This document shows positions 1 to 64,000 of a stretch of DNA of 64,000 nt, in pieces. The position numbers were made by a program, and so were the translations under genes. Origin of the DNA: Cytophagales bacterium (GTDB lineage: Bacteria; Bacteroidota; Bacteroidia; Cytophagales; Cyclobacteriaceae); assembly GCA_016124425.1 (NCBI GenBank), contig WGNT01000033.1:1-64000 (forward strand), given 5' to 3'. Position 1 is the stretch's first letter, and every line of letters starts with the position of its first letter. The notes under the pieces were generated by a model, which did not search any database, was not told the origin of the DNA, and worked only from the letters and a program-made list of their open reading frames with translations.

Positions 1-33
1 ATAACTTTCCGGATAATTTAACCGGAAAGTTAT
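1..33 (-). terminator. Perfect 12-bp stem-loop at window edge
   Basis: A perfect inverted repeat of 12 bases (1-12 and 22-33) encloses a 9-base AT-rich loop. It lies 32 bases past the stop of the 66-aa membrane protein gene, so it is a likely transcription terminator for that minus-strand pair. The window ends at the stem, so the T-tract expected after it on the minus strand cannot be checked. Confidence 0.6.
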
Positions 34-65
34 AAATTACCTTTAATAGTGCTCTTTTAACCCGA

Positions 66-266
66 TTATTCCTCCGGCTTCTTTTGGAGTTTTTTTACCC
101 CCCATGCGGTAGAAAATGAAACGAACATAGAGAGTACAATTGCCCAATAAAAACCGAAATCTCTCGGGTTTGTAGACCCCAGGGGGTTGGTAATCATTAA
201 TAAATATCCACCAATTGCACCAATAATAAATGAAATTAAATGGGATTTCAAATTATTTGATTTCAT
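66..266 (-). CDS. Small two-helix membrane protein (unknown function)
   Basis: A 66-residue protein that I do not recognise. It has two predicted membrane helices (about residues 8-26 and 37-57) joined by a short Pro/Asn-containing loop, and a basic end (KKLQKK), which suggests both termini face the cytoplasm. Its ATG sits one base after the stop of the upstream lipoprotein gene, so the two are almost certainly co-transcribed and probably translationally coupled. Size, topology and position right after a protein with a glycine-zipper hydrophobic tail would suit an immunity or accessory membrane protein. That role is inference only. A stem-loop follows the stop. Confidence 0.6.
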   Translation of the reverse strand: MKSNNLKSHLISFIIGAIGGYLLMITNPLGSTNPRDFGFYWAIVLSMFVSFSTAWGVKKLQKKPEE

Positions 267-267
267 A

Positions 268-1131
268 TTATCTTCTCCAACATGTTAATAATAACGAACC
301 AGCTATACCTCCAATAGCTCCTTCCACAAAGCCCCCTGCACCTCCAAAAACCGCACCTCCCACACAACCCGTTACTGTCCCAAAACCAAGAAGAAAAATC
401 GATCCTCCGGCACAACCAATCATTGCTCCCCTAACCGCACCAATTCCACCAGTTAAAACAGCACCTGCCCAAACTGCCCTCATATCCACTCTGCACCGTA
501 AATTAGGATTAGTGCCTGCATTCTTGTTCCCTAACCCCAATTCTTCCCCAACCATGTCCATTCCCCCTTTTTCTAAAAAGTCCGCAAGGGCATAAATTCC
601 AGCACCCATTGAATAAAGTTCCAATCGGTCCTCCTCTGATAAATAGGAGCCAGCAAGACCGTTTTGAAATTCCCTGGCAAGATCTTTTACTTTGACATAA
701 TCTTCGGTTTCAAACAGCCTGTCAAGAAAGGTGTTCAATACTTGAAGTTGTTCACTGCTAAATGCCGCCTCCATCGTCTTCTGAAACTCGGGCGAACCAG
801 GATCGAAAATACTATCGTCAAGATAAGCAATATCCGGCCCTCCGGCAAAAAATAATTCGGTATCAAAATCACCTAATTTGAAATACTTACCTTCAAGATG
901 CTTAAAGGTCGTCGCCTGTAACGATCTCCGATCCAAGAACATCCGGCCATTTCCTTCCGATTTCAGATTTTGACTCAGTGAACGCATGGCATTTTCCAGC
1001 CCATCACTATACATCTGCTCCAAACTTTCAGGTGCTTTTGAAAGCTCCAAATCCGGTCGATTCAAATCAACGTCTTCCTGACAAGAAACGAAAAGACACA
1101 GGGCTGACAAAATCAAAACATAGGTTTTCAT
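268..1131 (-). CDS. Lipoprotein with C-terminal glycine-zipper hydrophobic domain
   Basis: A 287-residue protein with a signal peptide ending in a lipobox (FVSC, Cys17), so it should be a lipidated envelope protein. Residues about 30-210 are mostly helical and charged with no motif I recognise. The last 75 residues switch to a Gly/Ala-rich hydrophobic tract with glycine-zipper spacing (GGIGAV, GGAVFGGAGG, GAIGGIAG), four cysteines (RCR, GCAGG, GCVGG, LTCW) and a basic C-terminal RR. Such tails occur in membrane-inserting peptides, including several pore-forming bacteriocins. The 66-aa two-helix gene follows after one base. A toxin role is an inference; a glycine-zipper envelope structural protein is the alternative. 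Confidence 0.65.
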   Translation of the reverse strand: MKTYVLILSALCLFVSCQEDVDLNRPDLELSKAPESLEQMYSDGLENAMRSLSQNLKSEGNGRMFLDRRSLQATTFKHLEGKYFKLGDFDTELFFAGGPDIAYLDDSIFDPGSPEFQKTMEAAFSSEQLQVLNTFLDRLFETEDYVKVKDLAREFQNGLAGSYLSEEDRLELYSMGAGIYALADFLEKGGMDMVGEELGLGNKNAGTNPNLRCRVDMRAVWAGAVLTGGIGAVRGAMIGCAGGSIFLLGFGTVTGCVGGAVFGGAGGFVEGAIGGIAGSLLLTCWRR

Positions 1132-1254
1132 AGATTAAATAACTAATAGTTACGCCTACTCTAATAACATCTTTTCGGCATCCGATGAACACTGAAAATA
1201 CGGTAGTCAACATACTAATTGATTTGAGAAAGATCAACAACTAACTCCGTTGAT

Positions 1255-1286
1255 CAAAACTATAGAACTACTAAAAACCCGACCAA
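1255..1286 (-). promoter_or_regulatory. Candidate Bacteroidota promoter for the glycine-zipper lipoprotein
   Basis: Read on the minus strand, TTG (1286-1284) is followed after 21 bases by TAGTTTTG (1262-1255), an exact match to the Bacteroidota -7 consensus TAnnTTTG. It would give a leader of about 120 bases for the gene starting at 1131. A 7-bp stem-loop (1232-1238 with 1249-1255) overlaps the predicted start of transcription. Assigned by motif only. Confidence 0.4.
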
Positions 1287-1624
1287 TTGATTGTACTATA
1301 AGAGATTATCAAGCACTATTAAAAGTGATTTAAAGATAGAAAATGGATGAAATTAATCAAAAAAAAACAGAATTTTTTTCGAAAAAAAATTCGAGTCACC
1401 TATAAAAAAATACAGTAGAACGTCTTCAAGGCATGTTGACACGGAATTGTTCCTAAAAGTTCTAACAGCGAATTTCCCAAACATGTTACTATATTTATCT
1501 ATACCATGATTTGGTACTCGTTGAGAGTCCATTCATATACCTACACAAAGACATGTCGGCCAATTAAAACAACTTTTAACATTTTCTTTAACGTGTACGT
1601 GCCTTCCCTAAATGTAAAAGCCAC
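1287..1624. other. AT-rich intergenic stretch, nothing recognised
   Basis: This stretch is clearly more AT-rich than its surroundings, with several A and T runs near 1360-1420. I found no convincing ORF, gene remnant, repeat or terminator in it. It separates the end of the polysaccharide locus (small membrane protein at 1625) from the glycine-zipper lipoprotein unit, so a transcription end and a promoter are expected here, but only the promoter at 1255-1286 could be assigned. Confidence 0.4.
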
Positions 1625-1846
1625 TTACTTATTATGCTTTTTACGCGGCTTATACATTAGCCAAAAGACCACGGCGATTACGATAAAGGAAATCACAATA
1701 TAAAAGACCACCCTATAGGGCGACAGGTTTAGGGGGTATTCCTCCACCGCGGGATCCGCCACTTGGGCGAATGCGGGGATATATTGTAGCAGCAGCAAAA
1801 AGAGGCTGCTACACATATAGGTTACTTTTGTGGCTATTCCTTGCAT
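1625..1846 (-). CDS. Small secreted/membrane protein, signal peptide plus one TM helix
   Basis: A 73-residue protein with an N-terminal signal-like hydrophobic segment ending near AFA/Q (residues 12-28), a short acidic external part, one membrane helix (about 47-65) and a strongly basic cytoplasmic tail (KPRKKHNK). This organisation supports a real gene rather than a chance ORF. It lies about 100 bases after the rhamnosidase gene in map order but is transcribed in the same direction, so it could be the last gene of the polysaccharide locus. No family is recognised and no function is proposed. Confidence 0.5.
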   Translation of the reverse strand: MQGIATKVTYMCSSLFLLLLQYIPAFAQVADPAVEEYPLNLSPYRVVFYIVISFIVIAVVFWLMYKPRKKHNK

Positions 1847-1950
1847 GATGGTATCCGTTTGTTTCCCTATCCACCCGCAAAAATCCCTCCAACTCGGGGT
1901 ATCGTGATTTTTTCCCCACTACCAAAAGGAACAAAGGGTACGAATCCCCC

Positions 1951-4662
1951 CTACTCCCGCGCGATTACCAGGCGGTGGGTGCCGCTTGGCAGCAGCAAGG
2001 CCCGGTAGGGTCCTGCATGATCCTCGGCCACTTGCAGCCTGTCTGCCGATACTTCGCTGCCGTCTGCCCATTCCGCGGGTTCTCCGCTAGCAGGCAGGCG
2101 CAGTTCGGCTTGGGAATTGGCGGGCACCTCCAGTTCCAGTAAGATCCGTTCAGCTTCTTTTTTCCAATGGGACCTGATCCATCCGTAGGGGCCCTCGTGA
2201 CCGGTCGCCACCCAGTCCAAGTCGTTGGCAAAGGAGGGCCGGATCACCACCTGCGCAAATCCCGGCGCCTCCTCGGCTACCTGAATGCCGCCCAGTCCCT
2301 TGTAGAAAAAATCCCCGATGGAGCCAAACATGATATGGTTTCGGGACTGAGAGCCGTCCCAGTTTTGGAAAAGGGTATTGGCACCAAGTTCATCTATCCA
2401 ATATCCCCAGCCGGGAAAGCTGCGCTTGTTGGCCATGGCATACAGGACATCCGTATGCCCATACTCCATCAGAACCGTAATCAGGGCCTTCGTGCCTACC
2501 ACCCCGGCATCGATGTGGCCGTCCTTTGCGGCAATCGCCTGCAGCAGGGCAGCTAAGACACCCGCTTTGTGCTCCTCCGCTACAACCCCGGCAAATAAGG
2601 CAACGGCTTGGGGCGTTTGCCCACCATGGGCATAGCGGTGTGTGGCGGCATCAAAGTACCGCGCGTTAAAGGCCTCGCTGATGGCCTGCGCCAATTGCCT
2701 GTAGCTTTCCTTATCCTGCTCCAGGCCGATAATACCCGCCATCTCCGAAAGCATGCCGGTAAAATAATGGAAAAAGGCCGAGGCCAAAAAAGGTCCATCT
2801 GTTAGGTTTTCCAACTGCTTGTGATCGTCAATCCCGAAATTCAACAGCAGCTTATCGGAATGCACATGCAGGTAGTCCACATACTTTTTCATATAGGGGT
2901 AATACTTTCGAATGATGGAGGTATCCCCCGTAAATCGGTACAGTTGCCAGGGAATCTCCATAAAGGCCCCCTCCCACTGCGGGCCATAGCCCCTTTCATT
3001 ATTTTCCCCCTTCCCGTAGGTATACCCCCATCCACTGCTGGGGATAATGCCGGGAAGGTCGCCGCTTTCCTGCTGTTCGTCCACGTAATCGTCCAGCCAC
3101 TTCAGGTAGGCCCGGGTCATGTCAAAATTAAACTGCCCGGTCTCCGCCACCAACAGCGCATCGCCGGTCCAACCCATCTTTTCCCGATGCGGGCAGTCCG
3201 TGGGGTAACCGTGGTAATTGCCTAGAAAGGACCATTTCAGGTTCTCCTGCACCTTGTTGAGCATTTCGTTGGAACTCCGGAAATAGCCCCGTTCCTGCAA
3301 GTCGGTATGGACCACCTGCCCTACAAGCTGCACCACCTCCACATCAGGATTGCTGATGCGTACTTCGATGTATTGAAACCCGTGGTAGGTAAAGACGGGG
3401 TGCCATTCCTCAATTCCCTCTCCCTGCAAGATATAGCGGTCAGTCTGCGTATCACCCGTCCATATAAAGCGGCTTAGTTCCTTCACGTCGAGGGTGCTGT
3501 CCGGGTAAATGCGCTCTCCGTATCGCAGCGTCACTTGGCTACCGGGCGGGCCGCTTACCTTGATTTTTGCCCATCCCGTGATGTTTTGCCCCAAGTCCAC
3601 CATTTGTACCGTATCGTTTACTGACCAAGTTGACACCGGATCAAGCTCCGCTACTACCCGAATGGGAGGCATTACCTGTGCCGCCATCGTTCCCGTGGGT
3701 CCGGGAACCACTAGCGCGGGCTTCCAGTCCGCATCATCGTAGGAGAAAAGCGTCCAATCGCCAAGTTCCTTGCGGGCGTCATAGGTTTCCCCGTTGTGGA
3801 TGCTGTTAAACACGATGGGGCCATCCGTAAATGTCCAACTGTCATCAGACGCGATTATTTGCTCGTTGCCTTCTTTGTCGCTTACAAGCAGCTGGCAACG
3901 GAGACTGGGAGATTCCCTCCATGGGGCTTGGTCAAAATCCCAGGCCTCTCTAGTGTGTTGATTGTACCACCCGTTTCCAAGGACTACGCCCAGGGCATTT
4001 TCGGTAGGCTGAAGCATATCTGTCACATCATGAACCGTATAATTCACCCGCTTATCATACCGCGTAAGTGCCGGATCGAGCACATGGTCCCCTACTTTTT
4101 CTCCGTTTATATAGACCTCATGGTAGCCTATACCGGAAATATAGAGACGTGCGGAATGGACAGGTTGATCAAGCGTGAAAGACGTTCGAAAGTGAGGTGC
4201 CGGCAGCACAGGAGGAACAGAATCGGCAGGAGGAACGTGGGAAATCCATTGCCCTTTCCAATCTGCCGCTTCCAACAAGCCGGTTTCCCACCAAGATGCC
4301 TCACTAGTGGCGGTCTCACCGCTTTCACTCCATACCTGAACCGTCCAATAGGCTCGTTCTGAGGATGCCAAGGGAGTTCCCTCATAGGCAAGATGGGTGG
4401 ACTGCCCCGAAGGAATTCTGCCGGAATCCCAAAGGTCCGCCTCTCCGCTGCGGATTTTTTCGTAGCTACTTGCTACCTTTAGCTGATAGGCGGCCTGTTT
4501 GAAGGGGGTTGACCCGCTGACCTGCCAGCTAAACCGCGGCTTTTCTTCTAGCCCAAGTGGACGGTCTATATGGTTGGTTTTGAGGTTTTGGATGCTAAAG
4601 GGCGCCTTTGGGGCACAGGAAAAACTGAGACAGCCGAGTAGGAAGAGGTAAAGGTATTGCAT
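1951..4662 (-). CDS. GH78 alpha-L-rhamnosidase lipoprotein
   Basis: A 903-residue family GH78 enzyme, releasing terminal alpha-L-rhamnose. It has a lipobox (SFSC, Cys16), an N-terminal Ig-like domain (about 20-130), the rhamnosidase N-terminal lectin-like domain (about 160-320), a beta-sandwich, the (alpha/alpha)6 catalytic barrel (about 450-790) and a C-terminal beta domain. The acid cluster Asp489/Glu494/Asp501 (DCPHREKMGWTGD) has the same spacing as Asp567/Glu572/Asp579 of Bacillus RhaB, so Glu494 is the likely general acid. The expected general base, Glu in the TLWExWDG motif (Glu841 in RhaB), is Gln766 here (TLFQNWDG, codon CAA at 2365-2367). That may alter or abolish activity. Context suggests action on a rhamnose-containing sulfated glycan. 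Confidence 0.92.
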   Translation of the reverse strand: MQYLYLFLLGCLSFSCAPKAPFSIQNLKTNHIDRPLGLEEKPRFSWQVSGSTPFKQAAYQLKVASSYEKIRSGEADLWDSGRIPSGQSTHLAYEGTPLASSERAYWTVQVWSESGETATSEASWWETGLLEAADWKGQWISHVPPADSVPPVLPAPHFRTSFTLDQPVHSARLYISGIGYHEVYINGEKVGDHVLDPALTRYDKRVNYTVHDVTDMLQPTENALGVVLGNGWYNQHTREAWDFDQAPWRESPSLRCQLLVSDKEGNEQIIASDDSWTFTDGPIVFNSIHNGETYDARKELGDWTLFSYDDADWKPALVVPGPTGTMAAQVMPPIRVVAELDPVSTWSVNDTVQMVDLGQNITGWAKIKVSGPPGSQVTLRYGERIYPDSTLDVKELSRFIWTGDTQTDRYILQGEGIEEWHPVFTYHGFQYIEVRISNPDVEVVQLVGQVVHTDLQERGYFRSSNEMLNKVQENLKWSFLGNYHGYPTDCPHREKMGWTGDALLVAETGQFNFDMTRAYLKWLDDYVDEQQESGDLPGIIPSSGWGYTYGKGENNERGYGPQWEGAFMEIPWQLYRFTGDTSIIRKYYPYMKKYVDYLHVHSDKLLLNFGIDDHKQLENLTDGPFLASAFFHYFTGMLSEMAGIIGLEQDKESYRQLAQAISEAFNARYFDAATHRYAHGGQTPQAVALFAGVVAEEHKAGVLAALLQAIAAKDGHIDAGVVGTKALITVLMEYGHTDVLYAMANKRSFPGWGYWIDELGANTLFQNWDGSQSRNHIMFGSIGDFFYKGLGGIQVAEEAPGFAQVVIRPSFANDLDWVATGHEGPYGWIRSHWKKEAERILLELEVPANSQAELRLPASGEPAEWADGSEVSADRLQVAEDHAGPYRALLLPSGTHRLVIARE

Positions 4663-4861
4663 CTATTAGTATATTATTTTTCGATGGTCATTTATTTTTG
4701 CCTTATAAAAGGGGCTAATATAGTAGAAGCCAGGAGCATCTCCCAAGGCCTATCAACCCCCTTAGATTGGATCTCAACGTCATTTTAGAGGTTTTTCTTT
4801 TTGGTTTTAGGAGAGTAGCCTGCATCGCGGGGTAGTAATTCCCGTGCAGAATAGTCCCCTG

Positions 4862-7096
4862 CTATTCCTCCTTTTTGGTCGACATAACATACCGGTGTTC
4901 CCCGGCGATATGCACAAAGGGTTCGTATTTGTTTAGCCACCACATTTCTTTATCCGGCATGGGAACGATAGCTATGCCCCCTACATGCGAGGGACGTTCA
5001 GGGGCAGCGGGCTGCATCGACAGGTTGTCCAAGTAGATACCGAATGGTTGGGAGTCCCCATCGTTGATATGCCAGGTACCCAGATTTACGACCAACCTGT
5101 CCAATCCCAGCACGGATAGGTTCTCCTGTTTGGCTTTATAATCCTTAGTCCAGTTTAAGACCGCCGATTGCCATTGGTCCGGCGGTGCCGGAAGCTGCAT
5201 GTGTACAAAAGGAACCTCTTTGTTATCGGTGAATTTATCTGCCAGCATGGATGTGCCTTTACCCACCCAATAGGCCATGTTAAGCAATTTGGTGCTTCCA
5301 TTAAACCCTTCCAACCAAATAAACCCACCGGCCCAGCCCTTGCTGTCGGTAACCATGGCATCCACGCAGTAATCCAGGTGAATTGCCGCATTGGTCTGCG
5401 GTTCCAGCGTAACCGCCTGGCAGAGGTGGTTGATGGTCTGCGGCAGCCTGTCCTGACCGGGAATATGGTAGTCGCGCTTTCTGGAATAAAGGTAAAGGGC
5501 GGAGTCACTGTCCCGCCCGGGCGTTTTTCGCACGTCCATCATATTTGAAGCGCGTTCATCTTCCATGTATACAAATCTTTTTGACCAGTGTGCCAACCCT
5601 TCCTCAAAACTACCGTTTTTGATTTGCTTAGCCGCCGGGAGCTGCCATTTATAGGTAAGCCATAGGGGGTACTGCGCTTCGCGGAAAGGAGGCAGCTTGT
5701 CCGGATAGGGGTAGATTTCCTCCGTGACTGTCTTGAAATAACAGCGGGCCTTATCCCCCTCGATGTCCAAGACTAAGATCCCTTGTGATGGCCCCCCATG
5801 CCATTCTTCTTCCCCAAAGGCCCGTGGACGGTAGCCTGCTGCTGGTAGGTTGATCATGTTCATTCCTTTGAATTCCACCGCAGTTTTAAAGGAGGCTTTA
5901 ATCGGGATATGTACGTGACCGCTGAAAATGTATTTTACGTTTCCCTGTTTTGCAAGTATATCCAACAGCTGTCGTTTCACGGCAACCGACTCGGCATAAT
6001 TGATCAGGGGGTCGATACCTATTGGGTGCATGGGCACGTGCTGCATAAACACCACCGGGGAATCACGTTGCTTTTCCAAGTCCCGCTCCAGCCAATCGAA
6101 ATAATGGGGATGGGTCTCAAAGAAATTATTTCGTAACGGATCAGGCCATACGATGAAGTGCCATTTGCCCAGGTTAAAGCTATACAGCAGCAGGTCCATC
6201 CCATTCATCGCCTTTTGGGCGGCAAAATAGTTGTCGAATTCAGCCATGTTGTACCCGGGGGTAAACTTGGCCTGATAGATCGTTTCGTGATTGCCAATGG
6301 CGTACAAAAGCGGCGACTTTATCCGCTTTAGGTAGCTGTGCATGGCCTCGAAATGTTGCTTTTCCCCCTGATTGTCCACCACATCTCCCAGAATCAGGGT
6401 GAACGCGGGCTGTGGGTCCAACTCATTTACCCGCTTGATGCTGTCTTCGCAGAAGGCGTTGTGGATTTTCATGCGGGTAGGATGGGCTTTGGGCGTCTCC
6501 GGGTTGCCGCCTTGGGTATCTGCCAAGATCGCAATGGAAAACGAATCGCCTACTGTAGGTAGGGGAAGGTCCTTGGGATTTAATTCCCCGATCTCCTTGT
6601 CCAAAAGGTAGTTGCACGAGATCATCAGGTCCTTGACCTGAAAGTCAATTTGTTCCTGCTTGATCAGTTCTTCTAGGTTGAAACGTCGCTCGGTCCCGTT
6701 GACCGTGAGGATGACCGCGGATGTTGCCGATGGTTCGTCAATCCAGGCAGCGATTACAACGGGGTAATTTTTTGTTACAAAAAGATCAGCTACTTGGGTT
6801 TTTGGATCGAATTTTCCCGGAGTGTTTGCAAAATAATAGGGTTTGATGCGATTGAACGCCGCGTTGGTTACCTGCATACCTACCTTTACAGCCTGAGGTA
6901 CAAGCCCATCAACCGCACTGAGCGCGACACGCAGCATCACCTGTCCTTCCCGGTTGAGTACTTCCGCAAGGCTTTCCGGCTTCGGGTAGGAAAACCGGGG
7001 TATACGCTCATTGCCAACAGGCCGAAATGGGATAGCCCCCATGGCAAAGGCGGAACTTCCCGCACTGATTTTTTCTAAAAATGATCTTCGTTTCAT
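4862..7096 (-). CDS. Secreted calcineurin-like metallophosphoesterase
   Basis: A 744-residue phosphoesterase. The N-terminus (MKRRSFLEK...) has a Tat-like twin-arginine start and a hydrophobic segment, so export is likely. After an N-terminal beta domain (about 40-180), the dimetal phosphoesterase core (about 185-450) shows the full motif series: ILADTQ, GDVVDNQ, GNHE, MQHVPMH and SGHVHIP. A C-terminal jelly-roll-like region (about 490-700) follows. It lies 6 bases after the glycosidase at 7103-8647, so it is in the same transcript. Metallophosphoesterases recur in sulfated-glycan loci, but their substrate there is not settled; phosphate or sulfate ester cleavage are both possible. Confidence 0.85.
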   Translation of the reverse strand: MKRRSFLEKISAGSSAFAMGAIPFRPVGNERIPRFSYPKPESLAEVLNREGQVMLRVALSAVDGLVPQAVKVGMQVTNAAFNRIKPYYFANTPGKFDPKTQVADLFVTKNYPVVIAAWIDEPSATSAVILTVNGTERRFNLEELIKQEQIDFQVKDLMISCNYLLDKEIGELNPKDLPLPTVGDSFSIAILADTQGGNPETPKAHPTRMKIHNAFCEDSIKRVNELDPQPAFTLILGDVVDNQGEKQHFEAMHSYLKRIKSPLLYAIGNHETIYQAKFTPGYNMAEFDNYFAAQKAMNGMDLLLYSFNLGKWHFIVWPDPLRNNFFETHPHYFDWLERDLEKQRDSPVVFMQHVPMHPIGIDPLINYAESVAVKRQLLDILAKQGNVKYIFSGHVHIPIKASFKTAVEFKGMNMINLPAAGYRPRAFGEEEWHGGPSQGILVLDIEGDKARCYFKTVTEEIYPYPDKLPPFREAQYPLWLTYKWQLPAAKQIKNGSFEEGLAHWSKRFVYMEDERASNMMDVRKTPGRDSDSALYLYSRKRDYHIPGQDRLPQTINHLCQAVTLEPQTNAAIHLDYCVDAMVTDSKGWAGGFIWLEGFNGSTKLLNMAYWVGKGTSMLADKFTDNKEVPFVHMQLPAPPDQWQSAVLNWTKDYKAKQENLSVLGLDRLVVNLGTWHINDGDSQPFGIYLDNLSMQPAAPERPSHVGGIAIVPMPDKEMWWLNKYEPFVHIAGEHRYVMSTKKEE

Positions 7097-7102
7097 CTCT
7101 TG

Positions 7103-8647
7103 TTAGTTAGGAAGAAGGAGTACAGCAAAGCTACTTGTGGAAACGGGAGGGGAAAGGGTAATGATCCCGTCGCTCCAATCCGGTTCACCTAGGGTCCATT
7201 CTCCGCCGTTAACATCGAGCCAGAACAGTTCGACGTGCTGAGGGTCGGCTGAAACGGCCACATTTACGCTGCCTTCGTTCGGAAAATACACTACATATTT
7301 CTCTCCCGCTTTAGCGGAAAGATAAGCTTCGTTTGGCTCATTTTCCGACAACAAATCCATTCTGGGCACCACTTCCCACATCTTTACCTTTTCTTCCACA
7401 TGTCGTATCGCCTTGATGGCCTTGATGGATTGCTCACTAAGCCCCAAGCCGGAGGGAGGCCTGTGGAAGCGGCTGCTGGCGAAGCCCCCAAGCACATTAC
7501 GGAAAAATGTCTGAACGGCGTGGTCCTCAGTGATACCCCGGTTTACCCAGGCACTTGTCTGGCTGCCATAGATTTTTGTACTGTTTACGGGTCGGGGCTG
7601 TTCCTTGATATACCCTAAAATATACTGGGCGTTGTCCCAGTTCAGTTGCCCGGTATTGTGGCTATTTTGAGACATGTCTATATAGGCATACCGATCTGGG
7701 TGATCCAAAGTTCGCTTATGCATGTCGGATGTAATATCCCAATCATCCCACATTTGGGTCAGGTATACGGCCTTTTCACCGGCATGATTATAAATAAAAT
7801 CAGCCCAAAATACGGCCCACTCCTCCACGCCTTTCGTTTCATTGTCGATGCAATAGAGCACATTGTCAAAGTTCAGCGAGATGGACAGCAGCTTCTTTAC
7901 AAACTCCTCCTGAAAAGGTAATACTACCTGATTATCCTGAAGGGCGGGAACAGTAAAGAAAAAAGGCTGCTTATTGCTTCCAGGATGGTCCGGATAGAGG
8001 CTGTCCAACTTGGCTTCCTCATAGGTGTAGTTTACGTTGTTTTTGGGGTTAAAAGGATCCGTTATCCATTCCTCCCGAGCATGGTCGAAGCGGTCCCATA
8101 TTTCTATCTGAACAATGATATCCCGCTCTTGCGCCCATGTTAAGAGGTTTTCAAGTTTCTCCCAGTAATCCGGGTTCCATTTCTCAAGATCATATGTACC
8201 ATCTTCGTTTTTAAAAAAAGCCTTAAGGTCGCCGGCATCCCGGTCACTCATGGTATTTCTGACGTAATTGCCGCCAATGGCGGCCAAGCTATCGAGATGG
8301 GACTTCAGGTTGTTGTTTTGAAACAGGTTATCATTGTCCGTTGCTCCAAGCAAGAGTACCGGTTTCCCATTGTATTCCCAATAGCTGGGGTTTTCGGGCC
8401 ATGGCCGCAGCCCTGTTTGGGGATTAGCTTCTTGTAGTTCCCTACCTGAACAACTCACTGCAAAAAGAAGCAACCAAATCCCAAGATTCCTGTAAAAACT
8501 GCTAATTGGTTTTTTTGCACTCCCTGAACCACCATAATCTAGCGAACCAAGCGAGGGCTTCATAAGGGTATTATGACTTTCTGTTGGATGCGAAAGGGCA
8601 GAGGTACATGTTATTCGCTTCATCAGGATGGGTTTAAGTGGGTTCAT
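7103..8647 (-). CDS. Clan GH-A-like glycosidase lipoprotein
   Basis: A putative glycoside hydrolase with a TIM barrel of clan GH-A type. It opens with a substrate-facing motif common in DUF4038-like enzymes (NGKPVLLLGATD, near 87-98). It carries an Asn-Glu pair (CIDNETKG, about residue 266-273) where clan GH-A enzymes have their acid/base. The last 80 residues resemble the small beta domain found after DUF4038 barrels. The lipobox (FAVSC) is at Cys66, unusually far from the first ATG at 8647, so the true start is probably downstream, at the ATG of 8563 or a non-ATG codon. It sits between an FAD oxidoreductase and a metallophosphoesterase. Specificity cannot be read from sequence. Confidence 0.75.
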   Translation of the reverse strand: MNPLKPILMKRITCTSALSHPTESHNTLMKPSLGSLDYGGSGSAKKPISSFYRNLGIWLLLFAVSCSGRELQEANPQTGLRPWPENPSYWEYNGKPVLLLGATDNDNLFQNNNLKSHLDSLAAIGGNYVRNTMSDRDAGDLKAFFKNEDGTYDLEKWNPDYWEKLENLLTWAQERDIIVQIEIWDRFDHAREEWITDPFNPKNNVNYTYEEAKLDSLYPDHPGSNKQPFFFTVPALQDNQVVLPFQEEFVKKLLSISLNFDNVLYCIDNETKGVEEWAVFWADFIYNHAGEKAVYLTQMWDDWDITSDMHKRTLDHPDRYAYIDMSQNSHNTGQLNWDNAQYILGYIKEQPRPVNSTKIYGSQTSAWVNRGITEDHAVQTFFRNVLGGFASSRFHRPPSGLGLSEQSIKAIKAIRHVEEKVKMWEVVPRMDLLSENEPNEAYLSAKAGEKYVVYFPNEGSVNVAVSADPQHVELFWLDVNGGEWTLGEPDWSDGIITLSPPVSTSSFAVLLLPN

Positions 8648-8723
8648 TGTTTTCGCTACATACGTTTCCGGAAAGGCCGTTTATATTGTGCCATCCTACT
8701 GTCTAGATGGTCAATAACAGCTG

Positions 8724-10559
8724 CTAGTAGGATTGATTGTTTTTTGCCAAGTATGCTTCGTAGGCTAATTGGATAAAATGACGCCTTGATTGCGCTTTGT
8801 CGATTCCTTCTACAGCAATGCCCAACTGATTCGCGAGGGCCACCCACTTTTCGCGAAGGGCTTCGCTTAGCGGTAGTTCGGGATGCAGGGCATGTCCCGG
8901 GGCGGCTTCGAAGTATTGGCCGTGGATGTTTTTTCCCCTCGCACTGCCTTCGGGTTTTGGTTCCAACCCATGTACCCCACCCTGTGTCCCCCACCACTGC
9001 ACGGCAAGGAAATCCGGATCTCCCGGCAACACATCACTGACATAAATGGTCGCTGCCCCGTCTATATGAAGTTTATCCTGTAAGGATGAAATGGGAATAT
9101 CCTGAACGGATACCCCATGGACCACTGACAGCACCGCTGCATGCCCTGCTGCCTGCCCGAGAGACATCCAAATAGGCTCAAGGCGCAGCGCGCTGAAGCC
9201 AACGTGCGAAGAAGATACCGCTACCGGTACCAACAAATTGCTTACATCTTCGGCGATTAAAACCCCGTAAGGAATCTGGTAAGGCGGTACGGGATTGTAA
9301 AATTCCCCTGCGTGTTTTCCGCCGATAAGCGGACCAATATGCCGGGTTCCATGGCAGTTGTTTCCATAGTCTCCCATGGCTATCGCATCAAGATGAAGGG
9401 GAGCCCTGGCTTCTTCGTCTGCATAGGTTTCGCTGTCCTTTTGCGTATAGATGTATTTCCCTTGCATTCTTCGTGCTTCGCGAACATACAATTCAGGGGG
9501 AAGGTGGCCATAAGCTACAAATTCATCCAAGCACCAGCCCCATTCGCGTGCTTCTTGTCGAAATCTTTCCGGTACAGCTGTGTCATTTTGCAAAAAATAC
9601 AGCAGCCCTACGTTGTATCGAATGTGCTCTTTAAAAATAGCTTGCCGTTGGGTTTCATTTCCTTCGGGCCAATCCAGGTTGTGTCCGGGCATGGATAGCC
9701 GCACCAACCCGTTGGAGACATCGTTGATATCGTATTTGTTGTTTGGGAGCGGCGGAAGATGTGCCTTAAAAAGGCATTTTGATGGATATCCAAAAACATG
9801 TTGGATATCGCTTGTTTCAAGAATGGGAACCAAATCCAAAAAATCTTCGCGACTATACCCTTCAGGTTGTAGTACCGGCGCCCTATTGCTGGCTTCCTTT
9901 GTGGCACAAAACCTGAAATTGTATCCTTGAAGCTCGCCATCACCTTGGTCGGGAGCTAGGGACTCGCCAAATTTCTGCCTGCCTTCCCTGCCTATCTCAT
10001 AGGGTACTCCTGACATCGCCATCAGGTCGCCCTCGTAGGTTGCGTCGATAAATACCCGTGCCTCTACTTCCATGGGGTCTTTGCTTACGCGGAAAGTCGC
10101 GGAAACGATGGCATCTTCTACCCGGCTTAGGGTAAGTAGGGGGGCATTTTTGATAATGGTCAGCTTCGGATACTGGGCCATCATCTCGTTTAGGACAAGA
10201 GCATTGACTTTTGGTTCGGCAAATGTCCCTTCAAAACATGCGGTTACTTGTGGCGAGTCCTTTCCGTAGGTCGCTTCATAGTAGGCTTTTACCCGGTGAG
10301 CTACATCCAGAAATGTTCCCGAAAGGGATTCAAAGGAATGAAAATCTGAGTGGGAAAGGCCACTCGTAAACAACCCGCCCAGATGGTCAGTAGGTGCGAT
10401 CAACAGTACCGATTCACCGGATTGAGCCGCCGCCAATGCGGCCGCAATCCCTCCAGGGGTAGCCCCGTAAATACACACTGCTGTGCTGGTTTTGTCGCCT
10501 TGTGGTTCAGATAGCGTACAGCCTAAAGCGATGAACAAAAGAAAAAGCGTAAATCTCAC
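8724..10559 (-). CDS. FAD-dependent oxidoreductase lipoprotein (FAD_oxidored type)
   Basis: A 611-residue flavoprotein of the FAD_oxidored family, often annotated xanthan-lyase-like by old homology transfer. The Rossmann dinucleotide motif is a variant (YGATPGGIAAALAAA, about 30-44), followed by a conserved DHLGGLFTSGLSHSD stretch and FIDATYEGDLMAMSG (about 169-183), typical of the family. A lipobox (ALGC, Cys14) predicts envelope anchoring. The start is GTG at 10559: no in-frame ATG lies before the upstream stop and the signal peptide begins there. These oxidoreductases are common beside sulfatases and glycosidases in Bacteroidota loci and may oxidise a sugar residue. The reaction here is unknown. 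Confidence 0.85.
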   Translation of the reverse strand: MRFTLFLLFIALGCTLSEPQGDKTSTAVCIYGATPGGIAAALAAAQSGESVLLIAPTDHLGGLFTSGLSHSDFHSFESLSGTFLDVAHRVKAYYEATYGKDSPQVTACFEGTFAEPKVNALVLNEMMAQYPKLTIIKNAPLLTLSRVEDAIVSATFRVSKDPMEVEARVFIDATYEGDLMAMSGVPYEIGREGRQKFGESLAPDQGDGELQGYNFRFCATKEASNRAPVLQPEGYSREDFLDLVPILETSDIQHVFGYPSKCLFKAHLPPLPNNKYDINDVSNGLVRLSMPGHNLDWPEGNETQRQAIFKEHIRYNVGLLYFLQNDTAVPERFRQEAREWGWCLDEFVAYGHLPPELYVREARRMQGKYIYTQKDSETYADEEARAPLHLDAIAMGDYGNNCHGTRHIGPLIGGKHAGEFYNPVPPYQIPYGVLIAEDVSNLLVPVAVSSSHVGFSALRLEPIWMSLGQAAGHAAVLSVVHGVSVQDIPISSLQDKLHIDGAATIYVSDVLPGDPDFLAVQWWGTQGGVHGLEPKPEGSARGKNIHGQYFEAAPGHALHPELPLSEALREKWVALANQLGIAVEGIDKAQSRRHFIQLAYEAYLAKNNQSY

Positions 10560-10714
10560 GTGGAAATAGGTTAAGTTGGATAATTGGGTTCAGCTATAGC
10601 GAATTAAGGTACGCAAAATCCCCTAATAAAGAAATGCCATGGATAAAATCCCAGTACCAGCGCGAGGAAAAAGATAGTCCACCACCCTTTTCCCCTTAAT
10701 TCCTTTCTTCAATG

Positions 10715-12142
10715 TTATATTCCCCCCAGCGTAAAAAGGTTATACCCATTACCCGTTTGTTTTTGGTTTGTTTTATAGAAGGGGTTTAGGTAGCGCTTTT
10801 TTGTCGTGTCGTTGTCGCTGGCATTTTTATCAGCCCAAATCCGTACTTTCCCGTCTTTGGAATAGCTTAAAATCTGTTCTCCCGGTAAACTGGTGAATTT
10901 GGAGGCCATGGCAGATAGCCCGCCTATATTTCCAATTTCCCTTCCTTTTCTGTCGAGCACCGTCCCGTCTCCTTCAAAATAACCCTTTACAAGCTCATGA
11001 ATGCCATCTCCATTAAGATCTACGGGAATGGAGGAATAGACCGTAAACCCAAGATCAATGTTTTTACCTGTAAATGCCTCATAGGTAAACTCTTCTACAC
11101 CGGTTCTCCTTTCCCCTTCGGCCGTGCGTATCTTTTCTCCTACCCTAACTCCCAATACCACAGGTTGCCCTTGATCGCCAAGCCTGGCAGCCCAACCGGT
11201 ATCAATATGCCCTTCCTCTAAATCCCCCCATTTCCTAGTGCCCGTGTTGTCATAAAAAGCGACCCTAGGGGCTTGATCATTGAAATTTTCCCTACAGGTA
11301 AAAAACCCCCAGGTATTTCCGGCATAATCATAAACCGGTTGAGTAATGTCGCTATGCCCCTCCCAGGAATGCTCATCGGCACAAAACATCTGTGAACCAG
11401 TATCCAGTTCGAGAGCACGTTCTCCCCAAAGCAAATCATCCACTCCATCCACATTTATGTCCACAATAGGGGTGACGTGGCTTCCCGCGGCGCCTTTTGC
11501 ATCTGCTGCTAGCTTCACTTCCCAACGCAAACTCATATCCATATTCCAGCCCTGAATGGCCATTGCGCCATAAGTCCCTTGGGCGGTAAGTAAAACGGGT
11601 TCCCCCTTAACAAACCCTCCCATAATGAAATGCCTATACGTATGAGACATACTTTGGGGACTTGCCGGCAATGGCCAAGGCCATTGCCCTTCGATCTCGC
11701 CTGTAGTCGCATTCAAACGGGTTAGCACGTATTTCCTGTAGTCTAAAGGATGATCCGGATCCGTGTTATCGATGTACCAGATTTCATCCTCACCGTTTTG
11801 ATCCAGGTCGAAAGCAAATATTGGACTGAACCAAATACCAGGAACTACTCCAGTTCCCAGGTCTTTTTTCCATAGCTGTCTACCGGATTCATCAAAGACC
11901 ACTATTTTCAAGGTGTTTTTTGGGAAGAAAAACATTCCTATGTAGGGATCGATTTCCGCATCCTCTGAGTACATGGCTGCAACGCCCTTCGGCTTGTCTT
12001 TCCCAAAATCTACAGGAACAGCACGAAACTGCCCAAGCGGCACGCCTAAGTCTAATTCTGCCACCACTTGTAGATCATAATCCTGTGCACTCAGTTTGAT
12101 ACAAAAAAGAAATGCCAACACGAACATGTATCCATTCTTCAT
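10715..12142 (-). CDS. Secreted FG-GAP-like beta-propeller, candidate polysaccharide lyase
   Basis: A 475-residue secreted protein (signal peptide ending LSAQ/D). It is built of repeated beta blades carrying Asp/Asn-rich metal-binding loops (DLDQNGEDE about 112-120, DINVDGVDD about 228-236, DLNGDGIHE about 380), as in FG-GAP and rhamnogalacturonan-lyase propellers. The segment GHIDTGWAARLGD (about 311-323) recalls the GHGDA...GD motif of family PL11. Histidines at about 167, 171, 258 and 263 (SHTYRH, EHSWEGH) are candidate catalytic or metal ligands. Ulvan lyase families PL24 and PL25 are also propellers. As the only plausible endo-lyase in a sulfatase/rhamnosidase locus, it is the best candidate for initial chain cleavage. 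Assignment to a lyase family is inference. Confidence 0.6.
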   Translation of the reverse strand: MKNGYMFVLAFLFCIKLSAQDYDLQVVAELDLGVPLGQFRAVPVDFGKDKPKGVAAMYSEDAEIDPYIGMFFFPKNTLKIVVFDESGRQLWKKDLGTGVVPGIWFSPIFAFDLDQNGEDEIWYIDNTDPDHPLDYRKYVLTRLNATTGEIEGQWPWPLPASPQSMSHTYRHFIMGGFVKGEPVLLTAQGTYGAMAIQGWNMDMSLRWEVKLAADAKGAAGSHVTPIVDINVDGVDDLLWGERALELDTGSQMFCADEHSWEGHSDITQPVYDYAGNTWGFFTCRENFNDQAPRVAFYDNTGTRKWGDLEEGHIDTGWAARLGDQGQPVVLGVRVGEKIRTAEGERRTGVEEFTYEAFTGKNIDLGFTVYSSIPVDLNGDGIHELVKGYFEGDGTVLDRKGREIGNIGGLSAMASKFTSLPGEQILSYSKDGKVRIWADKNASDNDTTKKRYLNPFYKTNQKQTGNGYNLFTLGGI

Positions 12143-12526
12143 AGCTTATTCTATTTCTTAGCGAATTTAACTCTTTCTATAATAGCCTATCTCACAGGAA
12201 AAGGGTTTCCGGTTCTGGCGCAAGGTTCCCTATTTATACCCCTAGGATAGGCTTCCGGGATTCTTGTTTAACTGGCCGTTTATGAAATACAGCAGAAAAG
12301 GCTAGCCTAGCTTTTTGTATGTACTTTCCCTGCCTAAGGCCCAATCCGACATCCTTAAAATTACATTTAAATATTGTATGACAGCACCTATGATGAGCTT
12401 TTTTGGAATCCGTTTGGTTATATTTTTTTATAACAAGAATTTCTTAACAATTTAACAATCATATACATCCCCCTAACTGGCGTAGGTTGGAACACGTTTG
12501 AATCGGCCAAACCCAGATCCTGCAAA
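12143..12526 (-). other. Intergenic gap, no gene recognised
   Basis: About 380 bases between the broken sulfatase and the propeller gene. I found no gene remnant, repeat or promoter with a good match. A short AT hairpin (near 12419-12434) and a GC/AT palindromic patch near 12297-12315 are visible but too weak to call. Because the upstream gene is a pseudogene, part of this stretch may be decayed coding sequence beyond recognition. Confidence 0.4.
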
Positions 12527-13308
12527 TTACCGTTCGATTTTTGTCAGTGGAAACTCCTCATGGTCTGTTCGCGCGTTGTCCATAAAACCGGTCAGTGTAG
12601 CAAGTTCCTTGGGAAACTCTCCCGCTAGGTTAGTTTTTTCCATTGGATCAGCTTCCAAGTTGTACAGCTCAATCGGTGACTGATATTTCTTCACCACCTT
12701 CCATGCACCACTGCGGACGGCTTGGATAGGTCCTTCGGCTTCGTTGAACTCCCAATATAGGTAGTCATGTTTTCGCTGTCTTGCTTGCTCTCCTAACAAG
12801 GTCGGCAAATAAGATATCCCTGTTGTCTCAGCTTTTGGTGTTATACCTGCCACTTGGCATACAGTAGGTAAAAAATCCCCAAAGGCGGAAACATGGTCAG
12901 ATCGGGATCCTGCTTCGATCGTATCTTTCCACCTTGCAATAAAAGGAACCCGAATCCCTCCCTCATACAGGTCTCTCTTCATCCCCCTGAGTCCGCCATT
13001 GCTGTTAAAAAAACCATTGTCATATACTGGCCCGTTGTCGCTGGTGAAAATGACCAAGGTTTTTTCATCCAGATTCAACTCGTTTAGTAACGCCATGATT
13101 CTTCCAACATCCCTATCCAACCTTGAGACCATTCCCGCATAGGTAACGTTGCCCTCTTCATCGTGATAATAATGGCCGGTTTTCATCATCCTTTGATATT
13201 CGGCTTCTTATCGGCTACTATTTCCCCGAACGCATAGGAGCGCAAAACAAGAAAGATAGCTAGTGAAAAGACGGATACAAATGTCGTTTTAATCATTGCG
13301 GCTTTCAT
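12527..13308 (-). pseudogene. Chimeric, internally deleted sulfatase pseudogene
   Basis: The 5' part (13308 to about 13197) encodes a signal peptide and the start of a sulfatase. It closely matches the 5' end of the intact sulfatase at 26312-28363, down to the shared EIVADKKPNI. It then joins out of frame to the C-terminal half of a different S1 sulfatase (12527 to about 13197, starting MMKTGHYYHDEEG), which retains FTSDNG and GGIRVPF and ends EFPLTKIER. The N-terminal frame hits TGA at 13188-13186. The whole region with the active-site CxPxR motif is missing, so no sulfatase activity is possible. The C-terminal half resembles the 17748 sulfatase (YWEF...AVRSGAWKVV) more than the 26312 one. 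The 20-base overlap with the upstream sulfatase matches that between the intact pair at 28.3 kb. Confidence 0.88.
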
Positions 13309-14728
13309 TTATCAGGTTTCTTTCAAACTCGGGATCATACAGCGGATTCGGCTGGCTGGGAACGGGGGCGTTGATTTCCAGCCTCCAAGCATTCAGCACT
13401 GAAACGAGTTGGTCCCGGATAGCTGTCTCCTTTTCAGCGAGGTTGGCTCTTTCGCCGGGATCGGCCTCTAGGTCGTAGAGCTCATAATCGCCATCCTCGA
13501 AATAATGATGCAGTTTCCATTTCCCCTTTCTGACCACCGATCCGGGGCGGGTTCTAAACAAGGGGTCCCGCCCATCGTCTTCTTTTGGGTTATAGGATTG
13601 GAGGTAAATGGGGAAATGCCAAAAGAGCGGTCTCTCATCCATGGACTGCTGGCGGAACAGCGGACTGATATCCCACCCGTCCATAACGTCTCCCGGCCGT
13701 AATTCTCCGCCTACAATACTTCGAATGGTAGGATAAAAATCCATCTGTGTTACCGGAAAATCGGATTTACTTCCCGGGGGTATGTTGCCTGGCCAACGCA
13801 TAATCAACGGCACCCGGATACCGCCTTCATAGTACGATCCCTTTCCGGCCCTCAGGGGAGTTTGGTAAGAAATGTCCCGGATACCCCCATTGTCAGAAGT
13901 GAAAATCAAAAAGGTATTTTCCGTAAGGTTTAACTCATCCAACACCCCCAACAACTTCCCGATATTTTCATCGACGGAAGCTACCATCGCCGCATAATCG
14001 GCCCGGTCCTGTCCCTCGGAACCCGGCTTATTTTCAAACTTTTCGACAAGCTTCTTTTTACCCATAATGGGTGTATGAACCGAATAAAACGGAAGGTAAA
14101 GGAAAAAAGGTTTCTCCTTGTATTTCTCTACGAAGGAAATGGCTTCTTGGGTCAGTCTGTCTGTAAGGTATTCTCCATCTGGGCCGTCTTCGATAAAATC
14201 AATCTTATACGGGCTGATGTATCCCTCTCGTCCGGGATTGCCGTGATGGCTTCCGCCTACATTTACGTGGAAACCATGTTGCAAGGGGTCTTTGTTGATG
14301 TGCCACTTTCCGAAGGTACCATTTACATATCCTTTATCCTTGAGCATCATCGCCAAGGTATAAATCGAGTCCGGTAAAAAATCCCGGTTTGGCGTTGGGA
14401 TAATCTTGCGGGTTTTTTCATTACCTCTTTCCGAATTGTCTACCGTGTACACCCCATGCCTTGGCGTATTCTTACTGCTCATCATGGATGCCCTGCTGGG
14501 GGCACAGTTGGCAGCAGCGGCGTAGGCATGGTAAAAAAACATGCCCTCGCTTGCCAATTTATCCAAGTTGGGCGTTTCATAATAGTCGCTGCCCATAAAG
14601 CCCAAGTCCCGCCATCCGAGGTCATCCACATTGATTAGGATGATGTTGGGTTTACTTTTAGCTTCGCAGGAAAGAAGCAGGTAAATTAGGAGAGAGGCAC
14701 CTAAAAACCCTGAAGTGTAACGTTTCAT
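13289..14728 (-). CDS. S1 formylglycine sulfatase, lipoprotein paralogue A1
   Basis: A family S1 sulfatase removing sulfate esters from a glycan. I chose the ATG at 14728 because it gives a normal lipoprotein signal (LLLSC, Cys21); an ATG 57 bases upstream only adds an unsuitable extension. The core shows the metal-binding NVDD motif, active-site Cys75 in CAPSR (to be matured to formylglycine), GKWHINKD, the FTSDNGG metal site and GGIRVPL. From INVDDLGW onward it is nearly identical to the sulfatase at 28344-29813, so the two are recent duplicates, but the signal peptides differ. The Gly that normally ends the CxPSRxxxxTG signature is Ser (MMSSKN), while the paralogue keeps it. Confidence 0.93.
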   Translation of the reverse strand: MKRYTSGFLGASLLIYLLLSCEAKSKPNIILINVDDLGWRDLGFMGSDYYETPNLDKLASEGMFFYHAYAAAANCAPSRASMMSSKNTPRHGVYTVDNSERGNEKTRKIIPTPNRDFLPDSIYTLAMMLKDKGYVNGTFGKWHINKDPLQHGFHVNVGGSHHGNPGREGYISPYKIDFIEDGPDGEYLTDRLTQEAISFVEKYKEKPFFLYLPFYSVHTPIMGKKKLVEKFENKPGSEGQDRADYAAMVASVDENIGKLLGVLDELNLTENTFLIFTSDNGGIRDISYQTPLRAGKGSYYEGGIRVPLIMRWPGNIPPGSKSDFPVTQMDFYPTIRSIVGGELRPGDVMDGWDISPLFRQQSMDERPLFWHFPIYLQSYNPKEDDGRDPLFRTRPGSVVRKGKWKLHHYFEDGDYELYDLEADPGERANLAEKETAIRDQLVSVLNAWRLEINAPVPSQPNPLYDPEFERNLINESRND

Positions 14729-14838
14729 TTTTTTACCAACTATGGTGTAACTTGATACCGACCATTGGAGAGATAGAGGTCGCACACGTTGGATATAGGC
14801 TATCTTGCTCCTTTAGGCTAAGCAGGCCCACATGGTAG

Positions 14839-16611
14839 TTATTCCTTGGCCCCGGCTGCCCACCGTATCATCCGCATCAGGTGCTGCTCCCCAAACTGGG
14901 TTTCCAGAGGTCGCAAATCATGGCCGATCATGGTGTAGGCAAAGCGCCCGCCTTCCAACTCCCGCACCCACGCCATAGGATGGTCTTTCCCCATTGGGTT
15001 TCCTCCGCTTTTTTTGAACTGAGGGCGGACCGGGTCATACGTCGTTTCATCCAAGGTCAGCAGGACGGTCACCCCGGGAAGGCCGCGTACACTGCGCTTG
15101 AAGTTTAGCCAATCCCCATCCAAGGTAAAGGTTGCCGGCAGCCCCTGCATCAGCCAATGGCTTCCGGCGGCCGGATCGACCGCCACCCGGGCGGGAACAT
15201 ACTCCGAATCGCTATCAAAATCGGTTCCGAAAAGCTCGCTATACCAACCCCAGGTGTCGTGATGGACACCGGCTGCATGCATGGCAACCAAACCCTTACC
15301 CGCCCTGTACCACCGGATAAAAGCCTCCTGCTGCGCTATATCCAAGGACTTGCCGATATCGGTTGTGCTGATAAACAGTACCACATCGTATCCGGCGAGT
15401 GTAGCGTCGGTAAATGTTGCGGCATCTTCCGTGACGTCCACCTCAAAGCCATATACATTGCCCAAATGTACAAGGTGGTCGTATATCATGGGGATGGCTG
15501 GGTGCCGGTACCACGACGTTTTTGAAAACACCAGCATCTTTTTAGGTAGCCCTTTCAAGGTCTTGATTTCAGCCTCTGCCTGTACCTGGCCACCCAGATA
15601 GAGACTGGCGTTCTCCATGATCTTTAGCGGCTCAGGTTCGGTAAATACCCGATACGTTTCATGGCCGGGGCGGAAGTAAAAAACGTGTCCGCGGCCCAGT
15701 CTCCAAGTCATGCCGCTCCGGAAGGATTCTCCGCCGGTCCAGGTCTCACGCAAAATCACCTCATCGGGCACCGGAACGTGGAAGGGCTCGTCATACATTT
15801 CTGTTTCGGGAAGCGTAAAAGTGGCCGGTACGCCCTGAACGATCGGATGCTCGGGAAGCAGCACCCGCACCGTGCTCGGCTGCATCGGCGTGCAGCAGGC
15901 CGGGAAAACGCTAGTAGGCCGCTCCAGCAAAACATGCCATTTGCCGTTTGGCTGCTGTTCAACGCGAGCATCAAACCGGGGGCTCTCGCGGCGGCTCGGC
16001 ATAACGTTGCTGCGCCACTGTATGAATTCCGGAACTATCTTGTCCCGTTCCTGGATAGGCAGCATATTAACCACATCCTGGATTGCCCGCTCCTCCATGG
16101 CAGTGCGAAACGGCAAGGCCCAATGTGCCGAGTGCAGCGCAATCAGGGAAAGCCGTCCCTCCTTTACGCGGTCCACGATCGCCTGCGCCGTTTCCTGGGA
16201 CACCTCCTCATGCTTCACATGGCCCCACCAGATAAGGACATCTGTTTCATCAAGAACTTCCTTGGAAAGTCCTTGCCCGGGCTGATTGAGGTTGGCTGAA
16301 GTTACGTGAAGGGTAGGGTTTTGCTGCAGGTATTGCGCAAGATGGTTGCCCAAGAAATCTGGATACACCTTCTTCTGCTCAAGCTGCTGTTCGTCCCAGA
16401 TCAGTACACGGATGGCTTTTGGCTGGGCGGTCGGCAGGGCAGCAGCAACTTTGCCTTTGGAGGCAGGGCTAGCTTCTTGGGCAAACAGGCTTACCGGGCA
16501 GCTGAAAAAGATAAGCGCTCCGAACAGAAGGGTTAAGTACAAAAAACGATCTAAGAAATTGGTACATAGTGCCTGGATGTAGGCTTTTGGAAAGGTAGGT
16601 AATTTGGGCAT
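14839..16611 (-). CDS. Secreted protein with two ThuA-like domains
   Basis: A 590-residue protein with an N-terminal hydrophobic export segment (about 22-44, cleavage near LFAQ/E). Two ThuA (trehalose-utilisation-like, class I glutamine amidotransferase fold) domains follow. The first spans about 65-320, with IRVLIWDEQ, LIWWGHVKHEE and LIALHSAHW; the second about 355-590, with KMLVFSKTSWYRH, LVAMHAAGVHHD and HPMAWVRELEGGRF. ThuA proteins are frequent in Bacteroidota and Planctomycetes carbohydrate loci, often beside sulfatases and PVC-type dehydrogenases as here. A role in sugar oxidation or processing is suspected from such context but the reaction is unproven. Tandem fusion of two copies is less usual than the single domain. 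Confidence 0.85.
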   Translation of the reverse strand: MPKLPTFPKAYIQALCTNFLDRFLYLTLLFGALIFFSCPVSLFAQEASPASKGKVAAALPTAQPKAIRVLIWDEQQLEQKKVYPDFLGNHLAQYLQQNPTLHVTSANLNQPGQGLSKEVLDETDVLIWWGHVKHEEVSQETAQAIVDRVKEGRLSLIALHSAHWALPFRTAMEERAIQDVVNMLPIQERDKIVPEFIQWRSNVMPSRRESPRFDARVEQQPNGKWHVLLERPTSVFPACCTPMQPSTVRVLLPEHPIVQGVPATFTLPETEMYDEPFHVPVPDEVILRETWTGGESFRSGMTWRLGRGHVFYFRPGHETYRVFTEPEPLKIMENASLYLGGQVQAEAEIKTLKGLPKKMLVFSKTSWYRHPAIPMIYDHLVHLGNVYGFEVDVTEDAATFTDATLAGYDVVLFISTTDIGKSLDIAQQEAFIRWYRAGKGLVAMHAAGVHHDTWGWYSELFGTDFDSDSEYVPARVAVDPAAGSHWLMQGLPATFTLDGDWLNFKRSVRGLPGVTVLLTLDETTYDPVRPQFKKSGGNPMGKDHPMAWVRELEGGRFAYTMIGHDLRPLETQFGEQHLMRMIRWAAGAKE

Positions 16612-17031
16612 ATCTTCTGTTTTTGGGTAAATTTCAATTTTTTGGTATTACTAATTTTGGGGGCATTTCCGCGAATATGCAGGTTTTGTGCCACTTTCCA
16701 TGTACCACCCTTCCCGAATCTTGTTCCGATCCTTGAACTATCACGTTGGCCCCTTTACGCGCACAGCGGTTGACTATACCATTTCCAATGGTTTCAGGAT
16801 CAATTTTCCAGATTATTTTTATCATTATACAATTTCATGATCCCCTGCAGATGGGAATCCCTCCATTTGTATGGAAAGCTTAATCATTTTCGGCTTGGTC
16901 GGAAAATATTTCCATCCCATTTTTCTGACCTTAACGAAATCCATGAAAACATTGGTCTAAGTTATCAACAAGGCCAAAAAACCACTGGAATCATTGTTAA
17001 ATTAAACACTTGGAAAATGAAGATAATAAAA
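16612..17031 (-). other. Intergenic gap with one doubtful small ORF
   Basis: About 420 bases. On the minus strand 16825-16634 encodes a 63-residue reading frame (MIKIIWKIDPETIG..., ending PPKLVIPKN) with two cysteines and no signal peptide or recognisable family. Its composition is protein-like, so it may be the tail of a decayed gene, but I cannot name one. The remainder (16830-17031) shows nothing I recognise. Confidence 0.3.
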
Positions 17032-17664
17032 CTATCCAATTATACACCCCCTGAATGCAGTCCAGCCTTCTCTTCCCAATACGACAGGCAGCCTATCCAC
17101 AAATCCACGAATACAAGGTTTCAAATCTTCATGATGCTTTTCCCTGATTTCCAAGATAACTGATTGGTATCTTTTTCTCAATGCTTCCAATTTAGTTCTG
17201 AATTCATCGGGACGTATTTCCTCATTTCGTAATTGGTGTAGTAAACCTTTTCTGACTTCTTCCATAGTAGAGATCAGCCTTCTGATTTCACCATTATATT
17301 CTTTGGTAACATTGGACTTACAGGTTTCAAATCCAAAAAACAACCTTCTGATTTGCTGCATTTGGGTTTGGTCCAAATCCAATGCCCGGAGGCAGGAAAT
17401 CATAGCCCTGGAGCCTTTTTCATCAGACTCGTCAAAAGACATTCTGGCATTTGGATTTTCCTCATTCCCCAAATCTGCACTGAAAGGTTCCTTTTCATCC
17501 CCTCCCAAAATTATCACAGACAAGAACTTATTCGCGATAACTTCTATCACTTCATCAATTTCCACCTCCAATTGCTTGGGCGATATATCATTTTCTTGTT
17601 GACAGGAGAATGTCAAAAAAGCCATTCCTGCAAGAATCCAGTTGTTTTTAAATTGTCTTCTCAT
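17032..17664 (-). CDS. Small helical lipoprotein, Spy/LTXXQ-like
   Basis: A 210-residue lipoprotein (lipobox LTFSC, Cys21). The mature protein is strongly helical and charged. It contains LDLDQTQMQQIRRLFF (about 95-110), a long coiled-coil-prone stretch with LRNEEIRPDEFRTKLEALRKRY (split here by position, about 145-166) and three cysteines besides the lipidated one. The pattern of a DQTQ-type turn followed by long amphipathic helices recalls the Spy/CpxP periplasmic stress-protein group. That link is weak and no catalytic function is implied. It lies within the sulfatase run, codirectional, but is more AT-rich and unrelated to glycan degradation, so it may be an insertion into the locus. Confidence 0.6.
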   Translation of the reverse strand: MRRQFKNNWILAGMAFLTFSCQQENDISPKQLEVEIDEVIEVIANKFLSVIILGGDEKEPFSADLGNEENPNARMSFDESDEKGSRAMISCLRALDLDQTQMQQIRRLFFGFETCKSNVTKEYNGEIRRLISTMEEVRKGLLHQLRNEEIRPDEFRTKLEALRKRYQSVILEIREKHHEDLKPCIRGFVDRLPVVLGREGWTAFRGCIIG

Positions 17665-17747
17665 TATTTAAAGAATTAAGTATGGTACAAAGTAAATAAA
17701 TAAAAATGAAGTTTTGATGAATCTATGAAAAACTCAGTTAATCAGCC

Positions 17748-19181
17748 CTAATGATTACGCGCGGAGTCTTTATCTTGAAATTCAAATGGAAACTGCTGTG
17801 AAATTACATGCTGTGAATCCATCAGTTGTGTCATTTCCTGTTGTATTTCCGGATAGGTTGTCGCCAAGTCATTACTTTCGGAAGGGTCTACGGATAGGTC
17901 ATACAATTCCACATCCTTATGAAATCCCTTCTTGTGTACATCAAGGCGAATGGCTTTCCACTTCCCCTTGCGAACGGCCTGACTACCGGAAAGTTCATGA
18001 AACTCCCAATACAGCATTCGGTCGTCCATCATTTTTTCTCCTTGCGTTAGCACCTTACTAAAATCAACTCCGTCTATGCCTTCCGGTATTTCCGCGCCTG
18101 CTAAAGATGCAAATGTCGGCAATACATCCGCAAAATACCCCACAAAATCCTCATTGATGCCCGGCTGAATAGTGCCGGGCAGATATGCTATCAATGGTAC
18201 GCGGATACCTCCTTCATAAACGTCTCTTTTGGCTCCTCTCAAACTACCGGAACTATCAAAAACTCCGTCGTACCGGTTGGCGGCACCGTTGTCTGTCGTG
18301 AACAGAATTAACGTATTGTTATCAACACCTTTTTGTTCCAGCAACTTCACAATACGGTCTACATCCCTGTCGATCAGCGTTATCATAGATGCGTACACTT
18401 TTTCTCTTTCGGACCATTCTTTGTCTGCGTAGTCAGGATGAATTTCATCGATTTCAAGGTCCGAGTGGGGCAGGGTGTAGGGTAAATACAAAAAGAAAGG
18501 GTTATCTCCTCCGGCGTGCGTTTCTATAAATTGAAGTGCGAAATCTGTAAATAAATGATGGACATATTGCCCTTTATTTCCTTCAGCATTGGCAGGAATC
18601 TCGAATTTATCCCGATTGAGCCAGATGAAATCGGGATAATGTTTGTGTGCCCTAGCCTGATTGAGAAAGCCGAACCATTCATCAAATCCTTTATCATTGG
18701 GCAAACCGGTAGTGTTGGGTTCTCCAAGTCCCCATTTGCCGGTCATACCTGTGACATACCCCTGTTTTTGCAATATCTGTGCTATTGTCACATCTTCAGC
18801 TTGTAAAGGTACCCTTCCCGGATTGCCGCTAAGTCCGATTACACCGCCCTGTCCAAAATTGCCCCTGACTGTGGTATGCCCTGTGTGGTAACCGGTCATC
18901 AATGCACTTCGCGCAGGGGCACAAACCGGTGAGCCCGAATAAAACTGCGTGAATACCATGCTTTTAGAAGCCAATTCGTCAAGGTGAGGGGTAAGAATTT
19001 TCGTTTGCCCAAAACTGCCCAGGTCACCATACCCCATATCATCTACCATGATAAAGATTAGGTTGATAGGGGATCCAACTTCCGTTGCTTCGTTATTTTT
19101 ATAAGCGCAAGAAGCTAACAGAATCAAGGAGACATAAGTCCAAAAAATTAGTTGAGCTATGTTCATTGCGCGAGTTTTCAT
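17748..19181 (-). CDS. S1 formylglycine sulfatase, lipoprotein
   Basis: An S1 sulfatase of the N-acetylgalactosamine-6-sulfatase-like type. The ATG at 19181 gives a good lipoprotein signal (LLASC); an ATG at 19199 is possible. Motifs: MVDDMGYGD (metal), CAPARSALMTG with Ala instead of Ser after Pro (Cys87 from this start), TGKWGLG, FTTDNGA and GGIRVPL. It ends with an ELYDLSVDPSE hallmark and a QQFPFEF tail. The C-terminal half resembles the broken sulfatase at 12527-13308. It lies downstream of a fossil alpha-L-fucosidase in the same orientation. Exact sulfate position cannot be predicted. Confidence 0.92.
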   Translation of the reverse strand: MKTRAMNIAQLIFWTYVSLILLASCAYKNNEATEVGSPINLIFIMVDDMGYGDLGSFGQTKILTPHLDELASKSMVFTQFYSGSPVCAPARSALMTGYHTGHTTVRGNFGQGGVIGLSGNPGRVPLQAEDVTIAQILQKQGYVTGMTGKWGLGEPNTTGLPNDKGFDEWFGFLNQARAHKHYPDFIWLNRDKFEIPANAEGNKGQYVHHLFTDFALQFIETHAGGDNPFFLYLPYTLPHSDLEIDEIHPDYADKEWSEREKVYASMITLIDRDVDRIVKLLEQKGVDNNTLILFTTDNGAANRYDGVFDSSGSLRGAKRDVYEGGIRVPLIAYLPGTIQPGINEDFVGYFADVLPTFASLAGAEIPEGIDGVDFSKVLTQGEKMMDDRMLYWEFHELSGSQAVRKGKWKAIRLDVHKKGFHKDVELYDLSVDPSESNDLATTYPEIQQEMTQLMDSQHVISQQFPFEFQDKDSARNH

Positions 19182-19268
19182 TTCGAAAATGGAAATCATT
19201 TTTCTGAATTGGGTTCACTGTTTTTCAGGACTTTCAACTGCCTTATTCCTGCAATATAGATTTTTAGC

Positions 19269-19568
19269 CTATAATTTCTCACAGTATATATCATTATTCA
19301 ATCCAGCCAGTACGATTGATCCGTCCAACGGCCAATCATAAATAGCCAAGCTGAGTTTTTCATCATTTATGGTGACATCTCCCCATGGAAGCTCACGCCC
19401 CCACGGGGAAGGACCTGCACCATAAATAATCTGTGGATATTTGTTGATCCATTTGTCATACTATATAAACCCAATTTATACTTTTTCTTTATCCAGATTC
19501 TTGCCACGAAACAAGGTAAGGTTTGTAACCCAAATTCCCATACTGTAAACACAACCCCAAGAATGATT
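19269..19568 (-). pseudogene. Fossil GH29 alpha-L-fucosidase (3' remnant)
   Basis: The gap between two sulfatases hides the decayed end of a family GH29 gene. Translating the minus strand from 19460 to the TAG at 19271-19269 gives YDKWINKYPQ, IYGAGPSPWG, LPWGDVTIND and IYDWPLDGS, the signature C-terminal stretch of bacterial alpha-L-fucosidases (consensus IYGxGPSPxG...WG...DWPxDG). It is preceded in frame by TAG at 19463-19461. A further piece around 19568-19480 reads NHSWGCVYSMG in another frame, matching the SWGY region that precedes it in intact GH29 proteins. Most of the gene is gone. It shows that the locus once encoded an alpha-fucosidase. Confidence 0.8.
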
Positions 19569-19599
19569 ACTCGTTAATCGTTGATTTGCTAAGATTATC

Positions 19600-21228
19600 T
19601 CAATCTATATCTATTTTATTATAGACTAACTCCACACTATCCCTAAAGCCTTTATCTTCAAAATCCGCAATGTACGTTTTGGGCAATTGGTTATCTCCTT
19701 TCGCCTCCATCAGCAATTCGGTACATCTACTTCTTAGCATCTCCAATACCTCCTGCTTATCTTCCTTACCCGCAAGATTAGTTCGTTCATAGGGATCATT
19801 TTGCAAATCAAAAAGCTCTTCATAAATCGGTTTTTCACCCAAAATTGGTGCTATTAAGGAGAGAATATGCCGTTGATCCTTTTCCTTGCTGTAGTACCGA
19901 ATGTACTTCCAGTCCTTGGAGCGGACTGCCTCCATTCTTGGGTAGTTTTGCTCCATAAACAGGCTCTCGCTGAAAAAATCAGTTCTCCAATCTTCGTTGG
20001 CATTTTCAAGGATGGGTTTTAGGCTTTTTCCTTGCATTTCGGCAGGTATATCAATGCCCGCAAAGTCAAGTAGTGTGGGTGCGATATCGATATTGAGACT
20101 TATTTCGTCCACAACCTTACCTTGCTGTAATCCGGGAGCATAGATAATCATCGGGATTTTCAAATCTATGTCGTAGAGGAAGGTTTTACCGGCGAGTCCA
20201 TATTCACCATGAAAGAGCCCATGATCCGAAGTAAATACAAGGATGGTATTGTCAAGTATCCCCTGCGTTGCCAGTTCCCGAACAATTTTCCCCACTACCT
20301 GATCTATGCCTGTTACAGTTTGAATAGTCCTAATCTGATTCTCTTTTAGTGATTCCTCTGTTTTCGTCCAGTCATAACTTTTCAGGTATTGCCCGTTATA
20401 GACATGCAGGGGCAGCTTTGGGGTTTTGATGGAATCGTAGGCAACAAAATCAGCAGGCAGGGAAATCTGATCTATCTGATCACGGTAGGCTGATCGATAC
20501 AGTTCAGGGTCATTCGGTAGCTGTTTCATCGAATTGGTACCGTTGCTATGGGGAACGTTAAAGTTGATCATCAGGCAAAATGGCTGGTCTGTGGGACGGG
20601 TACGTAGGAAGCTTTGAGAGGTCTCCATTGCCTCATCAATACTCAAAAACTCATCTACTGCCTCTTGAATAATATCTATCTGATTGTCCGATTTAGCATC
20701 TCTGAAAATCTCATGCACATTCTTAGGATAAAAGGAAAGATGCCCATGACCTGCCCGCCAATAATCAAATGATTCCTCCATCACGCCACTTCTATATCCA
20801 AGGCCTTTTTCGCTTTTCCCGACAGGGGTATGGTTTTTGCCCACCCAACCTGTGTAGTAACCATTTTTACGAAGGAGCACGGGGTAGGTATGGGCATAGG
20901 CTTCTTCGGTCATCACGGAATTGGAGCCAAAAGTGACACCATGTTTTCGTTCATACATCCCTGTCAAAATGGAAGTTCTGCTTGGTGTACAAATGGCGGA
21001 TGTGACAAATGCATTGCGGAAAAGTGTTCCCTCAGCAGCCAGCTTATCCAGATTGGGGGTTTGAACAATTTTGTTGGCCCCTATCGCCCCTAGGTAATCC
21101 CACCTCATATCGTCTGCCAAGACAACAACGATGTTTGGCTTTTTGAGCTGCTGACAATATACGTCCCAATTCGTAAAAAAGAATATTGCTCCTACAAGCA
21201 CTGAAAGAATCAAATAGTATTTCCTCAT
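19600..21228 (-). CDS. S1 formylglycine sulfatase, secreted
   Basis: A 542-residue S1 sulfatase. The N-terminal signal peptide has no lipobox (cleavage near VYCQ), so the protein is probably periplasmic or secreted. Motifs: VLADDMRWD (metal), CTPSRTSILTG (formylglycine Cys80), VGKNHTP, FTSDHGLFHGEYG and the C-terminal ELFDLQNDPYERTNL. Asp-His-Gly instead of Asp-Asn-Gly at the second metal site is typical of the heparan/iduronate/choline sulfatase-like branch. That sets it apart from its neighbours and fits a uronate-containing or multi-sulfated glycan. Its start is 32 bases after the stop of the next sulfatase, so they share a transcript. Confidence 0.92.
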   Translation of the reverse strand: MRKYYLILSVLVGAIFFFTNWDVYCQQLKKPNIVVVLADDMRWDYLGAIGANKIVQTPNLDKLAAEGTLFRNAFVTSAICTPSRTSILTGMYERKHGVTFGSNSVMTEEAYAHTYPVLLRKNGYYTGWVGKNHTPVGKSEKGLGYRSGVMEESFDYWRAGHGHLSFYPKNVHEIFRDAKSDNQIDIIQEAVDEFLSIDEAMETSQSFLRTRPTDQPFCLMINFNVPHSNGTNSMKQLPNDPELYRSAYRDQIDQISLPADFVAYDSIKTPKLPLHVYNGQYLKSYDWTKTEESLKENQIRTIQTVTGIDQVVGKIVRELATQGILDNTILVFTSDHGLFHGEYGLAGKTFLYDIDLKIPMIIYAPGLQQGKVVDEISLNIDIAPTLLDFAGIDIPAEMQGKSLKPILENANEDWRTDFFSESLFMEQNYPRMEAVRSKDWKYIRYYSKEKDQRHILSLIAPILGEKPIYEELFDLQNDPYERTNLAGKEDKQEVLEMLRSRCTELLMEAKGDNQLPKTYIADFEDKGFRDSVELVYNKIDID

Positions 21229-21260
21229 CCTACCTCTCTTAAATGTTAGCCCAAATTATT

Positions 21261-23069
21261 TTATCTGGGCAATTTCTCGATATAAATATAATAAGCTGGA
21301 TACACGCGTTTTGTCGCATCAATGAGTTGGGCTTCCATATCGTACTTGCCTGCGGAAATATACCCCGTAAAGGTGACCTCTTCCTGGCCCGTTTCAATTT
21401 TTTTCGTTCCTTCCAAATTAGCTACATATACATAGGCTTGTTCAAAATCGTGTTTTTCACTCCCAATCTTCGCCCTTTCAAGTTCAACGATTTTTTCTTG
21501 GGCAGGAAAAGCCGCATTAATGGCCAGGCCACTTTCTCTTGGAAATCTGCGTAAGGAAATGGAATATTCTCCATCTTCAACAAATTCGATCTTCCATCGC
21601 CCGGTAGCCTGTGCCGCCGACGTAGCGCCATTCTGATGCCACGCTGAACCATGCTTGCCTGTCAGCATGTCGTGGGCATTAATTCGGCTGGGATTCTCCT
21701 TCTCAGCACCTACTTTTATATAGGCATAGCGTTCGTTTGGCCCCTCATCCATGATAGACTGCCACCATTTTTCATACCCTAACGCTAATTTTTCCACTAC
21801 CAAAGGATGAAGGTCAATGACATTCTTGGACTGGATTTTATCATTCGTCATATCATAGAGTTCTTTTCCATTTACCAATCTCCACCGATCATCCATCACG
21901 GAATAATCTTTGTACTTCACTAAGTTTTGGAGTCGCTGGGTATCTACATACATGACTCTGTTTGGCCAAGACGTTCTGCTTTCTGTAAGGAGAGGTTTAA
22001 GGCTGATGCCGTCAAGTGGTTTTACGGGATTAAAATCAAACCCAAGAAGATCCACAAACGTCGGAAGTAAATCGTAGTGTGCCACCAAATTCTCAATATC
22101 TTTACCTCCTGTCAGTTGTCCATTTGGCCATCGGATAAACAGGGGCACCCGGTGGCCTCCTTCGTACACAGATCCTTTGGCACCCCTCAAACCTCCGTCG
22201 TATATGTTATTTCCGCCCGCAGTGCCGTTATCCGTCGTAAAGATCAGGATGGTATTATCCGTCAACTCCAACTCCTCCAGTTTCTGCTCCAGTCGCTTAA
22301 AGTTGTCATCGATGTTGGTAATCATCCCATAAAATCTTTTGAATCGCTCGGGAAGCTCTTCATCGCTGTAATCTTTATAGAGGTCTATATATTCTTTAGG
22401 CACGTTTAGCGGCCCATGAGGTGCATTTGTGGAAATGTAGGCAAAAAATGGTGTATCCTTATTTTCTTCTATAAACGACATCGCTTCAGAAAAGAACACA
22501 TCCGTACAATAGCCTTCGTACTTTTCAAGCTCGCCGTTGTGCCAATAGGTATCATCGAAGTAATCATTATCCCAATAGTCCGGACCTTGGCCAATGCCCC
22601 CTCCCCCAAGCCTAACGACCTCGTGAAATCCCCTATCTTCCGGGCGAAACGGAAAATTATCACCCAAATGCCATTTGCCAAACATACCGTTAGCATATCC
22701 ATTTTGGGCAAAAATCTGTGGTAGGATCACTTCATCTTCAAAAAGCAGCGAACGTCCGGTAATGGTATGGAATACATTCAACCGGTTGGTATGTCTACCT
22801 GTCATGATAGCACCCCTCGTCGGAGCACAGGTGGTGGAGACATGGTAATTAGTGAACCGTATGGCATCACCATAAAATGCATCCAGGTTAGGCGTTTTTA
22901 TAATGGGATTCCCCATAGCGCTTACATCTCCCATACCTTGGTCATCTGTTATGATCAGGATGACGTTTGGTCTTTCAACATTTATTTGTTGAGCAGAACT
23001 ATCAACGGAAATCAAAAACATTACGCCAATGAGGAGTACTGAGAGGCTTCTTGTAGGAAAGATCTTCAT
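21261..23069 (-). CDS. S1 formylglycine sulfatase with C-terminal beta domain, secreted
   Basis: A 602-residue S1 sulfatase with a signal peptide (cleavage near DSSAQ). Motifs: ITDDQGMGD, CAPTRGAIMTGRH with Thr in the CxPxR signature (Cys81), FGKWHLGDN, FTTDNGTAGGN and GGHRVPLFIRWP. Residues about 460-602 form an added beta-rich domain (EDGEYSISLRRFPRE) seen at the end of some Bacteroidota arylsulfatases and possibly involved in glycan binding. It is the first gene of a two-sulfatase unit with 19600-21228, after a 228-base gap from the dehydrogenase/cytochrome gene. Confidence 0.92.
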   Translation of the reverse strand: MKIFPTRSLSVLLIGVMFLISVDSSAQQINVERPNVILIITDDQGMGDVSAMGNPIIKTPNLDAFYGDAIRFTNYHVSTTCAPTRGAIMTGRHTNRLNVFHTITGRSLLFEDEVILPQIFAQNGYANGMFGKWHLGDNFPFRPEDRGFHEVVRLGGGGIGQGPDYWDNDYFDDTYWHNGELEKYEGYCTDVFFSEAMSFIEENKDTPFFAYISTNAPHGPLNVPKEYIDLYKDYSDEELPERFKRFYGMITNIDDNFKRLEQKLEELELTDNTILIFTTDNGTAGGNNIYDGGLRGAKGSVYEGGHRVPLFIRWPNGQLTGGKDIENLVAHYDLLPTFVDLLGFDFNPVKPLDGISLKPLLTESRTSWPNRVMYVDTQRLQNLVKYKDYSVMDDRWRLVNGKELYDMTNDKIQSKNVIDLHPLVVEKLALGYEKWWQSIMDEGPNERYAYIKVGAEKENPSRINAHDMLTGKHGSAWHQNGATSAAQATGRWKIEFVEDGEYSISLRRFPRESGLAINAAFPAQEKIVELERAKIGSEKHDFEQAYVYVANLEGTKKIETGQEEVTFTGYISAGKYDMEAQLIDATKRVYPAYYIYIEKLPR

Positions 23070-23297
23070 GTGTTTATTAAGTTGGTTTTCAAAGGTCAGA
23101 ACTTATCCCGATGATAAACATGGTGACATCCCTGCCTGATTCTAACGTATCTACCATGATTTACAGAAACATATCTATCCTATCTGTCAAGTCCGAATAC
23201 ACAAACATTTTAAAAACCAAATCAGAGACCCTTGGATTGATTTGAAATTTGAGGTGCTCCTTCTCTTTGATAAATGTTCGTGAACTGTCTAAATTCG

Positions 23298-26210
23298 TTA
23301 AGCACCGGACCTCAATGTCAACAGATACGCGGAAAGGTTTGCCAAGTCCTGTTCACTTAATCCCAAAGCCGACGGTTCGGGCATGATGCTCGTTGAAAAT
23401 CGTTTTCGATAGGCGATATCCGAAGCCTTAATATAGTAAACTTCATCTTCCATTCCTTTGAGTATAACCGTCTCGCCGTCAACCTGCAGGAATCCCATGG
23501 CCACGGTACCGTCCTTTTTACTAATCAGCCACATTTCATATCCGAAGGACACACCTGCACTTGGATTTACGATGGCATCCAGCAATCCAGATTTATCCAG
23601 CTTTGCTCCTATCATGCTCAGACCAGGACCAATTTCCCTACCTTCATTTCCAATGCGGTGACAGGTAGCACATTTTCCCTGAAAAACGGTTCTTCCTTTA
23701 ACGGCATCGCCCGGAATTTCGACAAGGTTCGCAACAGTCACCGGTTGGGATGCTGTAGGGTTGATAAAATAATCACCGGCCAAAACACGCACGGCTTGAT
23801 CCGGATTATCAAACATAAATTTACTTGTTCCGTCGATCAGCTCCTGAGGCAGCTTATTCTGCGCAGCCATTCCAAGCAACAATTTACCCCCGGTTTTATC
23901 TTTAGCCATAGAAGCAGCTGCATTGATCTTTTCATTTAGCGAGGAAGTTTCGTTTTCAAGTTTTGCCTTAAGATCCAACATTTCTTTCTGTAACTCGGGG
24001 CTTATGGTTGCCTGTAGTTCTGGTATGCTTATGGCAAAGGAACCCCATTCATTGGTACTTCTATACCTCAACCACCACAGGGCTTGGCCCTTTACATCCG
24101 GTAGGTCACTTTCCATAAGTTCCTGCATGGCATTTACAGCTTCTTGATCCATGATGAATCCCAAAGCCACTATGGATTTTTCCCGTTGTTCTGCCGAAAG
24201 TTTGTCGGAATTCGCCCGTTGCTTTAGGCTTGCAATGGTCGCTTTTGGGTGAATCCGCCAAGCAATATCCTCAAATCCCGCACTCCATTGAAGTGGATCC
24301 CCACCCAACTCTCTATTCAGAACTGGAAAGATTTCAGCTTCCTTTCCGGTCATTGCCAGACCAAGGGCCTCAAGATAGTAACGATCGTTCCCTTTGTATT
24401 GGGAGGCAAGTTCAACAACTGTATTTTCGGTTTTATCCAACGGTAAATCACGCAATGCCACCGCAACTTCAGCCCTCACGAGCGCCGATTTATCTTTGCT
24501 TAGCCTTTCTGCATAGGGAATAATATCTTCTTTGATCTGCCTTAACGCACGGAATGCTGTAATACGTAGATTCGGATTGTCTGACTTAAGCATTGATTCA
24601 ACCTGCGCTACTCCATCAGGACCCATGTTGGCTAGTAGCCATATGGCTCTTGCCTGATGGTAGGGATTTTCGTCTTTCAAAATCTCCTTTACCTCATTGA
24701 CTGCTTTACTCCCTTGGGCTGCCAACAAAACAAACCCGGCATTTCTCACATTTACCGCCGGATTCAACAACGCGGCAATCTGTCCAGCTGTGTTGTCGAG
24801 ATTGATTTCTGGTCTTGGAAGGTTCTTGCCTTTGGGGGTAATCCGGTATATCCTTCCATACCCTACGCTGTCCATCATTCTATGGCCGCCTACCATCCCG
24901 TCGTACCAATCCGCAACATAGATGGCACCATCGGTACCGACAACTACATCGCTGGGCCGAAACCATTTTGACCTGTCCTCATCTGTGGATCGGCTTTTGG
25001 CGCTTTCTACTTCCTCATCCGGTAATGAAGTAATTAGATTATGTCGCTTCAGTACATATCCCGCACCGGTAGAGGTAGGCTTATAGGCTAAAATAACATT
25101 TCTTCCCGCTTCGCCGGCCAACAACGTACCCCTATATTTTTGACCCAATAAATCACTTTCATAAAAAGCAACCCCTGTCGGGGAACCGGCACCTGTACTG
25201 TCTCCAAGCGGAATAACCCCAGGATCTTCCTGGTGCCAATGTGCAGCAACAGTACCCTGACCAGGACGCCTGTCCGCCTGCCATTTTCTGGATCCGTCGG
25301 TACTAAAGTACCCCATATTGCCGCCCTCCATAAGCCAGGATACCCTCACGCCCTTGTTCCCATCATCATCATTGTCGTTCTGCCACATGTTGCCGTAGGA
25401 ATCCACCGTAAGTTCATACGAGTTCCGGAAATTATGCCCAAGAACGGTGAGGTCAGTACCATCGGGATTTATGCGTAGCGCTACACCGCCTACCCATATT
25501 TTGCCATCATCACTGACCATCCCTGGTTTGTTATCTTTCATATAGGGAGATCCCCCGTTGTACATACTACCGGAGCGCAACGTCCATCCGCTTTTATCCG
25601 TCACGATGTGAGGACCTGCATTTCCCGCGTTGAAATAATATTTCCCGTCGGGACCTGCAAACATGGCATGCAGCCCGTGGTCGTGGTCCAAACCTCCGAA
25701 TCCGGTCAAAAAGATTTCCTTTTTGTCGGGTTTGTCATCCCTGTTTTCATCGGTATACACGATGATGGAAGGACCGCTGGAAACGATAACTTTATTCCCG
25801 ATGACGGATATGCCCAGTGGTGCGGTGAGGTCTTCGTCCTGCACAAATACCTTGGAGCTTTCGGCTATACCGTCACCGTCTTTATCCTCCAGAATAACCA
25901 CACGGTCCCCTTTCTCATGGTTTTTGAAGTTTTCGGAATCATTGCGGAACAATCTGTAATTGACAGCTTCTGTAACCCATATCCTCCCTTTTGCATCTAC
26001 ATCCATATTCGTCGGATTAAAAAATTGGGGAGATTCAGCCCATAAGGTAGCCTCCAAATCTTCCGGCAAATACAGCTGTGTACTATCGGAGAAGTATTTC
26101 TCACCCAAGGAAAACTCCTCCTCCACCGATACTTCTTTGCAGGATAGGATTAGAATCGACACCATTCCTGAAAGAACTATTCCAATGTTTGTGCTACTTA
26201 AGTTAATCAT
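23298..26210 (-). CDS. PVC-type membrane-bound dehydrogenase with HEAT repeats and cytochrome c
   Basis: A large lipoprotein; the ATG at 26210 is preferred because it gives a proper signal with lipobox LILSC. Three parts follow. First is a beta-propeller related to glucose/sorbosone dehydrogenases (about 45-450; FFNPTNMDVDAKG, DHDHGLHAMFAGPDGK, VADWYDGMVGGH). Second is a helical HEAT-like repeat region (about 470-830). Third is a C-terminal c-type cytochrome with heme motif CATCH (about 861-865 counted from the longer start) and a likely Met ligand (SIMPEP). This is the PVC-type heme-binding dehydrogenase family, abundant in Planctomycetes and also in Bacteroidota sulfatase-rich loci. It probably oxidises a sugar in the periplasm and passes electrons to the respiratory chain; the substrate is unknown. 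Confidence 0.88.
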   Translation of the reverse strand: MINLSSTNIGIVLSGMVSILILSCKEVSVEEEFSLGEKYFSDSTQLYLPEDLEATLWAESPQFFNPTNMDVDAKGRIWVTEAVNYRLFRNDSENFKNHEKGDRVVILEDKDGDGIAESSKVFVQDEDLTAPLGISVIGNKVIVSSGPSIIVYTDENRDDKPDKKEIFLTGFGGLDHDHGLHAMFAGPDGKYYFNAGNAGPHIVTDKSGWTLRSGSMYNGGSPYMKDNKPGMVSDDGKIWVGGVALRINPDGTDLTVLGHNFRNSYELTVDSYGNMWQNDNDDDGNKGVRVSWLMEGGNMGYFSTDGSRKWQADRRPGQGTVAAHWHQEDPGVIPLGDSTGAGSPTGVAFYESDLLGQKYRGTLLAGEAGRNVILAYKPTSTGAGYVLKRHNLITSLPDEEVESAKSRSTDEDRSKWFRPSDVVVGTDGAIYVADWYDGMVGGHRMMDSVGYGRIYRITPKGKNLPRPEINLDNTAGQIAALLNPAVNVRNAGFVLLAAQGSKAVNEVKEILKDENPYHQARAIWLLANMGPDGVAQVESMLKSDNPNLRITAFRALRQIKEDIIPYAERLSKDKSALVRAEVAVALRDLPLDKTENTVVELASQYKGNDRYYLEALGLAMTGKEAEIFPVLNRELGGDPLQWSAGFEDIAWRIHPKATIASLKQRANSDKLSAEQREKSIVALGFIMDQEAVNAMQELMESDLPDVKGQALWWLRYRSTNEWGSFAISIPELQATISPELQKEMLDLKAKLENETSSLNEKINAAASMAKDKTGGKLLLGMAAQNKLPQELIDGTSKFMFDNPDQAVRVLAGDYFINPTASQPVTVANLVEIPGDAVKGRTVFQGKCATCHRIGNEGREIGPGLSMIGAKLDKSGLLDAIVNPSAGVSFGYEMWLISKKDGTVAMGFLQVDGETVILKGMEDEVYYIKASDIAYRKRFSTSIMPEPSALGLSEQDLANLSAYLLTLRSGA

Positions 26211-26311
26211 ATATCCTCGAATTTTTGTATCGCCATACGTTAAATTTTTCACATACTCCTGTTCCTTACTCCTTACGACTTATCCCTTACGACTTTCGAC
26301 TTCGCTGCGCC

Positions 26312-28363
26312 CTAATAATAAACCGCCAAATCTTCGTTTCTAAATCCCGATCCCGACCAAGTTAACTCTAACTGCTGAATTTCGCTAGCGTTTGGGGTTT
26401 TTGTTACCAGTTTTATCGGATGAAAGCCCTTTTCCAGAATTAATGTTGCCGTACTGCTTCCTTTCGCCAAATTAGGATTGTCATTATCAATCACCAAAGC
26501 CTCATGGATATGCATCACCAGGCCCCCTTTGGTTTGAAAGCTTAATGCGTATTCTCCGGTATTTTCCACTTTTATAAAGCCCTCATAAACCAGCACGTTA
26601 TTGGCCTTCCCGTCCGGAATTGTTTCGATTTTAGGTAATACTACGGTCTCACCTGCTACCAATATTTCCTTATCGATAAAAGGTACCCAAGGGGAATTTA
26701 TGCTGTATTTAGACACTGCAATGCCTTGCTTAAGCGGTTTGTTAACAACCACCGCAGGTACGGGTTCGTTGTCGTAGGGCCGTTCAGCGGAAGCATTTGG
26801 CCTTCTCCAGCGCAACACCTCATCCTTCATCCGCTGCTGCAGGGTTTGAAATGTCACATTTGATCCAGCTAGATCCGAGGTTTCTCCGGGATCATTTCGC
26901 GTGTCATAGATGCTAAAGTCATCTTTATGTGACGTTACATTGTACCGGATTCCTTTATAACCGTCCAGGTACACCACCTGCATTTGGCCACGTTTCTGTC
27001 CCCTTCTCGATTCAAGAAAGGCATCATAATCAGAGGTATTGTTGTTGACTTGATATTCGATGTACACCTTTCCGCCATGGGTATCGGATGCTCCAGAGAG
27101 AATGGGCCAAAGTGATCTGCCATCTGTGTTGGCGGGGGCAAGCAGACCACTTAACTCCGCAAATGTCGGTAGCCAGTCATGAAATCCGCTTGGGGTGTCA
27201 TTTTTTGTCCCTTGCTTAATCTTGCCCGGCCAGCGTACAAGGGCAGGGACGCGGATTCCTCCCTCCCAGGTATCTCTTTTGGTACCGTCCATATTTGCAA
27301 AGCTTTCGAAGAACGTAGGGGCATAATCTCCATAGCCGTAGGACTCCAAGTGGGGTCCGTTGTCGGAGGTAAATACGATAAGGGTTTCTTCGTCAATCGC
27401 TAAATCCTGTAGCAGTTGCACCAGATCTCCCACAGCATTGTCGATGCGGCGGACCATACTGGCGTGGCGCTGCTGTACTTCCGGCCAATCGTTGTTTCTG
27501 TATTCGGGGTGGATAAAGGAATTGATCGTTCCGTAGGCGGTATTGATGTAATTTCCGCTTTCACCGATTAACTGCACGCCACCGGATACGCCTCCCCCGG
27601 CAGGATAGGCCATGCTTGGGATTTCCAGACCTGCGTGTGGGGTATCATAGGCGAGGTACATAAAAAAGGGTTGCTCCTTATTGGCTTTCTTATGTACCTG
27701 AATGTAGTCCTTTGCCCGGGCGGTAAAAAGATCCGTAGTATAACATCCTGTCAATTTTGCTGATATCTCTTCGTTGCCGTCATATAACTCCATGGGACCC
27801 CTGTCGGCCACATGGTGGGCGGGATAGTGATTATGGCCATCCCGATGCCTCACGTACCCAAAGAAGTAGTCAAAGCCCCGCTTTGTAGGATAGGCTTCCC
27901 ACGTTTCCGGACCAGTCCCCTCCAACCCCTGAAGTCCGTATTTGCCTATCAATGCTGTCGCATATCCCGCTTCTTTCAAGACCGTGGCCAGGTTATGATT
28001 GGCTGGTAGGGCTTTGTCAAACTGGTTGTTCCGGATATCGGCGTGCCCTTGGTGCAGGCCAAGCAGCAAGGTTGCCCTTGAGGGGGCACATACAGGTGCC
28101 GGCACATAGTGCCTTGTCAATATCATCCCCTCACTCGCAATCCTATCCAGGTTGGGGGTGCTGTGATAGGGCTTTCCCTCCGCCTTCCGCTGATTTTGAT
28201 ATAAAATTCCCAAATCGCCATAACCCAGGTCGTCGGTCAGGATGAATATGATATTTGGCTTCTTATCGGCTACTATTTCCCCAAATGCAAAGGTTTGTAA
28301 CACGAGAAGTATAGCTAGTAAAAAGACGGGTACTAATGTCGTTTTAATCATTAAGGCCTTCAT
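26312..28363 (-). CDS. S1 formylglycine sulfatase B2 with C-terminal PA14-like domain
   Basis: A 683-residue S1 sulfatase with a signal peptide (cleavage near FAFGEI). Motifs: LTDDLGYGDLG, CAPSRATLLLG (formylglycine Cys92, with Leu where Thr is usual), IGKYGLQG, FTSDNGPH and GGIRVPALVRWPG. An additional domain of about 140 residues at the end (EGFIKVENTGEY, LVMHIHEALVID) looks like a PA14/beta-sandwich sugar-binding module. Its ATG overlaps the end of the preceding sulfatase gene by 20 bases, indicating coupling. The first 110 bases are duplicated at 13308-13197 in front of a broken sulfatase. Confidence 0.93.
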   Translation of the reverse strand: MKALMIKTTLVPVFLLAILLVLQTFAFGEIVADKKPNIIFILTDDLGYGDLGILYQNQRKAEGKPYHSTPNLDRIASEGMILTRHYVPAPVCAPSRATLLLGLHQGHADIRNNQFDKALPANHNLATVLKEAGYATALIGKYGLQGLEGTGPETWEAYPTKRGFDYFFGYVRHRDGHNHYPAHHVADRGPMELYDGNEEISAKLTGCYTTDLFTARAKDYIQVHKKANKEQPFFMYLAYDTPHAGLEIPSMAYPAGGGVSGGVQLIGESGNYINTAYGTINSFIHPEYRNNDWPEVQQRHASMVRRIDNAVGDLVQLLQDLAIDEETLIVFTSDNGPHLESYGYGDYAPTFFESFANMDGTKRDTWEGGIRVPALVRWPGKIKQGTKNDTPSGFHDWLPTFAELSGLLAPANTDGRSLWPILSGASDTHGGKVYIEYQVNNNTSDYDAFLESRRGQKRGQMQVVYLDGYKGIRYNVTSHKDDFSIYDTRNDPGETSDLAGSNVTFQTLQQRMKDEVLRWRRPNASAERPYDNEPVPAVVVNKPLKQGIAVSKYSINSPWVPFIDKEILVAGETVVLPKIETIPDGKANNVLVYEGFIKVENTGEYALSFQTKGGLVMHIHEALVIDNDNPNLAKGSSTATLILEKGFHPIKLVTKTPNASEIQQLELTWSGSGFRNEDLAVYY

Positions 28364-29813
28364 TTATCAGGTTTCTTTCAAGTTCTTTGTCATAAAGTGG
28401 ATTCCTTTGGCTGGGGACAGGGGCATTGATTTCCATCCTCCAAGCATTCAGCAGTGAAACTAGTTGGTCGCGTATAGCTGTCTCCGTTTCAGCGAGGTTG
28501 TTTCTTTCGCCGGAATCGGCCTCTAGGTCGTAGAGTTCGTAATCGCCGTCTTCGAAATAATGGTGGAGCTTCCAATTTCCCTTTCTAACCACAGACCCTG
28601 GACGTGTTCGAAATAAGGGATCTCTTCCCCCATCTTCTCTTGGGTTATAGGCCTGAAGGTATACTGGGAAATGCCAAAAGAGGGGTCTTTCATCCATGGC
28701 TTCCTGACGGAACAGGGGACTGATATCCAAACCGTCCATAACGTCTTCCGGACGTTGTTCTCCGCCTACAATACTTCGAATGGTAGGATAAAAATCCATT
28801 TGTGTTACCGGAAAATCGGATTTACTTCCCGGGGGTATGTTATCTGGCCAACGCATAATCAACGGCACCCGGATACCGCCTTCATAGTAAGATCCCTTTC
28901 CGGCCCTCAGGGGAGTTTGATACGAAATGTCACGGATACCCCCATTGTCAGAAGTGAAAATCAAAAATGTGTTTTCCGTAAGGTTTAACTCATCCAACAC
29001 CCCCAGCAACTTACCGATATTTTCATCGACGGAGGCTACCATAGCCGCATAATCCGCACGGTCCTGCCCATCGGAACCCGGCTTATTTTCAAACTTTTCA
29101 ACAAGCTCCTTTTTACCCATAATGGGTGTATGAACGGAATAAAATGGAAGGTAGAGAAAAAATGGGTTCCCCTTGTTTTCCTCCACAAATTTAATGGCTT
29201 CAGCGGTCAGTCTATCGGTAAGGTATTCGCCCTTTGGTCCATTTTCTATAAAATCAATTTTATACGGACTGAAATATCCCTCCCTACCTGGAGATCCGTG
29301 ATAGCTTCCCCCTACATTTACGTGGAAGCCATGTTGCAAGGGGTCTTTGTTGATATGCCACTTTCCGAAAGTACCGTTTATATATCCATTATCCCTGAGC
29401 ATCATCGCTAGGGTATAAATCGAATCCGGTAAGAAATCCCGGTTTGGCGTTGGGATAATTTTGCGGGTTTTTTCATTTCCTCTTTCTGAATTATCCACAG
29501 TGTACACCCCATGCCTCGGCGTATTCATGCCGCTCATCATGGATGCCCTACTTGGGGCACAGTTGGCAGCAGCAGCGTAGGCATGGTAAAAAACCATGCC
29601 CTGCCCTGCTAATTTATCCAAGTTGGGCGTTTCATAATAATCGCTGCCCATAAAGCCCAAGTCCCGCCATCCGAGGTCATCCACATTGATTAGGATGATA
29701 TTGGGAGGGGCCTTTTCCGTAAAGGACAAGAGGAAGATACTTATTAACAAAAGTAATAAGCGTATCACCAAATGGGTATTATAGGTGTTCCTCGTTCCGC
29801 GTTTAATTTCCAT
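28344..29813 (-). CDS. S1 formylglycine sulfatase, paralogue A2
   Basis: A 489-residue S1 sulfatase, nearly identical to the one at 13289-14728 from INVDDLGW to the C-terminal RNLINE tail. Its leader is a signal peptide without a lipobox, so the mature protein should be soluble whereas the paralogue is lipidated. Active-site Cys85 lies in CAPSRASMMSG with the conserved Gly intact. Other motifs are GKWHINKD, FTSDNGG and GGIRVPL. Its start overlaps the SusD gene by 11 bases and its end overlaps sulfatase B2 by 20 bases: SusD, A2 and B2 are tightly coupled, placing desulfation directly with uptake. This is probably the ancestral copy. Confidence 0.94.
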   Translation of the reverse strand: MEIKRGTRNTYNTHLVIRLLLLLISIFLLSFTEKAPPNIILINVDDLGWRDLGFMGSDYYETPNLDKLAGQGMVFYHAYAAAANCAPSRASMMSGMNTPRHGVYTVDNSERGNEKTRKIIPTPNRDFLPDSIYTLAMMLRDNGYINGTFGKWHINKDPLQHGFHVNVGGSYHGSPGREGYFSPYKIDFIENGPKGEYLTDRLTAEAIKFVEENKGNPFFLYLPFYSVHTPIMGKKELVEKFENKPGSDGQDRADYAAMVASVDENIGKLLGVLDELNLTENTFLIFTSDNGGIRDISYQTPLRAGKGSYYEGGIRVPLIMRWPDNIPPGSKSDFPVTQMDFYPTIRSIVGGEQRPEDVMDGLDISPLFRQEAMDERPLFWHFPVYLQAYNPREDGGRDPLFRTRPGSVVRKGNWKLHHYFEDGDYELYDLEADSGERNNLAETETAIRDQLVSLLNAWRMEINAPVPSQRNPLYDKELERNLINEGLND

Positions 29814-31326
29814 AACCGTTATTGGTGGGGTCTGAATCCAGCAGGTTTGGATTCAAGATAATTTCTTCTTCTGGAATCGGTAACCTTATATGGTGAAGTT
29901 GGATATTGTTTCCGGGGTTGTAGGTGCGATACCTAGAGTTTTTGACGGTTTCCAATAGTATGCCCCAGCGGATTAGGTCATACCTTCGGTGGCCTTCTCC
30001 AGCCAATTCCCAGCGGCGCTCATCCTGTATGGCTTTTCTAAGTTCAGCTTGGCTAAGGCCGCTGTAAGGTTGTGCGGGACTGTAAGCCCTTTCCCTTACC
30101 GCATTGATGGAGGCATAGGCATTTTCAGGACCACTCAATTCATTTTCTGCTTCTGCTAACATTAAGTATATATCCGCCAATCGGAATATCAACGTAGCTT
30201 CGCCATGGTTTCCCCTAGGCGAATTTACAAAGTCGAAATTGGTGAATTTGGTCAAATACTGGAAAGTCAATTCAAATCCTAAATAATGGCTCAACACATT
30301 CTGAGGCCTTCTTAAATCATCCGATGGAAATTCCTCAATAAAACTCAGGATAGGAACAGTCAGTCCATACCCGTTAAATTCTTCATTTCTTGCAGCCAAA
30401 GCCTGCGAAAGGGCTCCACGTTCTGAGGGATTTTTAGGTTCATCCCGGAGGCGGGGGTTAAATCCGTCGGTACGATCTTGTGCATTACCGGGTACGTCTT
30501 TTTGAAAGTCGATTGCCCAGATCACTTCTGGATTAAAGGGATTGTTTACATCGAAAACGTCTTCATAACTAGCCAAAAGGCGGTGTGGGGAATCGTTGAT
30601 TATTGAAAGGCAGGTTTGTTTAGCATTTTCCAAGTCCTCTTGCCATAGATAAATCTTCGCCATCAAAGCCTTCGCCGCCCAACTAGTAGGTCTTCCCAAA
30701 TCGCTTCCGGTATAAGCCCCGGGTAGCAGATTCTCAGACTCAATTCGCTTTAGGTCTTGAATTAGACTGTTCCTAATTTCATTTACGGGTCGTCGGCCTA
30801 AGGCTGCCGCATCAGCTATGGGAATCTCTTCGTTGTAAAATGGCACGTCGCCCCATAAGTTGCTTAGGTGATAATACCCAAAACTTCTTAGGTACAACGC
30901 TTCTCCGATAGTCTGCTTTCTTACAGCCTCACTGATATTTGGACTGTTTTCAACGTTGTTTATGACCGAGTTGGCATCTCCCACCATTCTGTAGATCAAT
31001 TGCCAAAGCTGCCTGGCATTGGAATAATTGCTTTGGGTCAGTGTGTAATTCTGAATCGGCTCATTTCCGCCAAATTGCCTACTCGACTCTAGTTCGTCCG
31101 CCCCCAACTGCGTGAACGTATGAATTCCCTGCCAGTTCCCATAAAACCCATTTTGCCTAAGATTTAGGTATATTCCGTTTGCCGCGAGTGTAGCCTCTGC
31201 ATCTGACGTGTAAAAGGTACTGGGGTCAATAATGCCACGCACCTCTTCCTCGAGGAAGTCCTCACAACCTGAAGTTGAAATCACCAAAAGAAATAATCCT
31301 ATATATTTAATGAATGTAGCTTTCAT
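29803..31326 (-). CDS. SusD/RagB-family surface glycan-binding lipoprotein
   Basis: A 507-residue SusD homologue (lipobox STSGC, Cys21) that caps the SusC channel on the outer membrane and captures oligosaccharides. Features: early CEDFLEEE, TPR-type helices (RKQTIGEALYLRSFGYYHL; KALMAKIYLWQED), FRLADIYLMLAEAENEL, and the C-terminal RRWELAGEGHRRYDLIRWG hallmark. It starts 12 bases after SusC and overlaps the first sulfatase gene by 11 bases. This pair defines the main uptake complex of the sulfatase-rich locus. The ligand is inferred to be a sulfated oligosaccharide from context, not from the sequence. Confidence 0.95.
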   Translation of the reverse strand: MKATFIKYIGLFLLVISTSGCEDFLEEEVRGIIDPSTFYTSDAEATLAANGIYLNLRQNGFYGNWQGIHTFTQLGADELESSRQFGGNEPIQNYTLTQSNYSNARQLWQLIYRMVGDANSVINNVENSPNISEAVRKQTIGEALYLRSFGYYHLSNLWGDVPFYNEEIPIADAAALGRRPVNEIRNSLIQDLKRIESENLLPGAYTGSDLGRPTSWAAKALMAKIYLWQEDLENAKQTCLSIINDSPHRLLASYEDVFDVNNPFNPEVIWAIDFQKDVPGNAQDRTDGFNPRLRDEPKNPSERGALSQALAARNEEFNGYGLTVPILSFIEEFPSDDLRRPQNVLSHYLGFELTFQYLTKFTNFDFVNSPRGNHGEATLIFRLADIYLMLAEAENELSGPENAYASINAVRERAYSPAQPYSGLSQAELRKAIQDERRWELAGEGHRRYDLIRWGILLETVKNSRYRTYNPGNNIQLHHIRLPIPEEEIILNPNLLDSDPTNNGYGN

Positions 31327-31338
31327 GACACGTCAAAT

Positions 31339-34300
31339 TTAAAAGGTTGCATTGATACCTAGTGTAATTGTTCTGGCATTCGGATATTCCGCCCTGATGA
31401 TTCCCCTCACTACGCTGCCATACGTATTTCCCGACTCGGGTCCAATTCGTGAAGCTTCTGGATCATAGCCTCTAAAGTTGGATATCAGGAATAGGTTGTT
31501 ACCGCTACCATAGACACTTAGCGAGTTTATTAGCTTATTTTTCTTTAAAGGTATATTGTAGTTTAACATTACGTTCCTTAACCGTAGGTGTGATCCACTC
31601 TCCACCAACTCGCTATTTGAAGGAATGTCAGAAATACTGACAGTACCACCTGCCCGCGGTATATAGGGATGGGGATTCTCTACCGTCCAGCGGTCTCTGG
31701 CCATGCCATAGATGTTTTGGTCACTCCTTCCGAAAAACCCTCGTTGGGCAAACTCATTGTAGACATCATTTCCGAATGTACCCTGAAGGAAAATGTCCAA
31801 GGAAAAGTTTTTCCATTGAATGCTGTTATTGATTCCTCCAAATACAATGGGTTCAGGATTACCGATGATCTCGAAGTCGTCATTGAAACTGATCATGCCG
31901 TCTCCATTGGTATCATTGAATCTGGGACCTCCAACAACCGCTCTCAGTCCACTATATCTGAACTGGTTCAGTTCCTCTTGGCTTTGCCATGTTCCGAGGT
32001 ATTCCAGTCCGGTAAAAACCCCTACCGGTTCGCCGACTATGAGCCTTGCTGCAGGTCCACCCTGTTCCAGAAAATGGATGTTAATTTCATTTACTCCCCC
32101 AAGATCCAGTACGCGGCTTCTGTTTCCCGAGAGGGTAAGTGTGGTAGACCATTTGAAGTCATTTCGATCCATATTCACCGACCTAAGCATCAATTCAATC
32201 CCTTGGTTTTGCAATGATCCAATGTTCTCAAGGCGCTGGCTAAACCCAGTTTGCCTCGGGATTTCTCTGTTTAATAGCAAGTCAACTGTCTTTTTATAAT
32301 AGTAATCAACCTCTACAAACAGACGGTTACCGAAAAATCCGGCTTCCAGTCCAATGTCAAATTGTGATGTTGTTTCCCACCTCAGGTCCGGATTTGCGGG
32401 CCTGTCGCGTCTTACGCCTATCGCCTGGGAACCATTGAATATCACGGTTCCGGGATTCAATATCGCTAATGTGCTATAGGAGTCGATAGCTTGGCTTCCG
32501 GAACGCCCAAAGCTTGTTCTCAGTTTTAATTCATCGAAAACATTTAGGTTTTTGATAAAATCCTCATCTCCCATACGCCAAGCAAAGGCTGCAGACGGGA
32601 AAAAAGCATATTGATTGTTGGCACCGGAAAATCTGGAAGATCCGTCTACCCTACCTGCTAATGTAAAGAGGTATTTGTCGGAAATGGAATAATTCGTCCG
32701 GCCAATCCAAGACACAATCTGAAAAGGATCATTGTAGCTAGATGAAAGTCGGAATGTTTCGGGTGTGCCTAGTTGCAATACATCAAAGGATACTCCGTCG
32801 TTAGGAAGGCCGTCAGTTTGTGCGGCAAACCCTTCCGTCTGGGAGGTTTGCCAAGTGAAGCCTCCCAAGATATTTATTCTGTGGTTTGGCGCGATTTGCT
32901 TATCAAATGTTATAGTGTTTTCCTGTAATATCTGATTGTTAAAACTATTACTTATCCTTCCAAACCCTCCTCTTTGGGCTGCCGCCCGAGCCGGTAAACT
33001 ACCTGATTCAAAGACGTTTTGCTTACGCCAGTTTAATTTCGGGCCTATGGTGGACCGTAACGTGATTGCTTCGTTTAGTTTGTATTCTATATAGAAATTT
33101 CCAAGCAGATTATTTGTGAATGTCTGGTTTAGCTGCCCCGTAAGTAGCGCTTCAGGATTGTCAAATGGCCCTCCCTGCACGTAATCTTCATCCCAAATGG
33201 AACCGTCTTCCTTAAAAACCGGAAAGGTGGTCAACGCTCTTCTCGCTTCCCACAAACTAACCAAATCATTGTCATTTTTTACGAAAGAAGTGTTAATCCT
33301 TGTCCCAAATGTTAGTTTATCCGTAAGTTTAAAATCCAGATTTGCTCTAAAGCTATACCGTTCGATTCCGGATTCACGAATGATGCCTCTTTGATTCATG
33401 TAATTACCGGAAATATAATAGTTTACCCGATCCGTGCTCCCTCTCACAGATACATCGAGATTATTCATGGGCGCTGTACGGGTGATTTGCTCTTGCCAGT
33501 CTGTGTTTCCGATCAAGCTAGGATCTACAAACGGGTTTGCTTCTCCGCTAAATTCGGCGTATTCAAACCCATAAGCAGCCCGCTCAGGTCCATCTAAGAA
33601 GTCTATTTTTCGAGCCAAATTTTGGATCCCGGTGTACATATTCAGAGAAACTGTAGGCTTGCCCCCAGAAACGCCTTTGCCGCTTTTCGTAGAAATCAAG
33701 ATCACCCCGTTTGCACCCCTTGTTCCATAGAGAGAAATGGCTGATCCGTCCTTTAAAATATCGATAGATTCAATGTCATTGACATTGATGTTGTTCAAAT
33801 TAAAATTGGTACCGGCAATAAATCCGTCAATGACATAAAGCGGTTCGTTGTCTCCCTGCACAGAGTTACCTCCCCTAATTCTTATGGAAGCACGGGCCCC
33901 CGGACTCCCACTTACGGAAGTTACATTCACACCGGCTGCCCTGCCCTGAAGCAGTTGATCCACTCGTGGCGCCGGCAGGTTTGCCAACTCTCTAGGATCA
34001 ATAGTAGAAACTGATCCGGTAAGGTCTGATTTCTGAACAGAACCATACCCCAACACAACGACTTCATCTAAAGACGATTGATCCTCGGCCAAGGCAATAT
34101 TTACGGTACTTTGCGTATTAATCTCAACAGACTGCGAGGTGTAGCCAATGTAGGAAAATACCAAGGTGGACCCCTCTGGCACGACAACGGAGTATTTACC
34201 ATCAAGGTCGGTTACCGTTCCTGTACTTGTACCCCTTACAGATATGCTAGCTCCCGGCAGTGGCTCCCCATTCTGATCTGTAACCGTTCCGGTCACGGTA

Positions 34301-34704
34301 ATGTCCGCTGCCTGGGCTGACATAACTTCGGCAGGGATGTTTTTCGACCGCTTTACATGGATATTATAATCTACCTGCTTGAACGTAAGGTTGGTCTGTT
34401 TTGCAAGGTTCAGTAGCACATTGTAAAGCGAGTTGTTGTCCGATATCACGCCCACATTGGGGATATCGCGCAGCTCTTTGTTGGTGAATACAAAATTGTA
34501 TCCCGTACTTCTTTCAATTTCCAAAAAAACGCTTTCGATGGTGACATCATTAAGCGAAAGGGATACCGGTACGTCCTCAATGTTCTTTACTTGGGCATTT
34601 CCGTTCCACGCCAACAGGAGACTCATGGTGGAGCATTGGAACAAGAAAGCAATGGAGAATAACTTGGTCATGTGTAGTACATGCTTAAGTATGGTTTTTT
34701 TCAT
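31339..34704 (-). CDS. SusC/RagA TonB-dependent transporter with STN signalling domain
   Basis: A 1121-residue outer-membrane importer. After the signal region comes an STN (secretin/TonB N-terminal) domain (about 45-115), a carboxypeptidase-D-regulatory-like domain (about 133-215, VTGTVTDQNGEPLPGAS), the plug (EVVVLGYGSVQKSDLTGSV, LYVIDGF, SIDILKDGSA, YGTRGANGVILI) and the 22-strand barrel. The STN domain marks it as a transducer that contacts the FecR anti-sigma factor encoded just upstream, so the locus is induced by its own substrate. Two stem-loops lie in the 155-base gap after fecR. The gene precedes susD by 12 bases. Confidence 0.95.
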   Translation of the reverse strand: MKKTILKHVLHMTKLFSIAFLFQCSTMSLLLAWNGNAQVKNIEDVPVSLSLNDVTIESVFLEIERSTGYNFVFTNKELRDIPNVGVISDNNSLYNVLLNLAKQTNLTFKQVDYNIHVKRSKNIPAEVMSAQAADITVTGTVTDQNGEPLPGASISVRGTSTGTVTDLDGKYSVVVPEGSTLVFSYIGYTSQSVEINTQSTVNIALAEDQSSLDEVVVLGYGSVQKSDLTGSVSTIDPRELANLPAPRVDQLLQGRAAGVNVTSVSGSPGARASIRIRGGNSVQGDNEPLYVIDGFIAGTNFNLNNINVNDIESIDILKDGSAISLYGTRGANGVILISTKSGKGVSGGKPTVSLNMYTGIQNLARKIDFLDGPERAAYGFEYAEFSGEANPFVDPSLIGNTDWQEQITRTAPMNNLDVSVRGSTDRVNYYISGNYMNQRGIIRESGIERYSFRANLDFKLTDKLTFGTRINTSFVKNDNDLVSLWEARRALTTFPVFKEDGSIWDEDYVQGGPFDNPEALLTGQLNQTFTNNLLGNFYIEYKLNEAITLRSTIGPKLNWRKQNVFESGSLPARAAAQRGGFGRISNSFNNQILQENTITFDKQIAPNHRINILGGFTWQTSQTEGFAAQTDGLPNDGVSFDVLQLGTPETFRLSSSYNDPFQIVSWIGRTNYSISDKYLFTLAGRVDGSSRFSGANNQYAFFPSAAFAWRMGDEDFIKNLNVFDELKLRTSFGRSGSQAIDSYSTLAILNPGTVIFNGSQAIGVRRDRPANPDLRWETTSQFDIGLEAGFFGNRLFVEVDYYYKKTVDLLLNREIPRQTGFSQRLENIGSLQNQGIELMLRSVNMDRNDFKWSTTLTLSGNRSRVLDLGGVNEINIHFLEQGGPAARLIVGEPVGVFTGLEYLGTWQSQEELNQFRYSGLRAVVGGPRFNDTNGDGMISFNDDFEIIGNPEPIVFGGINNSIQWKNFSLDIFLQGTFGNDVYNEFAQRGFFGRSDQNIYGMARDRWTVENPHPYIPRAGGTVSISDIPSNSELVESGSHLRLRNVMLNYNIPLKKNKLINSLSVYGSGNNLFLISNFRGYDPEASRIGPESGNTYGSVVRGIIRAEYPNARTITLGINATF

Positions 34705-34754
34705 ATCTTTGAATGGTTTGTTTAGGCGATGCCAATTGATTAAGCAAACATTTG

Positions 34755-34820
34755 CCGGCTCAGGGATTGCCGTCCCTGTGACCGGGTAGTACCTGCCGCG
34801 GATGCACCAACATCCGCGGC
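34755..34820 (-). promoter_or_regulatory. Tandem stem-loops between fecR and susC (copy 1)
   Basis: Two hairpins lie in the fecR-susC gap. The first in transcription order is a perfect 10-bp stem (34795-34804 with 34811-34820, loop of 6) preceded on the minus strand by an A-rich run. The second is a CAGGGA/TCCCTG stem (34761-34766 with 34773-34778) inside a CCGG/CCGG outer stem (34755-34785). The same two-hairpin plan recurs before the other STN-type susC (53422-53487) with different bases. On the plus strand T-runs follow the first stem, so a role in stopping antisense transcription is also possible. Confidence 0.55.
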
Positions 34821-34859
34821 TTTTCTTTTCCTAAAAGGTGTTACATAGGCAGGTTACGT

Positions 34860-35966
34860 TTAAGATGATGTATCAAATTTTAAGGTTACCCGGTCCTTGT
34901 CCACCTGAAAATCAAACCGGGCAGAATAACTCAGTCCCTCCAAGACGCCTTCAAGGGTTTGGTCTACAAATTTTCCCGAAAGGACCACTCCCCGCTCAGG
35001 CCGATTGCGTATTTCTATTTTGATACCGTACCAGTTTTCCAGCACCCTGATGGCTTCCTCAATAGGCGTCTGCTCAAAGAGAATGGTCTTTCTTGTCCAA
35101 GCCAATACTTTCGCTTCCTCTATTAGGTGCTTCCTGTGTTCCCTTCTCCCAACTTTAACATTCAATCCCTCTCCCGGCTCCAGGTTAATTTGCTTAGGTT
35201 CCTCAAAATCCAGCACCACGTTCACCCTTCCGGTAAGCAAGGCAACGCCTAGGGGTTCATTGTCATAAGCGGTAATATTGAAGGAGGTACCCAAGGCCGT
35301 GGTAGATACCGAGCCCGTCCTTACGACAAAGGGTCTGAGGCTATCTTTGGCCACTTCAAAAAAAGCCTCTCCAGCCAAAAACAGCTCCCGCCTCTCTGCT
35401 TCAAAATTCTTGACGTACCGTAAAGTACTTCCGGAATTCAGTACCACCTTGGAGCCGTCCTGTAGGGTAAGGGTGGATTTTACGCCAGGGGGAACGTTAT
35501 GCTCTTCGTAGACCAAAGGGACCGCTACAGGTTCTTTTTCAGGATGTGGGTGCGTCAAATTGAATAGGATACCTAGTGCAAATGCCAATACAAGTATGCC
35601 TGCCACTCGATAGAACTGATGGTTAGATTGATAGTGTACCCGGGGCTGCCTATCGGCAAAGTGCTTAAGGGTACTTTCTGAACTTATAGCGACTATCCTT
35701 CTTTCCGACTGCTTTTCTGTTGGGTCGTTGATGACGTTGTTAATTTTGGACCAGATGCCCTCAATGCGGGATTCGCTAACTTCGTTTACTTCTCTCGATA
35801 AGTTTACCAAGGCCTTCCGCGCCAATTCCATATCCGCATATTTTTCCGGATGCTTTTCCAAAAAAGCTTCCCAATAAGCTTTCGTTTCCTCATCGGGAGC
35901 GACGATCCATTTTCGGAACTCTGGATCCAACATAAAATCTTCTACAGTATAATCCGCTTTGCTCAT
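34860..35966 (-). CDS. FecR-family anti-sigma factor
   Basis: A 368-residue inner-membrane anti-sigma factor. It has a cytoplasmic N-terminal part (DPEFRKWIVAPDEE, about 1-115) that would bind the ECF sigma factor and one membrane helix (about 119-137, VAGILVLAFALGI). A periplasmic FecR domain follows (about 158-260, PPGVKSTLTLQDGSKVVLN, GEAFFEV, ALGTSFNI), then a C-terminal DUF4974/STN-like domain (about 293-362, EQTPIEEAIRVLENWYGI). It receives the signal from the STN domain of the SusC encoded next. It is separated from the sigma gene by 234 bases and from susC by a hairpin-rich gap. Confidence 0.94.
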   Translation of the reverse strand: MSKADYTVEDFMLDPEFRKWIVAPDEETKAYWEAFLEKHPEKYADMELARKALVNLSREVNEVSESRIEGIWSKINNVINDPTEKQSERRIVAISSESTLKHFADRQPRVHYQSNHQFYRVAGILVLAFALGILFNLTHPHPEKEPVAVPLVYEEHNVPPGVKSTLTLQDGSKVVLNSGSTLRYVKNFEAERRELFLAGEAFFEVAKDSLRPFVVRTGSVSTTALGTSFNITAYDNEPLGVALLTGRVNVVLDFEEPKQINLEPGEGLNVKVGRREHRKHLIEEAKVLAWTRKTILFEQTPIEEAIRVLENWYGIKIEIRNRPERGVVLSGKFVDQTLEGVLEGLSYSARFDFQVDKDRVTLKFDTSS

Positions 35967-36200
35967 AAAAGAAGGCTTTCATTTAGTTAAGCCCGGAACT
36001 TCTATAAGTTATCCTTCCAAAAAAATAAATTTTCAGAATTTTTTTTACTTTTAATTCAGAACTGATACCAATTGAAATAAAGTGGAAATAAGGTAAAAAA
36101 ATGGCCTAGCGGCCGAAATAGGATGGAAATATAGTAGAAACATCCTTGCCCTCATTTAGAAGGGTAGGTACATGTGGCAGCGTGTAGGACTGAAGATGCA

Positions 36201-36812
36201 TTATACCATTAAAAGAATCAGCGAAATTGTTATCGATAAAATGGACTTTTTTAAGGTGGAAAGTGCCTTCCAAGCCAAGGTATATACCGAGCGAAGGTTG
36301 ATGCCCATCAGCTTGGCGGTTTCCTCGTAGGAAAGGCTTTCAAAAAACAGATACTGAATGACCTCACTTTGCCGAATGGGAAGATCTTTTAGGCAATTTG
36401 CAAGTTTCTTCTGCAACGCCGCTTCCTGTTGTGCATGTACCATCTTTACCTCTACACTTTCCAGATGGCTGGGATAGAATGCCGCTGCCTGATGCTGCCT
36501 TTCATTCCCTTTGAGGGCCTTTTTTTTCTCTTTATTGATTTTATTGGAAAGCGACCTAAACAGGTACAGCCTCACATTGTCTGTGGCTTTGATATTCTCC
36601 CGGTATTTCCACAGGTCAATAAACAGCTCCTGAATGCAATCCTCCACGAAATCCGGATCGCCCGTGATGGACGTACCAAGTTGAAAAAGTACCTTGACAT
36701 ACTGCCTATATAATTGCTCAAAAGCCTGTTTGTCACCGGATTTCAGCCCCAGCCAAAGGACTTCAGCAGTAGTTTCCTGTGGTAAGGAAGTTGAATTCGG
36801 CGCGCGTTCCAT
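36201..36812 (-). CDS. ECF RNA polymerase sigma factor
   Basis: A 203-residue extracytoplasmic-function sigma-70 factor. Region 2 (about 32-95) shows FEQLYRQYVKVLFQLG and DCIQELFIDLWKYR; region 4 (about 141-192) shows LPIRQSEVIQYLFFESLSYEE and LMGINLRSVYTLAWKAL. The final 12 residues are hydrophobic (ITISLILLMV), a feature shared with the second sigma factor at 54790-55389 and common in SusC-linked ECF factors. It should direct transcription of the main locus when released by the neighbouring FecR. Confidence 0.94.
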   Translation of the reverse strand: MERAPNSTSLPQETTAEVLWLGLKSGDKQAFEQLYRQYVKVLFQLGTSITGDPDFVEDCIQELFIDLWKYRENIKATDNVRLYLFRSLSNKINKEKKKALKGNERQHQAAAFYPSHLESVEVKMVHAQQEAALQKKLANCLKDLPIRQSEVIQYLFFESLSYEETAKLMGINLRSVYTLAWKALSTLKKSILSITISLILLMV

Positions 36813-37097
36813 GCGTGGTTAGTTGGGTTCATTTGCTTAAAGTTCTTTATTATAACTTAAAAAACAAATTGTTTTGAAAGATTAAAAGAGGGCTAGTGTT
36901 AATTCTACCCCACAAAGGCCTTTCAATAGATCTCACTACATCGGGCCTTGTAGCAGAATAATTAGAGAAGGGACTTTAGGTCTCATATACCTCATTTGCC
37001 AAGAGGCAAAATGCCGCTGCGCGTTTTCTCGCTTTTGTAGCACAAAATAACACTATCCCCAGTATCCCGAATTTTCCGAGTCACCCAATAAAGATTT
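36813..37097. other. Divergent intergenic region, sigma factor / TetR
   Basis: This gap separates the sigma-factor gene (minus) from the TetR gene (plus) and should hold both promoters. The TetR promoter is listed separately. A stem-loop (36993-37000 with 37005-37013) is present. No clean Bacteroidota promoter was found for the sigma gene, and no gene remnant is evident. Confidence 0.4.
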
Positions 37098-37100
37098 TAT

Positions 37101-37145
37101 GTCACTACTATTGACGTGAAATTATTTAATGTCTATATTAGTGAC
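37101..37145 (+). promoter_or_regulatory. TetR promoter with two matching palindromic operators
   Basis: Two 15-bp imperfect palindromes of shared form GTCnnTAnTAnnGAC lie at 37101-37115 and 37131-37145, starting exactly 30 bp apart. The outer arms form a larger inverted repeat (37099-37111 with 37135-37147, one mismatch in 13). Between them is a promoter: TTG at 37111-37113, 20 bases, then TATATTAG (37134-37141), one base off the Bacteroidota -7 consensus TAnnTTTG. Each palindrome overlaps one promoter element, and the second abuts the ATG at 37146. The arrangement fits autorepression by the TetR protein. Binding is inferred. Confidence 0.65.
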
Positions 37146-37766
37146 ATGAAAATAGAAAAAGCAAAGCGACGATATAAAATGCAGGCGCGGGCAAAAAAGG
37201 TATCCGAGAATGAGGAGCGAATTTTAAAATCCATTTTCGAGCATTGGAAAAAACTATCTATACATGAAATTACGCTGGAAATGGTAGCTGCAGATTCAGG
37301 GGTAACCGTCAGAACAATCCTCCGGAAATATGGCTCCAAAGAAGGGTTAATAGAGGCCTGTGTAGAAAAGGACATATCCAATATCAAAAAAGTCAGGAAC
37401 ACTGCTGCGACAGGAGATTATTCCCAAGCGCTAGAAATTCTGCTTAACGACTACGAGCGCATTGGTGACGCCGCTGTAAGAACGTTAGCGATTGAGCTGG
37501 AACTTCCAATTGCGAAAAAAATATTGGATAATGGACGAGCATATCACAGAGAATGGTGTAAAATAGTTTTTGGTCCTTTTCTACCAGACCAAAATTCTTC
37601 CGATTATGAACCGCAACTTCTTTCCTTTATCACTGCTACCGAATTCTACTTATGGAAATTACTGCGAAGAGATCTAAATAAAAGTCCGGAAACCACCTTT
37701 CTTGTTTTTAAGTCCCTGGTTGAAGGTTTAATTCATCAAAGAAAAGAATCAACCCCACTATTATGA
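37146..37766 (+). CDS. TetR-family transcriptional regulator
   Basis: A regulator of about 206 residues. The N-terminal helix-turn-helix (about 15-60: NEERILKSIFEHW, HEITLEMVAADSGVTVRTILRKYGSKEGL) is clear. The C-terminal all-helical ligand domain (about 65-200) is not assignable. A longer GTG start at 37116 would place the second operator inside the gene, so ATG 37146 is preferred; ATG 37179 (MQARAKKVSENEE) is also plausible and would leave a short leader. It overlaps the downstream glycosyltransferase by ATGA, so the two are translationally coupled. Paired palindromes in its own promoter suggest autorepression lifted by a small molecule, possibly the acceptor of that glycosyltransferase. 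Confidence 0.88.
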   Translation: MKIEKAKRRYKMQARAKKVSENEERILKSIFEHWKKLSIHEITLEMVAADSGVTVRTILRKYGSKEGLIEACVEKDISNIKKVRNTAATGDYSQALEILLNDYERIGDAAVRTLAIELELPIAKKILDNGRAYHREWCKIVFGPFLPDQNSSDYEPQLLSFITATEFYLWKLLRRDLNKSPETTFLVFKSLVEGLIHQRKESTPLL

Positions 37767-39058
37767 GAGATAAAAACCACTTTCTTTTCCTTACCATAGA
37801 TGGTGGGGGAAATATTCCACCAGTACTTGGCTTGGCCAAAAGGCTTCTGGAAAAAGGCCATGCAGTGACTGTACTGACAGAACCCTGCCTAAAAGTACCT
37901 GTGCTTTCTCTTGGTCTTAAATACATCCCGTTCAAGGAGTATTTCACTAGGGAGGACAGAAAGGAAGACATCTGCCGGGATTGGAACGATTCTATTTTCA
38001 AAAAACCTTCTGTTTTTAAAAACGTTATTTTCGGCCCTGCAAAAATCACTGTTAACGAAACGATCAGCGCCTTGGAACAAACGAAAGCTGGTGTCCTTGT
38101 GGTTGATTGTTTGTTGCTACCTGCTCTGATTGCGGGAGAATACATGAATATTCCACGGGTATTATTATTTCACATGCCAGAATATATGCCGGGTAAAAAC
38201 CGACCGCCTGGCGTCATGGGATTGATTCCGGGTAAGGGTACGTTGGGAAAGATACGAGACAGGGTACTCGGCAGAATCTTTTCAAAACTATTCAACGAAT
38301 ATCTTCCACTCATCAATGGAATCCGAAGGGATTTAAAACTAGCCGAATTGGATAACCTCACTTCACTGATACATGACGCAGACTTGCGGCTGATTCAAAC
38401 CTTGAAAAGCTTTGATTTCCCCTTGGATCCTGCCCCGGAAAATGTCCGTTACACAGGCCCCGTATTGGACGATCCTGATTGGGTCGGTATATGGAAAAAC
38501 CCTTGGCAGGAAGAAGATAACAGGCCTTTGGTTGTTGTTAGTTTTTCAACAACATTCCAAAACCAAGCATCCACCGTAAAGCGCTGTATACAGGCTTTGG
38601 CCGAACTTCCTGTGCGTTGCCTGATTACCTCGGGATGGGCCATCAACCTGGAAAATATTGATGTACCTGAACATATAAAAGTTATCCGTTCTGCTCCGCA
38701 TTCCCAGGTCTTTCCTCACGCTGACCTTGTCATTACCCATGGCGGCCATGGAACCATCATGCGTGCTTTGGCTAATGGTGTACCGCTAATTTGCATTCCT
38801 ATGGGCCGGGATCAAAATGACAATGCCGCAAAAATTGTCTATCACGGTTGTGGCGTCAGCCTTTCTAAACAATCAGGAAAAAGTAAAATCAAGACCGCTG
38901 TCCTAAAAATTCTCAATTCCGACAGTTATTCCCAAAAAACCAGAGCAATGCAGGCTGAAATTATCCATGAGGCCTCCAGAGATCATGGAATTTACGAGTT
39001 AGAAAAATTGATTTTAGCTGAAGACAAAGAAGATCTATTGTTTCATAACTCAAAATAA
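37763..39058 (+). CDS. GT1-family UDP-glycosyltransferase (MGT type)
   Basis: A 431-residue cytoplasmic glycosyltransferase with GT-B fold, of the family that includes macrolide and flavonoid glycosyltransferases. The N-terminal acceptor domain opens with FLTIDGGGNIPPVLGLAKRL. The C-terminal donor domain carries the GT1 signature HSQVFPHADLVITHGGHGT (about 313-331) followed by ANGVPLICIPMGRDQNDNA. No signal peptide or membrane helix is seen. It is coupled to the TetR gene through ATGA, a typical arrangement for detoxification of a small hydrophobic compound or for tailoring a metabolite. Acceptor and donor sugar are unknown. No biosynthetic genes are nearby, which favours detoxification. Confidence 0.85.
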   Translation: MRDKNHFLFLTIDGGGNIPPVLGLAKRLLEKGHAVTVLTEPCLKVPVLSLGLKYIPFKEYFTREDRKEDICRDWNDSIFKKPSVFKNVIFGPAKITVNETISALEQTKAGVLVVDCLLLPALIAGEYMNIPRVLLFHMPEYMPGKNRPPGVMGLIPGKGTLGKIRDRVLGRIFSKLFNEYLPLINGIRRDLKLAELDNLTSLIHDADLRLIQTLKSFDFPLDPAPENVRYTGPVLDDPDWVGIWKNPWQEEDNRPLVVVSFSTTFQNQASTVKRCIQALAELPVRCLITSGWAINLENIDVPEHIKVIRSAPHSQVFPHADLVITHGGHGTIMRALANGVPLICIPMGRDQNDNAAKIVYHGCGVSLSKQSGKSKIKTAVLKILNSDSYSQKTRAMQAEIIHEASRDHGIYELEKLILAEDKEDLLFHNSK

Positions 39059-39198
39059 ACTCCTTGCTTCTTTTGTACATCAGAGTATGTTGCCATGGTT
39101 GTTTTCATCGATACTTCCTAACCTACTATCACCCCACCCTACAACCTAAATGCGAGTTCTAAAGAAAAATCGCTGACTTGGTTGCTTGCTTAAAGCAC

Positions 39199-40854
39199 CT
39201 ATTCCCTTTTTCCAATGATAAGCACCCAAGGCTCCTGGTTTGGTGCCACAAAGGTCTGAGTGGAATCACGGACCGTATCTGATCCAGAGAACTCAGCCGT
39301 TTTCGGATTAAACCACGTAGCCGGAAGCCCGCCGGTAAGTTCCTGTAAACGCACCTCACCCCCTTCAGGCAAATAGACGATAAAGGTTTTGCCGGGCTTT
39401 GCGAGGCAGCGTTTTCCTCCGGCCAGATCAGGCCTTCTTTCGATATCCGTGAGATCAAGGCCCTCTAGCGCTTTTTGCATATAGCCAACATAGGTACTTC
39501 CTTCTAGTTGCAATGCATCCCTCCAAGATATATCCGAATTAGCCCAGGCTGGCCAGCCTTCTTCATCCGCGCTGATTTTCCATTGCCAGATTCCACCTGC
39601 TCCATAGACTACCCCCATCGTCCCGCCGCTGGTGAACTGACCCCAAGCTTCATGACCCTGCCACCAACCAGCACCGTTATCGGGATCTCTGATGCCTTCA
39701 TAAGTTGGCTCGCCATTGGCCACGGCTTTGACCGGTAGATTAGCGTACATTTTTTCTACTTTATAAAACTGGTGCTCTCCGCCATGACCTGTCTGACACC
39801 ACTGAAAATCGAGCCACCCTTCATCTTGATAGGTTTTGTTTTCATGGGGAAACCGGTTCGAATGGCTTTCGGAAGGTGTATCAAAAGGATTGTAGTGAAT
39901 CCCGGTGGGTTGCTCATAATCGTCCCATTCCGTTGTGATTCTTCCAGCTTCCAATATTCCTTTGGAGCGGCCATCTCCATCACCGCCCACAAGCCAAATG
40001 GCATGCCTTGCCCCATACCGGGCAATCAGGTATTTCATATACCGCTCATATTCTTCCGGTTGGGTGCCCCATCCAAGTACCTTTTGTCCTTTCCATCCAT
40101 ACCCATGAAAAATGGGTTGGTAAACGGGGACAATACCATGTGCAATAAGTTCCTCTATCAATTTGTCAAAGTATTGGAAATAGGAGATTACAGGCTTGTT
40201 TATATGGCCTTCAGCAATATCTTCAAACGCCCTTGCAAAACCCTTCACAGTTGCTCTTGCAATAGGGCCTTCTGCTTCTGTATCGGGACAAAAGGACATC
40301 AGCAAAGCAGAGTTAAAGCCTTTTGACTGCCTATCTGCTGCATATAGTTTAGCATCTTCGAGAGTTGCCCGCCATGGTAATGCCCAGGGGGTATCGCCTA
40401 CTATCGTAAAGGGTTTTCCATTGGCATGCACCACACTCCGTTTTCCGGGAGACATATGCAGTAAGCCATTTGCAACAAGGGGATTATCACCGGAATAGGC
40501 GGTAGATTCGATATGGCCCTTTCGCCCATGCAGTCCCTTGTCGGAAGGACTACTGGCAAAACTTTCCCATTGCCATCGCCCTTCTGCCACTGGCGATGCA
40601 AATCGTATTTTCCACGAGTTGCCGCCATCCCAAAATGCCGGCCTCCGGATTTCCCCATAAGAATCATGTGAAAAGATAGCATAAACATCACTATCGGTAT
40701 ATGGATTGGCATATTCGCCATCAGCCAAAAGCTCAATTGTAAGTTCATTCCATTGTTCGGCAATAAGCACATCGCTATCGGCCTGCCCTGTGCAGGCACC
40801 AATTACAGTTAGGCTTAAGAAATATAAAAACCAGTGTTTTTTCATCGTTGACAA
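39199..40854 (-). CDS. DUF5060/DUF4038 glycosidase-like lipoprotein
   Basis: A 551-residue envelope protein (lipobox VIGAC) with three recognisable parts. An N-terminal DUF5060 beta domain spans about 27-115 (EQWNELTIELLADG, PAFWDGGNSWKIRF). A DUF4038 TIM barrel spans about 125-470 (GKPFTIVGDTPWAL, AIWLVGGDGDG, ANGEPTYEGI), and a small C-terminal beta domain (about 475-551, GKTFIVYLPEGGEV) follows. DUF4038 includes apiosidases of family GH140, and WLVGGDGDG sits where those enzymes have a catalytic Asp. It follows the DUF1593 gene by 35 bases in one transcript. Target sugar unknown. Confidence 0.85.
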   Translation of the reverse strand: MSTMKKHWFLYFLSLTVIGACTGQADSDVLIAEQWNELTIELLADGEYANPYTDSDVYAIFSHDSYGEIRRPAFWDGGNSWKIRFASPVAEGRWQWESFASSPSDKGLHGRKGHIESTAYSGDNPLVANGLLHMSPGKRSVVHANGKPFTIVGDTPWALPWRATLEDAKLYAADRQSKGFNSALLMSFCPDTEAEGPIARATVKGFARAFEDIAEGHINKPVISYFQYFDKLIEELIAHGIVPVYQPIFHGYGWKGQKVLGWGTQPEEYERYMKYLIARYGARHAIWLVGGDGDGRSKGILEAGRITTEWDDYEQPTGIHYNPFDTPSESHSNRFPHENKTYQDEGWLDFQWCQTGHGGEHQFYKVEKMYANLPVKAVANGEPTYEGIRDPDNGAGWWQGHEAWGQFTSGGTMGVVYGAGGIWQWKISADEEGWPAWANSDISWRDALQLEGSTYVGYMQKALEGLDLTDIERRPDLAGGKRCLAKPGKTFIVYLPEGGEVRLQELTGGLPATWFNPKTAEFSGSDTVRDSTQTFVAPNQEPWVLIIGKRE

Positions 40855-40889
40855 CTATTATCGTTATTAAATTAACGTTGTTTAGGAAA

Positions 40890-42368
40890 TCATTTTGTCT
40901 CGAGGATAACTCTCCGATAGGCGGTAAGTGCGGGTTCACCGCTATCCCTCACCTCAAGGATAATATGGATGTCGTCGTTACTTAAATCCTCAGGTAGGGT
41001 AAAACCTATACTATCACCAGTAGCATTATCAATATCAAGTACCCCGGTATACGTATCCGCCGCTTCATACCGAAACCAGCTAAAAGAAAGCCTATCGCCA
41101 TCTGGGTCTGATGACAAGGATGCATCCAACGAAATCGTTTCTCCTGGATCAGCAGAAATCCGCATGATCTTATTTGACCTGTTGCCATTAATGACCGCTA
41201 TTGGTTCGCGATTCACCTCACCTGGTTCGCGGATTGACCAGAGAAGGCGGTTCTTAAAACTGTTTGTTGCCGCAGGAACCCATCTTACCAGCTCATTGCG
41301 GTCAACCTCGCAGGTAGAAAAATAGGTTTCAGGGAACGCTTCGCCCATAGGCTCAAACCGACTTCCCCAGCTCCCTTGGGTAGGATCAAGCGGGTCATTT
41401 AATCCAAACGCAGCACTTAATAAATAGAGGTAGGATGGAGTGTCTCCTTCGCCACCATTGTCATAAATAGCGGACATGGCTCCATGTCCATTGACCATTT
41501 CCGGCCTAACAGGCTTTTGATAGTCCGGATCGCTACTGCCAACGTAGTGCCAGAAATGGCCATTGTCATACAACGCCATACCCAGTTCCACAGGGTCTTC
41601 ATCGTATGTCGACACGGCAGTCCCTAAGCCTGCACAGCTTTCATTTTTCATTTTTTCAAAACTTGCAAAGTATTCAAAGGTAATGTCTTGGAAAAGAATG
41701 CCAAATAGGTGAATCTTGGCGAGTAGTTCATTGAATTTAACTTCACCATGTTTCTGACGAAAGCGATGTAAGGCCTGCACAAAAGTGATCGTTCCGCCCC
41801 AAGCTTGTACAAAGATGGGTCGGTCATCATCCTTCTCAAAAACAGTGACCAAAAAATCGCTGCCTTCGGAATCCTTTGGTTCGTCAAATGGGGTGAGGCC
41901 TTCGCCGATCCAGTCATGAAAATAGACAGAGTCCCAAGAACTAGTCACAAATCGATCTGCTATATTACCCGAAAATTCGAGCGTGTTTGTTAGCCAAATA
42001 ATGGGTAGCGCGCCTCGACCCGGTTTTGTAACTGCCAAAATTCCCTCATAGGCCGGCAGGTTAGGATCGTGCTTGCGAAGTTGAGACAGTTCCTGCTGAT
42101 AGGCTTGCAGAATGGACATTCCCTTATCCCGCGGGCCCGTATCATCATGGTTGAAGTCAGGCAGTTGATTGGTAATGATCAAAGCTTCTAAGTCGAAATA
42201 AGAACTGTAGTACAAGTATCTAATTAGGGAATTGCCATCATCATGGGTCATATCCGTAAGAATCACTGTGCGAAATCTTTCGGCCCCAGCATTTTCGTCC
42301 GCTTCGTGTTTTTGCTGGCAAGACATAATATAGGTGAAACATACTACTAAGATGACACCGAACTTCAT
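40890..42368 (-). CDS. DUF1593 nucleoside-hydrolase-like lipoprotein
   Basis: A 492-residue secreted protein (lipobox IMSC, Cys17). Residues about 30-340 match the DUF1593 fold, a relative of inosine-uridine nucleoside hydrolases. The metal-binding start is TDMTHDDGNSL and is followed by ALIITNQLPDF. Residues about 390-492 form an Ig/cadherin-like beta domain (DASLSSDPDGDRLSFSWFRYE). Family members appear in plant and algal glycan loci and may cleave a glycosidic bond by nucleoside-hydrolase-type chemistry, but this is unproven. The gene is divergent from the SusC at 42901 and co-transcribed with the DUF5060/DUF4038 protein. Confidence 0.85.
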   Translation of the reverse strand: MKFGVILVVCFTYIMSCQQKHEADENAGAERFRTVILTDMTHDDGNSLIRYLYYSSYFDLEALIITNQLPDFNHDDTGPRDKGMSILQAYQQELSQLRKHDPNLPAYEGILAVTKPGRGALPIIWLTNTLEFSGNIADRFVTSSWDSVYFHDWIGEGLTPFDEPKDSEGSDFLVTVFEKDDDRPIFVQAWGGTITFVQALHRFRQKHGEVKFNELLAKIHLFGILFQDITFEYFASFEKMKNESCAGLGTAVSTYDEDPVELGMALYDNGHFWHYVGSSDPDYQKPVRPEMVNGHGAMSAIYDNGGEGDTPSYLYLLSAAFGLNDPLDPTQGSWGSRFEPMGEAFPETYFSTCEVDRNELVRWVPAATNSFKNRLLWSIREPGEVNREPIAVINGNRSNKIMRISADPGETISLDASLSSDPDGDRLSFSWFRYEAADTYTGVLDIDNATGDSIGFTLPEDLSNDDIHIILEVRDSGEPALTAYRRVILETK

Positions 42369-42900
42369 AGGTATATGGTTTGATTTTACGTTTAGGCTTA
42401 GTGGCTTTTGTCAGGTAAATTATTCTTATTTTTTTCACAATCAAAGTTATCCTATGCCGATCCGTAATTTTTTTTCGCCGGACCTTACTCTTTAGACATG
42501 CGCAACGGTCTGAATCATCCCGTTAGATCTCGGTATATTGATGTATTTGAGTCCCCGATTTGCCTTCAATAACGGAAATATCATGGTTCTCCGATCCACA
42601 CCTGCTTCCTCGATGGAATAAAACGGCTTTTGTTGATCTTAGATCGCACTTGTCAGAACTGAGTATAGCCACACCGTTGTTTTGATTCTGGTGGCGGAAT
42701 GGTAATCCGGATAGCGTTTTATCCTTGTCCAGCCTGAGTTTTGACTGGCTTTTGTTGTGGGCTCAAAACACAACTTTTTTCTCCATGTAATTCTTTGATT
42801 GTAGCGTATTTTGGTATATTTTCCGGTGCTGATCTACAAGTTAGACAGTCAAACTTCACATCATGTTTATTTATATTTCTTAGCCCTTTAATCACAAGCT
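42369..42900. other. Divergent regulatory region between DUF1593 and susC genes
   Basis: This 530-base gap must carry promoters for both directions. On the minus strand TAACTTTG (42449-42442) is an exact -7 match, 73 bases before the DUF1593 start, but no TTG lies at the usual distance. On the plus strand a short stem-loop (42754-42759 with 42769-42774) is followed by six T (42775-42780), resembling a small terminator or attenuator in the susC leader. Imperfect -7-like boxes (near 42807 and 42815) follow. No gene remnant was recognised. Confidence 0.4.
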
Positions 42901-45900
42901 ATGTTTAAAATCTTACCTAACCTATCGGGAACTGTAACTCCTTTAGCCCGATTGACAGGAGGTCTTTTTTTGATGACCTTCCTTGTCACCCAGTTTGCTC
43001 TGGCTCAAAACCGCTCACTGAGTGGAAAAGTCACCTCAGGCGGAGGTGAACCGTTGCCGGGCGTAAGTGTTCTATTGGAAGGTACTACTATGGGTACCGT
43101 TACCAACGTTGACGGCGAATACCGGATCAACGTGCCTTCGTCTGATGCCATCCTGATTTTCTCTTTTATTGGATACCAATCCAAAAGACTAACGGTCGGT
43201 AGCCAGTCTGTGCTGAATGTTACGCTGGAGGAAGACCTCAACCAACTTAACGAAGTGGTTGTAACAGCCTTTGGTGTGGAACAGGATAAAAAATCACTGG
43301 GCTATGCCGTGCAGGAAATCAGGGCCGAATCTATCGTAGAGGCGCAGCAGCCCAATCTGGTCAATGCTTTGCAGGGAAAAATCGCCGGTGTTCAGATCAA
43401 CAATTCAGGCGGAGCACCCGGAGCCTCTTCGGTAATATTGATACGTGGTGGTACGTCGCTTAGTGGTAACAATCAGCCGCTATTTGTAGTGGATGGTATC
43501 CCGATTGACAATAGTGCACCTACCGGTAGAGGAGTAGGTCTCGGTGCTCAGAACACTGTGAATTCTAACCGGGGCATTGACATCAATCCTGAAGATATTG
43601 AGTCTATTACCGTACTGAAGGGGCCCGCGGCGGCAGTACTCTACGGGCTTCGTGCTTCAGAAGGTGCAGTTATCATTACCACCAAAAAAGGTACAGCCGG
43701 TCAGGCACGTATCACCTACAGTAATGCTTTTTCTTTTGATGAAGTCAACCGGCTACCCGAAATACAAACCCGGTTTAAGCAGGGAGTAAATGGAGATTTT
43801 AACCCCGACGCGAGAATCTCTTGGGGTCCTCAGTTCAATACCGGCGAAACCGTTTATGATAACCTCGGTGACTTCTTCCGTACCGCCACCACCCAACGGC
43901 ACGACATTTCGGCTTCAGGAGGAAACGACCGCTCTACCTTTTTCCTCTCTGCTAGCCGATTTGACCAAAACGGTGTGATTGAGAATACTGATTTCAATCG
44001 TACTTCTTTCCGTATGACCGCAGAAACCAAACTTTCTGACAAGCTGAAAGTCGGTGGCTCTGCCAACTATACCAATACGCAGAACTCTTTTGCCCTGCAG
44101 GGCTCCGGGGTTGCGGAAACGAATATCATCGGTGCCACTGGAGGTGGCGGGGGTGGTACCATGCGTGGTATCTACAACTGGCCGCTAAACGATAATATGC
44201 GCAATTACCTGAATCCGGATGGTACGCAGCGTACTATTCTGGGAGTTGCACAGGATGCTGCTTTTATTGACAACCCTTATTGGAGTATTTTCAACAACCC
44301 CAACACCAGCAATGTCAATCGGATGATTGCGGTAGCCAACCTTTCTTACAATCCGGTGGATTTCCTCAACATCACCTACCGTGCCGGCACTGACTTCTTC
44401 AATGAAGAATTCCGTAGTGTGAGAGGCACAGGTACCGTGATCGGTGGGGAAGAGAGAGGCGCCATTACAGAAAACGACCGATTCAACCAAATCACCACTT
44501 CAACACTGCTGGCCACCCTTAAACATTCTTTTCCCGGGCAGTTCAATGCCAACTTGACCCTGGGACACAATGTGGAAATGGCCCGAAGCGTGACCACCGA
44601 CTGGTACGGACGCAATTTCATTGCGCCTAATTTCCCAAGTATAAACAATATAGAGCAAGGTGACCGTACGGTATCCCAAGGAGGCTCCCGCCGCCGAATT
44701 GTCGGTGCATTTGGAGACCTAAACCTAGACTGGAAGTCTATCGTTTTCGTCAACGTTCGGGGACGTAACGACTGGTCTTCTACCCTACCTCCGAATGCCC
44801 GTTCGTTCTTCTATCCTTCGATAAGTACTTCTATTGTAGTCTCCGACCTGCTGGACGAAATAGGAGTTACCAACGATGGTCCTAAAAAGACACTGTCGTT
44901 TGCCAAAGTCAGGGCTTCATGGACTCGGGTAGGAAAAGATGCCCCGCCTCACGTGTTGGGCAATCGCTTCTTCAATACCACTAACTCATTTACAGCTGCG
45001 CCCCGCGGATTTATCGTGGATACCTACGCATTTGGAAGCCCCGATCTACGGCCGGAGTTTACCAATGCCTTTGAAACCGGGATAGACCTTCGTTTCTTCA
45101 GCGGCCGCATAGGTATAGACTTTACGTACTACAAGATGAGCTCTGATGATCAGATCCTCTTTACGCGTGTACCTCCTTCGGCAAGTTCATTTATCGCCTA
45201 CCTGAACGGCGGGCGTATTGATAACGAAGGGGTAGAACTGATGGTCAATGCCGTGCCAGTAGCCCGAAATAAATTCCGATGGGAAACGGATATCAACTTC
45301 TCTAGAAATACCTCAACTGTAGTAGACCTTCCAGGAACCCTGGATCGGGTGGAACAATCTGATGCCTCAGTAGATGGTTTTGTAGCACAAGGAGCAGGGT
45401 TCCTTGGCGCCTCCCTCTTTGGCATCAATGGCGATGTCTGGAAAACCAATGCCAATGGTGTACTGTTGCTAAACAATAATGGCTATCCACAAATAGACCC
45501 CATTAAGCAGATCATCGGCGACCGAAACCCAGATGCACTCATTGGTATCACCAACACCTTACGTTACAATAATGTCGCCCTCTCCTTTTTATGGGACATA
45601 CGGATAGGTGGGGATATTTACAACGCTACCGAAAACGCCTTGGTACGTAGCGGACTAAGCACCAAAACCCTTGATCGTGGAACTACGACGGTTTTTGACG
45701 GAATCATTGAATCTACTGGTGAGCCTAATACGCGGCAAGTGGTATTGGATCAAAATTATTACCAATTGATCTATCGCGGAAACGGTCCTGCCTTTGTAGA
45801 GGATGGTAGTTGGTATCGCCTACGCTATGTGACTCTTTCTTACCGCTTGCCAAAACCCGTGCTGGAGAAAGTCAATATAAAAGGACTTGAATTCTATGCT

Positions 45901-46059
45901 ACTGGACGAAACTTGATCTTGATCACTAACTACTCGGGCGTAGATCCCGAAGTAAGCTCTGGAGGTGCTGGTGTTGCCGGAACCGGTTCTATGGGTATGG
46001 ACAATCTAGGGGTACCGGCTACCCGGGGTCTTGACCTCGGCTTTAGATTGAGTTTTTAA
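42901..46059 (+). CDS. SusC/RagA TonB-dependent transporter (no STN domain)
   Basis: A 1052-residue outer-membrane importer. Signal peptide (cleavage near FALAQ), carboxypeptidase-D-regulatory-like domain (about 38-115, LSGKVTSGGGEPLPGVSV), plug (LNEVVVTAFGVEQDKKSLGY, LFVVDGIPI, SITVLKGPAAAVLYG) and beta-barrel to the C-terminal aromatic end (GFRLSF). It lacks the STN domain of the other two SusC proteins and has no adjacent FecR or sigma factor, so it must be regulated otherwise. It forms a pair with the SusD 11 bases downstream. The divergent DUF1593 and DUF5060/DUF4038 genes suggest a small separate glycan locus. Confidence 0.95.
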   Translation: MFKILPNLSGTVTPLARLTGGLFLMTFLVTQFALAQNRSLSGKVTSGGGEPLPGVSVLLEGTTMGTVTNVDGEYRINVPSSDAILIFSFIGYQSKRLTVGSQSVLNVTLEEDLNQLNEVVVTAFGVEQDKKSLGYAVQEIRAESIVEAQQPNLVNALQGKIAGVQINNSGGAPGASSVILIRGGTSLSGNNQPLFVVDGIPIDNSAPTGRGVGLGAQNTVNSNRGIDINPEDIESITVLKGPAAAVLYGLRASEGAVIITTKKGTAGQARITYSNAFSFDEVNRLPEIQTRFKQGVNGDFNPDARISWGPQFNTGETVYDNLGDFFRTATTQRHDISASGGNDRSTFFLSASRFDQNGVIENTDFNRTSFRMTAETKLSDKLKVGGSANYTNTQNSFALQGSGVAETNIIGATGGGGGGTMRGIYNWPLNDNMRNYLNPDGTQRTILGVAQDAAFIDNPYWSIFNNPNTSNVNRMIAVANLSYNPVDFLNITYRAGTDFFNEEFRSVRGTGTVIGGEERGAITENDRFNQITTSTLLATLKHSFPGQFNANLTLGHNVEMARSVTTDWYGRNFIAPNFPSINNIEQGDRTVSQGGSRRRIVGAFGDLNLDWKSIVFVNVRGRNDWSSTLPPNARSFFYPSISTSIVVSDLLDEIGVTNDGPKKTLSFAKVRASWTRVGKDAPPHVLGNRFFNTTNSFTAAPRGFIVDTYAFGSPDLRPEFTNAFETGIDLRFFSGRIGIDFTYYKMSSDDQILFTRVPPSASSFIAYLNGGRIDNEGVELMVNAVPVARNKFRWETDINFSRNTSTVVDLPGTLDRVEQSDASVDGFVAQGAGFLGASLFGINGDVWKTNANGVLLLNNNGYPQIDPIKQIIGDRNPDALIGITNTLRYNNVALSFLWDIRIGGDIYNATENALVRSGLSTKTLDRGTTTVFDGIIESTGEPNTRQVVLDQNYYQLIYRGNGPAFVEDGSWYRLRYVTLSYRLPKPVLEKVNIKGLEFYATGRNLILITNYSGVDPEVSSGGAGVAGTGSMGMDNLGVPATRGLDLGFRLSF

Positions 46060-46070
46060 TCGATAAATTT

Positions 46071-47618
46071 ATGAAGACGATGAAAATGAGAACTATTTAT
46101 AAACTATTCCTGGGCCTGGCCCTTAGCTTTACGGCCACTTCCTGTGAGGAATTTTTGGATGTAAATGCCGATCCAAACAACCCTTCATACATTCCGGTAG
46201 AGAACCGCATTATCGGTGCGATCACCATGTCCAATGGGGCCTCCCAATGGCGGGCTTCCCGTGAAATCGCCGCAGTGGTACAATATGCTGCTTCCGGTCT
46301 TCGAGCTTCAGGTGCCGAAACTTGGAACTTTAGCGCCAGTAACTTTTTCTGGCAGAACGCCTATACCTGGGCTATCCCTAACTGTGTTGATTTGGTGATC
46401 CAAGGACAGGAGGAAGGTTCTCCACACTTTGCCGGTGTAGGCCGCACCCTAGAAGCGCTCAACTTCGGTATGCTTACCGATCAGTTTGGACGCATTCCGG
46501 TAACATCTGCATACGATGGTGTGAGCCAGGTAAACTTAACTCCCACCTTTGATGATCAAGAAATTGTATATCAACTTATCATTGAAAAACTGGATGAAGC
46601 TATCGCTTTCTTCAACGTCAGTGCGAATACCAAGGGTCTTAATCAGGCCGGAGGAGATATTATGTACCAGGGCGATGTAAATAAATGGCGTCGCTTTGCC
46701 TATTCACTCAAGGCACGCTACCTGAACCATCTAAGCAAGAAGAACGACTACGATGCCCAGGCTATTCTGGCCGCAGTACAAAATGGCTTCAACGGAGACA
46801 ATATGGATGCTGAGTTTCCTTACCTAGAGGGGGGACAGGCTACGGAGGCAAACCCATGGAGTAACGTTGGCTTTGGCGGGTTTACCAGTGCTACCAACCC
46901 TCGCTTTTTTTCGTATACGCAGTTCTTTGTGGACTTACTCAAAACGCTACCTGTAACTAATTCAGCATACGTTGACCCGCGTATAGGTATCATCATGAAC
47001 CCTGCTCCTGCTGATGGTGAGTTTCGCGGACTCATTCCTGGCGAAGGTGTACCTGGAGGACGTGTTGGTAGTGGCCCATTTATAAATGGAGACAATTATG
47101 GTCGCGTCACCGGAGGCTTTTATGCCAGGCCTGATTCACCCTTTCCGTTTATGACCTACTCGGAGCTAAAGTTCATAGAAGCAGAAGCTCGCTTAAGATC
47201 GGGAGACAACAGCGGCGCATTAGAGGCCTACGAAGAAGGTATCCGTGCCAATATGCGAAAATTGGGAGTACCTGCCGCAGAAATTGATGCTTTCTGGGCG
47301 GCAGTCCAGAATGATGGGGTAACTGCTCATTTTAGTAACCTGACAACCGGCCTAAGCCATATAATGCGGCAGAAATACATAACACAAGTTTTCAATCCTG
47401 AAACGTGGGTAGATATGCGCCGCATGGACTTTAGCCAGAACATCTATGGCCCTTCGCTTCGGCAACCCTCAAACCTTAACCCACTATTTGGTCCGGGAGA
47501 ATGGATGCGGGGGATGATCTATGAAGGCAATGAGATGGTAAGAAATGGTGACAACGTGGGGGATAACAGTCCCGAAGTAAGACTAAAGACGCCGCTTTGG
47601 TGGGATACTGCCGATTAA
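46071..47618 (+). CDS. SusD/RagB-like lipoprotein (SusD-like_2 type)
   Basis: A 515-residue lipoprotein (lipobox TATSC, Cys25) of the SusD-like_2 branch, recognised by the early EEFLDVNADPNNPSY motif and by LNFGMLTDQFGRIPVTSA. Further support comes from FMTYSELKFIEAEARLRSGD and the C-terminal QVFNPETWVDMRRMDFS. It would cap the SusC barrel encoded 11 bases upstream and bind glycan. This branch differs from the standard SusD of the two other pairs, so the three systems are not recent copies of each other. A strong terminator follows. Confidence 0.94.
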   Translation: MKTMKMRTIYKLFLGLALSFTATSCEEFLDVNADPNNPSYIPVENRIIGAITMSNGASQWRASREIAAVVQYAASGLRASGAETWNFSASNFFWQNAYTWAIPNCVDLVIQGQEEGSPHFAGVGRTLEALNFGMLTDQFGRIPVTSAYDGVSQVNLTPTFDDQEIVYQLIIEKLDEAIAFFNVSANTKGLNQAGGDIMYQGDVNKWRRFAYSLKARYLNHLSKKNDYDAQAILAAVQNGFNGDNMDAEFPYLEGGQATEANPWSNVGFGGFTSATNPRFFSYTQFFVDLLKTLPVTNSAYVDPRIGIIMNPAPADGEFRGLIPGEGVPGGRVGSGPFINGDNYGRVTGGFYARPDSPFPFMTYSELKFIEAEARLRSGDNSGALEAYEEGIRANMRKLGVPAAEIDAFWAAVQNDGVTAHFSNLTTGLSHIMRQKYITQVFNPETWVDMRRMDFSQNIYGPSLRQPSNLNPLFGPGEWMRGMIYEGNEMVRNGDNVGDNSPEVRLKTPLWWDTAD

Positions 47619-47638
47619 GGTAGAAAAAGCTACAAGTT

Positions 47639-47673
47639 AAAGCTGCTCCAGTTTACGGGGCAGCTTTTTTTTT
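47639..47673 (+). terminator. Intrinsic terminator after susC/susD
   Basis: An 11-bp stem (47639-47649 with 47657-47667, one G-T wobble) with a short loop, running into a row of nine T. It lies 20 bases after the SusD stop and ends the plus-strand transcript. Confidence 0.85.
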
Positions 47674-47754
47674 ATTAGGGTGTCTTTCTAACGGCTTTTC
47701 AATGAAGTAAATCTAAAAAACAGCTATCAAGCTTTTTTAAATTGACCAAAAACA

Positions 47755-47850
47755 GGCCCTACTTGGGGAACAGCTTGCAACAGCGGTGTAGGCATGGGTA
47801 AAAAACCATATCTACGGTGCCAATCTATCCATATTGGGCGTTTGATACTT
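47755..47850 (-). pseudogene. Fossil of a sulfatase active-site segment
   Basis: Minus-strand translation from about 47848 to 47755 gives YQTPNMDRLA, a TAG, then FFTHAYTAVASCSPSRA. This is the stretch from the PNxDxLA helix to the CxPSR formylglycine signature of S1 sulfatases, still in one frame but interrupted by the stop and flanked by unrelated sequence. The DNA also aligns visibly with the corresponding part of the intact sulfatases at 28344 and 13289, for example the shared run around GTAGGCATGG. The rest of the gene is gone. Confidence 0.82.
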
Positions 47851-47918
47851 TTACTAATTTATCTTTAGAGAACGCCTGATTTTTGGCATAATTGACAAAA
47901 ATCACTAATTGAACATTT

Positions 47919-48180
47919 CTAATACGGACTATCAATTGCTTCTGGGCTTTTGTCGGTTACCTCATACTCTTTCCAGTCATTGCTCTCCGGATAACCAACT
48001 ATAACTTTATATTTTCCGGCGTTACGCACCTTGGGTGTGAAATCGTCTCCGTTTGTACGAATGGCAAAAATAAGCTCATCGTTTTCATCATACACTTTGA
48101 CAACCGGACGTTTATCTTTTTCTACTTTAATGATAGGCAATTCAATGTTGGCATCATTCCCAAGATTATCCAGTTTTTAC
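47919..48180 (-). pseudogene. Orphan C-terminal beta domain of a lost secreted protein
   Basis: An open frame with no usable ATG, directly preceded on the minus strand by three stops in a row (TAG TAG TAA, about 48189-48181). It reads KLDNLGNDANIELPIIKV, then VVKVYDENDELIFAIRTNG and FTPKVRNAGKYKVIVGYPE, ending DSPY. The pattern of a beta-rich PxIKV...LxFAxRxxGxxFTPKV...GKYxVxVG module is one I associate with C-terminal domains of secreted Bacteroidota hydrolases, such as phosphatase-like enzymes. It is probably the tail of a gene whose catalytic part has been deleted, not a functional protein. A nearby sulfatase fossil supports decay of this stretch. Confidence 0.6.
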
Positions 48181-48306
48181 TACTACTTGAACATATTAAT
48201 CCCTCCCCTTACCTGCAACGTGGTTTGCTTTGTCTGGCCTTCACTGTCAGGAAACAAAGTTCTGTCTCAAGCGAGCGGGTATATTTGCGTACAAACCAAA
48301 TAAAAA

Positions 48307-48336
48307 GGCAGACGGATTACCGTCTGCCCTCTTTTT
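48307..48336 (-). terminator. Bidirectional terminator after susD (48366)
   Basis: A perfect 9-bp GC-rich stem (48307-48315 with 48320-48328) with a 4-base loop. T-runs follow on both strands (TTTTTATTT on the minus strand, CTCTTTTTT on the plus strand). It ends the minus-strand sigma/FecR/SusC/SusD unit and would also stop transcription arriving from the plus-strand SusD. Confidence 0.88.
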
Positions 48337-48365
48337 TGTGGTTCATCCCATGGAATGTTGTCTTC

Positions 48366-50057
48366 TTAGTAGCCTGGGTTCTGCACCAGGTATCCTTCGG
48401 CAGCCGAGGCGCCGTCGATGGCCGACTGCGGGATCGGGAATATCCGCTTCTGCACGTCGCTGTCCGTTTTCTCGGTCCAGGTACCTTCGTACTCACCGAA
48501 ACGGATCATATCCGTTCGGCGCTGATGCTCCCAGTAAAATTCAAAGCCACGCTCGCGGAAGAGGATATCGAGATCCATCGACGCAAGGGGTGGAGGGGTA
48601 ACCGAAGGCCTGGCTGTCCTGGCAGCCCGCACTAGGTTGACATCCGACAATGCTCCGCCCGCGTCGCCCATACGAAGTTTGGCTTCGGCGCGCATCATGT
48701 AGCAATCGGCCAGACGCAAGATTACCAAGTCGGCTTCTCCTTTGTTACGGCCGTCATCTGAAGACTTGCTCCACTGATATTTTTGAACCCTGTAACCGGT
48801 GTTGTAGTCGCTCCCCTCCGCAGTGAAGTTAATCTCCTCAATAAAATCTACAAAAGCATTTTCTTCCGCTCGCCGCCAGTCGCGCAACGGTCCAATCTTG
48901 TACCTGCCATCCGGTATCCGGATGAAGGGCAACCTTCTTCCCGGATTTTGCAATCCATATTGTAACCCACGGTAAATACCGCGATTCACTTCAAAATCCT
49001 CTGCGGCGATGGCAGAATCGCCAGGGATGATCATTCTTTCCCACGAGAATCTGGCGTCAGCCTCGGCAGGATCTGTGCTGCCATATGCCTGCACCCACGA
49101 TTGATACCAGTCGGAGGTGATGCCGGGCCCATCTGTGCCATTTCCTCTTGGAAAAAGCGGATTGCCGTAGAAATTGTCCGACATGGAGAAATAGGACATC
49201 CGGTTGTGCCCATTTAGGTCGGGTCGCTGATCAACTGCAAAAACCAGCTCCGGATTGGAATGATTGTTATTGTTAAAATTGGCGAAGTACTCTGGAGACA
49301 GGCTATATTGACCATCGCTAATGACCAAATTACTGTAATCAATAACCTTTTTCATATCAGCTTCGGTAAAGTTGAAGCTGGCGGCGTACGGGTCACGCCA
49401 CACCGCAGCATTCAGGTGCAGACGGGCCAACAACCCATATACACCACCTCTGGTCAGTCTTCCGGGGCCAACATCTGTTCTCAGGTCAGGTACAACCGCT
49501 TCAAATTCATTACGGATGTATTCTACCGCTTCATTTCCACGGAGAATTTCAGAGAGCTCCCCGGCGTCGTCTTTCTTGAATGCGATGCCCCAAAGATCGA
49601 GCACAATCATGTTGTAAAATGCCCGCAGGCCACGCACCTCAGCCAGAAATACCTTGGCTTCACTGTCCACTTCCGCAAGCGGAGTCAATACATTGATTGC
49701 TGTCACAGTTCTAGAGACCATCACAGTCAGAAAGTTCCAGCACTGTTGGATATTACTGTGTACAGGTCCCCAGGTATGCTGGTGCAACTCGATGTAGATG
49801 CCATTGTCGCCCCAGTCCCGGCCACCTCGGTAGGGCAAGATCGCCTCATCAGTTGATATCTCCTGTACGGCAAAATACCTTGTATGCCTGTAAAACTCTG
49901 GCAGCATGCCGTATGCGGGCGCTACAACTCCGCGCACGAGGTCACTTTCCTGCCCGCCACCACTTAGCGATTCATCTAGAATCTGCTCCTGCAAGTCCGT
50001 ACAACTGCCCATTAATACTGCAATTGCCAATACGATTCCTTTTATAATATTTTTCAT
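48366..50057 (-). CDS. SusD/RagB-family surface glycan-binding lipoprotein
   Basis: A SusD homologue. The ATG at 50057 gives a clean lipoprotein signal (VLMGSC, Cys19); a frame opening 51 bases upstream overlaps the SusC end and adds an unlikely extension. TPR-like helices (AEVRGLRAFYNMIVLDLWG), VFAVDQRPDLNGH, ILRLADCYMMRAEAKLRMGD and the C-terminal FYWEHQRRTDMIRFGEYEG identify the family. It forms a pair with the STN-type SusC immediately upstream. No degradative enzymes follow before the terminator at 48307, so its glycan must be processed by enzymes encoded elsewhere, possibly by the main locus. Confidence 0.94.
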   Translation of the reverse strand: MKNIIKGIVLAIAVLMGSCTDLQEQILDESLSGGGQESDLVRGVVAPAYGMLPEFYRHTRYFAVQEISTDEAILPYRGGRDWGDNGIYIELHQHTWGPVHSNIQQCWNFLTVMVSRTVTAINVLTPLAEVDSEAKVFLAEVRGLRAFYNMIVLDLWGIAFKKDDAGELSEILRGNEAVEYIRNEFEAVVPDLRTDVGPGRLTRGGVYGLLARLHLNAAVWRDPYAASFNFTEADMKKVIDYSNLVISDGQYSLSPEYFANFNNNNHSNPELVFAVDQRPDLNGHNRMSYFSMSDNFYGNPLFPRGNGTDGPGITSDWYQSWVQAYGSTDPAEADARFSWERMIIPGDSAIAAEDFEVNRGIYRGLQYGLQNPGRRLPFIRIPDGRYKIGPLRDWRRAEENAFVDFIEEINFTAEGSDYNTGYRVQKYQWSKSSDDGRNKGEADLVILRLADCYMMRAEAKLRMGDAGGALSDVNLVRAARTARPSVTPPPLASMDLDILFRERGFEFYWEHQRRTDMIRFGEYEGTWTEKTDSDVQKRIFPIPQSAIDGASAAEGYLVQNPGY

Positions 50058-50079
50058 GTTACTCTTCACTTTTGGTTGA

Positions 50080-53000
50080 TTAAAACGACACGTTGAGCGA
50101 CATAACAAATGTCCTCGCCCTGGGATAACCGTTCAGGTCAATCCCGGCCGACTGGATTCCGTCCGTCGAGCGGTCCTGGTTCACTTCAGGATCAAACCCC
50201 GTGTACTCCGTGATGAGGAATAGATTCTGTCCAGTCAAAGACAAGCGCAATTCCTTTGCCCAACTTGCAATACCGAGAGCGCTCGTGTTGAAGTTGTACC
50301 CCAAAGTAGTATTGTTCAGGCGAAAGAAGGCACCATTTTCCAGATAACGTGTGGAAACGGAGGAAGAATTGATGGTACTCTCTTCGGGAAACTCTATGGC
50401 TTTGTCGGTAGCATTGAGGGAGTTGGCCAATTTTGCCTTGTAGAATTTGTTCATGGCCGTGTTGTTGTAGATCATATTACCCGAAACTCCATTAAAATTC
50501 ATGCCGAGGTCAAAATTCTTGTAATTGAAATTCAGGAAGAAATTGTACGTCACATCCGGCAGGGCACTGCCCACGACCATACGTCCGCCGTCTTCAGACT
50601 CTTCAAATACCGATAAGCCATCCGGGCCGATACCCATGAACTTTTGCATGTAAAATGTACCTATCGGATGACCATTGATCAAACCATTTATAGTGGCACC
50701 AGTAAGTCCCGATCCCTCCGCACTTCCTGTTGTGACAATGGTAAAGGGCGAGTCCTGCACCTCATTGTTGATGAAAGTCGCATTACCGCCGATGCTGTAA
50801 GAAAATCCCCCCTCAACACGTCGTTGGTAATTTAATGCAATTTCCAGACCCTTGTTGATTATCCGCATGTCTTCCACGTTAGTCCAGTAGTCGGTTGCGG
50901 GCTGTATAGGGTCAGGCGGCTTTACTTCGAGCAAAATGTTGTTGGAAACTTTGTTGAAATAATCCACGGTACCGGACAGGGCGCCCTCGAACAATTCGAA
51001 ATCAACACCCACATTCGTCTGCGTGGAGACCTCCCACTGCAGGTTGGGATTGGCCAGTCGAACGAATGCTGTTCCGGCGGTGTAAGGAGGCTCCTGCCCA
51101 CCCAGCGGGTAGCTGTCCTGGTTGGATATCCGTGTGGTGTACGATGCCTGGGTGATTTTATTGGGAATTTCCTGATTACCAGTCTGGCCCCAACCTGCGC
51201 GGATTTTCAACTCGCTGAAAGGCGAGGACTGCAAAAACGCCTCTTCGGACAATCGCCAACCAGCTGCAAATGAGGGGAATGTTCCGTACTTATTGTTTTC
51301 GCCAAACTTGGAGGATCCATCCGCGCGTATCGTTGCCGTTACCATATATTTGCCCCGAAAGTCGTAGTTAGCCCTTCCGAAGAACGACTGTAGTTCATTG
51401 ATATTAGCCCATCCACCTGGAGGAGTGTCCACCAAGTTCAACCGCTGCCCAAGACCAGGATTATAACGGGGCTCTATCCCGTTGTTGCTGAAAAGGTCTA
51501 CACTCCAGACTCTCCACCTGTTATATATTCTTTGGTACGAGTGACCTGCTAGCACAGTAAAACCATGGTCTGTTCCGATGCCGAAATTGTACGTCAAGTA
51601 ATTTTCAATCAACGTGTTTTCTCCGTCCGAGAAACTCTGTGCCAAACGACCTTCTTCAAACGGGTCTGCGTTGGGCATGTTTTGATTATCAGATGCACTT
51701 GACCGGTTGTCAAAGCCAAAATTCACTTTATATACCAGTCCGTCAGTGATTTCGAGGGAAGGTGATATGCTTAATAGCGAGCGCCTTGTTTCACTGAAGT
51801 TCGTGTACAATTCCGCGGTATACAGCGGATTCATGAGGTCGGGATATCTGACCGGGTCGCCGTTGGCGTCCCGTGCCGGATAAGTTGGATTGAATTCTAA
51901 CATCTCGGAAACCAGGCGACTTTGTGGTGCATTTTCTCCTTTTTCAATGCTTGAACCAAGATTAAAATCAATGCTCAACCGACCGTCCCATAGCTTTTGT
52001 GTGGCGCCGATCCTAGCGCTGTATCTTTTGAACCCAGTGTTGAGGACAATACCCTGCTGATCAAGATATCCAAGCGATCCCCTATAATTGAAATTTTGGC
52101 TTCCTCCCTGGAAAACCATGTTGTGGTCGTTGGTAATTGCAGTACGTGTCAGTTCATCCTGCCAGTACGTATTGCCACCCCTGTCTTCCAGTATGCCTTC
52201 CACGGCATTGACCTGCCGACGAAACTCATCTGCAGAAAAGACGGGAATATCTCTTACCATGTTAGATACACCGAAATTGGTATTTACTGAAACTTTGGAG
52301 ACACCAGCCGAGCCTTTCTTAGTAGTGATAATGACGACACCATTGGCGCCCCTAGCACCATATATGGCTGTTGCGGAAGCATCCTTCAATACATCGATCG
52401 ATTCGATGTCATCAGGGTTCAGAAAGTTCAAAGGACTGTCTGCGGAACCCGTGCCGGCAAGTCCAAGAGGAAAACCGTCAATCACAAACAAAGGACCGGT
52501 ACCCTGTCGAATACTACCCTGTCCACGGATAATGATTCGCTGTCCGCTACCGGGGGCGCCACTGGAAGAAGTAACATTGACACCCGATACTTTACCCTGC
52601 AAAAGCTGGCCAGGGGAGTTGATAATACCTTTATTGAACTCATCGCTTTTTACTGAAGCAACCGAACCAGTGATGTCCTTTTTCTCCTGGGTTCCGTAAC
52701 CAACAACCACAATTTCCTCAAGTGAGGTAGTATCCTGTGTTAAAACTACATTTAGTACACTTTGATCGCGAATTTCGATGCGCTGCGATGCGTATCCAAT
52801 GAAAGAAAATACTAACGTAGCTCCCTCAGGGACGTTTAATCTGTAATTTCCATCCACGTCGGTAACCGTTCCGACAGATGTACCCGATATAGAGATCGTT
52901 GCACCGGGAATTGGATCTCCATTTTCGTCGGTCACTTTTCCCGATACATCGACATTAACCAATGCGTTCTTAGCGAGGAAATTTTCGGTCTGGCTAGACT

Positions 53001-53367
53001 GATCCGCTGTCTTCCTAACATGAATATTCTGATTAATCTGTTTGAAATATAAACCAGTTTGTCTGCCAATTACGGACAACAATTCATAAACACTTTGTGT
53101 CTCACGATCTGTGGTAACATTTGGTATACCCCTTAATTCTTTATCGGTATAAACAAAGATGAACCCGGTCATTTTCTCAATAGACGAAAATGCCTTTTCA
53201 ATTTTTGCTTCATCAAAAGAAATGGATATCAACACTTCTTCAATGTCCTTAACCTGGGCATTTCCGTTCCGAGCAAACAAAAAACTCATAGATAGACATT
53301 GAATCAGAAAGGCGTACGTAAATAGTTTAGTCATGCGTATAACATGGTAGAGTACAAGATTTTTCAT
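50080..53367 (-). CDS. SusC/RagA TonB-dependent transporter with STN signalling domain
   Basis: A 1095-residue outer-membrane importer with the same plan as the one at 31339-34704: signal region, STN domain (about 45-115, EEVLISISFDEAKIEKAF), regulatory-like beta domain (about 138-220, VSGKVTDENGDPIPGAT), plug (EEIVVVGYGTQEKKDITGS, LFVIDGFPL, SIDVLKDASATAIYGARGA) and barrel. The N-terminal 60 residues are strikingly similar to the other STN-type SusC (MTKLF..AFL.QC..MS, NGNAQVK), which suggests common descent of the whole cassette. It should signal to the FecR encoded upstream. Confidence 0.95.
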   Translation of the reverse strand: MKNLVLYHVIRMTKLFTYAFLIQCLSMSFLFARNGNAQVKDIEEVLISISFDEAKIEKAFSSIEKMTGFIFVYTDKELRGIPNVTTDRETQSVYELLSVIGRQTGLYFKQINQNIHVRKTADQSSQTENFLAKNALVNVDVSGKVTDENGDPIPGATISISGTSVGTVTDVDGNYRLNVPEGATLVFSFIGYASQRIEIRDQSVLNVVLTQDTTSLEEIVVVGYGTQEKKDITGSVASVKSDEFNKGIINSPGQLLQGKVSGVNVTSSSGAPGSGQRIIIRGQGSIRQGTGPLFVIDGFPLGLAGTGSADSPLNFLNPDDIESIDVLKDASATAIYGARGANGVVIITTKKGSAGVSKVSVNTNFGVSNMVRDIPVFSADEFRRQVNAVEGILEDRGGNTYWQDELTRTAITNDHNMVFQGGSQNFNYRGSLGYLDQQGIVLNTGFKRYSARIGATQKLWDGRLSIDFNLGSSIEKGENAPQSRLVSEMLEFNPTYPARDANGDPVRYPDLMNPLYTAELYTNFSETRRSLLSISPSLEITDGLVYKVNFGFDNRSSASDNQNMPNADPFEEGRLAQSFSDGENTLIENYLTYNFGIGTDHGFTVLAGHSYQRIYNRWRVWSVDLFSNNGIEPRYNPGLGQRLNLVDTPPGGWANINELQSFFGRANYDFRGKYMVTATIRADGSSKFGENNKYGTFPSFAAGWRLSEEAFLQSSPFSELKIRAGWGQTGNQEIPNKITQASYTTRISNQDSYPLGGQEPPYTAGTAFVRLANPNLQWEVSTQTNVGVDFELFEGALSGTVDYFNKVSNNILLEVKPPDPIQPATDYWTNVEDMRIINKGLEIALNYQRRVEGGFSYSIGGNATFINNEVQDSPFTIVTTGSAEGSGLTGATINGLINGHPIGTFYMQKFMGIGPDGLSVFEESEDGGRMVVGSALPDVTYNFFLNFNYKNFDLGMNFNGVSGNMIYNNTAMNKFYKAKLANSLNATDKAIEFPEESTINSSSVSTRYLENGAFFRLNNTTLGYNFNTSALGIASWAKELRLSLTGQNLFLITEYTGFDPEVNQDRSTDGIQSAGIDLNGYPRARTFVMSLNVSF

Positions 53368-53421
53368 ATCTTTACTTTGTTTGTTTTTAAAACTATGGTG
53401 AATGGTTTTAGATGAACATGT

Positions 53422-53487
53422 ACCGGAATCTCCCTGGTAAGATTTTCCGGTAATTAATCTTGCTGAGGGTGTTAGCGCATCCTCAGC
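53422..53487 (-). promoter_or_regulatory. Tandem stem-loops between fecR and susC (copy 2)
   Basis: As in the first cassette, two hairpins fill the fecR-susC gap. The first in transcription order is a 10-bp stem with one mismatch (53462-53471 with 53478-53487, loop of 6). The second pairs 53422-53431 with 53440-53451 (ACCGGAATCT against a partner with a 2-base bulge). Position, order, 6-base loop of the first stem and overall extent match copy 1 at 34755-34820, although the bases differ. Such conservation of structure suggests a function in RNA, for instance setting different levels of regulator and transporter. Confidence 0.55.
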
Positions 53488-53520
53488 TTGTTTACTTTTG
53501 GGTTTTTATCATAGGCTGTC

Positions 53521-54633
53521 TTAATGAAATAGGATGTTTACGTTTTCGTTGTCAATATTAAAATCAAACCGTGCGGAAAATTTCAATCCTTCAAGCACGT
53601 TTTCCAAGGTTTCATCCTGAAATCGTCCGGAGAGCAATACCTGATCAACGGGTTGCTGTGCTAATTTTATTTTCACTCCATACCAGTTCTCCAGTACCCT
53701 GACTGCTTCAGGTAGAGGCGTCTTTTTAAAGATGATCCATTTTTTTGTCCAACCGATCACCAAGTCCGCATCAAAATCCGTTTTGACGATCCGGTCTTTC
53801 GCAATATCTATGGTCAAAGCTTCGCCCGGGTTCAAGATAACAGGTTCATTTATTGCTCCCTCTCTGTTTACAGCTACCTTACCTGTTACTAAGGAAACGT
53901 CTACCGATTCTCCCTCATAGGCTTTCACATTAAAGCTAGTGCCTAAGGCAACCGTTTTCGTATCCATGGAATGGACCGCAAAGGGCCTGCTACTGTCCTT
54001 GGTCACGTTGAAAAATGCCTCCCCTTGCAGATATACTTCCCTCCTATCTGCTTCAAAATTTTTCGAATACGTCAACGAACTGCCCGAATTCAAGATTACC
54101 TGTGATCCATCGCTCAAGGTAAGGTGCGATTTTACTCCGGGTAAGGTGCGATGTTCAACCATCGCGACGACAGGGGTGGTATGCTCCAAAACAATAGGAT
54201 CTGAAAAAAACCAACTGTATAAAAATCCTAATCCAAATGCGACAATAAGGATACCTGCTACCCTCAACCTAAAGGAATCTAACAAACCCAAAGTTGAGGC
54301 CGTAGGTAACCTAGATCGTTCCAAGGTGCTAAACGCGTTTAAGGGGATTACCTTGGCATTTTTTGAAGGAATTTGTGCTGCGCTTGTAGCTTGCATGCTG
54401 CTATTAATTTCCTGCCAAAGGTTTGTAAGCTCCGTATCCGACATGCTCGGCTGAATCTTGGTGCTTAACCGTAAAATGATTGCCCGTGCTTCCCTCGCCT
54501 CCTGGTATTTAGAGGGGTTTTTTTGCAATAATTCCTCCCAATAAAGATTGGATGCCGCATTGGGATGCAACACCCATTTTTTAAAAGAAGGGTCGAGAAC
54601 AAAATCCTCTGTGGTATAATTGGAGATTTCCAT
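53521..54633 (-). CDS. FecR-family anti-sigma factor
   Basis: A 370-residue anti-sigma factor organised like its counterpart at 34860-35966. A cytoplasmic N-terminal part (LDPSFKKWVLHPNAA, about 1-125) is followed by one membrane helix (about 128-146, VAGILIVAFGLGFLYS). The periplasmic FecR domain (about 160-265, LPGVKSHLTLSDGSQVILN, GEAFFNV, ALGTSFNV) and a C-terminal DUF4974 domain (about 297-368, KKTPLPEAVRVLENWYGV) complete it. It lies between the sigma factor (156 bases upstream) and the STN-type SusC, forming a complete trans-envelope signalling cassette. Confidence 0.94.
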   Translation of the reverse strand: MEISNYTTEDFVLDPSFKKWVLHPNAASNLYWEELLQKNPSKYQEAREARAIILRLSTKIQPSMSDTELTNLWQEINSSMQATSAAQIPSKNAKVIPLNAFSTLERSRLPTASTLGLLDSFRLRVAGILIVAFGLGFLYSWFFSDPIVLEHTTPVVAMVEHRTLPGVKSHLTLSDGSQVILNSGSSLTYSKNFEADRREVYLQGEAFFNVTKDSSRPFAVHSMDTKTVALGTSFNVKAYEGESVDVSLVTGKVAVNREGAINEPVILNPGEALTIDIAKDRIVKTDFDADLVIGWTKKWIIFKKTPLPEAVRVLENWYGVKIKLAQQPVDQVLLSGRFQDETLENVLEGLKFSARFDFNIDNENVNILFH

Positions 54634-54789
54634 TTTAATGTTAATTCACACACATAAGTCGCCAACATGAAAAATCTATCCTTGTCGGAGATAAAAACTG
54701 TTATTTTTACAGTTATTCTTAAAAATTGCGGTAATTGATGCGAGAACGTTAATATTAGTGAGAAAAGAATAAATTTTTGGTAATGATTT

Positions 54790-55389
54790 CTAGCTGATAA
54801 AGCCCCAAATAGACAAGCCTATTAGCGCAAAGGCATTTTTTAAGTTGGCAATGGCTTTCCATGCAAGTGTGTAAACCGACTGGATATTAATTCCCATAAT
54901 CAACGAGGTATCCTCATAGGATTGGTTCTCAAAATAAAGCAGTTGTATCACCTCGTGTTGACGTGGAGGCAGGGAATGCAAGACCTGTAGTAAACGTTTC
55001 TGCTTTTCGGATGAAGTTATCTCTGTTTCTACCTCCTGTTCGTCACTAAAGTTTTCTTCCATTTCCGGCATTAACGGACCAAAGCGCCGCTTGTCCTTTC
55101 CTACCTCTTTATGGATTTTGTTACTAAGGCATTTGAAAAGATAGAGTTTCACATTATCTGTAGCCTTTACGGAATGGCGATAATGCCATATATTTAAAAA
55201 AACTTCCTGTATGCAATCCTTGACCAGACTTCTATCCGCTTTGATTGACATGCCCAAGCGGAAGAGCTCTTGGGCATACTTCCTATACAGGGCTTCCATT
55301 CCGGCCCTTTCATCCGACTTTATCTGATCCCAAACTTGCCTATCCTCCAAGGCTTGGGTTGGTTTATCAGCGTAGCGGTCCTTGTTCAT
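54790..55389 (-). CDS. ECF RNA polymerase sigma factor
   Basis: A 199-residue ECF sigma factor. Region 2 (about 28-92): GMEALYRKYAQELFRLGMSI, DCIQEVFLNIWHYR, LYLFKCLSNKI. Region 4 (about 135-185): LPPRQHEVIQLLYFENQSYED, IMGINIQSVYTLAWKAI. It ends in a hydrophobic segment (FALIGLSIWGFIS), like the other sigma factor in the window. It is expected to activate the SusC/SusD pair downstream when its FecR is triggered. Nothing recognisable precedes it for 490 bases. Confidence 0.94.
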   Translation of the reverse strand: MNKDRYADKPTQALEDRQVWDQIKSDERAGMEALYRKYAQELFRLGMSIKADRSLVKDCIQEVFLNIWHYRHSVKATDNVKLYLFKCLSNKIHKEVGKDKRRFGPLMPEMEENFSDEQEVETEITSSEKQKRLLQVLHSLPPRQHEVIQLLYFENQSYEDTSLIMGINIQSVYTLAWKAIANLKNAFALIGLSIWGFIS

Positions 55390-55877
55390 AATTAGGCATG
55401 GTGGGCTTATTGCCTTCGAAAGTAGGCATAAATCTTATGGAATTAAAAAGAATAGGAAGTTTTTTGGCGTTTCTATTTCTATATTACAGGTCTTCCCACT
55501 AAAAATTAATGTCCGCATTAGGTTGCAACAGCAACATTTTAAAAAACTGGTCTAATCCTCTGCACCCTTATCGGAATTTTACATTCTAACGGTATTGCCT
55601 TACACAAGTCAGGATGATTAGAAATTTTGTCCAGTTTACAACTAAAAACTTTCATTATCACAAGAAATAGAAAAAATTAAGTGCTAACAGGATCTTTTAA
55701 GTAAAACTAGAAGTAGACGGCTTCCAAGGAAGAAATAGCGATTTTGGCAAAAGCGGGCATGAAACTCTACGGCTGAGGGCGAAGTTCCTACCAATTGTTT
55801 TATACCTACAAATCATTTAATGCCAGCGAAAAAAGTACATCTTCTAACTAATCAGAGCTTTAAGTTTAGCCTTATTT
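55390..55877. other. Intergenic gap, nothing firm recognised
   Basis: About 490 AT-rich bases separate the sigma-factor gene from the end of malQ. A terminator for the trehalose operon and a promoter for the sigma gene are expected here, but I see no clear stem with T-run and no full promoter match. The stretch near 55710-55815 has a protein-like plus-strand frame without a start codon or family resemblance, so I do not call it. Confidence 0.4.
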
Positions 55878-57398
55878 TCATTTCAAGCCCTCCGTTTTTT
55901 TCCATCTGCCATATCGAATATTGATTTTTTTGAGTTCTTCCACTCTTTCCAAGGGAAGCTGAGTAGCCAAAAGCCTCCAGGTCCAATTTCCCTCACTGGT
56001 ACCGGGCCTGTTCATTTTGGCACTTTCATCCAATCCCACTATATCCTGCATAGGAATGATAGCCAAATCAGCCACAGACATCAGTGCCACCTGATGCATC
56101 TTCCATACAATGTTTTTTGAAGTCGGTTTTACCCCGGTATATTCATAAAAATTTTTTCGTTCTTCACGGGAGGAATTGTTAAACCATCCTAAGGTAGTGT
56201 CATTGTCGTGTGTTCCCGTAAATACGACACTATTTTTGGAATGATTGTGTGGGATATAAGGATTATCTCCTATATCCTCTCCAAAAGCAAATTGAAGGAC
56301 TTTCATTCCTGGAAAATTAAATTTTTCCAGAAGCTCAAATACTGGTTCGTCCATATAACCAAGGTCTTCGGCGATAAAGGGCATTTCCGGGAACTCTCTC
56401 TCCACCGCTTTGAAAAATTTAATTCCCGGGCTTTCTTTCCATTTTCCGCCAATAGCGGTATCATCCCCTGCTGGCACCTCCCAGTAGGCGGCAAACGCCC
56501 GGAAATGGTCTAACCTAACAAAATCATAAAGCAGTAAATTCTGCCCCAACCGTTTTAACCACCAATCAAATCCATTTTTCATGAGTGGTTTCCAATTAAA
56601 AACCGGGGTTCCCCATAGTTGCCCTGTATCGCTGAAATAATCAGGCGGTACCCCGGAGATTTTGGTGGGCATCTTATCTTTATCCAATTTAAAGTACTCG
56701 CTATGGGCCCAACAATCTGCACTGTCATGATTGATGTAGAAGGGAATATCTCCGATAAATCCAATGCTGTTTTTATGGGCATAGGCTTTCAACCTCAGCC
56801 ATTGCCTGAAAAAAAGAAATTGGGTGAATTTTTCTTTCTTTATTTCCTCTTTCATCTGAATGCTAAAGACATCCAATGCCGCAGCATCCCTATCCCGCAA
56901 CGATTTGTCCCATAGGGTCCAGTTCGTTAAATATTTATTCTTAATGGTAAGGAAAAGGGTATAGTCATCCAGCCAATCTTGGTTTTGATGGCAGAATTGA
57001 GTAAAATCAGCTAGATAGGCTTTTTCTCTCTTTTTGAAATTCACAAAAGCGATGTCCAGTAGTCTCTTTTTAAACGTATTCACTTTATCGAATTCAACAT
57101 TTTGGGAATCAAACACCGGAATTCTGTCCACATCTTTAGTTGACAACAACCCTTCTTCGATCAAAAGATCGGGGCTTATCAATAGTGGATTTCCTGCAAA
57201 GGCAGAATGGCTGCTGTAAGGTGAGTGCCCAAAGGTAGCTTCGGTAGGATTAAGAGGAAGAATTTGCCAGAAACTGTGGCCACTATCCTTTAGAAAATTC
57301 ACAAATTGATAAGCAGCATCCCCCATATCACCTATCCCATATTTGGAAGGTAATGAGGTGATATGAAGTAAAATGGCACTACTTCTCTCTATATTCAT
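55878..57398 (-). CDS. malQ: 4-alpha-glucanotransferase (amylomaltase)
   Basis: A 506-residue GH77 amylomaltase that transfers alpha-1,4-glucan chains between maltooligosaccharides, releasing glucose. The start LLHITSLPSKYGIGDMG is typical. The catalytic triad is visible: nucleophile Asp297 (FVRLDHFRAF), acid/base Glu344 (FIAEDLG) and Asp398 (TGTHDND). The 250s loop is present (GVPPDYFSDTGQLWG). Length matches the short bacterial type without an N-terminal extension. It is the last gene of the treZ-GH57-treY-malQ transcript, 32 bases after treY. It would rebuild longer chains from the short dextrins left by trehalose synthesis. Confidence 0.95.
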   Translation of the reverse strand: MNIERSSAILLHITSLPSKYGIGDMGDAAYQFVNFLKDSGHSFWQILPLNPTEATFGHSPYSSHSAFAGNPLLISPDLLIEEGLLSTKDVDRIPVFDSQNVEFDKVNTFKKRLLDIAFVNFKKREKAYLADFTQFCHQNQDWLDDYTLFLTIKNKYLTNWTLWDKSLRDRDAAALDVFSIQMKEEIKKEKFTQFLFFRQWLRLKAYAHKNSIGFIGDIPFYINHDSADCWAHSEYFKLDKDKMPTKISGVPPDYFSDTGQLWGTPVFNWKPLMKNGFDWWLKRLGQNLLLYDFVRLDHFRAFAAYWEVPAGDDTAIGGKWKESPGIKFFKAVEREFPEMPFIAEDLGYMDEPVFELLEKFNFPGMKVLQFAFGEDIGDNPYIPHNHSKNSVVFTGTHDNDTTLGWFNNSSREERKNFYEYTGVKPTSKNIVWKMHQVALMSVADLAIIPMQDIVGLDESAKMNRPGTSEGNWTWRLLATQLPLERVEELKKINIRYGRWKKTEGLK

Positions 57399-57430
57399 AA
57401 GTACATTTAACGGATCGGCATTTGTTTCTA

Positions 57431-60118
57431 TTATTCCCTAGACCTAAGAAGAACTACCGGGAAATTTTTAAATAATGATGACAACAAAACCCGATTGCCG
57501 GTCATCATTTCCTCTCCCGTATACACATTTACCCAGTTTTTAGGGGCACTGTCCGGCAATTCGAGGTAACCATCCTCCCAAAGTAACTCCAATGGAAATT
57601 CCTCCGGTTTGCAGAGTGACGTGGCGTTTAAGGGTACTGCTACCAGGAACCATTGATTATTGAAAAACCTAGCAAAACTGATCACTTTATCTTTAAAATG
57701 AGCAGAAACAGCAATGGGTAAATATTCCGCTTTTTGAAAGAAATCAGGCAGAATCCTTCTTTCTTTCAAGGTACGGTAAATCGTAAACAGTTTTAGTTTA
57801 CCATCCTTGTAATTTTTCATCAGATCTAAAAGTTGGGTTGAATCAATGCTTTCATCATACTGTTGGAGTTCATTCAGGTATCTAGCACGAAGCAGATAAT
57901 CCACAGGGCGACGATTATCCGGATCCACATAACTCAAATCCCAAAGTTCGGAGCCCTGGTAAATATCCGGAATTCCCGGTGCCATGATTTTGATCAGAGA
58001 CTGCCCCAGGGAATTGATTACGCCATAAAAGGCAATTTTACGCTGGAAAGGATCAAAGGAATCTCGAAAAGATGGATGATTTAAAATAGTTTGAACGAAT
58101 TCAGCGATTGATTCTTCAAAATCAAGATTAGGGTCGGACCAGGAAGTATGTTCCTTTGCCTCACGAAGCGCTTTCTGAAGGTAGGTCTTTGTTCTGGTTA
58201 AAAAATCCACGTGGTTTTCTTCCTTAAAAGCCATCGCACCAAGAAGGGATTGGTAAATAAAATATTCTTCATTTAAATCCGGAATCTGGGCATTCTTTCG
58301 ACACCTGCTATTGATCTGATGCCATTCATCTACTTTGGAAAACCATTCCTCCGGAATTTCACTTAGCACATTGATGCGCATTCTGGCATCTTCCCCACGC
58401 TTCGTATCATGGGTTGCCGTGGTATTGAGGGTAAGCGGTTGGCTCTTTTGACGCCTTTCCATCAATTGATGGAATGTTTGGATGCTTATCCCGAAAATCT
58501 CAGGAGAATCTCCCACTTCATTGTGTGAAATTAAAAGATGATACCTGTAAAAAGTAGTGTCTTCCACACCTTTGGCTGCAAGAGGGCCGGTAAATTGTTG
58601 GCATCTTTGCAAAAAATAACCCATTGCTTCCCTTTGAAGACTGCCCTCACCTGTAAAGATATTTTTTATAATGTCCAATTCCTCTTTCAGTTCAGGTACC
58701 TGCTGAAGTGCTGTAGAATAAGCATCCTGGATAATACGTGTCTGTTCAGCGGACAAAGGAAATTGGCGGTAATAAATTCTGTAAACAGGAAATGCGGCCA
58801 AAAACGCACTCAATGCATCTAACCCGCTTTCTTTTTTTAAGCCCGGATAATGCTGTTGCCGGTTTAGTCCTTCGAGCAAAGTCCACAGATTTTGAAGTTC
58901 CCCACCCATTCTTTCATGTAGGATATACTGCTTCATCTCATAGACCAGTTGGCTATAGTTGGAAAACGCTGGTTTTATACTTTTGTAATATTCCAGAAAT
59001 ACGTTTTTATTATTGGATGAGGTAAAAAGATTGTTAATTGATCCCAGAAAATCATATCCACTTGTTCCCTGCATTTTCCAATCGGGTGGAAGAGTTTCCT
59101 CCGACTCTAAAATTTTTTCAACGACTAAAAAAAAGTCATTTTCCAGAAGATCATTCAATCTATCCAGGTAAATTTCGGGATCATAAAGCCCATCAATGTG
59201 ATCTATTCGGAGTCCGTTTATCAAACCATCCCGGCACAGTTGATGAATAAAAGTATGATAGGCATGAAACACCTCCTCTTTCTGCATTTGTAGGCAGATG
59301 AGTCCATTGATTGTAAAAAAACGCCTGAAATTGATTTGCCTTTCAGACTCTTTCCAATAAAGCGGTTTGAAGTTCTGCAATTCCAGGATACTTATCAAGT
59401 TATCTTTTGAAGCATTGACGGTCGCAAGTAATGTTTCCACCCATTCCTTTATGGGTTGCTGGTGCTGAACAGCTTGATAAAACGATGCTTTTAAGGCATT
59501 CCATTCCACTTCCTCAACAGGGAAATTTTTAAATTTTAAAAGCCATTGATTGATTTCCGGATGTTGTTCTTCCTGCCCAAATGACAGGAGGTCGAAGTAG
59601 GAAATATCACTTAGAGGGTATTCATTCTCATAATATTGAAACCGGAAACCATCTTCTTTCAGGACAATCATTATTAATCCATTTTCAATGGCTTTATCAA
59701 GAGGTTCTCCAAGAAAAGGCGCCATGATTTTTCCTTTCGAATCACTATAGTCCCAGTTAATATCAAAAAAATGGAAGTAGGGAGAGGCAGTCCCATGTTC
59801 CATTATACTGAAAATCCAGGGATTGGAAGGACTATTAGCCATATGATTTGGAACAATGTCCTGAAGCCAGGTCATCCCTTTTTCTTTCAGGTTTGAACTG
59901 ATCTGCTTCCACTCATACATACTGCCAATGGAGTCGTTGACCGCCAATGGATTGACGATATCATAGCCATGGGTACTGCCTTCCATCGCCTGGAAAATGG
60001 GAGCCGCGTAAATGGTGCCGACATGCAATTTTTGCAAATAATCCAGCATTTGCTGCAGGTCGGCAAAAGTAAAGTCAGGGGAAAACTGAAGGCGATAGGT
60101 TGAAACAGGAATCTTCAT
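57431..60118 (-). CDS. treY: Maltooligosyltrehalose synthase
   Basis: A GH13 intramolecular transglucosylase that turns the reducing-end alpha-1,4 bond of a maltodextrin into an alpha,alpha-1,1 bond, making maltooligosyltrehalose. The ATG at 60118 (MKIPVSTYRLQFSP) is preferred over a TTG 9 bases upstream; it lies one base past the stop of the GH57 gene. Motifs: YAAPIFQAMEGSTHGYD, IVPNHMA, LRIDHIDGL with the nucleophile Asp near 306, VVEKIL with the acid Glu near 334, and TATHDTKRGEDAR. About 895 residues, slightly long for the family. It works with TreZ encoded upstream. Confidence 0.95.
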   Translation of the reverse strand: MKIPVSTYRLQFSPDFTFADLQQMLDYLQKLHVGTIYAAPIFQAMEGSTHGYDIVNPLAVNDSIGSMYEWKQISSNLKEKGMTWLQDIVPNHMANSPSNPWIFSIMEHGTASPYFHFFDINWDYSDSKGKIMAPFLGEPLDKAIENGLIMIVLKEDGFRFQYYENEYPLSDISYFDLLSFGQEEQHPEINQWLLKFKNFPVEEVEWNALKASFYQAVQHQQPIKEWVETLLATVNASKDNLISILELQNFKPLYWKESERQINFRRFFTINGLICLQMQKEEVFHAYHTFIHQLCRDGLINGLRIDHIDGLYDPEIYLDRLNDLLENDFFLVVEKILESEETLPPDWKMQGTSGYDFLGSINNLFTSSNNKNVFLEYYKSIKPAFSNYSQLVYEMKQYILHERMGGELQNLWTLLEGLNRQQHYPGLKKESGLDALSAFLAAFPVYRIYYRQFPLSAEQTRIIQDAYSTALQQVPELKEELDIIKNIFTGEGSLQREAMGYFLQRCQQFTGPLAAKGVEDTTFYRYHLLISHNEVGDSPEIFGISIQTFHQLMERRQKSQPLTLNTTATHDTKRGEDARMRINVLSEIPEEWFSKVDEWHQINSRCRKNAQIPDLNEEYFIYQSLLGAMAFKEENHVDFLTRTKTYLQKALREAKEHTSWSDPNLDFEESIAEFVQTILNHPSFRDSFDPFQRKIAFYGVINSLGQSLIKIMAPGIPDIYQGSELWDLSYVDPDNRRPVDYLLRARYLNELQQYDESIDSTQLLDLMKNYKDGKLKLFTIYRTLKERRILPDFFQKAEYLPIAVSAHFKDKVISFARFFNNQWFLVAVPLNATSLCKPEEFPLELLWEDGYLELPDSAPKNWVNVYTGEEMMTGNRVLLSSLFKNFPVVLLRSRE

Positions 60119-60119
60119 A

Positions 60120-62543
60120 TTAGACAATAAGATTTAAGGTCTCGAATAATTGAAGATAATCCTGTGTACGGTTGTCGACCTCCGGATCATCGGAGGCTGT
60201 TTGGTCTTTTATTTCTTTAAAATACCCATTTTTAATAGCGAAAAGTTCGTTCTGTGCTTCCCAATACTCCGGAGATATGTCACTATTAGCAATTACTTGA
60301 AGCAAAGACAGTAACTGATTCAATAACGTATTATTGGAAGGATCTTGCTTTAATTCTCTCATCATCATACTCGCTTTGCTATCTACCAAATAGGTTAAAG
60401 AAACCGTATCAAGTTCTGCATCCACTAATAGTGCCGCTTCCAAATTCCTCTTCAAGGCCGGAATATCGATAGGCTTAGCTTTTAAAATTCCGGTCAGCCG
60501 TGAATTGATAGTCAAATCAACAGGAAGTTTAAGTTGATTGGGTGCCTTAAAATTAATTTCTTTAAATACCTGAAGTAAATGATAATTGTCTTCATACATT
60601 TTATTTATGACTCCTTCTGTATTTTTAAGGGTTGTTTCTAGCACCATTTCCATAATTGCCCGCTGTTCATCCCTAAAAAGATGCCAAAATGAATATTTAT
60701 GGGTACCAAAATAATGGTCCATCACATTAAAAATTTCATAAATATCACTCTTTCGAAAACTAGTAGAAATCTTTGCCTGCAAATCCTGCAATGCTTTTTT
60801 ACCTATATATTCCCTTACCCCTCCGTAAAGGTGATGCTCTCCCAAATGAAGGACCGCATAGGAAATATTTATTTTTTCTAAGGTTATATCTGACTGAAAT
60901 TCCGTGTTGCCAATCAGAAGCTTATGCTTATCTGCTTCAAAATAGGCTTTGAATCGGGTACTCGCCTGGAAATTAAACAGGTCATATTCCTCTGGAAATT
61001 CCTTAAATAAAGATGCAATAGCGTAATGAGCCCCTACCCTTTTGATATCCACAATCATAGGTTTTACATACCGGTGATAGGCTACGGCAGCATTTCCCAG
61101 TTCTTTGTTATTACTAGGGACTTTTTCAAGCAGATGAATAAACACTTCTTCATAATTTTCACCGCTCAGGATCTCTGCCAATTGAATGGCCCGAGCTGCA
61201 TAAAAAATATCCTGCATGGATTCTATACCGGTAACTTCATCAAAAAACCACCCGCAACTGGTGTACATCAGCATGGTATGGTATTGCATTTCAAGCAATC
61301 TTAAAATTTTGATTTTATCATCTTCAGCAAGTGTATACCTGATATTCTCCAGCAAAAATTTTTCAATAGTTGGCGTGGAACGGTCAAGAATAATGTCAAT
61401 GTATTTATTTCTAAGGCCCCAAGGGTCTTCGGAAAAGTCTTTTATTTGCTCTTCATAAAGCCCTATTAATTTTTCCCTTAACCAATCAAAGGTTTCACGC
61501 AAAGGAGCCCGCCATTCCTGGTTCCAGCCCTGGTTTCCTCCGGTGTTACATCCACAGTCACTTTTCCACCTTTCCACGCCGTGGGAACAGCTCCAAGCAG
61601 AATTTTCAATGATTGCAGCTTCATATTCCGGAGGAAATTTTTCCAAAAACTCACCATACACGGTAAGATGAATGTCTGGATTCCTTTCAAGATTATCCAA
61701 GCAATAGGAGAGGGCCATTTCCCCAAGCCTATGATGGTGTCCATAGCTTTCACCATCTGTTGCAATGTTGGCCAGCTGCACGTCATCATTGTGAGAAAAC
61801 AGGCCTGTTAAGCGACTGGCAAATTCTTCCCCATTCTCCAACAACCCTTCAAAAGCCACTCCCTGTGAAGCAGGTCCATCATAAAAAAACAGACTAATAG
61901 CATTGCCAGAGGGCAGTTGGCAGCGGTATGCTTTTCGGGGATCCACTTTTGCACCTGTTGCATCCTTCCACTTTTTGTCTCCAATTTTTCGGGTGCTTTT
62001 GGCCTGGTAAGGAGATAAAATGGTAAATTTAATGCCATGAGCGGCCATTACTTCCAAGGTATCGGTATTAATGGCAGTTTCTCCACACCACATCCCTTCC
62101 GGAATCCTACCGAACCTAGATTTAAAATCTTCAATACCCCAAATCACCTGTGTTTCCTGATCCCTAGGGTTTGCCAAAGGCATGATCATATGGTTATATG
62201 CCTGTGCCATGGCAGATCCATGTCCGGAAAAACGGATCTGGCTGGATTTGTCGGCTTGCAGAATATCCCTATAAGTTTCCGGTGCTTCATTTTCCATCCA
62301 AGCCAAAAGGGTAGGGCCCATATTGAAGCTCATCCATGAATAGTTGTTCATTATATCGACCACCCTACCTTCATCATCCAGAATTCGCGAAGCTCCGTTT
62401 CTGGCATAACATTCCGCATTTATTCGGTGGTTCCAATCATGATATGGATAAGCAGAGTCCTGGATTTCAACGATGTTGAGCCATGGATTTTCTCTAGGGG
62501 GCTGGTAAAAATGTCCGTGAAGACAAATATATTTATTACTCAT
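60120..62543 (-). CDS. GH57-type glucan hydrolase with DUF3536 domain
   Basis: An 807-residue cytoplasmic protein. The N-terminal half is a GH57 catalytic barrel (LHGHFYQPPRENPW at 8-21). The likely nucleophile is Glu155 in GMWCGETAIN and the acid is Asp263 in ATDGESYGHHH, matching GH57 conserved regions 3 and 4. The C-terminal part (about 400-800) is the DUF3536 domain. Its ATG overlaps the treZ stop (ATGA), and it is followed after one base by treY. Amylase, branching or debranching activity are possible for GH57; position between treZ and treY suggests that it prepares or trims alpha-glucan for trehalose synthesis. The specific reaction is not established. Confidence 0.88.
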   Translation of the reverse strand: MSNKYICLHGHFYQPPRENPWLNIVEIQDSAYPYHDWNHRINAECYARNGASRILDDEGRVVDIMNNYSWMSFNMGPTLLAWMENEAPETYRDILQADKSSQIRFSGHGSAMAQAYNHMIMPLANPRDQETQVIWGIEDFKSRFGRIPEGMWCGETAINTDTLEVMAAHGIKFTILSPYQAKSTRKIGDKKWKDATGAKVDPRKAYRCQLPSGNAISLFFYDGPASQGVAFEGLLENGEEFASRLTGLFSHNDDVQLANIATDGESYGHHHRLGEMALSYCLDNLERNPDIHLTVYGEFLEKFPPEYEAAIIENSAWSCSHGVERWKSDCGCNTGGNQGWNQEWRAPLRETFDWLREKLIGLYEEQIKDFSEDPWGLRNKYIDIILDRSTPTIEKFLLENIRYTLAEDDKIKILRLLEMQYHTMLMYTSCGWFFDEVTGIESMQDIFYAARAIQLAEILSGENYEEVFIHLLEKVPSNNKELGNAAVAYHRYVKPMIVDIKRVGAHYAIASLFKEFPEEYDLFNFQASTRFKAYFEADKHKLLIGNTEFQSDITLEKINISYAVLHLGEHHLYGGVREYIGKKALQDLQAKISTSFRKSDIYEIFNVMDHYFGTHKYSFWHLFRDEQRAIMEMVLETTLKNTEGVINKMYEDNYHLLQVFKEINFKAPNQLKLPVDLTINSRLTGILKAKPIDIPALKRNLEAALLVDAELDTVSLTYLVDSKASMMMRELKQDPSNNTLLNQLLSLLQVIANSDISPEYWEAQNELFAIKNGYFKEIKDQTASDDPEVDNRTQDYLQLFETLNLIV

Positions 62544-64000
62544 TGTTTTGTTTGGTAATTATTTTGATAAATAACAAATGAAGATGAAGGTATTATTATG
62601 TACTCCTGACCACGAAGCTCTACCTCTACATCCTTGGGTCCTAACCAGCATTGGTCACTGGAAGCGAGCTGCTTCATCCAAATTCCGGATATTTCAGGAG
62701 CTTGGATTTTCTGATCATTTACTCCAAAATTAAACGCTCCCCATATGTTGACATGGTCCTTTTCCGACGACAGCGTTAAGAGGTTTTTCTCCTCTAGAAA
62801 GGTAATTTGTAATTCTTTTTCCTTAAGAGCACTAAAGGCGCCTGCTTTCCTCATGGAAATGAGCTGTTGATAAAATTTGAAAAGGGTGTTTTTTTTGACA
62901 TCATCGGTAAAATCCCAACAAAGTTTAGAGTCTAGAAAAGTAGACATCGCCTGGGGGTCCGGTACGCCCCCTTGCCATTCAAATGACTGGAATTCCCTTT
63001 TCCTTCCTTCTTGTACCGCCTTTACCAATTCCGGATCACCATGATTAACAAAGTACTGAAAAGGATTTTCCTCACCATATTCCTCTCCCATAAACAGCAT
63101 AGGTACAAACGGAGAAGTTAGCAATACGCCGGCACCCAGTTTTAAAACTTCATAAGAAACCAGGGTCGATAACCGATCTCCACGCATTCGATTTCCTACC
63201 TGATCATGGTTTTGAATGCAAACAACAAAGCTGTCCTTTTCTAGTCCAGCAGGATCTGTACCGATCAGCCTTTTTCTATGAGGTGAATAAACGCCGTCGT
63301 ATACAAATCCTTGTCGAAATGCTTTTGCAAGATGTTTTAAGCCGCCATAATCCTCATAGTATCCCTTGGTCTCTCCGGTAAGGACAGTATGTACAGCATG
63401 ATGAAAATCATCTGTCCACTGAGCCTGCAGTCCATATCCTCCTTTTGCATAATCGGAGATAATCTTCACATCATTCATGTCGCTCTCTGCAATCAGATAA
63501 TAAGGTTTACCGGTTTCTTTTTCAAGCCAATCAACGTTTATCCGCAATGCTTTAAGGAAGTGGACCGGGCCGTTGTCGAGAATAGCATGTACAGCATCCA
63601 ATCTCAGTCCATCGAAGTGAAATTCTTTTAACCACATGAGGGCATTTTGAAGGAAAAAATTCCTTACATGATCGCTGTATGCATCATCAAAATTAAGGGC
63701 GGCTCCCCAAGGGGTTTGGTATTTTTCTGTAAAATAAGGTCCGAAATCCGCCAAATAATTTCCTTCAGGTCCCATATGATTATAAACCACGTCCAAGATT
63801 ACCGCCATCCCATGATGGTGGCAAACGTCCACAAAATGTTTCAGATTGGTTACACCTCCATAACTTTCCTGCACTGCAAATGGATACACCCCATCGTAAC
63901 CCCAATTTCTTGCACCGGGAAATTGGGAAATAGGCATTATTTCAATGGCATCAACCCCCAATCGTTTCAAATGGTCCAACTTATCCAGAATAGCTTCAAA
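62540..64000 (-). CDS. treZ: Maltooligosyltrehalose trehalohydrolase (5' end outside window)
   Basis: The C-terminal 486 codons of a GH13 enzyme that releases trehalose from maltooligosyltrehalose. The frame stays open to base 64000 (FEAILDKL precedes the first internal TTG at 63979), so the start and the N-terminal CBM48-like domain lie beyond the window. Motifs: EIMPISQFPGARNWGYDGV, ILDVVYNHMGPEGN, GLRLDAVHAI (nucleophile Asp, codon near 63598), LIAESD (acid Glu) and QNHDQVGNR. It overlaps the GH57 gene by ATGA. With TreY it forms the two-step TreYZ route from glycogen or maltodextrin to trehalose, an osmoprotectant. Confidence 0.95.
   Translation of the reverse strand, partial: FEAILDKLDHLKRLGVDAIEIMPISQFPGARNWGYDGVYPFAVQESYGGVTNLKHFVDVCHHHGMAVILDVVYNHMGPEGNYLADFGPYFTEKYQTPWGAALNFDDAYSDHVRNFFLQNALMWLKEFHFDGLRLDAVHAILDNGPVHFLKALRINVDWLEKETGKPYYLIAESDMNDVKIISDYAKGGYGLQAQWTDDFHHAVHTVLTGETKGYYEDYGGLKHLAKAFRQGFVYDGVYSPHRKRLIGTDPAGLEKDSFVVCIQNHDQVGNRMRGDRLSTLVSYEVLKLGAGVLLTSPFVPMLFMGEEYGEENPFQYFVNHGDPELVKAVQEGRKREFQSFEWQGGVPDPQAMSTFLDSKLCWDFTDDVKKNTLFKFYQQLISMRKAGAFSALKEKELQITFLEEKNLLTLSSEKDHVNIWGAFNFGVNDQKIQAPEISGIWMKQLASSDQCWLGPKDVEVELRGQEYIIIPSSSFVIYQNNYQTKQ

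Follow-up and report, generated by a model that had tools for sequence, protein, structure and literature searches.

The two genes at the start of the stretch of DNA analyzed here (positions 1 to 64,000 of contig WGNT01000033.1 of a Cytophagales bacterium; 64,000 nucleotides, hereafter the window) are likely to form a two-gene antibacterial module, in which a lipid-anchored, surface-displayed, membrane-permeabilising bacteriocin would be encoded together with a cognate inner-membrane immunity protein. The original prediction had read the pair as a surface-anchored toxin with its immunity protein, and comparison of related loci strongly supports this reading at the sequence level, through gene pairing, cysteine covariation, banks and orphans of immunity genes, and the matching of subtypes. 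The pair had been linked to no named system, and searches of both proteins against Pfam and NCBIfam likewise returned nothing above cut-off.

The gene pair and its surroundings

The larger gene encodes a 287-aa protein, as originally described, with a signal peptide that ends in FVS and the residues CQEDVD from the lipidated cysteine onward; from this sequence the protein is predicted to be lipidated on Cys17 (Table 1). The acidic stretch after this cysteine is predicted to direct surface export, since it resembles the signal defined for export of Bacteroidetes lipoproteins to the cell surface (PMC5080379). In the family described below, the seven residues that follow the lipidated cysteine contain on average 2.46 acidic and 0.04 basic residues. 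The toxin was modeled with AlphaFold2 from seven sequences (pTM 0.77); its N-terminal domain is helical in the model, with a pLDDT of 49–93 by block, mostly 74–93, and no solved structure resembled the model above background.

The 66-aa ORF starts one base past the stop of the 287-aa ORF on the same strand, and AlphaFold2 places its two helices at residues 4–26 and 37–61, in agreement with the two-helix membrane protein that had been proposed. Following the positive-inside rule, both basic ends of this partner are probably cytoplasmic. The strong stem-loop thought to close the unit was recovered as well (-16 kcal/mol, z -3.3) and sits at the extreme end of the contig, as the window starts at its first base (G000:C55).

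Carbohydrate-degradation genes surround the pair, and the nine window ORFs upstream of it include no transporter or exporter. Near the homologs no recurrent exporter was found, and the sole recurring neighbors represent family-specific synteny. In three genomes, window-type toxin loci have phosphoesterase and GH78 rhamnosidase genes on their upstream side (window 1951–7096, minus strand; L047 and L048), so that the toxin lies at the margin of a rhamnogalacturonan/sulfatase utilisation region.

Table 1. Predicted features of the gene pair, in window coordinates.
Feature	Position	Strand	Basis or remarks
Lipoprotein toxin gene (predicted)	268..1131	-	287-aa ORF; 27-member tail family in Cyclobacteriaceae
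Lipoprotein-type signal peptide, aa 1-16 (MKTYVLILSALCLFVS)	1084..1131	-	Lipobox recognised in 24/36 homologous frames
Lipidated Cys17 and acidic QEDVD (predicted lipidation)	1066..1083	-	Resembles Bacteroidetes lipoprotein surface-export signal (PMC5080379)
Variable all-helical N-terminal domain, aa 30-201	529..1044	-	AlphaFold2; 22% mean identity
Flexible linker, aa 202-212; possible cleavage region	496..528	-	AlphaFold2 pLDDT <50
Glycine-zipper tail, aa 213-287; cysteines 213/284 and 240/256	271..495	-	Sequence, family alignment
Tail helix 1, aa 217-240	412..483	-	AlphaFold2
Hinge, aa 241-254; family motif FPxxGT	370..411	-	Alignment and AlphaFold2
Tail helix 2, aa 255-285	277..369	-	AlphaFold2
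Predicted immunity protein, 66 aa, two-helix inner-membrane hairpin, basic ends	66..266	-	Homologs at tails; AlphaFold2
Terminator-like 12-bp stem-loop 3' of immunity gene	1..33	-	Folding energy
Candidate Bacteroidota -7 promoter element TAnnTTTG, TAGTTTTG	1255..1262	-	Pattern only; weak

Distribution of the family and pairing of the genes

A scan of genome contigs with the single sequence found no relatives; these were recovered when an alignment was used. In a profile search of 295 Cyclobacteriaceae genomes, the toxin profile matched 37, and the match was strong (E at most 1e-20) in 24. The family is therefore patchy in the Cyclobacteriaceae, with carriers that include Lunatimonas lonarensis, Lunatibacter salilacus, a Cyclobacterium and two MAGs. 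No matches were obtained among the plasmids and viral contigs searched. Tail matches at the level of the phylum (L082–L084, L086, and L087) were rejected as unrelated Gly-rich proteins.

For further comparison, 27 tail genes from 22 genomes were aligned. In 24 of these the tail is exactly 74 residues long when the first Cys and the closing CxR are taken as its ends, and a homologous two-helix gene, identified with an HMM of the small protein, overlaps or directly trails all 27, which bears out the co-occurrence that the original prediction had called for. An immunity homolog was present in 23 of the 24 genomes that carry a strong toxin match vs. 15 of the 271 other genomes. Each locus contains one toxin gene, save a tandem of two in G205 (contig C92); the same contig carries a 128-aa ORF in which two immunity units are fused (L060 7998–8387, coordinates with the toxin on the plus strand). 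Another immunity protein (L066, 3590–4075) has an extra C-terminal domain of approximately 90 residues that appears GRAM/PH-like by eye.

Seven more distant glycine-zipper lipoproteins (L068, L071, L072, L074, L075, L081, and L085) also have a small two-helix ORF immediately downstream of them, and these ORFs have no detectable relation to the partner of the family.

The tail as a predicted disulfide-clamped hairpin

The Gly/Ala-rich hydrophobic tract at the C-terminus, described earlier as having four cysteines and a basic end, comprises 75 residues in the window protein, with 21 Gly, 10 Ala, cysteines at 213, 240, 256, and 284, and the ending WRR. It contains 10 GxxxG motifs vs. 5.4 in shuffled sequences (p 0.009), a spacing above that given by composition, and the family mean is 9.15 vs. 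3.8. AlphaFold2 models the tail as a two-helix hairpin (blocks with pLDDT 60–85). At the hinge (370–411, minus strand), the window's own tail has a Leu at the position where the Pro of the family motif FPxxGT is near-invariant. A subset of the toxins (L043, L060–L065) carries an extra cysteine-containing C-terminal domain of 40–55 residues beyond the hairpin.

Two cysteines mark the ends of the aligned tails, Cys1 (26/27) and Cys72 (27/27). Cys44 is found in 16 of the 27, alongside Cys28 in nine and Cys24, one helical turn away from position 28, in seven; the 11 tails that lack Cys44 have neither. This rule, by which Cys44 and one of Cys24 and Cys28 are either both present or both absent, holds in 27/27 tails, with approximately five changes on the best tree and just one independent pair on well-supported branches, so that a phylogenetic sign test for the covariation cannot reach significance. 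The pattern is that expected from a second inter-helix disulfide, and together with the model suggests that disulfides clamp the two tail helices into a hairpin of the kind known from gallocin-A-type bacteriocins.

Glycine zippers are also common in SlyB- and YiaD-like proteins, and the best sequence match in the structural database was SlyB, but at an E of 2.6; profiles of SlyB/YiaD glycine-zipper lipoproteins did not match. We consider it extremely unlikely that the pair represents a housekeeping outer-membrane lipoprotein of this kind with a small membrane partner, as such an explanation has to contend with the cysteine pairing, the C-terminal position of the tail away from the lipid anchor, the sporadic presence of the family (24/295), its pseudogenes, its polymorphic partner arrays and the lack of recurrent housekeeping neighbors.

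A further question is whether the tail acts while attached to its lipoprotein. If the lipoprotein part were a mere carrier, the tail could be cut off at the linker to yield a free, diffusible bacteriocin, comparable to Fab1 of Bacteroides fragilis, which is freed from its precursor by fragipain (PMC8406203). The AlphaFold2 model has a low-confidence linker immediately N-terminal of the tail, and a short motif ending in Gly-Cys precedes most tails, both of which are compatible with cleavage. However, there is no strictly conserved cleavage motif, cutting at Arg6 of the tail, which is invariant in the family, would remove the conserved Cys1, and some toxins continue into a further C-terminal domain (about 40–55 residues). 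In addition, a fragipain-type (C11) peptidase (PF03415) was not found in the window's genome (G000, 88.6% complete), which leaves a fragipain route as for Fab1 unsupported. A tail that acts as a free bacteriocin is a possible but rather unlikely variant of the toxin/immunity explanation.

Immunity subtypes follow toxin subtypes

The N-terminal domain had been expected to vary while the tail is conserved, and mean identity was indeed 22% for the N-terminal regions and 55% for the tails, with 29% for the immunity proteins. Distances between tails correlated with those between immunity proteins (Mantel r 0.77) more than did those between N-terminal regions (0.63), and in partial Mantel tests the tail-immunity correlation was 0.62 given the N-terminal domain vs. 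0.31 for the N-terminal region; as these are distance correlations among related sequences, p-values were not taken as a measure of strength.

When the three cysteine subtypes of the toxin (C28, C24 and two-cysteine) were mapped onto the immunity tree, three changes were required vs. 12.9 for shuffled subtypes. Five genomes (G001, G175, G232, G275, and G296) contain two loci of different type each, and at every one of these loci the immunity gene is of the type that matches the adjacent toxin, which provides an internal control for species relatedness. The immunity subtype at each locus goes with the toxin subtype there, also where a single genome has more than one locus.

Banks, orphans and remnants

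In several genomes a single intact toxin gene is surrounded by divergent immunity paralogs: four in G032, seven in G133 and nine in G175 (L. lonarensis). An array of four immunity genes in G019 is toxin-free, and solitary orphan immunity genes are common, in many genomes with no trace of a toxin nearby. The genome of the window itself has an orphan on another contig (L108; G000:C191:31546-31758), which lies near a vapBC-like toxin-antitoxin pair. Many orphans group, in the tree of immunity proteins, with the partners of other toxin subtypes; the orphan of the window's genome clusters with partners of C24 tails, for example that of L. salilacus, and L. lonarensis has a window-type orphan beside its own C24 toxin. 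Toxin remnants of 27–29 residues were observed beside an intact immunity gene in G211 and G274. At one further locus (L070, G105:C12:295619-295807), a deletion has removed the second half of a window-type tail together with the first half of its immunity protein, so that the remaining pieces form one continuous reading frame.

Mixed stocks of immunity genes are a known trait of competition with antibacterial toxins (e.g., PMC3482391). They are hard to explain by a housekeeping function or by a self-acting module. In the latter case, a toxin-antitoxin or abortive-infection system, the tail would kill its producer unless the two-helix protein is present, which fits the tight pairing of the genes, the toxin remnants beside intact partners and the vapBC-like pair near the orphan of the window's genome. 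It leaves unexplained the toxin-free orphans in many genomes, the banks in which a single toxin has as many as nine divergent partners and the partners of other subtypes, and the signal resembling that for surface export points outward; we regard this alternative as very improbable.

Comparison with known systems

Halocin C8, which was also considered for comparison, has a precursor that combines an immunity portion with a bacteriocin at its C-terminus. Gallocin A consists of two disulfide-clamped hairpin peptides that permeabilise vesicles (PMC10100652). As in gallocin A, brochocin C and thermophilin 13 (class IIb; PMC10100652), the family has a small, here predicted, disulfide-clamped hairpin, in whose two-helix model the cysteines close to either end face one another and would form the bond, and a small hairpin-like immunity protein encoded adjacent to it. 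In these bacteriocins two free peptides carry double-glycine leaders and rely on an ABC exporter, whereas in the present family the hairpin forms a single C-terminal domain of a lipoprotein; two complementary peptides are not encoded, given one toxin gene per locus with the exception of the G205 tandem. Compared with double-glycine class II bacteriocins (PF10439), the toxin has a lipoprotein signal instead of a short leader, and no C39 ABC exporter was found among the upstream ORFs of the window or as a recurrent neighbor of the homologs.

The window tail itself matched no bacteriocin model. The tail of the distant lipoprotein L075 gave a weak match to Pfam Bacteriocin_IIc (PF10439; E 3.8e-4, 20.8 bits vs. 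a cut-off of 27.1) and aligned to the family profile with a probability of 86%, a bridge of low-complexity sequence for which convergence is possible. The tails of L071 and L075 (SWWDSWGKC... and GWWDSWGKC...) recall cerein-7B-like class II bacteriocins. As a bridge to known bacteriocins PF10439 was rejected: its Bacteroidota matches are mostly ordinary double-glycine peptides, plus one YiaD-type lipoprotein, and none has the lipoprotein-hairpin architecture.

Among toxins of Gram-negative bacteria, Cdz of Caulobacter (PMC5380434) similarly combines glycine zippers and display on the outer membrane of the producer, predicted for our family, with an adjoining small membrane immunity protein. 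It differs in having two toxins of 84–86 aa that leave the cell through a type I secretion system encoded next to them (PMC5380434); no cdzAB-type I secretion genes were found near the family loci, where there is no recurrent neighbor family and where the neighbors in the window are carbohydrate genes. SitA of myxobacteria (PMC5562445) is itself a lipoprotein of the outer membrane that carries its toxic domain at the C-terminus, with a downstream cognate immunity gene and no dedicated exporter, an organization that our family shares as judged from gene arrangement and lipobox. The studied SitA tails, in contrast, are nuclease-like, act in the cytoplasm and depend on TraA-mediated outer-membrane exchange, whereas here a membrane-active hairpin and a membrane immunity protein are predicted; a recurrent upstream gene comparable to the SitA partner sitB was not seen at the family loci.

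The polymorphic, membrane-active C-terminal domain, the variable domain adjacent to it and the cognate pairing resemble CDI ionophore toxins and CdiI, and CdiI is likewise a two-helix hairpin with cytoplasmic ends (PMC11630599), as is probable for the partner described here. CDI ionophores are five-helix toxins on a giant CdiA with CdiB, to which we saw no sequence relation, and the 287-aa toxin has a lipoprotein signal in place of CdiA/CdiB two-partner secretion. Within the Bacteroidota, Fab1/RFab1 of B. fragilis shares the precursor, the downstream immunity gene and the orphan immunity genes in other strains, and differs in its size (50 kDa), in the 28-kDa fragment released by fragipain and in that no glycine-zipper tail has been reported (PMC8406203). 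DAG-RiPPs (PMC12636315) are another Bacteroidota peptide product made via the lipoprotein pathway and, unlike the present family, need modifying enzymes.

By analogy, the module may work like a gallocin-type hairpin bacteriocin that is shown on the surface as in Cdz or SitA, while being a member of neither class. It appears to fall outside all of the classes compared here, since it has no double-glycine leader and exporter, no CdzAB, no CdiA/B and no sequence match. Within the literature covered, which excludes most subscription papers, we found no description of this lipoprotein-hairpin family. The parts have precedents; their combination, a lipid-anchored hairpin bacteriocin with spare immunity banks, does not seem to have been described.

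A model for the module and its implications

In the preferred reading, the antibacterial module with cognate immunity, the toxin would be made with a lipoprotein signal and lipidated on Cys17, and the acidic export signal would place it on the exterior of the outer membrane or in vesicles. The variable helical N-terminal domain may hold or target the toxin, perhaps via a receptor on the rival cell. The tail of 74–75 residues is predicted, with the covariation behind it, to be a GxxxG-packed two-helix hairpin with one or two disulfides. Either when a related cell is contacted or once it has been freed by cutting at the flexible linker, the hairpin would enter the inner membrane of the target and permeabilise it, as gallocin A and CDI ionophores lead us to expect. 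The 66-aa two-helix partner in the inner membrane would block the tail subtype to which it is matched, and the extra immunity genes of other subtypes in relatives would counter other toxin variants.

More tentatively, and with somewhat less than even confidence, the window family, the cerein-like L071/L075 and the distant L081/L085 could belong to a phylum-wide Bacteroidota class of different membrane-active hairpins grafted onto surface lipoproteins, delivered by contact or in vesicles without a dedicated secretion system and countered by exchangeable banks of two-helix immunity genes. The natural toxin and immunity subtypes, disulfide variants and immunity banks make specificity directly testable. 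Bacteroidota export many lipoproteins to the cell surface, and if the explanation is true, a second, unrelated solution from this phylum would show that a Gram-negative cell can be armed in a simple way, by just two genes and without a secretion machine.
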